Positions 1 through 34,027 of a stretch of 34,027 nt of DNA are shown here, in pieces. Each line of letters begins with the position of its first letter. The first letter of the stretch is position 1. Made by a program: the position numbers and the translations under genes. Location: the NCBI GenBank assembly GCA_002733705.1, contig NVWP01000047.1, forward strand, positions 1 through 34,027, read 5' to 3'. The notes under the pieces are model-generated. The model searched no databases, was not told the DNA's origin, and was given only the letters and a program-made list of their open reading frames with translations. Source of the DNA: Henriciella sp. (GTDB lineage Bacteria > Pseudomonadota > Alphaproteobacteria > Caulobacterales > Hyphomonadaceae).

Positions 1-2622
1 GTAGCTCAGGCCCAGATAGACGGTCGTGCCGACATATTCCCATTCGGTGCGCTGGCGGTCGTCACCGCCCTGGAATTCGCTGGTCGGCTCATTGTTGATA
101 TTCACCGCTTCAACGAAGAGCTTGAGGTCTGTGACCGGCTCGTAGGAGATGCTCGCATCCCAGCGGCCGAATTCGCCCTGGTCGAGATTGACCGACGGAT
201 CGTCGAGATTCACGTCCGTGAGGAAGCTGTCATTATAGGCGTAGCTGACCGAGGCATCGATGCCATGGTTCTGGTAGAAGGCGGTGACCGAATAGGTCTT
301 CTCCGCCTGGTTCAGGAGCGGCAGGGTCTGTCCGTCTACTTCGGTCTCACCATCAAGGAAGGTGGCGGACGCGCTGATCCCGATGCCGTTCAGCGTGTCG
401 GGCAGGAAGGGATCGAACTGCGTCTGGGCGATGAGTTCGAGGCCTTTCAGCTCACTGCTGCCTGCGTTCACGGTGGTTGAGACGTTGAGCTCTGTCACGC
501 CCGACGTGTCGACCGCGCCGCCAAGGCCGCGCGCTGCAAGGGCGGCGTTGATGCTCTCGGTGGTCGTGTAGCGCTCGGACAGGCCGACGAGATCATCGGA
601 AATGTCTTTCAGGAAGACGGCCGCCGAAAGAAGCGTCAGGTCATTCGGGTACCATTCGATGCTGGCGTCATAGTTCCAGGAGACGCGGGCTTCGAGGTCG
701 GGATTGCCGATGGAGAGGCCTGCGATGCCGAGTTCTTCGGAATAGGAAGAGCGCGGCGCGATGGCGTCATAGTCCGGCCGCCCGAGGGCGCGGGTGACCG
801 AGCCGCGGACCTTGAGGGCATCCGTGACATTGTAGTTGGCGAGCAGGCCCGGCAGTACGGTGACATAGTCGCCGCCATCACTGATACGCCGGGCTTCGTC
901 ATCTTCAAGCAGGTAACCTTCAGAGTCGACATCGGTCGCCTCGACGCGGACGCCGCCGATCAGCTCCAGCGGGCCAAACTGGCGCACGCCCATGACATAG
1001 CCGGCAAGCACGGTCTCGGTGATGTCATAGTCGGACGCAAAATCCTGCACGAAGCTGTCGTCATCATTGGCTTCGAAATAGGAGGCATTGGCCGGGTCTG
1101 CGAGGAAGGCATCCATCGCATCGACATCCATGAAGAGGTTCGGCGCGCAGCTTTTCTCGAAACAGTTCGTGAAGGCGCCCTTCGTGAGGGCCGGCGACGT
1201 CGCGAGTGTCAGGTCGGCGCTGCCGGGGTCAAAGCGGGTCCGCTCATAATCCCAGCTGCGATCGGTCTGCCGGGCCTTGGCGCCTGTCTTGAACCAGGTC
1301 ACCGCGTCCATGTCCCAGCGAAGGTCAATCTGGCCGGTGAGGCCGTCTTCTTCCATGTCGGAGTCCTGGAAACGGGCGCGGCGGAAGTCGAAAAGGGACG
1401 GGTCCTGGCGGTCTGGCGAGCCGGCATCCGGGGTAATATCGACGACGCCGTCGCCGGAGATATCAAAGCTGCCAGGGAAGATGCGGCCCGTGCGCCATTC
1501 CCAGTAGGAGTAGGGCTCGTTGATCTCGTTGCGGTTCGCGGTGACTTCGTAATTCAGGGTGAAGTCATTGAAGATGTTCTCGCCGCCGGCCGACACGGTG
1601 AAGATTTCCTTCTCGGCATTTTCCAGCCGGATATTTGCCGCGACACGATTCTCGCCAATCGTGCCTGTCGTCGGCGAGTTGAAGACGACGTCCGTGTCGA
1701 AGTTCTGCTCGTAACGGTTGCGGTGCTGGAATTCATCCCAGCTCGCATAGAAGGCGCGCGCGAAATATTTCGAATTGTCGTCCGGGCGGAATTCCACAGT
1801 GCCGTTGAGGTTCAGCCGTTCCCGGCCGATGACGTAATAGTTGTTCTTGACGTTCTCTGGCGCTGCACCGCCGACCGAACCGGTTACGGGGTCGGCCTCA
1901 TAGTCCACCCAGTCATCGGCATAGTAACCGGGCGCGATGTACTCGCGGTCAGACCAGGAGCCGCCGACGAGCCAGCCAAACTTGCCATCCATGGTTTTGC
2001 CCGAGAGGGTGGCATCTATGCCGTAGGGATCCTCGCCGCCATAGGCGCCGGCTTTCGGCTCGATGTCCTCAAAGCCGTAGCGGGCTGTAAGATAGCCATA
2101 GAAATCGTCTGTGCGGTCGAAGGGCGACTTGGTTTCTACGTTCACGGTGCCGCCAATGCCCTGTGCATCCATGTCGGGGGTCGGGGCCTTGATGACCTGG
2201 ACAGACCCGAGCACGCCGCCAGCGATGATGTCGAGCGGGGCGTTGCGGCCGCCCCCTTCGGTTTCAGGCGAGCCGAGATTGGCGCCATTGATTGTGACAT
2301 TGTTCAGGGAGGGATTGATGCCGCGGATCTGGACGTAGCGGCCCTCGCCCTTCTCGACCAGCATGCTGACACCGGCCAGACGATTGAGGCTTTCGCCGAC
2401 ATTCTTGTCCGGCAGCTGACCGAGTTCGTCGGAGCCGAGCGCCTCGATGATCTGCAGCGCGTCGCGTTTTTCCTCGATGCCGCGCTGGCGCGAGAGAAGC
2501 GAGCCTTCCACGGTTATGGTGTCGAGCTTGTATTCCTCATCCGTATCGGTCGATGCAGCCTGGCCCATGGCGACGCCGGCAAGCGCGAACGAGCTTGTCA
2601 GCAAAAGTGCGTGTCTGAACAT
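1..2622 (-). CDS. TonB-dependent receptor, Caulobacter/Xanthomonas type (3' end cut by window edge)
   Basis: This is an outer-membrane active transporter that takes up a large substrate using TonB energy. The 874 visible codons start at ATG 2622, six bases after a GAGGGG ribosome binding site. A signal peptide covers about residues 1-22 (hydrophobic LLLTSSFALAG, then AMGQA). A TonB box (DTITV) lies at 34-38. The plug domain follows, with LPDKNVGESLNRLAGV (70-85) and RYVQIRGINPSLNNVTING (95-113), the pattern of the TIGR01782 TonB-Xanth-Caul group. The rest reads as alternating aromatic beta-barrel strands. The frame is still open at base 1, where it ends GLSY; such proteins usually end in a terminal Phe one or two residues later, so very little is missing. 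The substrate is unknown; this group often handles plant or algal saccharides. No partner gene is visible. Confidence 0.95.
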   Translation of the reverse strand, partial: MFRHALLLTSSFALAGVAMGQAASTDTDEEYKLDTITVEGSLLSRQRGIEEKRDALQIIEALGSDELGQLPDKNVGESLNRLAGVSMLVEKGEGRYVQIRGINPSLNNVTINGANLGSPETEGGGRNAPLDIIAGGVLGSVQVIKAPTPDMDAQGIGGTVNVETKSPFDRTDDFYGYLTARYGFEDIEPKAGAYGGEDPYGIDATLSGKTMDGKFGWLVGGSWSDREYIAPGYYADDWVDYEADPVTGSVGGAAPENVKNNYYVIGRERLNLNGTVEFRPDDNSKYFARAFYASWDEFQHRNRYEQNFDTDVVFNSPTTGTIGENRVAANIRLENAEKEIFTVSAGGENIFNDFTLNYEVTANRNEINEPYSYWEWRTGRIFPGSFDISGDGVVDITPDAGSPDRQDPSLFDFRRARFQDSDMEEDGLTGQIDLRWDMDAVTWFKTGAKARQTDRSWDYERTRFDPGSADLTLATSPALTKGAFTNCFEKSCAPNLFMDVDAMDAFLADPANASYFEANDDDSFVQDFASDYDITETVLAGYVMGVRQFGPLELIGGVRVEATDVDSEGYLLEDDEARRISDGGDYVTVLPGLLANYNVTDALKVRGSVTRALGRPDYDAIAPRSSYSEELGIAGLSIGNPDLEARVSWNYDASIEWYPNDLTLLSAAVFLKDISDDLVGLSERYTTTESINAALAARGLGGAVDTSGVTELNVSTTVNAGSSELKGLELIAQTQFDPFLPDTLNGIGISASATFLDGETEVDGQTLPLLNQAEKTYSVTAFYQNHGIDASVSYAYNDSFLTDVNLDDPSVNLDQGEFGRWDASISYEPVTDLKLFVEAVNINNEPTSEFQGGDDRQRTEWEYVGTTVYLGLSY

Positions 2623-2777
2623 TGTTAACCCCTCAGTCAGATTTGACGGGGGCCTGATAGGGGACTTTCTGCGTCGCGCTTGTGACGCTTTTCTGAACTA
2701 TTTGTTGCAGGGCAGCCCGTCGAAAACCTGTGGTTTTCAGGCGCCGCTGATTTGCCGCCTTGTGTTGCAGACCGGCA
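2623..2777. other. Intergenic region with hairpins between the TetR/COQ9-like gene and the TonB receptor
   Basis: This 155-base gap holds two inverted repeats. GAAAACC (2722-2728) pairs with GGTTTTC (2732-2738) over a 3-base loop, and GCGTC (2671-2675) pairs with GACGC (2684-2688). The first sits about 40 bases past the upstream stop codon and could end that transcript, but no T-run follows. The second lies 50-65 bases before the receptor start, where a promoter or operator is expected. I see no coding sequence here. Confidence 0.4.
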
Positions 2778-3425
2778 TCAGGAGAAGGCTGGCGTGTCCT
2801 CTTCTGACATGGCGCCAGTGGCCGGGTCTGGGGTGTCGCGCATCTTGCGGCCAAAACGGCCTTTGATCCAGCCGGCGCGCTCTTCCATCTTGCGAAGTTC
2901 GCCATCCAGCTTGGCCATGGTACGCGACAGGTCGCTGCTGTCTTCCTTGCGCCAGGCTATTTCTGCCTGTGCAAGGGCCCAGGCGATGGCGCTCTTGCGC
3001 ACAGGCTTGGGAAAATCACCGGCGCTATCAAGCCCGGCGCAGGCGAGGGCCCAGTTCGCGGTTTCGTGACGCGCGGCAATCAGGTTGAGGATACGGACAG
3101 GCTGGGTCTGACGCCACTCCTGTAGCGAGAGGAGGGCCTCGCGGTGTTGTTCCATCCTGTCGAAGCGCATCATGATGACGTCGAAGAGGCGCGTGCGGGG
3201 CGCTTCGTCCTCGCTGGTGGACCCTTCGCTCATTGCGCGGTCCAGCCAGGGTTCGACGGCGTCGGAAATTTTTGCCTTGTCCGCGACACCGTGGAAATCC
3301 TCAAGCGAAAGGCTGGCCCGCTCTGCTATGGCGCTGAGGGTGAGGTCACGCCAGTCAATGGTCTTGGTAAGATGGAGGGCCGCCTCGACGCCCTTGTCGA
3401 GAATCTCTCTGCGCGCATCGCTCAT
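2778..3425 (-). CDS. TetR-like / COQ9-family protein
   Basis: This 215-residue protein has a TetR-like helix-turn-helix start (about residues 25-55, LTLSAIAERASLSLEDF). It is followed by RLFDVIMMRFDRMEQHREAL (about 83-102), the typical first segment after the helix-turn-helix in alphaproteobacterial COQ9/TetR proteins. COQ9 proteins are lipid-binding helpers of ubiquinone biosynthesis built on the TetR fold. The C-terminus is charged (KMEERAGWIKGRFGRK) and looks like an extension. ATG 3425 follows an AGGAG site at eight bases and lies three bases past the proC stop, so it is the last gene of the ybjN-proC operon. Whether it binds DNA or lipid cannot be decided by eye. A ubiquinone role is plausible because ubiK lies 4 kb away, but this is inference. 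Confidence 0.75.
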   Translation of the reverse strand: MSDARREILDKGVEAALHLTKTIDWRDLTLSAIAERASLSLEDFHGVADKAKISDAVEPWLDRAMSEGSTSEDEAPRTRLFDVIMMRFDRMEQHREALLSLQEWRQTQPVRILNLIAARHETANWALACAGLDSAGDFPKPVRKSAIAWALAQAEIAWRKEDSSDLSRTMAKLDGELRKMEERAGWIKGRFGRKMRDTPDPATGAMSEEDTPAFS

Positions 3426-3428
3426 GGT

Positions 3429-4235
3429 TCAGTCTCCTGAAAGTTCGCGGTCGCGCTTGATCGCTTCAGCAACCGCCTCCTTCATGAGAGATGGCATGGC
3501 GCCGTCGCGCATCAAGACGTCGAGCGCCGCCTTGGTCACACCGCCCGGAGACGTGACGTTCTCGCGCAGGGTGGAGGGGGGCTCGTCGCTGTCCATCATG
3601 AGGGCACCAGCACCCTGTACGGTTTTCTGCGCCAGCCGGAGGGCAAGATCGCGGTCGAGACCATGGGCTTCACCTGCAGCGGCCATGACTTCGGCAAGCA
3701 GGAAAGCATAGGCTGGGCCGCAGCCAGACAGGGCCGTGGCGGCCGAAATCTTGTCTTCGGGGATCGGGCCTTCGACGGCGCCGAGCGGGGTGAGGAGATC
3801 CCGCAGATGGGCTGCATCCTCATCGGATGCACTGCTGGGCAGGCAGAGAAGCGTCATGCCTTCGCCGACAAGGCCGGGTGTATTCGGCATGGCCCGGGCG
3901 ACCCGCCCCGTTCCAAGCCTTTCGGCCAGGCTGTCGAGCGTGATACCCGCCATGATCGAGAGGACGAGCGTGTCCTTGCCCACAAAGGCGCGCAGGTCAT
4001 CCAGTATCTTCGGGAAGATCTGGGGTTTGACCGCGACCACCAGCGTATTGGCAGGTGCGGGCGCCGGATTGAGGTGTATCTTTCCAGCCTCCGCCCACCC
4101 CTTCAGCAGGTCGGACGGTGCCGGGTCATGGATTGAGATCGCGCCTTCATAGCCGGACTTGATCCAGCCGCCAGCGAGCGCTGATCCCATACGGCCGCCG
4201 CCAACGAGGGTGAGGCCGGACTCAGGCCTCGCCAT
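3429..4235 (-). CDS. proC: Pyrroline-5-carboxylate reductase
   Basis: This cytoplasmic enzyme catalyses the last step of proline synthesis, reducing 1-pyrroline-5-carboxylate to proline with NAD(P)H. The 268-residue length is normal for the family. An N-terminal Rossmann motif LTLVGGGRMGSALAGGW covers about residues 8-24. The family signature near the C-terminus is present (LRENVTSPGGVTKAALDVL, about residues 223-241), as is the conserved AMPNTPGLVGEGM segment in the middle. ATG 4235 lies inside the end of the upstream ybjN-like gene (14-base overlap) without a clear ribosome binding site, which suggests translational coupling. The TetR/COQ9-like gene follows after a three-base gap. Confidence 0.96.
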   Translation of the reverse strand: MARPESGLTLVGGGRMGSALAGGWIKSGYEGAISIHDPAPSDLLKGWAEAGKIHLNPAPAPANTLVVAVKPQIFPKILDDLRAFVGKDTLVLSIMAGITLDSLAERLGTGRVARAMPNTPGLVGEGMTLLCLPSSASDEDAAHLRDLLTPLGAVEGPIPEDKISAATALSGCGPAYAFLLAEVMAAAGEAHGLDRDLALRLAQKTVQGAGALMMDSDEPPSTLRENVTSPGGVTKAALDVLMRDGAMPSLMKEAVAEAIKRDRELSGD

Positions 4236-4725
4236 CGGTTTCGAACATGGCTGCGTCGATGGCTTCTTCCGGTGTCTTGCCGGCCCAGATGACGAAGTTG
4301 AAGGCCGGAACGAACATGTTCACGGCATCGGTTGCCGCCGCGATCACGGCGCGGATTTCGCCTTCTTCCGGCTCGACCCGGTCCAGCATGGGCAGGGTGT
4401 GGCGGAAGAGAAGGACATTGTCCTCAACCCAATAGTCGAAGTGGCCGAGCCACAGGCGCTCATTTGCCATCAGCACAAGTCTGGCGATGGCGTTCGTCCG
4501 CGCGGCCGTCGGTTTCAGGTCGAGCGTAATGGTGAAATGGAGGGCAGGGGGTTCGCGCCGAGAAGCAATCAGGGCGCCCATCTCACCCCAGCGTGTCTGG
4601 GCGATGCACTGGACGGCGTAGTCGTCGTCGCGCTGGTGTTCCCAGCCTGCATGTTCGAGACACGCTTCGACCATGTCGAGCGGATCGGCATTGAAGTCCC
4701 GGGATTGTTCGAGATTGAGGCTCAT
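4222..4725 (-). CDS. YbjN domain-containing protein
   Basis: This 167-residue soluble protein belongs to the YbjN family, a fold related to type III secretion chaperones. The family has no settled biochemical role; E. coli YbjN is linked to stress and motility regulation. Visible features are the N-terminal DPLDMVEACLEHAGWEHQRDD, a central ERLWLGHFDYWVEDNVLLFRH, and a C-terminal helix with VNMFVPAFNFVIWAGKTPEEAI, all typical of the alphaproteobacterial branch. ATG 4725 follows a GGAGG site at nine bases. It leads an operon with proC and the TetR/COQ9-like gene, and a ybjN-proC neighbourhood is, as I recall it, common in Alphaproteobacteria. The end overlaps the proC start by 14 bases. Confidence 0.88.
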   Translation of the reverse strand: MSLNLEQSRDFNADPLDMVEACLEHAGWEHQRDDDYAVQCIAQTRWGEMGALIASRREPPALHFTITLDLKPTAARTNAIARLVLMANERLWLGHFDYWVEDNVLLFRHTLPMLDRVEPEEGEIRAVIAAATDAVNMFVPAFNFVIWAGKTPEEAIDAAMFETDGEA

Positions 4726-4802
4726 CGGCGATTTCCTCCGAATCAGCGTGGCAAATCGCCACTGGCCGGAACGGTAACACGGGGACCAGCCCCTGCAACC
4801 TA

Positions 4803-4860
4803 GCTTCCCCTCTCACTTGTGGAAGCCCGGCACAGCTTCCCCTCGCATGCGGGGGTGAGG
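4803..4860. repeat. Three-armed inverted repeat between ybjN and modA
   Basis: GCTTCC (4803-4808), GGAAGC (4821-4826) and GCTTCC (4835-4840) form two mutually exclusive stems: arm 1 with 2, or arm 2 with 3. The block AGCTTCCCCTC occurs twice (4802-4812 and 4834-4844). CTCAC (4812-4816) can close an outer stem with GTGAG (4855-4859), and the palindrome CGCATGCG lies at 4844-4851. It sits in the divergent promoter region and could be an RNA leader, an operator or a dispersed repeat. Confidence 0.6.
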
Positions 4861-4911
4861 GTTTCAAATGGTCAGAACAGTTGCAGCACAGCGCGGCTGG
4901 TGCGAAGGCAG

Positions 4912-4946
4912 GGTGCGCGTGGGCGCACTCAGCGTTGCTGCGCACC
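4912..4946 (+). promoter_or_regulatory. Hairpin pair just upstream of modA
   Basis: GTGCGC (4913-4918) and GCGCAC (4923-4928) form a perfect 6-bp stem with a GTGG loop. GGTGCGC (4912-4918) can instead pair with GCGCACC (4940-4946), which lies 24 bases before the modA start. The two pairings exclude each other. modA has no obvious ribosome binding site, so structure here could affect translation. I could not match it to the Moco riboswitch or a ModE box by eye. Confidence 0.4.
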
Positions 4947-4969
4947 AGGGCGGGTGCTAGACCATTGAA

Positions 4970-5761
4970 ATGTCGGGACTGAACTGGATCAGAAAGGTCG
5001 GCGCTGCCCTTGGTCTGTCAGCCGCCTTGCTGACCGGGTGCAGCCAGCCGCATCGCGGCGATGTCATGCTCGCCGTCGCCACCAATTTTCTCGCCACAGC
5101 CGAAGCGCTCGAAGTGGAATTCGAGGCAGAGACCGGACTGGAGCTCGTCATTTCTTCTGGATCGACCGGCCAGCTCTATGCCCAGATCGACAATGGCGCA
5201 CCTTATGACATCTTCCTTGCCGCCGACCGGGAGCGTCCGCGCCGTCTGGTCGAAAGCGGCCGGGCCATGTCAGGCACCCAGTTCACTTATGCGGTGGGCC
5301 AGCTTGTCCTGTGGATGCCCGATGGCGATGCGGCGTCTTTCGATGGGGAGGTGGTTCTGGGGCAGGCGGACTTTCGCGCGCTTGCGATGGCCAATCCGGA
5401 TCTGGCGCCCTATGGCGCCGCTGCGCGTCAGGTTCTGACTGGTCTGGGGCTGGAAGAGGCGCTGGCCGGCAAACTGGTCTATGGGCAGAATGTGGGGCAG
5501 GCATTCGCGCTTGTGGCAAGTGGAAATGCGGAGCTTGGCTTCGTGGCGGCCTCCCAGCTGGCCCAGGGAGAGCGGGCGGAAACGGGCGCCATCTGGCGGG
5601 TGCCGGGGGAGCTGCATGAGCCGATCCGGCAGGACCTTGTCCTCATGCGCCACGCCGCAGCCAATCAGGGCGCGCTGCAGTTCATCAACTTCCTGCGCAG
5701 TGAAAAGTCGCAGGCGATCATCCGTAGCTATGGGTATGCGGATATAGGTCCCGATGCCTGA
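4970..5761 (+). CDS. modA: Molybdate ABC transporter substrate-binding protein
   Basis: This protein captures molybdate (or tungstate) outside the inner membrane and hands it to ModB. It has 263 residues, a normal length. The N-terminus is a lipoprotein signal with LLTGC at 20-24, so it is probably membrane-anchored at Cys24 rather than free in the periplasm. Family features are AVATNF (35-40), SSGSTGQLY (62-70, oxyanion-binding serine region), YDIFLAADRERP (79-90) and the late LVYGQNVGQAF and ELGFVAASQ segments. The start at ATG 4970 keeps the full signal peptide, although no good ribosome binding site precedes it. The end overlaps modB by eight bases, and modC follows, giving a complete uptake operon. 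Confidence 0.95.
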   Translation: MSGLNWIRKVGAALGLSAALLTGCSQPHRGDVMLAVATNFLATAEALEVEFEAETGLELVISSGSTGQLYAQIDNGAPYDIFLAADRERPRRLVESGRAMSGTQFTYAVGQLVLWMPDGDAASFDGEVVLGQADFRALAMANPDLAPYGAAARQVLTGLGLEEALAGKLVYGQNVGQAFALVASGNAELGFVAASQLAQGERAETGAIWRVPGELHEPIRQDLVLMRHAAANQGALQFINFLRSEKSQAIIRSYGYADIGPDA

Positions 5762-6425
5762 TCTCGGGCCCGTCATTCTGAGCCTGCAGCTTGCGGGTGT
5801 CACGACGGTGATCCTTTTGATGATCGGCCTGCCGCTCGCCCTGTGGCTTGCCTATACAGACTCCCGCTTCAAACCCGTCATCGAAGCGGTGACGGCGCTT
5901 CCGCTTGTCCTGCCGCCAACAGTGATCGGTTTCTATCTCCTTCTTCTCATGAACCCGGACGCGCCCCTCGGGGGCATCTGGGGCAGCCTGACGGGCGGTA
6001 CGCTGAGCTTTTCCTTTGCGGGTCTGGTGATCGGCTCCATCGTCTATTCGCTGCCTTTCATGGTTCAGCCGCTTCAATCGGCCTTCGAGGCGGTCGGGCG
6101 GGGCCCGCTGGAAGCGGCGGCAACGCTTCGTGCCTCGCCGCTCGATGCGATACTGCATGTGCTCCTGCCCCAGTCCGCGCGCGGGCTGCTGACAGCCTGC
6201 GTCCTGACTTTTGCCCATACAATCGGGGAGTTTGGCGTGGTCCTGATGGTGGGCGGTAATATCCCGGACCGCACGCGTGTGATCTCGATCGCGATCTATG
6301 AACACGTGGAGTCGATTGAGTATGCCGAAGCGCATGTGCTCTCGGCCGGCCTGCTCGCCTTCGCCTTCGTGACGCTTGTCGGGGTCTATGCCCTCAACAG
6401 GAGCTACCGTCTCCGTGTCAGCTGA
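5754..6425 (+). CDS. modB: Molybdate ABC transporter permease
   Basis: This 223-residue inner-membrane permease forms the molybdate channel with ModA outside and ModC inside. It has about five hydrophobic segments, starting with VILSLQLAGVTTVILLMIGLP near residue 7. The conserved LPLVLPPTVIGFYLLL segment (about 50-65) is characteristic of ModB. The cytoplasmic coupling loop reads EAAATLRASPLDAILHVLLP (about 120-139). It matches the EAA loop, except that the usual Gly after the EAA block is replaced by Arg. HTIGEFGVVLMVGGNIP near residue 175 is another ModB hallmark. The gene starts inside the modA stop region and its last codons overlap the modC start, so the three genes are translationally coupled. 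Confidence 0.95.
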   Translation: MPDLGPVILSLQLAGVTTVILLMIGLPLALWLAYTDSRFKPVIEAVTALPLVLPPTVIGFYLLLLMNPDAPLGGIWGSLTGGTLSFSFAGLVIGSIVYSLPFMVQPLQSAFEAVGRGPLEAAATLRASPLDAILHVLLPQSARGLLTACVLTFAHTIGEFGVVLMVGGNIPDRTRVISIAIYEHVESIEYAEAHVLSAGLLAFAFVTLVGVYALNRSYRLRVS

Positions 6426-7515
6426 CCTGCTTCATCTCGACTTCAAGCTGCGCCGCCCCGGTTTTAAGCTGGAGGTCGACAAAACGCTGCTGCTTGATGG
6501 TGTGACCGCGGTATTCGGGCCGAGCGGCAGCGGCAAGACAACCCTGCTGCGCGCCATTGCGGGGCTGGAGCTGCCAGATGAGGGGTGTATCCGGTTTGGG
6601 GATGCTGTCTGGTTCGATAGCGCGGCAGGGAATGTGCTTTCCGCCCATCGGCGCAATGTTGCCTATGTCTTTCAGGATGTCCGCCTGTTCAGCCATCTCG
6701 ATGTGCGGGGGAATCTGGATTTTGCCGCCCGCCGGGCTGCCAGGGCGGGTCGCAGCCCGGATTTCGAGACGGCTGTTGAGGCTTCCGGCATAGGGTCTTT
6801 GCTTGAGCGGCCCGCGGCATCGCTTTCTGGTGGGGAAAGCCGCCGGGTCGCCCTGACGCGGGCAATCCTTTCCTGTCCGGACCTTCTGCTGCTGGATGAG
6901 CCGCTGACTGGCCTCGACCGGGCGGCACGCCGGGCCATTCTGCCCTATCTGCGTGAGCTGCCCGAGCGGTCACGCTGTCCGGTGCTGTATGTCAGTCATG
7001 ATCTGGAGGAAGTTGCCGCTCTCGCCTCGCAAATCGTCGTGATCGATAGTGGGCAGGTGTCCGCGAGTGGGCCGGTCGCAGAGGTCTCCCGAACCCTCGA
7101 TCTCGGGCCGCTGTCGGATGCGGCGGGCCCGGCCTCTCTGGTCGAGGCCAGGATCCAGTCTGTGGAGGAGGGTGGCGGCCTGATGCGGCTCACGATTGGC
7201 GATGTGCCGGTCTATCTGCCCGCAGCCAGAGACGCGAGGTCAGGCGAAACGGTGCGCCTGTTCATCGATGCGCGTGATGTCGCTATTGCGCTTCGCCCGC
7301 CGGGGCCGGTTTCGATCCGCAATGTGCTTCCCGCTCACGTCCATCGTATCGTCTCGAAGGATATAAGCGCCGAAGTCCTCATCGATCTTGAGGTTGGCGG
7401 AGCCATCATACGCGCCCAGATCACGCGGGCCGCGCTTGAAGACCTGTCGCTGGAAACGGGACAGGCGGTGCATGCCCTTATGAAGAGCATGCGGCTTGCC
7501 GGGGATTTCCGCTGA
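6415..7515 (+). CDS. modC: Molybdate ABC transporter ATP-binding protein
   Basis: This is the ATPase that powers molybdate import. With the GTG 6415 start it has 366 residues and shows Walker A GPSGSGKT (35-42), Q-loop FQD (86-88), signature LSGGESRR (137-144), Walker B LLLLDEP (157-163) and switch His195 in YVSHD. A C-terminal Mop/TOBE oxyanion-sensing domain covers roughly 285-360. GTG 6415 was chosen because AGGAG lies at 6399-6403 and homologues start just before the first beta strand; ATG 6388 and TTG 6376 are in-frame alternatives that would overlap modB more. The TGA stop abuts the ubiK stop on the other strand. Confidence 0.94.
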   Translation: MSADLLHLDFKLRRPGFKLEVDKTLLLDGVTAVFGPSGSGKTTLLRAIAGLELPDEGCIRFGDAVWFDSAAGNVLSAHRRNVAYVFQDVRLFSHLDVRGNLDFAARRAARAGRSPDFETAVEASGIGSLLERPAASLSGGESRRVALTRAILSCPDLLLLDEPLTGLDRAARRAILPYLRELPERSRCPVLYVSHDLEEVAALASQIVVIDSGQVSASGPVAEVSRTLDLGPLSDAAGPASLVEARIQSVEEGGGLMRLTIGDVPVYLPAARDARSGETVRLFIDARDVAIALRPPGPVSIRNVLPAHVHRIVSKDISAEVLIDLEVGGAIIRAQITRAALEDLSLETGQAVHALMKSMRLAGDFR

Positions 7516-7761
7516 TCAGCCGGATGTCTTTTCCAGAGCCTCGACACGCTTTTCGAGCGCTTCGACCTTTTCCAGCGCGCTGATGGCGATGGCGCGCAGC
7601 GCTTCAACCTCGTCGCGTTCGACAAGGTCCATGTCTGCCACGAATTCGCGGACCCGCGACTGCATGGCGGTACGCGCTTCCTCGCCAGCCGAGCGGGCCG
7701 CGCCCATCGCGCCTGTCATGAAGCCTGCAAGCTCATCGAGTAGTGGATTTGTATTGGCCAT
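7516..7761 (-). CDS. ubiK: UbiK-family accessory factor (BMFP domain)
   Basis: This 81-residue protein belongs to the UbiK/YqiC family. It helps assemble or target ubiquinone biosynthesis enzymes under aerobic conditions and tends to form trimers that touch membranes. The N-terminal half is an amphipathic helix rich in Ala and Gly (LLDELAGFMTGAMGAARSAGEE). The C-terminal part (about residues 47-78) is a coiled coil with repeated EALEKRVEALEK. ATG 7761 has an AAGGAG site seven bases upstream. It is divergent from lgt across an 88-base gap and convergent with modC, with the two stops back to back (TGATCA at 7513-7518). Confidence 0.88.
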   Translation of the reverse strand: MANTNPLLDELAGFMTGAMGAARSAGEEARTAMQSRVREFVADMDLVERDEVEALRAIAISALEKVEALEKRVEALEKTSG

Positions 7762-7849
7762 GCGGTTACTCCTTGCCGCGACTATGGGGAGAGACTAGCC
7801 GGTATCGGTCTACAGATAGACGACGGCGAGCCACGGGAAAAGGCAGGCG

Positions 7850-8797
7850 ATGCACGCACTCTATACAGCAGCCCTCAGTTTTCCGGAGTTCGATCCGGCG
7901 CTGGTCGAGATTGGCGGCTTTCCGATCCGCTGGTATGCGCTGGCCTATATCGCGGGTCTCATTCTGGGCTGGCGCTATGCGGTCATGCTGGTCAAGCGCG
8001 AACGCCTCTGGGGTGGGACAAGCCCGGCGACGCCCGACGATATCGACGATATCCTGTTCTATGTGACGCTGGGCGTGATCCTTGGCGGGCGGATTGGCTA
8101 TATCTTTTTCTATCAGCTGCCCTTCCAGTTCGAGACCGTCCAACGCGACCCGTGGAGCCTGCTGCGCATCTGGGAAGGGGGCATGTCCTTCCATGGCGGC
8201 CTTCTAGGGGTCGCCATCGCCATCCTGGTTTCGGCAAAGATGCGGGGACTGAAACTCTTTCCGCTGGCCGATATCGCGGGCGTGGTGGCGCCCATCGGCA
8301 TATTCTTCGGCCGTTGCGCGAATTTCATCAATGCAGAGCTTTATGGCCGCCATACGGATGCACCGATCGGCATGATCTTTCCCGAGGCCAATACGGGCGG
8401 CACACCTTCGGCCTATGACTGGGCGGCCAATGAATGGGTGTATTGCCGCGACCAGAACCCGGCCTACCGGCTGTGCCAGCCGGAAATGCCGCGCCATCCG
8501 AGCCAGCTTTACGAAGCCTTCCTTGAGGGGCTCCTGCCATTCCTTGTGATCTCCATTCTGGTCTGGAGGTTCGGCCTGTTGAAACGCCGCGGTCTGGCGG
8601 CCGGCATCTTCCTGCTCTTCTATGCGGCGGGCCGTACAATTTCAGAACAGTTCCGGGAGCCTGACAGCTTTACCATGGGCGTGCTGCCGGACTGGGTCAC
8701 GATGGGCCAGCTTCTTTCCCTGCCGATGTGGATCGGCGGTGTCCTGCTGGTCTGGTACGGGCTTAGCCGGCCGCCTGCCGGCGCCGAGAGGGTATGA
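7850..8797 (+). CDS. lgt: Prolipoprotein diacylglyceryl transferase
   Basis: Lgt is the inner-membrane enzyme that transfers diacylglycerol from phosphatidylglycerol to the lipobox Cys of prolipoproteins, the first step of lipoprotein maturation. The 315-residue protein has several membrane segments. It shows the early IRWYALAYIAGLILGWRYA, the conserved SFHGGLLGV (about residue 113), and the signature region GRCANFINAELYGRHTD (about 149-165), matching the family's GRxxNFxNxExxGR. RHPSQLYEAFLEGL (about 222-235) is also typical. The window itself contains likely substrates (ModA and the lipoprotein at 31.9 kb). ATG 7850 was kept because the N-terminal helix starts right after it. Its final ATGA overlaps the next gene's start. 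Confidence 0.96.
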   Translation: MHALYTAALSFPEFDPALVEIGGFPIRWYALAYIAGLILGWRYAVMLVKRERLWGGTSPATPDDIDDILFYVTLGVILGGRIGYIFFYQLPFQFETVQRDPWSLLRIWEGGMSFHGGLLGVAIAILVSAKMRGLKLFPLADIAGVVAPIGIFFGRCANFINAELYGRHTDAPIGMIFPEANTGGTPSAYDWAANEWVYCRDQNPAYRLCQPEMPRHPSQLYEAFLEGLLPFLVISILVWRFGLLKRRGLAAGIFLLFYAAGRTISEQFREPDSFTMGVLPDWVTMGQLLSLPMWIGGVLLVWYGLSRPPAGAERV

Positions 8798-9843
8798 GCG
8801 GGCTGAAGTCCAAGCTGCTGAGACTGATCGAGGCGGGCGGGCCACTGCCCGTCTCTGCCTATATGAATACCTGCCTGCATGACCCGCAGTTCGGCTATTA
8901 TGCCACCCGCCCCGGCATTGGACGCGATTTCATCACGGCCCCTGAGATCAGTCAGGTTTTTGGCGAATTGCTTGGCCTCTGGAGCCTTCATGAGTGGCAG
9001 ATCCTGGGCGCGCCAGACCCTTTCTCCCTGATTGAGGTGGGCGCCGGACGCGGCACCATGATGGACGATATGATGCGCGCCATCGGTCAGGCGGGCGGCG
9101 GGCAGCGGTTTCAGCTCGCGATCAATGAGGCCAGCCCGGTCTATGCCGCCGCTCAGGAGGCGCGCCTTTCACAGTTTCACCCCGATTTTCTGGGGGCATT
9201 CAAATCGCTTGGCGAGCAGCCTTTCCTGCTGCTGGCCAATGAATGGCTCGATTGCCTGCCAGCGCGCCAGTTTGTGCAGGCTGGTGATGGCTGGCGCGAG
9301 CGGGTCGTCGGTCCAGGCGATGCGGACAACCTTGCCTTCGGCCTTGCGAGCGACAAGGCCGGTGAGCTGTCCGTAAAGCCTGCAGCAGATCAGGCGAATG
9401 TCGAAGTTCAGCCCGCCCTGGACACGCTGTGTGAAACCCTCTCGGACGCACTGAAATCGGTGAGGGGCCGCGCTCTCTTCATCGATTACGGGACAAGCGA
9501 GCGCGCGCCCGGGGACACGCTGCGGGCTTTCAGGGACGGCCGCCAGGTGGATCCGCTAGCCATGCCGGGCGAGAGCGACCTTACCGTGGATGTCGACTTC
9601 GGGCGGCTGGCGAGACTGGCGCGCGCCCGCGGGCTGGATGTCGCCGGTCCCATCGAGCAGGGCCCCTTCCTGATGGGGCTGGGCGCAGAAGCGCGCATGC
9701 AGGCGCTTATCAAGGCCAATCCCGCTCAGGATCAGGCGATCTATGAGGGTGTGCGCCGTCTGGTCGATCCGGCAGAGCTCGGCCGCCGGTTCAAGGTCAT
9801 CTGCCTCAGTGCGCCGGGCCTGCCGACGCCAGCCGGGTTCTAG
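8794..9843 (+). CDS. Class I SAM-dependent methyltransferase, MidA/NDUFAF7 family
   Basis: This 349-residue protein belongs to the MidA/NDUFAF7 family. The mitochondrial members methylate an arginine of a complex I subunit during NADH dehydrogenase assembly. It has the family N-terminus (YMNTCLHDPQFGYYATRPGIGRDFITAPEISQVFGELLG, about residues 23-62), the SAM-binding motif IEVGAGRGTMMDD (about 79-91), LLLANEWLDCLPARQF (about 146-161), and FIDYGTSERAPGDTLRAF (about 229-246). It overlaps lgt by four bases (ATGA), so the two are co-translated; the lgt-methyltransferase pairing is, as I recall it, widespread in Alphaproteobacteria. A bacterial complex I role is inferred from the family, since no complex I gene is in the window. 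Confidence 0.9.
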   Translation: MSGLKSKLLRLIEAGGPLPVSAYMNTCLHDPQFGYYATRPGIGRDFITAPEISQVFGELLGLWSLHEWQILGAPDPFSLIEVGAGRGTMMDDMMRAIGQAGGGQRFQLAINEASPVYAAAQEARLSQFHPDFLGAFKSLGEQPFLLLANEWLDCLPARQFVQAGDGWRERVVGPGDADNLAFGLASDKAGELSVKPAADQANVEVQPALDTLCETLSDALKSVRGRALFIDYGTSERAPGDTLRAFRDGRQVDPLAMPGESDLTVDVDFGRLARLARARGLDVAGPIEQGPFLMGLGAEARMQALIKANPAQDQAIYEGVRRLVDPAELGRRFKVICLSAPGLPTPAGF

Positions 9844-9849
9844 CGGCCC

Positions 9850-11163
9850 TCAGAGCGGCAGGCGCAGGCGTACACGCAGGCCCCCGAGCGGGCTGTCTTC
9901 CAGCCTTATGTCACCGCCATGCTGTCGCGCCGTGTCGCGCGCGATGGAGAGGCCAAGCCCGGTGCCCGGTACGTTCTGGTTCCGGGAGGCATCGAGCCGG
10001 TGGAAAGGCTTGAAGGCATCGGCGCGCTGGTCTTCGGGGATGCCGGGACCGTCATCATCGACAATAAGCTCGACAAGGTGAGGCCCCTGCATGACCTCCA
10101 CTTCCACCTCGTCTGCAAAGCCCTGGGCATTCGAGATGATGTTGGAGACAGCCCGCCGGATCAGCCCCTGACGGCCGGAGAGCGTGACAGGGTCACTCTG
10201 GCGGATTCTGGCACGTCCACCCAGCGAGGCGACGGTTTCGCTGACAAGGGTGTCAAAGCGAAACTCCGAAGGCGCCTCGCCGGCCTTTCCGCTGGCGAAA
10301 GCGAGATATTCGTCCAGCATGGCCGACATCTCCTGGATGTCCTGCCGGGCCTCTTCGAGTTCCGGAGAGTCATCCATCATGGCGAGCTGGAGCTTCAGCC
10401 GGGTGAGCGGCGTTCGCAGGTCGTGGCTGATGCCGGCGAGCATCGTGGTGCGCTCCTCGGCGAAGGCGGTCAGGCGCGTGCGCATATTTATGACCGCGCG
10501 GGCCGCATCGCGGATTTCTGTCGCGCCTGAGGGGCGGTAGTCGCCGCCATCGCCGCCCCGGCCATAGGCTTTCGCCGCTTCGGTGAGACGGAGGATCGAG
10601 CGGACCTGATTGCGCAGGAAGCCAAGTGCAAGCGCAATGAGAATGCCGCTCGCCCCGATCACCCAGACGATAAAGATATGGCCGGTGGTCGAGAAGGTCC
10701 GGTCGCGCTCGGCGATAAAGCGGATAACGTCATTGCCGTCCTGGACAAGGATCTCAACCGTCTCGCCATAGCCGGAAATATCGAACCAGAACGGCTCCTC
10801 CAGGGCGACATCGAGCTCGCGGGAAAGGATTTCATCGAGCGCGGTGAAAAAAAGCTGCTTTTGTTCCGTCGGCAGGCTCACACCTTCCAGCACGGTCACA
10901 TCCAGCTGCATCTCCTGGCGCGCATCTTCGCGCAGCATGTCGAACTGGTCCGGATAGCGGTCGCGAAGCCCGACCATGAAACTGATCTCGCTTGCCATGG
11001 TCTGGCTGAGCTTGCGTGAGGTGTGGCGCCAGTGGCTGTCATAGAAAATATAGGTCACCGCCGTCAGAAGCAGGATCACGGGGAGGATCACCATCAGCAC
11101 CGAACGCGGATAGAGGCCGCGTGGGGTAATGTCGCGAAGACGCAGATGAAAGAGGCGTTTCAT
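9850..11163 (-). CDS. EnvZ-like sensor histidine kinase
   Basis: This 437-residue membrane kinase probably phosphorylates the OmpR-type regulator encoded 65 bases upstream. Transmembrane helix 1 is about residues 21-41 and helix 2 about 163-183, enclosing a periplasmic domain of some 120 residues. A HAMP segment follows. The phospho-accepting His247 sits in GISHDLRTPLTRL. The ATPase domain shows an N-box (RRAVSNIISNAQGF), VDDDGPGIP and GTGLGLSIA. The periplasmic domain and HDLRTPLTRLK box are EnvZ-like. ATG 11163 follows GAGG closely. The stop is six bases from the convergent methyltransferase stop. The stimulus is unknown; with the MarR and OmpR genes it forms a three-gene regulatory operon. 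Confidence 0.93.
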   Translation of the reverse strand: MKRLFHLRLRDITPRGLYPRSVLMVILPVILLLTAVTYIFYDSHWRHTSRKLSQTMASEISFMVGLRDRYPDQFDMLREDARQEMQLDVTVLEGVSLPTEQKQLFFTALDEILSRELDVALEEPFWFDISGYGETVEILVQDGNDVIRFIAERDRTFSTTGHIFIVWVIGASGILIALALGFLRNQVRSILRLTEAAKAYGRGGDGGDYRPSGATEIRDAARAVINMRTRLTAFAEERTTMLAGISHDLRTPLTRLKLQLAMMDDSPELEEARQDIQEMSAMLDEYLAFASGKAGEAPSEFRFDTLVSETVASLGGRARIRQSDPVTLSGRQGLIRRAVSNIISNAQGFADEVEVEVMQGPHLVELIVDDDGPGIPEDQRADAFKPFHRLDASRNQNVPGTGLGLSIARDTARQHGGDIRLEDSPLGGLRVRLRLPL

Positions 11164-11228
11164 TCGCCTCTAGCCTTAGCCGGGGCGGAGGGTTTGGCAA
11201 AGCGCGCAGATGAGGGTTGCTGGACCTG

Positions 11229-11906
11229 TCAGTCCGGCATCAGACGGTAGCCGACGCCGCGCACCGTCTGGATATGAACAGGCTGTTTCGGGTCTGGCTC
11301 GATCTTGCGGCGAAGCCGGGTGACCTGCACGTCGATGGAGCGTTCGGTACTGTTGGGCGACCTTGAGGCAAGCTCCTCCCGGCTGACGGGTTCGCCCGCG
11401 CGGCTGGCAAGCATGGAGAGAAGCTGAAGCTCCGCCTCGGTCAGCCTGACGCGCTGGTCGCCGGAGGTGAGCTCGCCCCGTTTGGCGTTGAAGACGAGGC
11501 CCGACATCTCGATTTCTTCCGGCGGTGGCTCGACATGCGTGCGGCGAAGGATCGCACCGAGACGAAGGAGCAGCTCCTCCGGCTCAAAAGGTTTGGCAAG
11601 ATAATCGTCCGCGCCGGCCTTGAGCCCTTCGATCCTGTCGCTGGTCTCACCGCGCGCCGTCAGCAGCAGGACGGGGGTGTCCTTTCCCGTCCTGCGCAGG
11701 TCCGACAGAAGATCGATGCCCGATTCGCCCGGCATCATGATGTCCAGAATGCCGAGGTCGAAGTCGAATGTCGTCATCAGTTTCCGTGCGCTGGCCGCGT
11801 CCGATGCCGCCGTGACGCGATAACCGCTGCGGGTCAGATATTTCTTCAGCAGCGTGCGGATGCGGTCATCATCATCAACCACGAGTATATGCTGGGCCTC
11901 GGTCAT
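11229..11906 (-). CDS. OmpR-family response regulator (PetR-like)
   Basis: This 225-residue DNA-binding response regulator has the acidic pocket at D11/D12, phospho-acceptor D55 in GILDIMMPG, T83 in LLLTARGE and K105 in DYLAKPFEPEE. The C-terminal winged helix includes LTEAELQLLSMLASRAGEPVSREEL, RSIDVQVTRLRRKIEPDP and the terminal VRGVGYRLMP. It overlaps the upstream MarR gene by four bases (ATGA). A MarR-like gene coupled to an OmpR-type regulator matches the petP-petR pair of Rhodobacter, where PetR is needed for growth and cytochrome bc1 expression. That assignment rests on arrangement and is inference. The partner kinase is the next gene. Confidence 0.94.
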   Translation of the reverse strand: MTEAQHILVVDDDDRIRTLLKKYLTRSGYRVTAASDAASARKLMTTFDFDLGILDIMMPGESGIDLLSDLRRTGKDTPVLLLTARGETSDRIEGLKAGADDYLAKPFEPEELLLRLGAILRRTHVEPPPEEIEMSGLVFNAKRGELTSGDQRVRLTEAELQLLSMLASRAGEPVSREELASRSPNSTERSIDVQVTRLRRKIEPDPKQPVHIQTVRGVGYRLMPD

Positions 11907-12379
11907 TTCGTCAGGGCCTCCAGGACAGCGCGCGTCCCCGAAACGGCGTTGGCGCCTGCATCCCGGTAGGCTTCGCGCAGGGCTGAGCGCAGCTGCTCGA
12001 CCAGCGGGCGCAGCAGCGCTTCGCCTTCTGGTGAAACTGTCAGGCGGCGCCGGCGCGCATCGCGGCCGCCCTGGCGCTTCACGATGAGGGATTCCTTGTC
12101 GAGCTCTCCAAGAAGGCGCGCGAGGGTCGGGGTCGTCGCCCCCGTCAGGTCTCGCAATTCGCTGACCGTAAGGTCGGGTTCGAACCGGATGGTCATGAGC
12201 AGCCTAAGGCTGGTGGCGCTAAGCCCGGTCGGCTTCTGGGCCTTGCGCGTAATGGTCGCGATGATGCGCTCACTGGCCAGCAGGAGCGCAATACCATTGT
12301 CGAGCTCTTCCTCCCTGAGAAAGAGTCGCGGGTCGACCCGCCCCGTTTCGCCCGGCTTCTGGTTGACTTCGGATGCCAC
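11903..12379 (-). CDS. MarR-family transcriptional regulator (PetP-like)
   Basis: This 158-residue winged-helix regulator has an N-terminal extension of about 25 residues, a dimerisation helix, and the MarR core SELRDLTGATTPTLARLLGELDKESLIVKR (about residues 74-103). The wing motif GGRDARRRRLTVSPEGEALL follows (about 105-124). The start is GTG 12379; no ATG is available and no strong ribosome binding site is visible, so the exact start is uncertain. It is divergent from ilvE across 53 bases, a likely place for autoregulation and control of ilvE. Its last codons overlap the OmpR-type gene. PetP of Rhodobacter is a MarR-like protein in the same arrangement. Confidence 0.9.
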   Translation of the reverse strand: MASEVNQKPGETGRVDPRLFLREEELDNGIALLLASERIIATITRKAQKPTGLSATSLRLLMTIRFEPDLTVSELRDLTGATTPTLARLLGELDKESLIVKRQGGRDARRRRLTVSPEGEALLRPLVEQLRSALREAYRDAGANAVSGTRAVLEALTK

Positions 12380-12432
12380 AATCTGAGAATGGAACGGTTT
12401 TCCGGTAAGAGTTCAAGCAAGGACGAGAAATA

Positions 12433-13323
12433 ATGGCCGACGCATCCACACCGTATCATGATCGAGATGGATACATCTGGATGGATGGCAAGTTCGTACC
12501 TTGGCGTGAAACCACGATTCACGTCCTGACGCACGGCCTTCATTATGCGTCCTCTGTCTTTGAGGGCGAGCGCGCCTATGGCGGGCATATCTTCGAATCG
12601 CGCAAGCATTCTGAACGTCTTGCCCGCTCTGCCCGCATTCTCGGTTTCGAGCTGCCCTACACGGTCGATGAGATCGAGAAGGCCAAGCAGGAAACGCTGG
12701 CGAAATCGGGTCTCGAGAATGCCTATGTGCGCGCCTTCGCCTGGCGCGGGTCGGAAATGATGGGTGTCTCGGCGCAGAACAACAAGATCCATGTCGCCAT
12801 CGCCGTCTGGCACTGGGGCGACTATTTTGCCGACAAGATGAAGGGCATCGCGATGACGCATGCCCAGTGGCGCCGCCCCGATCCGGCCACCGCCCCTTGC
12901 GAGGCGAAGGCTGCGGGCCTCTACATGATCTGCACGCTGTCCAAGCATGCGGCAGAAAAGGATGGCTTTGCCGATGCTCTGATGCTGGACTGGCGCGGTC
13001 ATGTGGCCGAGGCGACCGGCGCCAACATCTTCTTCCTGCGCGACGGCGCCCTGCATACGCCGACCCCGGACTGCTTCCTGAACGGGATCACCCGGCAGAC
13101 GGCGATCAAGCTCGCCAAGGCGCGCCAGATCGAGATTGTCGAGCGCACCATCATGCCTGAGGAGCTTTCGACGTTCTCCGAATGCTTCATCACGGGCACG
13201 GCGGCAGAAATCACGCCCGTCCGCTCCATTGGTGAGGCGTCCTACACGCCGGGGAATGTGACCGAAGCGCTCGTGACCGACTATTCGGACCTGGTGCATG
13301 GCAAGATCACGATGCCGGCCTAG
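12433..13323 (+). CDS. ilvE: Branched-chain amino acid aminotransferase
   Basis: This PLP-dependent fold-type IV enzyme interconverts valine, leucine and isoleucine with their 2-oxo acids using glutamate/2-oxoglutarate. The 296-residue length is standard. Hallmarks are the N-terminal IWMDGKFVPWRETTIHVLTHGLHYASSVFEGERAY (about 15-49), the PLP-binding Lys159 in CEAKAAGLYM, and Glu193 in HVAEATGANIFF, the usual second PLP contact. ITRQTAIKLAKARQIEIVERTI and the late CFITGTAAEITPV complete the pattern. ATG 12433 is preceded by an AAGGA site at about ten bases. It is divergent from the MarR-OmpR-kinase operon. Its TAG stop directly abuts the stop of the convergent phosphatase gene. Confidence 0.95.
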   Translation: MADASTPYHDRDGYIWMDGKFVPWRETTIHVLTHGLHYASSVFEGERAYGGHIFESRKHSERLARSARILGFELPYTVDEIEKAKQETLAKSGLENAYVRAFAWRGSEMMGVSAQNNKIHVAIAVWHWGDYFADKMKGIAMTHAQWRRPDPATAPCEAKAAGLYMICTLSKHAAEKDGFADALMLDWRGHVAEATGANIFFLRDGALHTPTPDCFLNGITRQTAIKLAKARQIEIVERTIMPEELSTFSECFITGTAAEITPVRSIGEASYTPGNVTEALVTDYSDLVHGKITMPA

Positions 13324-14202
13324 CTAGCTATCGGCTTCCAGACGCACCAGGACGGCGCTTGCATCGTCCTCTGACTTGACGCGCGGCGCGGCCCTGCAAT
13401 CGGGGTCGGCCGCCTCAAGGGCGCGAAGCTCCTCGTAAAGCGGCTCCAGCCCGCCGCTCATGGCCGCATCGAGAAGCGTTTCCGGCGTATAGGCGTGGAA
13501 ATGGTCGATGAGGCGGGCGAACCCGTCCGTCATCATGATCATGATAGCCGGGCTGCGCAGGCAGAGCGTCTGCTCATTCAAGTGGCTAGCCGCTTCGGGC
13601 ATGATGGAAAAAATCCAGTAGCCATCCGGCCGGTTCATTCTGGCGCGCCGCTCACGTAGATAACTGCGCAGTGCCTCGCGGGCGCTTTCACTTGTATCGC
13701 CGCGAAAGGCCTCGAAATCTTGCAGCGCCGCCGCATCCGACCCACCATCGGCGAGATCGCCGACAATGTGCAGCAGGCCGCTCGATTCGCGGACAATGGC
13801 GGTGCAATCGCCCAGACCTGAGAACCGAAGGTGCAGGCGGTGGCCGCTCTGCTCCCAGCCGCAATAGAGCGCGGCGGCGGAGGGAATGGCATAGTCGGGG
13901 ACCGACAGGCGCGCGGTTTCGACGAGATAGTCGTCGCGTACGCGCCCTATGATCCGGCGCATGGCAACCCGCAGCGGTTCAGTCGTCTGCGGCAGCTGCG
14001 CGAACAGTTCATCCAGCCGTGCCGCGAGCCAGGCCGCATCGCTGCCCGCGCCGCTGATATAGTTTGTCTCGCCCACGCCCGTGGCGCCATCGATGACCCA
14101 TGCATGCCCGCTTGAGGTCCCCGCGGCCCCATTTGCGCGGTCGTCGTTCGGCGTGCGGCCGCCGGGCCGGGACAGCGACTGAACATGAGGGAGCGCGGGC
14201 AT
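13324..14202 (-). CDS. PP2C-like serine/threonine phosphatase
   Basis: This 292-residue protein looks like a PPM/PP2C-family metal-dependent phosphatase. It carries the metal-binding motif WVIDGATGVG (about residues 35-44), a central RFSGLGDCTAIVRE, MIMMTDGFARLIDHF late in the protein (the second metal Asp), and a C-terminal SEDDASAVLVRLE that replaces the usual DNxT motif. The start at ATG 14202 (MPALPHVQS) was preferred: the frame stays open upstream, but the residues there are low-complexity and unlike the family. A weak AGGA lies far upstream, so initiation is not certain. No kinase or anti-sigma partner is adjacent. The target is unknown. The stop abuts the ilvE stop (TAGCTA). Confidence 0.82.
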   Translation of the reverse strand: MPALPHVQSLSRPGGRTPNDDRANGAAGTSSGHAWVIDGATGVGETNYISGAGSDAAWLAARLDELFAQLPQTTEPLRVAMRRIIGRVRDDYLVETARLSVPDYAIPSAAALYCGWEQSGHRLHLRFSGLGDCTAIVRESSGLLHIVGDLADGGSDAAALQDFEAFRGDTSESAREALRSYLRERRARMNRPDGYWIFSIMPEAASHLNEQTLCLRSPAIMIMMTDGFARLIDHFHAYTPETLLDAAMSGGLEPLYEELRALEAADPDCRAAPRVKSEDDASAVLVRLEADS

Positions 14203-14331
14203 GATTCGTCTATGATGCGAGTCCTCAACAGATTTGCGTCTATGGCGTGACGTTTTTCTGTCATCTCGCCGGTTGTCTTCGAAAGGGCCCGCATCTGTGA
14301 TAAGGTGTAGAAAAATCGAAGGAGGTTCACC

Positions 14332-14493
14332 ATCGCCGGGAAACTGAATTCCAGCCGCTCGACCCAGACGCTCAAACGCCTGAAAAGGCTGAAAGCGGTT
14401 TATGGGGCGCCGCAAAATCTGCGCCGCAAGCTTGGCCTCAAGCGCCGCTCCCTCACCCCCAGCCAGAAGCTGATCCGCATGTTCAGCCGTTAG
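14332..14493 (+). CDS. Small, highly basic protein with apparent ATC start codon
   Basis: I do not recognise this ORF. A textbook AAGGAGG site (14319-14325) is followed six bases later by ATC (14332), and the frame runs to TAG at 14491-14493, giving 53 residues. No ATG, GTG or TTG exists in frame between the upstream TAG (14308-14310) and codon 50. The product has 16 Lys/Arg and no Asp or Glu, with LKRLKRLK (14-21), LRRKLGLKRR (30-39) and SQKLIRMFSR at the end. This suggests an RNA- or DNA-binding peptide. A possible promoter is TTGTCT (14273-14278) with TGTGAT 17 bases later, and a strong terminator follows. The alternatives are initiation at ATC, a mutated ATG, or a non-coding RNA. Confidence 0.55.
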   Translation: MAGKLNSSRSTQTLKRLKRLKAVYGAPQNLRRKLGLKRRSLTPSQKLIRMFSR

Positions 14494-14510
14494 GCGAGAG
14501 GGTCAGACAG

Positions 14511-14550
14511 AAAAAAGCCGCCCCGGTTTTCCGGAGCGGCTTTTCTTTTT
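14511..14550. terminator. Bidirectional intrinsic terminator
   Basis: Arms 14513-14526 and 14531-14544 pair over a TTTT loop with a single mismatch, forming a 14-bp stem rich in G and C. TTTTCTTTTT follows on the plus strand and a run of A (T on the other strand) precedes it, so it can end both the small basic ORF and the peroxiredoxin transcript. Confidence 0.92.
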
Positions 14551-14565
14551 GCTTGCGCAGGGTGT

Positions 14566-15201
14566 TTATTTATCCGGCTGCGGCGTGGTGCGCAGATAAG
14601 GCTTGATCGTCTTGTAGCCCTTCGGAAACATCTTGTCGGCGTCCTCATCGGAGACGCTCGGCACGATGATGACATCCTCACCGACCTGCCAGTTCACAGG
14701 TGTCGCCACCTTGTAGCCATCGGTCAGTTGCAGGCTGTCGATCAGGCGCAGGATCTCATCGAAATTGCGCCCGGCGCTCGGCGGATAGATGATCGAGGCG
14801 CGGATCTTCTTGTTCGGGTCGATCACATAGACGGCCCGCACAGTCACTTTCGCATCGGCATTGGGATGGATCATGTTGTAGAGGGTCGCGACCTTGCGGT
14901 CAGGGTCGGCGATCAGCGGAAATTCCACCTTGGCGCCCTGTGTTTCCTCGACATCCTTGATCCAGTTCTTGTGGTCCTCAAGGCTGTCGGCAGAAATCAC
15001 GATCGCCTTGGCGCCGCGCTCGGCCAGCTTGTCCTTGAGTTTCGCCGTGTAGCCGATCTCTGTGGTGCAGACGGGGGTGAAGTCTGCAGGGTGGGAGAGA
15101 AAGACAACCCAGTCATCGCCGATCCAGTCGTGAAAGCTGATCTTGCCTTCAGTTGTTTCGGCCTCGAAATCCGGTGCGGTATCACCTAGCAGAAGGCTCA
15201 T
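14566..15201 (-). CDS. 1-Cys peroxiredoxin (Prx6 type)
   Basis: This 211-residue thiol peroxidase reduces hydrogen peroxide and organic hydroperoxides in the cytoplasm. The peroxidatic Cys45 lies in the conserved ADFTPVCTTE motif with Thr42 in place. No second cysteine exists in the protein, so it is a 1-Cys enzyme that needs an outside reductant. The Prx6-type C-terminal part is present, with IIYPPSAGRNFDEILRLIDS (about residues 136-155), then TPVNWQVGEDVIIVPSVSDEDA and the MFPKGYKTIKPYLRTTPQP tail. ATG 15201 follows GGAG at six bases. It stands alone, bounded by a strong terminator, with the SixA-like gene divergent across 124 bases. Confidence 0.95.
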   Translation of the reverse strand: MSLLLGDTAPDFEAETTEGKISFHDWIGDDWVVFLSHPADFTPVCTTEIGYTAKLKDKLAERGAKAIVISADSLEDHKNWIKDVEETQGAKVEFPLIADPDRKVATLYNMIHPNADAKVTVRAVYVIDPNKKIRASIIYPPSAGRNFDEILRLIDSLQLTDGYKVATPVNWQVGEDVIIVPSVSDEDADKMFPKGYKTIKPYLRTTPQPDK

Positions 15202-15325
15202 GGCATTCTCCGTTGATTGCTATATCTTCGCGAACTCACATTGGCTCTGGCGGGCGAGAGGACAAGTTTCGGGTGCTGATTTCGGTCTTTAATTTTACTA
15301 AGGCTGCCGGGGCCGGCCAGCTCGC

Positions 15326-15844
15326 ATGAGACGTCTGATCCTTCTGCGGCACGCCAAGACGGAAATCTGGCATGAGGGCCTGTCGGACCGCGACCGCAAA
15401 CTCGTCGAGCGCGGCCATCAGGATGCAGAGACCGTAGCTGCTCAACTTGATGCCATTGGATGGGCGCCGGATCATGCACTGGTCTCGACCGCGCGGCGCA
15501 CCCGTGAAACCTGGCGCCATGTCCATGAGGTGTTTCCAGCGTGCGATGTAAAGCTGTCTGACAGTCTCTATCTCGCCAGTGTTCCCACCCTCACAGACCT
15601 TGTCGCACAAGCGGCGAACGCGTGTTCAACCCTCATCGTGATCGGCCACAATCCTGGCCTTCATGACCTCGCCGTTGCGATCATGCGAAAGTCAGGCGCG
15701 AGTGATCCAAGAGTGGCCCGCAAGCTTGAAGAGAAGCTGCCCACGGGTACGGCTGTTCTGTTTGAGTCCGATGAGGACGAGACCTTCATTCCGGTGCATT
15801 TCCGCATGACAGGCTGGGTAAGGCGCAAGGCGCTCCTCTCCTGA
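15326..15844 (+). CDS. SixA-like histidine phosphatase
   Basis: This 172-residue cytoplasmic protein of the histidine phosphatase superfamily resembles SixA, which removes phosphate from histidine-phosphotransfer domains. The catalytic RHA motif is at the N-terminus (LILLRHAKTE, His9), followed by DRKLVERGHQDAETVA and the VSTARRTRETW segment (about 53-63). The second catalytic His is in IVIGHNPGLHDLA (about 108-120). ATG 15326 lacks a normally spaced ribosome binding site. Instead AAGG at 15300-15303 is separated from the start by a GC-rich hairpin (15303-15321) that may bring it close. A terminator follows directly. Confidence 0.9.
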   Translation: MRRLILLRHAKTEIWHEGLSDRDRKLVERGHQDAETVAAQLDAIGWAPDHALVSTARRTRETWRHVHEVFPACDVKLSDSLYLASVPTLTDLVAQAANACSTLIVIGHNPGLHDLAVAIMRKSGASDPRVARKLEEKLPTGTAVLFESDEDETFIPVHFRMTGWVRRKALLS

Positions 15845-15851
15845 ACGCGAA

Positions 15852-15885
15852 AACCGCCCTGCCGGGCGGGGCAGGGCGGTTCGTT
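15852..15885. terminator. Bidirectional terminator hairpin
   Basis: A perfect 12-bp inverted repeat, AACCGCCCTGCC (15852-15863) with its complement at 15870-15881, encloses a six-base loop only eight bases after the SixA-like stop. The T-tract is short on the plus strand (CGTTT) and TTTT on the minus strand. It can also serve the small gene at 15946-16140, which points toward it. Confidence 0.85.
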
Positions 15886-15945
15886 TCAGGGCTCCCAGGC
15901 GGGTCTGGGGTGCGACGAGAGTGCCCCGCCGGGAACGCCTGATCC

Positions 15946-16140
15946 TTACCAGGTGCGACCGATACGCCGGTTGATGCGGCGGCGGCGCTGGACCAGAAGC
16001 GTTGGCTTCCAGTGGCCGGTATTGTCGTTGGCCGCCTTGCCGGACACGTGTCCGGTGGCGCTCTCGATGGCTGGCATGGCAGCGGTCATCGAGGTCTGGT
16101 CCAGACGGGGTTGGTGGGTCTGGGAGGCGAGCGGTTGCAT
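15946..16140 (-). CDS. Small hypothetical protein (64 residues)
   Basis: I do not recognise the function. ATG 16140 follows a strong AAGGAG site at nine bases, and the terminator at 15.86 kb lies downstream, so this is very likely expressed. The first half is polar and rich in Ala, Thr and Gln. Residues 36-40 read AANDN, a short motif I recall from other small alphaproteobacterial proteins. The C-terminus is very basic (VQRRRRINRRIGRTW, about 50-64), suggesting nucleic acid or membrane-surface binding. There is no signal peptide or membrane helix. The AT-rich upstream region holds three matching palindromes that probably regulate it. Confidence 0.65.
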   Translation of the reverse strand: MQPLASQTHQPRLDQTSMTAAMPAIESATGHVSGKAANDNTGHWKPTLLVQRRRRINRRIGRTW

Positions 16141-16252
16141 CTGATATTACTCCTTCGTTGCAAGTTCCGGTCTTGAAGTGCCGGTTGGCTGGTTATCTGC
16201 CGGGGCTGGTTTGTCTCTGTGCCGCCGACGAGATTGATCTAGCAACGAAATT

Positions 16253-16342
16253 ATTGTTTTTCAATATGTGATTATCGAAAAACAATGCACAATTTCTACA
16301 AACCTATATAAATCAGGGTCTTAAATATCATCGTTTTTCGAT
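16253..16342. promoter_or_regulatory. Three-site palindromic operator-like array
   Basis: Three 13-base sites share the pattern AT(T/C)G-TTTTT-C(A/G)AT. They are ATTG-T5-CAAT at 16253-16265, the same motif reversed (ATCG-A5-CAAT) at 16274-16286, and ATCG-T5-CGAT at 16330-16342. The first two have centres 21 bp apart, about two helical turns. The region is strikingly AT-rich for this genome. On the minus strand a possible promoter (TTGAAA, 17 bases, TAGATC) overlaps the first site upstream of the 64-residue gene, which fits repression. The binding protein is unknown. Confidence 0.65.
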
Positions 16343-16358
16343 AAAATTTGAAGAGAAG

Positions 16359-16526
16359 CTAAGAGCGCCCCTTCTGACGGCAGGCTCTTGAGCAATAGAC
16401 GACCTCCTCCCAGACCGATTCCCACTTCTTGCGCCATGAGAACGGCCGCTGGCAGACCGGACACATCTTCTGCGGCAGGTCGCGTTTGCGTACCGTTTTG
16501 TTTGAGGAGCGTTTCGCGTGGACCAT
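16359..16526 (-). CDS. DUF2256 family zinc-binding small protein
   Basis: This 55-residue protein matches the DUF2256 family. The central block KRDLPQKMCPVCQRPFSWRK (14-33) is followed by KWESVWEEVVYCSRACR (34-50). Four cysteines (22, 25, 45, 49) form a CxxC...CxxxC pair typical of a small zinc ribbon, and the N-terminus is basic (HAKRSSNKTVRKR). ATG 16526 follows a GGAAGG site at eight bases. It is divergent from the renalase-like flavoprotein gene with 56 bases between starts. From memory, DUF2256 genes often sit beside cryptochrome/photolyase or this kind of FAD oxidoreductase; no photolyase is in the window. The molecular function is unknown. Confidence 0.88.
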   Translation of the reverse strand: MVHAKRSSNKTVRKRDLPQKMCPVCQRPFSWRKKWESVWEEVVYCSRACRQKGRS

Positions 16527-16582
16527 GATGCTTGCCTTCCTGACAGCGAAACTAGCTCTGTATCTGAACAGGAGAAGCAGGA

Positions 16583-17578
16583 ATGAAGATTGCGATCATC
16601 GGCGCAGGGGTGGCCGGCCTCAGCGCGGCGCAGGAGCTGAAGCAGGCCGGCCATCAGGTCCGGTTGTTTGACAAGGGCAGGGGCGCAGGCGGGCGGCTTT
16701 CTACCCGCCGGGCGCAGACCCCGGTGGGGGAGCTGCGCTTCGATCATGGGGCCCAGTTCTTCACCGCCCGCGATGACGGGTTTCGTGCGCTTATCCAGGA
16801 TTTTGAGGTGCAGGGTTACGTGGCGAGCTGGACACCTCGGCGTGCACGGCTTTCAAAGCAGGCGGGGGACTGGCGCGCGGATACGATTGAGGCCGATCCC
16901 GCGGACCAGTGGTATGTAGGCAGCCCGGCCATGAACGCCCTGGTCAAGGCGATGGCTGAAGGCCATGAGATTGGCTGGAATATGCGTGCCACGCAGCTGG
17001 AGCGGCGCCCCGGGGGCAATTACATCCAGTTTGAAGGCGGTGACCTCGCGGGCCCATTCGACGCCGTGATTCTCGCGGTCCCTGCCGAGCAGGCTGGAAC
17101 GCTTCTGGCGGTGCACAGCCCGGCGCTTGCGAAAGAGGCTAGCGAGGTTGTGACTGCGCCGTGCTTGGCTGCGATGCTGGCTTTCGAGCAACGGGTGAGC
17201 CTCGGCTGGGACGTCGCAGAGATCGAGGGGGCGCCCATCTCGCTGGCTGTGCGAAATTCCTCAAAACCGGGCCGGGATAAGGGGGAGACGTTTGTCCTTC
17301 ATGCCTCGCCGGCCTGGACGCGCGCAAATCTCGATATGGACAACGAAGATGTCGCCGCGACGCTTGCAGGACTGTTCGGTGAGATGACGGGCGCGCCGCA
17401 ACCCGTTTTCGCTTCAGCACATCGCTGGCTCTATGCCAGGACCGAGACAGCGGCAGGCTCGCCCTTTGGCTGGGATGACCAGAGCCGGATCGGCGTCATA
17501 GGCGACTGGCGTATCGCCCCGCGCGTCGAGGCGGCCTGGCAGAGTGGCCACGCCCTGGCGGTCTTTCTTGGCGATTGA
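16583..17578 (+). CDS. Renalase-like FAD/NAD(P)-dependent oxidoreductase
   Basis: This 331-residue flavoprotein belongs to the renalase-like group (COG3380 type). An FAD-binding Rossmann motif opens it (IAIIGAGVAGLSAAQELKQAG, about residues 3-23), followed by LFDKGRGAGGRLSTRR (about 29-44) and FDHGAQFFTARD (about 53-64). All three are hallmarks of the group. A late FAD-contacting segment reads IGVIGDWRIAPRVEAAWQSGHALA (about 302-325). Known bacterial renalases oxidise non-productive dihydro-NAD(P) isomers, but whether this one does so is not established. ATG 16583 has AGGAG about eight bases upstream. It shares a short divergent promoter region with the DUF2256 gene, which suggests joint regulation. 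Confidence 0.88.
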   Translation: MKIAIIGAGVAGLSAAQELKQAGHQVRLFDKGRGAGGRLSTRRAQTPVGELRFDHGAQFFTARDDGFRALIQDFEVQGYVASWTPRRARLSKQAGDWRADTIEADPADQWYVGSPAMNALVKAMAEGHEIGWNMRATQLERRPGGNYIQFEGGDLAGPFDAVILAVPAEQAGTLLAVHSPALAKEASEVVTAPCLAAMLAFEQRVSLGWDVAEIEGAPISLAVRNSSKPGRDKGETFVLHASPAWTRANLDMDNEDVAATLAGLFGEMTGAPQPVFASAHRWLYARTETAAGSPFGWDDQSRIGVIGDWRIAPRVEAAWQSGHALAVFLGD

Positions 17579-17624
17579 GCGGTAACAACCTTTAATTAGG
17601 CCCGGGACTTGCTTGGCAGCGCGC

Positions 17625-19067
17625 ATGGGCGCTGTTCATTCGCATAAAAATGTCATCCGGCTGGACGCGGCAGCGTTTAACGCGCCGCCGCGCGCGCCTT
17701 TGCTGCTGCAGGCGCTCTCAAGGTCCGAGGCGCTGCCGCCTAATCTCAGCGCAAAGGATCGGCTGAGCCGCGGGCAGTGGGAAGTGCTGGGGGGTCTGAT
17801 TGCGGCAGCAGCCATCGCATTCGTCCTGGCGCCCGCCATACTCGGTATTCTCGCCATCATCGTTTTCTGGCTATTTTTCTCGCTGACCGTCATCTGGCGC
17901 CTCACGCTTACCATTGTGGGTATCCTTAAGCGTGTCCTGTTTGCCCGCGCCACCAAGGCTGCGGCCATAAAGGAACGCGATCTGCCGGTCTATTCGGTCC
18001 TCATTGCCCTTCGCCATGAGCAGAACATGATGGCACAGCTGGCCGCGAATGTGTCCGCGATCGACTGGCCGGCCGATAAGCTCGATATCCTGCTCCTGAT
18101 TGAGGACGACGATACCGCTACGTATGAAGCCGCGCTGGCGGCTGATTTTCCGCCAGGCACACAGTGTATTCTCGTCCCCGAGGGCGAGCCGCTCACCAAG
18201 CCGCGCGCCCTCAATTACGGGCTGGCTGTTGCGCGGGGAGAATATGTGACCGTGCTCGATGCAGAGGACCGGCCGGACCCCGCCCAGTTTCGTGAGGCCT
18301 ATGTCAAATTCCTGGAAGGCGGCGAGGGCGTGAAATGTGTCCAGGCGCCGCTCGTTGCCATGAATGGCGCGAGCGGCTGGCTACCGGCACAGTGGGCGCT
18401 TGAATATGCGGTCCAGTTTTCCCTTCATGTGCCAGCTCTGGCCAGTCTTCGTCTGCCCGTGATGCTGGGTGGTACCAGCAATCATTTCAGGCGCGCAGAC
18501 CTTATTGCCTTTGGCGGCTGGGACGCATGGAATGTGACAGAGGATGCTGACCTCGGCATCCGGATCGCGCGCCTCGGCGGGCGGACCGAGACCATCAACG
18601 CCCCGACGCTTGAAAGCGCGCCTGAAACGCTGTCGATCTGGATCAATCAGCGAAGCCGCTGGATCAAGGGGTTCGCCCAGACCTGGCTGGTCTGTATGCG
18701 CGCGCCGGTCAGCCTGTTTTTCGAATTGGGGCCGCTGCGCTGGCTCAGCCTGCAGCTGACGCTCGGCGGCGCCATTCTCAGTGCATGCCTCTATGGACCC
18801 ATGGTATTGATGATCATTCTCGGCACGCTTTTTCCTCAGATTTTCGATTATACGCCGGTGGACCTTGGACTTTTCGTAGCCGGATGGACCGGCTGCATAG
18901 TGGCCGACTGCCTCGCCCCTGCGGGGTGGAGCGTGTCGCGGATCATTGCGGTTGCGACCCGGCCCTTCTATTGGCTGCTCCTGACAGCAGCGGCAGCCAA
19001 GGCGGTGGTGGGGCTTGCGCTCAGGCCTTCCTACTGGGCCAAGACGCCCCATATGCCCTCAGCGTAA
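17625..19067 (+). CDS. Membrane glycosyltransferase, GT2 family (cellulose synthase-like)
   Basis: This 480-residue inner-membrane enzyme probably builds or extends an extracellular polysaccharide from a nucleotide sugar. An N-terminal membrane hairpin covers about 55-100. The catalytic domain shows the substrate-binding acidic cluster EDDD (160-163), the DxD-like LDAED (211-215), the catalytic-base motif TED (305-307) and QRSRW (342-346), the pattern of processive GT2 enzymes. About three further membrane helices follow (about 375-405, 413-430, 445-468). No PilZ domain is present. The start is uncertain: ATG 17625 is chosen, TTG 17613 is possible, and neither has a good ribosome binding site. 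The next gene, 13 bases on, encodes a small membrane protein that may be a partner. Confidence 0.9.
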   Translation: MGAVHSHKNVIRLDAAAFNAPPRAPLLLQALSRSEALPPNLSAKDRLSRGQWEVLGGLIAAAAIAFVLAPAILGILAIIVFWLFFSLTVIWRLTLTIVGILKRVLFARATKAAAIKERDLPVYSVLIALRHEQNMMAQLAANVSAIDWPADKLDILLLIEDDDTATYEAALAADFPPGTQCILVPEGEPLTKPRALNYGLAVARGEYVTVLDAEDRPDPAQFREAYVKFLEGGEGVKCVQAPLVAMNGASGWLPAQWALEYAVQFSLHVPALASLRLPVMLGGTSNHFRRADLIAFGGWDAWNVTEDADLGIRIARLGGRTETINAPTLESAPETLSIWINQRSRWIKGFAQTWLVCMRAPVSLFFELGPLRWLSLQLTLGGAILSACLYGPMVLMIILGTLFPQIFDYTPVDLGLFVAGWTGCIVADCLAPAGWSVSRIIAVATRPFYWLLLTAAAAKAVVGLALRPSYWAKTPHMPSA

Positions 19068-19080
19068 CAAGGCAGGTTCG

Positions 19081-19308
19081 ATGCCCGAGTGGATTCTCCC
19101 GACTGTTCTGATCGCCATATTTGTGGCGGTTATGGTGTACGCCAATGCGCGCCTCGGCAAGCCGCGCCGGGACGGTCGGCCGAACAAGCTGCCCTGGGGC
19201 ATGATCATGGTACTCTGCGTGCTGGGGATATTCCTGATGATCGTGCATCTCATGAATATTGCCGGTTTTCAGACAGGCCCGGAGCACAGTCTTCTCGGCC
19301 GGTTCTGA
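19081..19308 (+). CDS. Small two-helix membrane protein
   Basis: This 75-residue protein has two hydrophobic helices, about 4-21 (WILPTVLIAIFVAVMVYA) and about 40-60 (GMIMVLCVLGIFLMIVHLMN). They are joined by a basic loop (RLGKPRRDGRPNK) that should face the cytoplasm. The tail reads GFQTGPEHSLLGRF. I do not recognise a named family. ATG 19081 follows the glycosyltransferase stop by 13 bases with a weak AAGGCAGG site, so it is probably co-transcribed. A role as an accessory subunit of the GT2 enzyme is an inference from position only. Confidence 0.78.
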   Translation: MPEWILPTVLIAIFVAVMVYANARLGKPRRDGRPNKLPWGMIMVLCVLGIFLMIVHLMNIAGFQTGPEHSLLGRF

Positions 19309-19476
19309 GACTTGGCGGGAGCACTTGCGCAAAGCGGTCTGGGTCTCTGTACCCTCATTCGTCGCTAAAACCTGCGTCACTTGTGCCCTGTCGCAGCGTC
19401 GGGTCGTGACGGCGCCCTGCCAAACGGCTAATGTGACTGTCAGAAACGATAGCACCGCTTGAGGGAGCCTACAGAC
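19309..19476. other. Intergenic region upstream of the acyl-CoA dehydrogenase pair
   Basis: This 168-base gap probably holds the promoter of the two acyl-CoA dehydrogenase genes. CGTCAC (19375-19380) and GTGACG (19406-19411) form a spaced inverted repeat that may be an operator. No terminator for the preceding small membrane gene and no small ORF could be supported. Confidence 0.4.
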
Positions 19477-20691
19477 ATGCCATTTGACGCGCCATCCGAT
19501 AACGAAGCCTTCCGCGAGAAAATCCGCGGCTGGCTCGAAGAGAACTGTCCGGAGTCCATGCGCACGCCGATGCCGGAAAGCGAAGTCGTCTGGGGCGGAC
19601 GCCGCGAGAAGTTCAAGAACCCGGATTCCAAGGTCTGGCTTGAGCGGATGGGCGAGCAGGGCTTCACTGCCCCGACCTGGCCCAAGGAATATGGCGGGGC
19701 CGGCCTCAACCGCGACCAGGCCAAGATCCTCGAGCAGGAAATGGCCCGCATCAATGCGCGCACCCCGCTTTTCTCCTTCGGGCTCTGGATGTTCGGTCCG
19801 GCGCTTCTGGAGTTCGGCAATGAAGAACAGAAAAAACGCTTCCTGCCGGATATCGTGATGGGCAAGACGCGCTGGTGTCAGGGCTATTCCGAGCCGGGCG
19901 CGGGCTCTGACCTGGCCGGTCTGCAGACCAAGTGCGAGGACAAGGGCGACCATTACCTCATCAATGGCCAGAAGGTCTGGACCTCCTATGCCGATCAGGC
20001 CGACTGGATCTTCTGTCTGGTGCGCACCGACAATACCAAGAAGCATGAAGGCATCAGCTTCATCCTGTTCGACATGGAAAGCGAAGGCGTTGAGACCCGC
20101 CCGATCAAACTGATCTCCGGCTCCTCACCCTTCTGTGAGACCTTCTTCTCCGACGTGAAGGTGCCCAAGGACCAGCTTGTCGGCGAAGTGAATGGCGGCT
20201 GGAAGATCGCCAAGCGTCTTCTCCAGCATGAGCGCTCCTCCATCTCCGCCAGCGGCTTCGGCTCGGCGCGCGGGACCGGCATGCTGGAGCTAGAGGAATA
20301 CGCCAAGATCCATGTTGGCACGGACAGCGATGGCAAGCTGCTCGACGGCGACCTGCGCGGGCGGATTGCAGAGCACCAGATGTACACCAAGGCGTTCAAT
20401 CTCACGGTTGGCCGCAGCCAGGAACAGGCCAAAGCCGGTCAGGAAGTCGGCCACACCGCGTCGATCATCAAATACGCGGCTGCCAAGATGAACCAGGACA
20501 AGCACGAGCTGATGATCGAGGCACTCGGCACTGAGGGTCTTGGCTGGGAAGGCGAAGGCTTCGACAAGGGCGCCAAGATGGTGACCCGCGGCTGGCTGCG
20601 CTCGAAAGGCAACTCGATCGAGGGCGGCACGAGCGAGATCAATCTCAACGTCGTGTCCAAGCGCGTGCTCGGCCTGCGCGACCACCAGTAG
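19477..20691 (+). CDS. Acyl-CoA dehydrogenase (large partner, carries catalytic Glu motif)
   Basis: This 404-residue FAD enzyme desaturates an acyl-CoA at the alpha-beta position. It has the N-terminal helical domain (EAFREKIRGWLEENCPE), FTAPTWPKEYGGAGL (about residues 64-78), the FAD/substrate segment WCQGYSEPGAGSDLAGLQT (about 133-151) and INGQKVWTSYADQADW. Near the C-terminus GNSIEGGTSEINLNVVSKRVLGL contains the Glu that acts as catalytic base in this family. ATG 19477 follows GAGGGAG at nine bases. A second, smaller dehydrogenase gene starts 75 bases after its stop. This large/small arrangement resembles paired FadE subunits that form heterotetramers in steroid or branched-chain catabolism, though the substrate here is unknown. 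Confidence 0.94.
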   Translation: MPFDAPSDNEAFREKIRGWLEENCPESMRTPMPESEVVWGGRREKFKNPDSKVWLERMGEQGFTAPTWPKEYGGAGLNRDQAKILEQEMARINARTPLFSFGLWMFGPALLEFGNEEQKKRFLPDIVMGKTRWCQGYSEPGAGSDLAGLQTKCEDKGDHYLINGQKVWTSYADQADWIFCLVRTDNTKKHEGISFILFDMESEGVETRPIKLISGSSPFCETFFSDVKVPKDQLVGEVNGGWKIAKRLLQHERSSISASGFGSARGTGMLELEEYAKIHVGTDSDGKLLDGDLRGRIAEHQMYTKAFNLTVGRSQEQAKAGQEVGHTASIIKYAAAKMNQDKHELMIEALGTEGLGWEGEGFDKGAKMVTRGWLRSKGNSIEGGTSEINLNVVSKRVLGLRDHQ

Positions 20692-20766
20692 GTCTAGATC
20701 GAACCACATGTTTATCGGGGCGTGGCCCGAATGGTGTCCACGCACCCACCCGGAAGGAATTTTCAA

Positions 20767-21903
20767 ATGACTTTTGTTCTGACAGAAGACCAGGAGATGC
20801 TGCGCGATACCGCAGTGAATTTTACCCGCGACGAGCTTCCGGTGAAGCATCTGCGCGAGCTGCGCGACAGCGGCAAGAACGGGGTCGACCCGGAAGCCCG
20901 CCAGAAGCTGGCTGAGCTCGGCTTTTTCGGCGTTCTGATCCCTGAAGAATATGATGGCGTGGAGATGAGCATGGTCGCCTTCGGCCAGGTCATGGAAGCG
21001 CAAGGACGCACGCTCGCCTCAACGCCGCTGCTGCAGACCGCCTGCATCGGCGCATCCGCCATCCTGCTTGGCGGCACCGAAGCGCAAAAGAAGGAATGGC
21101 TGCCAAAGATCGCTTCGGGTGAGGTGACCACCGCGCTCGCGCTGGACGAGACCAGCCATCACAATCCCGCCGGCGTCGGCACCGAAGCCGAACGTGACGG
21201 GCAGGGCTACACGCTGACCGGCGCGAAGAAATACGTTCAGGATGGCCATCATGCCGATGTCTTCATCGTGGTGGCCCGCACCTTTGGTGAACCCGGCGAT
21301 GCGCACGGCCTGACCTTGTTCCTTGTGCCGCGCGATGCGAAAGGCCTGACGGTCCACACGCTGAACACGGTTGATAGTCACGGCGCAGCCCATCTCACCC
21401 TGGACGGTGTCCATGTCGATGAGTCTCACGTCCTCGGCGCAGCCGACAAGGGGATGGACATTCTGGAGCCCGTGCTCGACCGCGGCCGGATCGCACTGGC
21501 CGCCGAAATGCTCGGCTCCTCGCTGGCGGCCTTTGAGATGACGCATGAATACATGCAGACCCGCAAACAGTTCGGACAGCTCATCGGCTCCTTCCAGGCT
21601 CTGCAGCACCGCGCGGCAAGGATGTTCACGGAACTTGAGCTGACGACCTCCTGTATCGCTGCGGCTCTGGCGGCCGTCGATGAACAGCGCAATGATCTGG
21701 CCGAACTTGCCAGCCTCGCTAAGGCCCGTGCCAGCGAGACCGTCCATCTTGTGTCCAATGAAACGGTCCAGCTGCATGGCGGTATCGGCATGACCGATGA
21801 TCATGATGCAGGCTTTTACATGAAGCGTGCACGGGTGCAGGAAGCGCTTCTCGGCTCGGCGAGCTTCCACCGCGACCGCTATGCAAAGCTGAACGGCTAC
21901 TAG
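20767..21903 (+). CDS. Acyl-CoA dehydrogenase (small partner)
   Basis: This 378-residue acyl-CoA dehydrogenase-fold protein begins MTFVLTEDQEMLRDTAVNF. It has LAELGFFGVLIPEEYDGVEMSM (about residues 46-67) and the usual dehydrogenase core, including FEMTHEYMQTRKQFGQLIGSFQ (about 257-278) and QLHGGIGMTDDHDAGFYMKRA near the end. The tail reads VQEALLGSASFHRDR and lacks the EGT-type catalytic-base motif that its upstream neighbour has. It may therefore supply FAD contacts or structure in a mixed complex with that gene product. ATG 20767 follows an AAGGAA site. The gap before it contains a 6-bp stem (20720-20725 with 20738-20743) that could moderate expression of the second gene. Confidence 0.93.
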   Translation: MTFVLTEDQEMLRDTAVNFTRDELPVKHLRELRDSGKNGVDPEARQKLAELGFFGVLIPEEYDGVEMSMVAFGQVMEAQGRTLASTPLLQTACIGASAILLGGTEAQKKEWLPKIASGEVTTALALDETSHHNPAGVGTEAERDGQGYTLTGAKKYVQDGHHADVFIVVARTFGEPGDAHGLTLFLVPRDAKGLTVHTLNTVDSHGAAHLTLDGVHVDESHVLGAADKGMDILEPVLDRGRIALAAEMLGSSLAAFEMTHEYMQTRKQFGQLIGSFQALQHRAARMFTELELTTSCIAAALAAVDEQRNDLAELASLAKARASETVHLVSNETVQLHGGIGMTDDHDAGFYMKRARVQEALLGSASFHRDRYAKLNGY

Positions 21904-22178
21904 GGAAGCACGCCCTCAAACCCAAGAACCGAACGGAATGGACCGGAGCCATAAGGCCCCGGCCCATCATCCATGCACTTGTGAATGGTCCGGATACGCA
22001 TGCATGGAATTTACGTTCTGTGGTGTAGCTGTTGAATAAACAGGCCGGGCGGGCTGAGGTTCCTTCAAAGGCTGTTTCGATCTGCGCGCGGTCTCGCTTT
22101 CGGGCTCTGGACTGTCGATTGAAGTCATTGCGGGGCGAGCTATCTGGAAAAACTGGCCAGCCGACGGACCCTTGTTTG
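21904..22178. other. Intergenic region with inverted repeats upstream of the GltS-like gene
   Basis: This 275-base gap holds a hairpin CCGG-A-GCC-ATAA-GGC-C-CCGG at 21943-21962, about 40 bases after the dehydrogenase stop and without a T-run. A second inverted repeat, CCATGCA (21971-21977) with TGCATGG (22001-22007), follows and may be an operator. The frame of the next gene stays open back to 22032, but the residues there do not look like a natural N-terminus. Confidence 0.4.
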
Positions 22179-23774
22179 ATGTATAGATTCCTGCCGCTCA
22201 TCTCTTCCATTCTTATGCTGGCGCTGTTCAGCGCCTGCCTCATGGTAAGTTCGTTTTTCTGGGTGGGGGTCATCCTCATGGCCGGGCTGACGGGCGTCGG
22301 CCTCTATGATGTCTTCCAGACCCGGCACACGCTCTGGCGCAATTTCCCCATAGCAGCCCGCATCCGCTGGATCGCCGAGGAATTACGGCCCTTTTTCAGG
22401 GCTTATATCGTCGAGAGCGATACCGAAGGACGTCCCTTCAATCATGAAGAGCGCGCCATGGTGTACCGGCGTGCGAAAAATGTGACCTCCGTCGAACCCT
22501 TTGGCAGCCAGCTCAATATCGACCGTCCCCCATATGAGTGGCTCTCCCATTCTGTTGCCGCGCGCCATCCGGCTGGCACCGATCCGCGTGTGAAGATTGG
22601 CGCGCCGGGAACGGCCCACCCCTATTCGGCAAGCCTTCTCAACATTTCGGCAATGAGTTTCGGGTCGCTCGGCGCGCATGCGATTGAGGCGCTCAATCGC
22701 GGCGCGGCGAAAGGCGGCTTCTATCACGACACGGGAGAGGGCGGTGTCTCCCGATACCACCGTGCTGGCGGCGGCGATCTCGTCTGGGAGCTGGGGTCTG
22801 GCTATTTCGGCTGCCGGACGAAGGAGGGCCGCTTTGATCCGGACCGCTTTGCCGACGTGGCCCAGGACGATCAGATCAAGATGATCGAGATCAAGCTCAG
22901 CCAGGGCGCCAAGCCCGGCCATGGCGGTGTCCTGCCCGGCAACAAGGTGACCGAGGAAATTGCAGAGGCGCGCGGCATCCCGGTCGGCCAGACCTGTTTC
23001 TCCCCTGCCGCCCACACGGCCTTCTCGACCCCCAAGGGGCTTATGGAGTTCGTGGCCCAGTTGCGGGAGCTATCGGGTGGCAAACCCGTGGGCATGAAGC
23101 TTTGCGTCGGCAATCGCTGGGAAGTCCTCGCCATATGCAAGGCCATGCTCGAGACCGGGATACATGCCGATTTTATCGTGGTGGATGGCGCAGAAGGCGG
23201 CACGGGTGCTGCTCCGGCCGAATTCATGGATCATATCGGCGCGCCGCTGCGCCAGGGTCTGGTACTGGTTCGCAACGCGCTGGTCGGCTGTGACCTCAAA
23301 CGGCATGTAAAACTGGGGGCCAGCGGCAAGCAGATTTCCGCTTTCTCCATGGCGGCCTCCATGGCGCTGGGCGCGGACTGGATAAATACCGCGCGTGGTT
23401 TCATGTTTTCGCTCGGCTGTATCCAGTCGCTCAACTGCCACAACAATACCTGCCCGACGGGCATCGCCACCACCGACAAGGGCCGCCAGCGCGGCCTCGT
23501 CATTCCCGACAAGGCAGAGCGGGTCTATAATTTTCACCGCAACACCATCAGTGCCCTCATGGAAGTGGTCGGCGCGGCGGGCTGTGAGCATCCATCCGAA
23601 CTTACCCCCCGACACATCATGCACCGGGTGACAGAAGACATCGCCGAGCCGGGCCACCGGGCCTACAAGCTGATCGAGCCGGGCGCGCTCATCTCCGGTG
23701 CAGACGACACGCATCTGGCGCGGGAATGGTCGATGGCGCAGACTGCCAGCTTCGCGCCGCTCCGGATCGACTAG
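22179..23774 (+). CDS. FMN-binding glutamate synthase-family protein (GltS domain)
   Basis: This 531-residue protein has two N-terminal hydrophobic stretches (about 2-24 and 28-44), then a glutamate synthase-type FMN barrel. Visible motifs are the SMSFGSLGAHAIEALNRGA-like stretch (about 158-170), GEGGVSRYH, KIGAPGTAHPYSASLLN, VDGAEGGTGAAPAEF (FMN phosphate region) and a C-terminal cysteine block GCIQSLNCHNNTCPTGIAT that matches the iron-sulfur motif of GltB. It lacks the GltB glutaminase and C-terminal domains, so it is not a full glutamate synthase. Its substrate is unknown, and its membrane helices suggest inner-membrane anchoring. ATG 22179 is chosen for the helix start; TTG 22176 is adjacent. 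No good ribosome binding site is visible. Confidence 0.9.
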   Translation: MYRFLPLISSILMLALFSACLMVSSFFWVGVILMAGLTGVGLYDVFQTRHTLWRNFPIAARIRWIAEELRPFFRAYIVESDTEGRPFNHEERAMVYRRAKNVTSVEPFGSQLNIDRPPYEWLSHSVAARHPAGTDPRVKIGAPGTAHPYSASLLNISAMSFGSLGAHAIEALNRGAAKGGFYHDTGEGGVSRYHRAGGGDLVWELGSGYFGCRTKEGRFDPDRFADVAQDDQIKMIEIKLSQGAKPGHGGVLPGNKVTEEIAEARGIPVGQTCFSPAAHTAFSTPKGLMEFVAQLRELSGGKPVGMKLCVGNRWEVLAICKAMLETGIHADFIVVDGAEGGTGAAPAEFMDHIGAPLRQGLVLVRNALVGCDLKRHVKLGASGKQISAFSMAASMALGADWINTARGFMFSLGCIQSLNCHNNTCPTGIATTDKGRQRGLVIPDKAERVYNFHRNTISALMEVVGAAGCEHPSELTPRHIMHRVTEDIAEPGHRAYKLIEPGALISGADDTHLAREWSMAQTASFAPLRID

Positions 23775-25760
23775 CTAGTTGCTCTGGGTGCCTGCAAAGG
23801 CGTTTCCGACATCGCGGTAGAAGGCAATGCGCTGGCGCGTCTGCGGCGACAGGGTCACGAGTGAACCGGCCCCGGCAAGGGCTTCCGGCTCAAGGTTCTC
23901 ATGCGCGATCACCATCATGTCATGCCATAGCGTTGCGGGAAGCCCGCCGCCGGTCACCCGCGCCATGGGCGTGTCGTCATCATTGCCGACCCAGACGCCG
24001 CCGACACGAAGCGCCGAAAAGCCCACAAACCAGGCATCGCGTGACTCCTGGCTGGTGCCTGTCTTGCCGGCCACCTGCCAGCCCTCAAGACGCGCGCGCC
24101 GGCCTGTCCCATCTGCGATTACACGCTCCATCATGGCGACCATGGTCTCCGCGTCGCGCTGGGGATAGACGCGCGAAGGATCGTAGCTTGGGCGTTCATA
24201 AAGAACGTCGCCGCGCGAATTTGAAATCCTGTCGACGATATAGGGATCAAGCCGCGTTCCCCCCGTCATGAAGACGCCATAGGCGCGTACAAGATCGAGA
24301 AGGCTGAGCCCCTGGCTGCCAAGGGCAATCGACGGGAAGGGATCGAAATCGCCGCTTACGCCGAAGGACTTGATGAGCGAGATGATATTCTCCTCACCCA
24401 CTTCCTGACCGAGCTGCGCAGCGATCGTATTGATCGAATCCTGAAGCGCCTCAGTCAGCGTCATCGGGCCGGAATAGACGCGGGAATAGTTCTGCGGTGA
24501 CCATCCATCGATGGTGACCGGCTGATCACGGCGGACGTCATACGGGGTGAGGCCCTGACGGATGGCTGTCGCATAGACAAAAGGCTTGAAGGCAGAGCCT
24601 GGCTGGCGGCGCGCCTGGGTGGCGCGGTTAAACTGGTTCTCGGTATAGTCGACGCCCCCATACATGGCGAGGATGCGCCCGCGTGGGTCCATGAGAATGC
24701 CGGCCGCCTGTGTGGCATCCTGCGCGGCGCCTTCTTCCTTCATGCGCTTGGTGAAAGCGGCATCGACGCGTTGCTGAACGTCCGCATCGATGGTCAGCGT
24801 GACAACGAGATCCCCGGGCAGGCTGGGCAGGATTTCGTTGACGCGTTCGGTCGCGGCGTCCAGCGCGTAACCAAATTGCGGATCGCGCGCAGGTGGTTCG
24901 GCAAGCTCGACTTCCTCTGCAGCGGCGGCGGCCGCCTGGCGCTGCGAGATGAAGCCAGCATTCACCATTTCACGCAGCACATAGGCCTGACGCTGTTTTG
25001 CGTCATCGAGATTATTGGTCAGCGCCAGACGTGAGGGCGCCTGGGGCAGGGTCGCCAGAAGCGAGGCCTCGCCGACCGTGAGCTCTTCGGGTGGCTTGCC
25101 GAAATAGAAGCGGGAGGCCGCGCCAAGACCGTAGAAACCTGCACCGAAATAGATCCGGTTGAGATAAAGCTCGAGAATCTCATCCTTGGAGAGGCGCTCT
25201 TCCAGCTGCCGGGCGAGGCGAACTTCCTGGGCCTTGCGGCGCAGGGTCTGTTCAGGCGTCAGGACAAGGTTCTTGATGAGCTGCTGTGTGATGGTGGAGG
25301 CGCCGGAGACTGTCTCGCCAGACGTGAAGTTTGCCCAGGCTGCCCGGATAATGGCCTGCGTATCGGCGCCGTCATGCTCATAGAAGCGCTTGTCCTCTGC
25401 GGCGATGAAGGCCTGTGCGACATGCGGCGGCAGTTCCTCAACCCGTACCGCGCGGCCATAGCGCGGGCCCCGGATCGCAATCGTGTCGCCGTCACGGTCA
25501 ACAAATTCAATCGCCTGCTCGCGGCCCTTGGCCCAGAGCTGTTCGGTCGTCGGCAGGCCTGGCATGCCGCGATAGAGGCTCTGCACATAAAGCCAGACCG
25601 CAATTGCCGCGATAAGGGCGAGCCCGCCGACAATGACAAGGCTCCATAACAGGATGGGGCGGCCCTTCAGAAAGCCGCGCGAGGCGCGCTTAGGGCGCCG
25701 GTTGCCGCCATGGGTTGGCGGGCGGTCTTCAGGTGATCCGAAAGACGTCTTGCCTGCCAA
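23775..25760 (-). CDS. PBP1A-type bifunctional peptidoglycan synthase
   Basis: This 661-residue class A penicillin-binding protein polymerises and crosslinks peptidoglycan in the periplasm. A basic cytoplasmic tail precedes one membrane helix (about 35-60). The GT51 domain shows catalytic Glu122 in AAEDKRFYEHDG and GASTITQQLIKN (about 153-164). The transpeptidase domain has the nucleophile Ser389 in QPGSAFKP, the SIN triad at 442-444 and KTGT at 566-569. At 661 residues it is shorter than E. coli PBP1A and lacks its large inserted OB region, as is usual for many alphaproteobacterial members. The start is TTG 25760, with AGGAG ten bases upstream and no in-frame ATG nearby. The stop abuts that of the GltS-like gene. 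Confidence 0.95.
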   Translation of the reverse strand: MAGKTSFGSPEDRPPTHGGNRRPKRASRGFLKGRPILLWSLVIVGGLALIAAIAVWLYVQSLYRGMPGLPTTEQLWAKGREQAIEFVDRDGDTIAIRGPRYGRAVRVEELPPHVAQAFIAAEDKRFYEHDGADTQAIIRAAWANFTSGETVSGASTITQQLIKNLVLTPEQTLRRKAQEVRLARQLEERLSKDEILELYLNRIYFGAGFYGLGAASRFYFGKPPEELTVGEASLLATLPQAPSRLALTNNLDDAKQRQAYVLREMVNAGFISQRQAAAAAAEEVELAEPPARDPQFGYALDAATERVNEILPSLPGDLVVTLTIDADVQQRVDAAFTKRMKEEGAAQDATQAAGILMDPRGRILAMYGGVDYTENQFNRATQARRQPGSAFKPFVYATAIRQGLTPYDVRRDQPVTIDGWSPQNYSRVYSGPMTLTEALQDSINTIAAQLGQEVGEENIISLIKSFGVSGDFDPFPSIALGSQGLSLLDLVRAYGVFMTGGTRLDPYIVDRISNSRGDVLYERPSYDPSRVYPQRDAETMVAMMERVIADGTGRRARLEGWQVAGKTGTSQESRDAWFVGFSALRVGGVWVGNDDDTPMARVTGGGLPATLWHDMMVIAHENLEPEALAGAGSLVTLSPQTRQRIAFYRDVGNAFAGTQSN

Positions 25761-25876
25761 TGCGGTCTCTCTCCTGGGCTGGGTGTCGCGGTGCGTCGCG
25801 CATCATGCGTGTAATTGCGGCAGGGTGAAGGCTCTATGAATAAGCTGAATGCGCACAGCCTGAAGGCGTTGCAAAA

Positions 25877-26413
25877 TCAGCGCAGCGGCGCCGGGCAGTC
25901 GGCCCCGTCGGGACGCCTGCGCCCCGGGGCCGCGCGCCGGGCCAGAATGCCGGACAGCTGAAGCCGGGCCTCGATCATCTCGATCGTGTGCCGGCTGTCG
26001 ACACAGCTGATCGGTTCGCCCGTATCGGCGGCGATCAGGACCGCCATGCCCGTATAGCCGCCATACCAGTCCCAGATATATTCGGCATGGTGCATGCGCA
26101 GAAGGGCCTTTGAGGCATCAATGGTGGCCTGGCGGCTCTCATCGCCCGATCTCAGATGCGTCAGATCTATCGTGACCAGTTCCACATCCTCATTCGTCAC
26201 GCTTTCCAGGGCGCGGCTGAGCTTTGGTTCGAAGACGCGGCAGGAGACGCACCAGTCCGCCGTGAGATTGACCAGCTTGACCGGCGGCTGGGCGGAAGCT
26301 GGCCAGACCGGCACCAAAAGCAACGCAATCGCGAAATGGAGTGGACTGGCAGTTTGTATCCCGCGCCGCAGCTGTCTATGAACGGCACGTAACAAAACAG
26401 ACAAGGGCGACAT
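25877..26413 (-). CDS. Exported thioredoxin-fold protein
   Basis: This 178-residue protein has a signal-like start: a basic region (HRQLRRG), the hydrophobic LHFAIALLLVPVW (about 25-37) and a likely cleavage after PASA (about 38-41). The thioredoxin motif ADWCVSCRVFEPKL (Cys55 and Cys58) follows. The tail after about residue 160 is rich in Arg and Pro and ends in CPAPLR. The protein resembles periplasmic DsbD-C-like or thioredoxin-like domains and may handle disulfides. ATG 26413 lacks a ribosome binding site; TTG 26395 is an in-frame alternative. If ATG is right, its start codon overlaps that of the divergent symporter gene. The function beyond the fold is uncertain. Confidence 0.75.
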   Translation of the reverse strand: MSPLSVLLRAVHRQLRRGIQTASPLHFAIALLLVPVWPASAQPPVKLVNLTADWCVSCRVFEPKLSRALESVTNEDVELVTIDLTHLRSGDESRQATIDASKALLRMHHAEYIWDWYGGYTGMAVLIAADTGEPISCVDSRHTIEMIEARLQLSGILARRAAPGRRRPDGADCPAPLR

Positions 26414-27860
26414 GCTGGATTTTCTCAACGACATTATCGGCGGCAAGCTACTTATTGCCATTCTCATTCCACTTGGACTTGTCTTCACAATCTGGTCCAG
26501 GGGTGTCCAGTTCAGACTGTTCGGGTCGATGTTCTCCGTGCTTGGACAAGGGTTCCAGCACGAAACGGATCAGCCGTCATCTTTCCAGGCCCTTGCCCTG
26601 TCTGTGGCAGGCCGGGTCGGCGGCGGCAATATCGCCGGTGTAGCTGCGGCGTTGGCGCTCGGCGGTGCCGGGTCGATCTTCTGGATGTGGGTCGTGGGGC
26701 TTGTCGGCATGGCGACCAGCTATTTCGAATGTACGCTCGCGCAGGTCTACAAGCAGAAAGAGCCAAATGGCGACTTTCGCGGTGGGCCCGCCTATTACAT
26801 CAAGCACGGTCTGGGCAAGAAACTCGGCAAGGGTGCGCCGGTCCTCGGTTTCGTCTATTCGCTCCTGCTCCTCATCACCTTCGGCTTTGCCTTCATCTGT
26901 TTCCAGAGCTTCGCGACAACCAGTTCGATCGATTCGGCCTTTGGGGCCCCGCGCATGTGGTCGGGCATCGCGCTTGCCATTCTGGTCAGCTTCGTGATCT
27001 TCGGCGGTGTGCGCCGTATTGCGAGCGTGGCAGAGATCATCGTTCCGATCATGGCAATTTTCTATGCCCTCCTTGGCGTCTATGTGCTGGTCACCCACCT
27101 GCCGCAGATCCCCGAAGCGCTCTCCACCATCGTCACCAGCGCCTTCGGCCTGAACGAAGCCTTCGCAGGCGGTATTGGCGGAGCGATCATGATGGGCGTC
27201 AACCGGGGGCTTTTCTCCAATGAGGCGGGCCTTGGCTCTGCGCCCAACGTTGCGGCTGCCGCTTATGTGGAACACCCGGCCCAGCAGGGCATGGTGCAAT
27301 CGCTTTCGGTTTTCATCGATACGATCATCATGTGCACGGTGACCGCGCTCATCATCATCCTGTCCGCGCAGAGCTATATCGGTGTCGATGATGCCACCCA
27401 GGGTGTGCTGACCCAGCTCGCCCTGGCCGATCATGTCGGCAACTGGGCAGAGTATTTCATCGCTTTTGCGCTCTTCCTCTTCGCCTTCTCCTCGATCATG
27501 TATTCCTACTATCTCGGTGAGAATGCGGTCGACTATTACATCCCCGACAACAAGTTCTCGATCCTGATCTACCGGCTCATCGTGATCGGTTTCGTTCTGT
27601 TTGGGGCCACGGTTGAGCTGTCCGATGTGCTGAGCTTCAGTGATCTGACAATGGGTCTGCTCGCGCTCGTGAACCTTCTGGCCGTGGCGCTTCTGTTCCC
27701 GATCGGCCTCCGGGTCATGCGGGATTTCGACGACCAGCGGAAAGCCGGCGTGAAAGTCCCGGTCTTCGATGTCGACAGGTTCTCCGACCTTGAGATCAGC
27801 CGCGAAGCCTGGACGCTGAATGAGCGCCCGGATAGCCAGACGGAGACGCAGAAAACCTAA
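26412..27860 (+). CDS. AGCS-family alanine/glycine:cation symporter
   Basis: This 482-residue inner-membrane transporter imports alanine or glycine with sodium or protons. It starts with the family pattern MLDFLNDIIGGKLLIAILIPLG, then VQFRLFGSMFSVL. It contains the diagnostic VAGRVGGGNIAGVAAALALGG segment (about residues 62-82), FRGGPAYYIKHGLG (about 122-135) and MMGVNRGLFSNEAGLGSAP (about 261-279), a hallmark of the AGCS family. About ten hydrophobic helices can be seen, and the C-terminus is charged and cytoplasmic. ATG 26412 has a weak AAGGG four to five bases upstream and overlaps the divergent thioredoxin-like start codon. A strong terminator follows. Confidence 0.95.
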   Translation: MLDFLNDIIGGKLLIAILIPLGLVFTIWSRGVQFRLFGSMFSVLGQGFQHETDQPSSFQALALSVAGRVGGGNIAGVAAALALGGAGSIFWMWVVGLVGMATSYFECTLAQVYKQKEPNGDFRGGPAYYIKHGLGKKLGKGAPVLGFVYSLLLLITFGFAFICFQSFATTSSIDSAFGAPRMWSGIALAILVSFVIFGGVRRIASVAEIIVPIMAIFYALLGVYVLVTHLPQIPEALSTIVTSAFGLNEAFAGGIGGAIMMGVNRGLFSNEAGLGSAPNVAAAAYVEHPAQQGMVQSLSVFIDTIIMCTVTALIIILSAQSYIGVDDATQGVLTQLALADHVGNWAEYFIAFALFLFAFSSIMYSYYLGENAVDYYIPDNKFSILIYRLIVIGFVLFGATVELSDVLSFSDLTMGLLALVNLLAVALLFPIGLRVMRDFDDQRKAGVKVPVFDVDRFSDLEISREAWTLNERPDSQTETQKT

Positions 27861-27886
27861 GCCGCCTTTCGCGCCGCAGCCAAAAG

Positions 27887-27917
27887 AAAAGCCCTCATCG
27901 ATGGATGAGGGCTTTTT
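27887..27917. terminator. Intrinsic terminator between AGCS symporter and purB
   Basis: AAAAGCCCTCATC (27887-27899) pairs perfectly with its complement at 27904-27916 over a GATG loop. TTTTT at 27913-27917 follows on the plus strand, and a run of A precedes it, so it can also end the convergent purB transcript. Confidence 0.93.
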
Positions 27918-27940
27918 GCTTTGGAGCACCTGTCAGATGT

Positions 27941-29233
27941 CTAGCCGAAGACGCGATCGAAAATGAGGTCGACCCGCTTGAAGTGGTAGTCGAGGTCGAA
28001 AAGCGATTCCAGCTGCTCATCGGTCAGCTTGCCGGTCACTTCGCTGTCGGCCTTCAGATGATCGAGGAAAGCGCCTTCGCCTGCCCACGTCTTCATCGCA
28101 TTGCGCTGGACGAGGCGATAGGAATCCTCACGGCTGACACCGGCCTCGACGAGCGCCAGAAGCACGCGCTGTGAGTTATGTAGCCCGCCCATACGCTCCA
28201 TGTTTAGCATCATCCGGTCAGGATAGATGAGCAGATTCTCAACCACGCCCGCCAGGCGGTGCAGGGCGAAATCCATATGGATGGTCGCATCCGGGCCGAT
28301 GCCGCGCTCGACCGAAGAGTGGGAGATGTCGCGCTCATGCCAGAGGGCGACATTCTCGAGGGCCGGGGTCACAGCCGAGCGGATGAGACGCGCAAGGCCG
28401 GTCAGGTTTTCCGTCAGCACCGGGTTGCGCTTGTGCGGCATGGCGGAGCTGCCCTTCTGGCCCTTGGAGAAGAACTCCTCGGCTTCCAGAACTTCGGTGC
28501 GCTGGAGGTGCCGGATCTCTGTCGCGAGACGCTCCACCGAAGAGGCGATCACGCCGAGGGTGGCAAAGAACATGGCATGGCGGTCACGCGGAATGACCTG
28601 CGTCGAGACAGGTTCTGCTTCCATGCCGAGCTTGTCGGCAACATATTCCTCCACACGCGGATCGATATTGGCAAATGTGCCGACAGCGCCAGAGATGGCG
28701 CAGGTTGCGACCTCCTTGCGGGCCGCCACGAGGCGTTCACGTCCACGCGCGAATTCGGCGTAGAAAGTGGCGAGCGTCACACCAAACGTCGTCGGTTCGG
28801 CGTGGATGCCGTGGCTGCGGCCGATTTTTGGCGTGTATTTGTGTTCTTCGGCGCGCTTCTCCAGCGCCGCCAGAACGCGGTCCATGCCGACAAGCAGGAG
28901 GTCTGCGGCGCGCACCAGCTGCACATTGAGGCAGGTGTCGAGAACGTCGGAGGAGGTCATGCCCTTGTGCAGGAAGCGGGCGGGCTCTCCGACATGTTCG
29001 GCCACATTGGTGAGGAAGGCGATGACGTCATGCTTCACCTCAGCCTCGATCTCATCGATACGGGCAACCTCGAAACTGGCCTTCTCACGAACGGCTCTGG
29101 AGGTGCCTTCCGGAATCTGACCGAGGCTCTCCATCGCTTCGGCCGCCAGCGTTTCGATTTCCAGCCAGATGCCGTACTTGCTTTCCGGCGACCAGATGGC
29201 TGTCATCTCAGGGCGGGCATAGCGTTCAATCAT
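27941..29233 (-). CDS. purB: Adenylosuccinate lyase
   Basis: This cytoplasmic enzyme of purine synthesis cleaves SAICAR to AICAR and adenylosuccinate to AMP, releasing fumarate. The 430-residue length fits the family. It shows the N-terminal IERYARPEMTAIWSPESKY, then HKGMTSSDVLDT (89-100), the catalytic-acid region GRSHGIHAEPTT (His141), and the signature loop KGSSAMPHKRN (260-270) with the catalytic Ser. LWHERDISHSSVERGIGPDA lies further on. It belongs to the fumarase/aspartase superfamily. ATG 29233 is well placed at the family N-terminus. It is bounded downstream by the intrinsic terminator. No other pur gene is adjacent in the window. Confidence 0.96.
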   Translation of the reverse strand: MIERYARPEMTAIWSPESKYGIWLEIETLAAEAMESLGQIPEGTSRAVREKASFEVARIDEIEAEVKHDVIAFLTNVAEHVGEPARFLHKGMTSSDVLDTCLNVQLVRAADLLLVGMDRVLAALEKRAEEHKYTPKIGRSHGIHAEPTTFGVTLATFYAEFARGRERLVAARKEVATCAISGAVGTFANIDPRVEEYVADKLGMEAEPVSTQVIPRDRHAMFFATLGVIASSVERLATEIRHLQRTEVLEAEEFFSKGQKGSSAMPHKRNPVLTENLTGLARLIRSAVTPALENVALWHERDISHSSVERGIGPDATIHMDFALHRLAGVVENLLIYPDRMMLNMERMGGLHNSQRVLLALVEAGVSREDSYRLVQRNAMKTWAGEGAFLDHLKADSEVTGKLTDEQLESLFDLDYHFKRVDLIFDRVFG

Positions 29234-29293
29234 TTCGGGCCTCTTCGCGTGTTATGGCGCGGGTTCTACGCGCGCGGGCGAGAGTCGCAAGCC

Positions 29294-29692
29294 CTACGCT
29301 GCTGGGTCCGCGGGTTCATCGTCTACCTCTGGCCGGTTTTCCGCCCATGTCAGGAGCGCATCGAGCGCTGGGCAAAGCGACTGCCCCCAATCGGTCAGCC
29401 CGTATTCCACCTTGGGCGGTACCTGATGGTGAACGATCCGGCGCAGGATGCCATCAGCCTCCATTTGTCGGAGTTGCTGGATCAGCATCTTCTGGGAAAT
29501 CGCCGGAATGGCGCGCTCGAGTTCAGAAAAGCGAAGGAGCCGGCCGCCAAACAGGTGGAACAGTATTATAAGTTTCCACTTGCCCTCCAGCATTCGAATA
29601 ATTTCTTCGACGCCGGCTGCTGCCGTTTCTTCAGTGTATTCGCGTTTCTTACCTGGAGGTAAGTACCCTACTTTTTTGTCTGTACTTGTCAT
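29294..29692 (-). CDS. HxlR-family transcriptional regulator
   Basis: This winged-helix regulator shows the HxlR core: EEIIRMLEGKWKLIILFHLF, LRFSELERAIPAISQKMLIQQLRQMEADGILRR, then VPPKVEYGLTDWGQSLCPALDALLTWA. The usual N-terminal Cys before the core is missing, so direct thiol sensing as in YodB or HypR is unlikely. ATG 29692 gives 132 residues; GTG 29722 would add ten. It is divergent from an NTF2-like/SDR pair, the usual set-up for an HxlR protein controlling a neighbouring oxidoreductase. Two inverted repeats lie within its first codons (29649-29664 and 29661-29687) and may be its own operator. Confidence 0.9.
   Translation of the reverse strand: MTSTDKKVGYLPPGKKREYTEETAAAGVEEIIRMLEGKWKLIILFHLFGGRLLRFSELERAIPAISQKMLIQQLRQMEADGILRRIVHHQVPPKVEYGLTDWGQSLCPALDALLTWAENRPEVDDEPADPAA
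29649..29687. promoter_or_regulatory. Inverted repeats at the HxlR / NTF2-like divergent promoter
   Basis: CTTACCT-GG-AGGTAAG (29649-29664) is a perfect palindrome with 7-base arms. Overlapping it, AAGTAC (29661-29666) is mirrored by GTACTT (29682-29687), with centres 21 bp apart, two helical turns. This spacing suits a dimeric winged-helix regulator. The sites lie in the 5' end of the HxlR coding region, upstream of the NTF2-like gene. Binding by the HxlR protein is an inference. Confidence 0.5.
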
Positions 29693-29758
29693 CTTTCCGG
29701 CACTGCTCGATCTCTCTTCCACGACAGAATGCCCTGCGGGGCAGAAAGGAGCAATGCG

Positions 29759-30079
29759 ATGACCCTACCTGAAAGCGTGCAGGCCTTCTTTGACCTGCCG
29801 AAACCCGCAAGCAACCGTGACATTGAGGCGATTTTCGTTCCGGACGCACATGTCCGCGATGAGGCCCGGGACCACAAAGGCACCGAGGCGATCACGACCT
29901 GGTGGCGGGAAACAAATGAAGCCACCCCGTTCACTGCCGTTCCAAAATCAACCGGGCACAGCGACGGGCGGCTGGTCGTTCACGCCGAAGTGTCCGGCAG
30001 CTTCCCGGGAAGCCCGGTCATGTTAGGCCATTATTTCAGGCTTCGGGACGGCAAGATCGAGGAGCTCGAAATCAAATGA
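29759..30079 (+). CDS. NTF2-like (SnoaL-type) small protein
   Basis: This 106-residue protein looks like a SnoaL/NTF2-like cone-shaped fold. It has an N-terminal helical part (ESVQAFFDLPKP), IEAIFVPDAHVRDEARDHKGTEAITTWWRET (about 21-51), and a strand-rich C-terminal half ending LGHYFRLRDGKIEELEIK, the typical last hairpin. Such proteins act as isomerases or lyases or simply bind small molecules. ATG 29759 follows an AAAGGAG site at seven bases. The stop overlaps the start of the SDR gene (ATGA), so both are translated together, probably on the same substrate class under HxlR control. The substrate is not known. Confidence 0.86.
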   Translation: MTLPESVQAFFDLPKPASNRDIEAIFVPDAHVRDEARDHKGTEAITTWWRETNEATPFTAVPKSTGHSDGRLVVHAEVSGSFPGSPVMLGHYFRLRDGKIEELEIK

Positions 30080-30861
30080 ATGAGACCTGGCTCAAAATTG
30101 ACGGCCTGAAAGTGCTGGTCACCGGCGGCACCAAGGGAGCGGGGGCAGCGATTGCCAGCCGCTTCGCCTCCGCGGGGGCTGATGTCATTGTGAGTGGCCG
30201 AACCGCGCCGGAGGCGCTGCCTGCGGGAATCGAGTTCGTGCCCGCAGACCTGACGTCAGGCACAGGCCCCTCTCAGTTGGCGACCGTCGCCGAGTACCGC
30301 CTTGGCGGCGTGGATATTCTCGTTAATGTCGTTGGTGGCTCGTCGGCGCCGGGGGGCGGGTTCGCGGCACTGACAGACAGTCTCTGGACTGCAGAACTGA
30401 ACCTGAACCTTATGTCTTCGGTACGTCTCGACCGCGCTGTCTTGCCCGGCATGATCGAACGCGGGTCGGGCGTCATCATCCATGTTACGTCGATCCAGGC
30501 GCGGATGCCTCTGCCGGAATCTACAACGGCATATGCGGCGGCCAAGGCGGCTCTGTCGGCCTATAGCAAATCCCTTTCCAAGGAGGTTGCGCCCCAGGGG
30601 GTGCGCGTGATGCGAGTCGCGCCAGGATGGATTGAGACAGAGGCGGCCACCGCGCTGGCTGGGCGGCTCGCCGAGGCGGCCGGAACGGATGTGGAGGGCG
30701 GCAAGAAGATCATCATGGACAGTCTTGGTGGCATCCCCATCGGGCGCCCCACTTGTCCGGATGAAATTGCAGACCTTGTTGCTTTTCTGGCTTCCCCGAG
30801 GGCGGGAGCTATCACCGGCGCAGAATACGTCATCGATGGCGGAACGATACCGGTCGTCTGA
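30076..30861 (+). CDS. Short-chain dehydrogenase/reductase (SDR)
   Basis: This 261-residue classical SDR has the cofactor motif TGGTKGAG (16-23), the NxxG-region variant NVVGG (84-88), catalytic Ser139 in HVTSIQ, and Tyr153/Lys157 in AYAAAKAAL. The C-terminus shows APGWIETEAA and the end strand GAEYVIDGGTIPVV. It oxidises or reduces a hydroxyl or carbonyl group with NAD(P). GRT at 41-43 after the second strand hints at NADP preference, but this is not firm. It overlaps the NTF2-like gene by four bases. HxlR, NTF2-like and SDR genes together suggest an inducible response to a reactive carbonyl or quinone, which is inference. Confidence 0.93.
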   Translation: MNETWLKIDGLKVLVTGGTKGAGAAIASRFASAGADVIVSGRTAPEALPAGIEFVPADLTSGTGPSQLATVAEYRLGGVDILVNVVGGSSAPGGGFAALTDSLWTAELNLNLMSSVRLDRAVLPGMIERGSGVIIHVTSIQARMPLPESTTAYAAAKAALSAYSKSLSKEVAPQGVRVMRVAPGWIETEAATALAGRLAEAAGTDVEGGKKIIMDSLGGIPIGRPTCPDEIADLVAFLASPRAGAITGAEYVIDGGTIPVV

Positions 30862-30868
30862 GTCTGTC

Positions 30869-31819
30869 CTAGACTTCCGCAGCCAGCACGCGGGGCAGCT
30901 TGAAGGTGACCGTCTCATTCGCCGTGGTGACGTGTTCGACTTCGATGTCGAAACGCGCCCGGCAGGCGGCGATGAGGCCCTGCACCAGGTCTTCCGGGGC
31001 AGAGGCGCCTGCGGTGAGGCCCAGCGTCGAGACGCCCTCGAACCAGTCCCAGTCCACATTGGAAGCGCTGGCGACGAGCCGGGAGTCCCTGGCGCCGGCG
31101 CGTTTGGCGACTTCGACAAGGCGTTTGGAATTGGATGAGGTCTCGGCCCCGATGACCAGGAAGAGATCACAGCCATCCGCCATCGCCTTGACCGCTTCCT
31201 GGCGGTTGGTCGTGGCGTAGCAGATATCTTCCTTGTGCGGGGTCGCAATGCCGGGGAACCGTTCCTGCAGGATTGAGACAATGCTGGCCGTATCGTCGAC
31301 CGACAGTGTTGTCTGGGTCACGAAGGCGACATTTGCGGCGTCTTTCGGCTCAAACTGCCTTGCATCGTCTTCGGTCTCGATCAGGGCGATGGCGCCTTCA
31401 GGCAGCTGGCCCATCGTGCCGATGACTTCCGGATGGCCGGCATGTCCGATCAGCACGATTTCCTTGCCTGACCTGTGGTGGCGCTCGGCCTCCACATGGA
31501 CCTTGGAGACGAGCGGGCAGGTGGCATCGACATAGACGAGATTGCGCCGCTCGGCTTCGGCCGGAACGGCTTTCGGCACGCCATGCGCGGAGAAGACGAC
31601 AGGCCGGTCCGGCGGGCACTCTTCCAGCTCCTCGACAAATACGGCGCCCAGCGACTCAAGGCGCGAGACGACATGCTGGTTGTGCACGATTTCGTGGCGG
31701 ACATAGACGGGCGCGCCCCATTTGCCGAGGGCTTCCTCGACGATCTGGATGGCGCGATCGACGCCCGCGCAAAAGCCACGCGGGGCGGCGAGCCTGATTT
31801 GCAGTTTCCTGCGGTCCAT
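30869..31819 (-). CDS. ispH: 4-hydroxy-3-methylbut-2-enyl diphosphate reductase
   Basis: IspH is the last enzyme of the MEP pathway; it makes IPP and DMAPP from HMBPP using a [4Fe-4S] cluster. The 316-residue length is normal. Cluster cysteines are at Cys17 ([12 protein letters not shown]), Cys101 ([11 protein letters not shown]) and Cys200 ([12 protein letters not shown]). Substrate-binding histidines are His46 (EIVHNQHVV), His79 (FSAHGVPK) and His129 (GHAGHPEV). The catalytic Glu motif and SSNSKRL follow. ATG 31819 has a perfect AGGAGG five bases upstream. It is divergent from a lipoprotein gene across 116 bases and convergent with the SDR gene, with seven bases between the stops. Confidence 0.97.
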
Positions 31820-31935
31820 TAAAACCTCCTGCACACGACGCAGATCGGGCGTTGCGCGCTTTGCTGGTGTCCCGTAACACTGCAGCCCTTACATGGACAG
31901 CCTCACCAGCGAGGCCAAGACCACAAGGCATGATT

Positions 31936-32499
31936 ATGCGCGTTATAGCTGTACTTGCTGCCGGACTGATGCTCGCGGCCTGCGGAAGCAACCCCATTTC
32001 CCGGGCTCTGGATTCGCGCCAGAATGCCGGTCCGTGTCCGCCGGCCGCTGCGCTCTATGACGCCTCGCGTATCGTCGAGATGACCGAAGGCGGCACGCGC
32101 TTCAGCGACATTACCTATACGGGTGAGATCACGAACGTGAACGTCATCTGCCGTTATGTCGAGGACCAGCCGGTGCGCGCGGAACTGGAAATCGACTTCG
32201 CGTTCGGCAAGGGCCCGCAGGCCACGTCCAATTCTCACCAGTACCAGTACTGGGTGGCCGTGACGCGCCGCAGCTCCAAGGTTCTCGCCAAGGAGTATTT
32301 CGCGGTGGATGCCGATTTTGGCGGCTCCACTGTCGATGGCAGCCGCGAAGTCCTTCAGGACATCATCATTCCGCGCGCGGATGACACGATTTCCGGGGCC
32401 AATTTCGAGATCGTCGTTGGTTTCCAGCTGACGGATGAGGAGCTTGCCTTCAATCGCGAAGGGCGCCGCTTCCGTCTCGACGCCGCCTCCGGTTCCTGA
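31936..32499 (+). CDS. Hypothetical lipoprotein
   Basis: This 187-residue protein starts with a lipoprotein signal (MRVIAVLAAGLMLAACGSN) with Cys16 as the lipid anchor. The mature part begins with a short Pro-rich stretch and has mixed strands: ALYDASRIVEMTEGGTRFSDITYTGEITNVNVICRYVEDQP (about 41-81), then QYQYWVAVTRRSSKVLAKEYF. It has no transmembrane helix and no known catalytic motif. I do not recognise the family beyond small envelope proteins of the Hyphomonadaceae. ATG 31936 follows AAGG at seven bases; ATG 31930 is too close to that site. It precedes argS by 23 bases and may be co-transcribed with it. Confidence 0.82.
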   Translation: MRVIAVLAAGLMLAACGSNPISRALDSRQNAGPCPPAAALYDASRIVEMTEGGTRFSDITYTGEITNVNVICRYVEDQPVRAELEIDFAFGKGPQATSNSHQYQYWVAVTRRSSKVLAKEYFAVDADFGGSTVDGSREVLQDIIIPRADDTISGANFEIVVGFQLTDEELAFNREGRRFRLDAASGS

Positions 32500-32522
32500 C
32501 ACCACACATTCCGGAAACGGTC

Positions 32523-33797
32523 ATGAACGATCTCGTATCTCACCTGACGAAAGTCTTCACAGCGGCTTTCGAGGCCGAGGGCTTTGAAAGCCGCTGGGGC
32601 GCCGTGCGCCGCTCCGACCGCCCGGAGCTGGCCGATTTCCAGTGCAATGGATGCATGGGCGCAGCCAAGTCCAGAGGACTGGTGCCGCGCGATCTTGCTG
32701 CCACCATTGCTGAAAAGGTGCAGGGCGATGATGCCATTGAGCGCGTCGATGTCGCCGGGCCGGGTTTCCTGAATATCAAGGTGACATCCGAGGCGCTGTC
32801 GCGTCAGGCAGAAGCTGTGCGCGCGGATGACAAGGCTGGCGGCGGCGCTGTTGCTACGCCTGAAAAGGTCGTGATCGATTTTGGCGGTCCGAATGTCGCC
32901 AAACCGATGCATGTCGGCCATCTGCGCTCTGCGGTCATTGGTGACACGCTCTGCCGCCTTTTCCGCTTTCTTGGCGAAGACGTGACGGGCGACGCCCATC
33001 TTGGCGACTGGGGCCTGCAGATGGGCCACCTCATCACAGAATTGCTGGCCGAGCAGCCGGACCTCGTTTATTTCCGGCCGGATTTTGCTGGCCCCTATCC
33101 GGATGAGCCGCCTGTCACGATTGAAGACCTTGGCCGCCTCTATCCGCAGGCTTCCGCCAAGGCCAAGGAAGACCCCCAGCGCAATGAGGCGAGCCAGCTC
33201 GCTGTCGCTGAAATGCAGGCCGGGCACCCCGGCTACCGCGCGCTGCTGCGTCATTTCATCAATGTCTCGGTTGAGGCTCTGAAGGTCGATTACGGCTTTC
33301 TGGGTGTCGAGTTCGACCTCTGGAAGGGCGAGAGCGATGTCGATCAGCTCATCCCGGGCATGGTGGAGGACCTGAAGGAAAAGGGCCTCGCCAGACTGGA
33401 TGACGGCGCCTGGATCATCGATGTCTCGCGAGAGAGCGACAAGAAAGAGATGCCGCCCTTCATGGTCATCAATTCGCGCGGCGGCACGGGCTACCACGCG
33501 ACAGACCTTGCGACGATTGTCGACCGGGTTGAGACGCTGCACCCCGACCGCATGCTCTATGTGGTGGACCAGCGTCAGGCGCTGCACTTCGAACAGGTTT
33601 TCCGCGCCGCAGACATGGCGGGCCTGATGAGCGAGGACCGCCTCGAACATATCGGCTTTGGCACGGTAAACGGCACGGACGGCAAGCCGTTTAAAACGCG
33701 CGCAGGTGGCGTAGTGAGGCTTGATAATCTTATATCTTTGGCTGTTGAAAGGGCGATAACGCGCCTTGAGGAGGCCGATCTCGCCGCCGATATGGAC
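32523..33797 (+). CDS. argS: Arginyl-tRNA synthetase, 3' part lost at a junction
   Basis: ArgS charges tRNA-Arg with arginine in the cytoplasm. The N-terminal domain (MNDLVSHLTKVFTAAFE), the HIGH-type signature DFGGPNVAKPMHVGHLRSA (about residues 120-138), GDAHLGDWGLQMG, RGGTGYHATDLAT and FGTVNGTDGKPFKTR are all present. The match holds to about residue 425 (LEEADLAADMDE). A full ArgS has some 570-610 residues, so the C-terminal tRNA anticodon-binding domain is absent. The frame stays open to base 34027, but the residues after about 425 are not ArgS; there the opposite strand encodes a different gene. Codons in the last 100 bases before the junction are also AT-richer than the rest. ATG 32523 follows GGAAACGG. 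Confidence 0.9.
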
Positions 33798-34027
33798 GAG
33801 GCGCCAATGCAGATCATCCGGCAGACGGGCAAGCGCCCCCAAAAGCGTCCCGTATCCTTTCTTTTCGACCGCCCGGCCGACCGACAGGATGACCACCGGG
33901 TCCTTTTCCGAGCCGCCGTCGCGCTTCGCGGAGGAGAAATCCGGCGGTGGAAAGCGCCCCAGGTCGAGGCCGTGATAGACCAATTCAACCGCATCCGGGC
34001 GATCGGCCAGGGCGGCCAGGGCGTTCA
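33783..34027 (-). CDS. Fragment of a GT4-type glycosyltransferase (both ends missing)
   Basis: About 80 residues read as an internal piece of a GT4 (GT-B fold) glycosyltransferase of the colanic acid/exopolysaccharide type. VELVYHGLDLGRFPPP is the pre-nucleotide linker. It is followed by PVVILSVGRAVEKKGYGTLLGALARLP, the classic start of the donor-binding domain, and then DDLHWRLVHIGG. The family would continue with GPLLD-like residues, but the match stops at HIGG (33783-33794). From there the minus-strand reading is only the reverse of argS. The upstream side runs off the window. No start or stop belongs to this fragment. It is best explained by a chimeric join of two loci. Confidence 0.8.

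Follow-up and report, generated by a model that had tools for sequence, protein, structure and literature searches.

A head-on argS–glycosyltransferase fusion at the end of a Henriciella contig is very probably an interspecies chimera of three sources

At the end of one contig of Henriciella sp., the argS gene on the plus strand runs head-on into an inverted glycosyltransferase gene near 33.79 kb. The question raised by this locus is whether the fusion belongs to the host chromosome, in which case an essential gene would, unusually, have been lost, or whether sequences of different origin have been joined. The window, by which we mean the whole stretch of DNA that was analyzed (34,027 bp), is the entire contig C21, and the odd fusion occupies its final 288 bases, that is, the physical end of the contig. 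This location, as well as a second join at approximately 33674–33691, was missed by the original prediction. Its description of the fusion itself was borne out: the argS family profile TIGR00456 matched the plus strand, in agreement with an ArgS reading up to about residue 425, and DNA identity assigned the minus strand down to about 33783 to an internal piece of a GT4 glycosyltransferase ending at HIGG. The predicted overlap of 15–20 bases that suits both readings was likewise observed, at approximately 33782–33798. The host assembly consists of 156 contigs (3.37 Mb; 94.51% complete, 1.3% contaminated), and we infer from this fragmentation that it was derived from a metagenome. At the opposite end of the contig, a minus-strand frame at 1–2622, presumably encoding a TonB-dependent receptor, is truncated by the contig start, and an Rfam scan of the window detected no families at gathering scores.

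The plus-strand reading frame beginning at 32523 encodes 529 aa by open-frame count and matched TIGR00456 over residues 6–432 with a score of 273.2 bits (cut-off, 261.65). The frame contains the N-terminal and class I catalytic domains (PF03485 and PF00750, respectively), with the PF00750 match stopping at residue 421, and the C-terminal anticodon-binding domain, DALR_1, was absent from it in the profile search. The argS N-terminal part was matched in all 24 other same-genus genomes searched, and 23 loci from these genomes were used for comparison (G023, where the gene lies near a contig edge, was omitted). Residues 1–390 of the window ArgS showed identities of 0.84–0.94 to the 12 close loci and 0.66–0.72 to the 11 more distant ones. 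These ArgS identities assign 32523–33691 (+), covering the N-terminal portion together with most of the catalytic portion (residues 1 to approximately 390), to the host. The window was 0.94 identical over residues 1–390 to ArgS of both G017 and G016, two genomes that also share with it the order of the upstream reading frames, which we take to be ispH-like and lipoprotein-like. In G017 and G016, argS is full (587 aa), whereas the argS of the window finishes in foreign sequence.

Where the host sequence ends was estimated from a codon-aligned log-likelihood ratio, counted from residue 301, between 11 same-genus loci and 21 loci of f140, an alphaproteobacterial family distinct from that of the host, which we guess may be the SAR116 (Puniceispirillaceae) group. 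The ratio reached its maximum of 154.1 at 33686, remained within 2 nats of this value across 33674–33691 and was 86.8 by 33797, placing join 1, from host argS to foreign argS, at 33674–33691 (+) in the conserved GTDGKPFK stretch. DNA similarity of relatives to argS stopped at or before 33712 in most alignments and at 33721–33741 in five, in each case clearly short of the glycosyltransferase. Over residues 395–425, amino acid identity to the 23 same-genus loci was only 0.32–0.45, in a region that is kept within the genus (0.81–1.00 when L016 is compared with 10 other close loci). The 21 f140 loci displayed the reverse pattern, with 0.41–0.48 over residues 1–390 and 0.52–0.74 over residues 395–425, ranges that lean high, these loci being mostly the best matches among 88 matching genomes. 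Eleven other alphaproteobacterial loci gave 0.47–0.54 and 0.29–0.55 over the same two regions. When the 36-residue middle stretch was compared with 385 genomes of the class, 30 matched, among them the host's own; of the foreign genomes, the three with the highest identity all belonged to f140 (64–69%), and other families reached 47–63%, with three genomes of the host's order at 54–60%. Within f140, 88 of 104 genomes matched, the best at 78% amino acid identity over the 36 residues. The GC content was 0.524 over 33700–33781, as compared with 0.616 before and 0.663 after this segment. On these comparisons, argS from approximately 33692 onward is judged to belong to another lineage and not to the host, and the identity switch and GC content delimit a foreign argS piece of approximately 90–107 bp at 33692–33798 (+), whose nearest relatives are in f140.

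This middle piece also bears on how many sources were joined. A host argS that is naturally divergent at residues 395–425 and connected by one join to the glycosyltransferase would make a chimera of two sources, and the frame is indeed still ArgS-like up to approximately 33797. We nevertheless consider this improbable, because residues 395–425 are conserved in the genus, yet in the window they are 0.32–0.45 identical to the genus and up to 0.74 identical to f140, and because the base composition changes at the middle piece as well.

The third piece, at 33782–34027 (−), is internal to a GT4 glycosyltransferase gene, MarineAlpha3-like by DNA identity and truncated by the contig end. PF00534 matched 34025–33782 on the minus strand as a fragment only (23.3 bits against a cut-off of 26.4; profile positions 5–54 of 172), below the score for family membership; the glycosyltransferase domain is incomplete in the window. 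Among the best 80 of at least 123 relatives, amino acid identity over all 81 residues was 94% for L048, 91% for L049 and 86% for L050, and L051 was 96% identical over 57 residues. At the DNA level, the corresponding values were 241 of 246 alignment columns (97.97%) for L048, 231/248 for L049, 218/246 for L050 and 168/178 for L051. L048–L051 are all loci in metagenome-assembled genomes, that of L048 being Alphaproteobacteria bacterium MarineAlpha3_Bin3, and from this name only the sample behind the host assembly was probably marine. As judged from the alignment, the likeness of the piece to L048 is far beyond chance. The L048 gene is whole, encoding 419 aa and continuing beyond HIGG with GPLRGRL, whereas the window holds only the middle of such a gene. 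The contig carrying L051 (JADFNT010000047.1) likewise ends inside the glycosyltransferase gene, its match extending over 178 bases (2999–3176 of 3176).

At the DNA level, the glycosyltransferase piece had no second match in the host's own genome among the 40 of 91 first-look candidates that were scored. Nothing comparable was detected in the DNA of 40 relatives, for which up to 16 candidates per genome were scored; three words of 22–27 bases touched the range, one each in G003, G029 and G038. At the protein level, relatives were present in 13 of 41 genomes, the host's own included, and apart from the piece itself they were 28–50% identical over parts of its length, one of them being in the host's own genome (C60, 44%). 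At such identities, these proteins are best described as ordinary GT4 relatives and not as the source of the piece. PF00534 had eight other matches in the host assembly, and this was the sole search for the other halves of the glycosyltransferase gene. A viral origin of the piece was also considered and rejected, since the 51 pattern matches among viral contigs included no relatives.

Join 2 consists of a short shared word of approximately 17 bases at 33782–33798, which the alignments read as argS on the plus strand; on the minus strand it encodes VHIGG of the glycosyltransferase. The identity of L048, L049 and L050 with the window begins at 33782 and spans the word, with other sequence before this position. 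The 21 f140 argS loci matched at 0.56–0.81 in the word, falling to 0.29–0.52 past it. Five same-genus loci also matched the word, at 0.56–0.75, and the word therefore cannot separate the two argS sources. The lengths of the shared words are approximate, as is the end of the foreign argS at join 2, because the search for the third source yielded no exact parent. An 18-base inverted repeat (33639–33656 and 33786–33803; 89% complementary) has one arm at join 2, and its arms coincide with the codons for RLEHIG of the host argS and RLVHIG of the glycosyltransferase. This repeat may be due to chance, or it possibly helped to form join 2.

Could the middle piece have come from the same lineage as the glycosyltransferase? 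ArgS was sought in the genomes that carry 9 of the 80 listed glycosyltransferase loci, and eight of these nine genomes matched. The genomes carrying L048, L049 and L051 (G041, G042 and G044) contained only a divergent ArgS, 29–34% identical over part of its length, and G043, also among the four genomes with the closest glycosyltransferases, gave no ArgS match. Against the middle piece, ArgS of G041, G042 and G044 scored 26–31 (the G044 frame is just 286 aa and may not span this region), as compared with 67–69 for same-genus loci, 71 for L128 and 115–123 for four f140 loci. The MarineAlpha3 lineage was rejected as the source of the middle piece, since its ArgS is too divergent, and on these scores the middle argS piece and the glycosyltransferase most likely derive from different organisms. 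A second argS in the MarineAlpha3 lineage is possible, as G041–G044 may be incomplete and the ArgS set of this lineage is partly known.

We then considered the fate of the host's own argS. The argS N-terminal part had one match in the whole assembly, and the window provided the sole TIGR00456 match above the cut-off of 261.65; two other matches scored 22.6 and 10.1 bits over 33 and 32 profile positions, respectively. The search for an intact argS elsewhere in the assembly that the original prediction had called for thus came up empty. The single DALR_1 match in the assembly is on C2, in a frame that we take to encode GlyS (glycyl-tRNA synthetase beta). Protein and family searches of the host's own genome for another argS, or for a divergent gene replacing it, detected neither, and this possibility was discarded. 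The C-terminal part of argS was also not found in the assembly, which is 94.51% complete. A 6-kb query of G017, extending from inside argS into the downstream region, matched C21 at 33654–33712, a 29-base word on C9, and C48 from base 36. The C48 contig (19,115 bp) was 76% identical to G017 over 4.5 kb in the same orientation; the match begins 852 bp past the G017 argS stop, in the orientation expected after C21, and the gap between C21 and C48 is 1,425 bp in G017 coordinates. From this collinearity with G017, the host chromosome seems to resume at C48 base 36. Bases 1–35 of C48 are not covered by the G017 and G016 matches, which may reflect ordinary divergence or another ragged end. The simplest account is that the host argS is ordinary and that its remainder sits in the assembly gap of approximately 1.4 kb before C48.

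A real rearrangement of the host chromosome, in which an inversion or insertion broke argS and a second argS supplies the function, had been named in the original prediction as the alternative to a chimera. Because the assembly is incomplete to the extent given above, such a second argS could simply be missing from it. None was detected by protein or family search, however, and the C-terminal part of argS was not found in the 94.51% complete assembly, where the other halves of the glycosyltransferase gene were sought through PF00534 only. Since the glycosyltransferase piece gave no second DNA match there among the candidates scored and is near-identical to the gene of another organism, nothing indicates an inverted host gene. 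A rearrangement would also have to include a change to foreign sequence twice within approximately 125 bp, from a different source each time, in a genus in which every other genome searched matches the argS N-terminal part and with the G017 gene order resuming on C48. We therefore regard a rearrangement as highly unlikely.

Horizontal transfer would have placed an imported MarineAlpha3-like segment beside an argS that had been partly replaced by homologous recombination. Join 1 falls within a conserved argS stretch, a place in which crossovers by homologous recombination would be expected as well, and the inverted repeat at join 2 neither supports nor excludes transfer. The product, however, would lack the ArgS C-terminal domain, the third piece holds the middle of a gene and neither of its ends, and inspection by eye revealed no integrase or transposase around the joins, where the frames are those of argS and the glycosyltransferase. 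The probability that we assign to transfer is accordingly very small. A real strain having an argS recombined with f140-type sequence, interrupted by a glycosyltransferase segment of a third lineage and compensated by an unseen second ArgS gene, is scarcely credible.

The final ~340 bases of the contig are thus, on sequence comparison, very probably an interspecies chimera of three sources, which would have arisen during library preparation or mixed-sample assembly; that they are a chimera of some kind, the variant with two sources included, is nearly certain. Within approximately 350 bases there are three pieces, each with a different nearest relative; the nearest organisms differ across each join, and both joins fall in words common to the sources. 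The original prediction, which favored an assembly or amplification chimera, is upheld in this respect, given that the piece is near-identical to a foreign gene and that gene order resumes on C48, and the evidence supports refining it to two joins and three sources. As a possible course of events, support for the host sequence would end, and the assembler, a chimeric amplicon or a read would leave the host argS; it would then pass into the argS of another alphaproteobacterium via the conserved stretch at 33674–33691, and finally, via the shared word at 33782–33798, into a glycosyltransferase gene that is unrelated and oppositely oriented. Candidate sites for this crossing are a molecule, a read and the assembly graph.

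Accordingly, the head-on fusion is most likely not a biological feature and reveals nothing new about biology. Its significance is one of data hygiene only: the last ~340 bases are untrustworthy and are best trimmed, and annotation of the hybrid 529-aa frame as a complete ArgS should be avoided, as should scoring the genome as one that lacks argS or has it rearranged. Metagenome assembly can produce interspecies chimeras, a danger named in section 13 of PMC2829047, and the joining of organisms in one contig is the same here, at conserved or short shared words and on a contig that stops 229 bases beyond join 2, with nothing essential differing. Compared with such chimeras, the present case is, in our judgement, somewhat dense, having two joins within approximately 125 bp.
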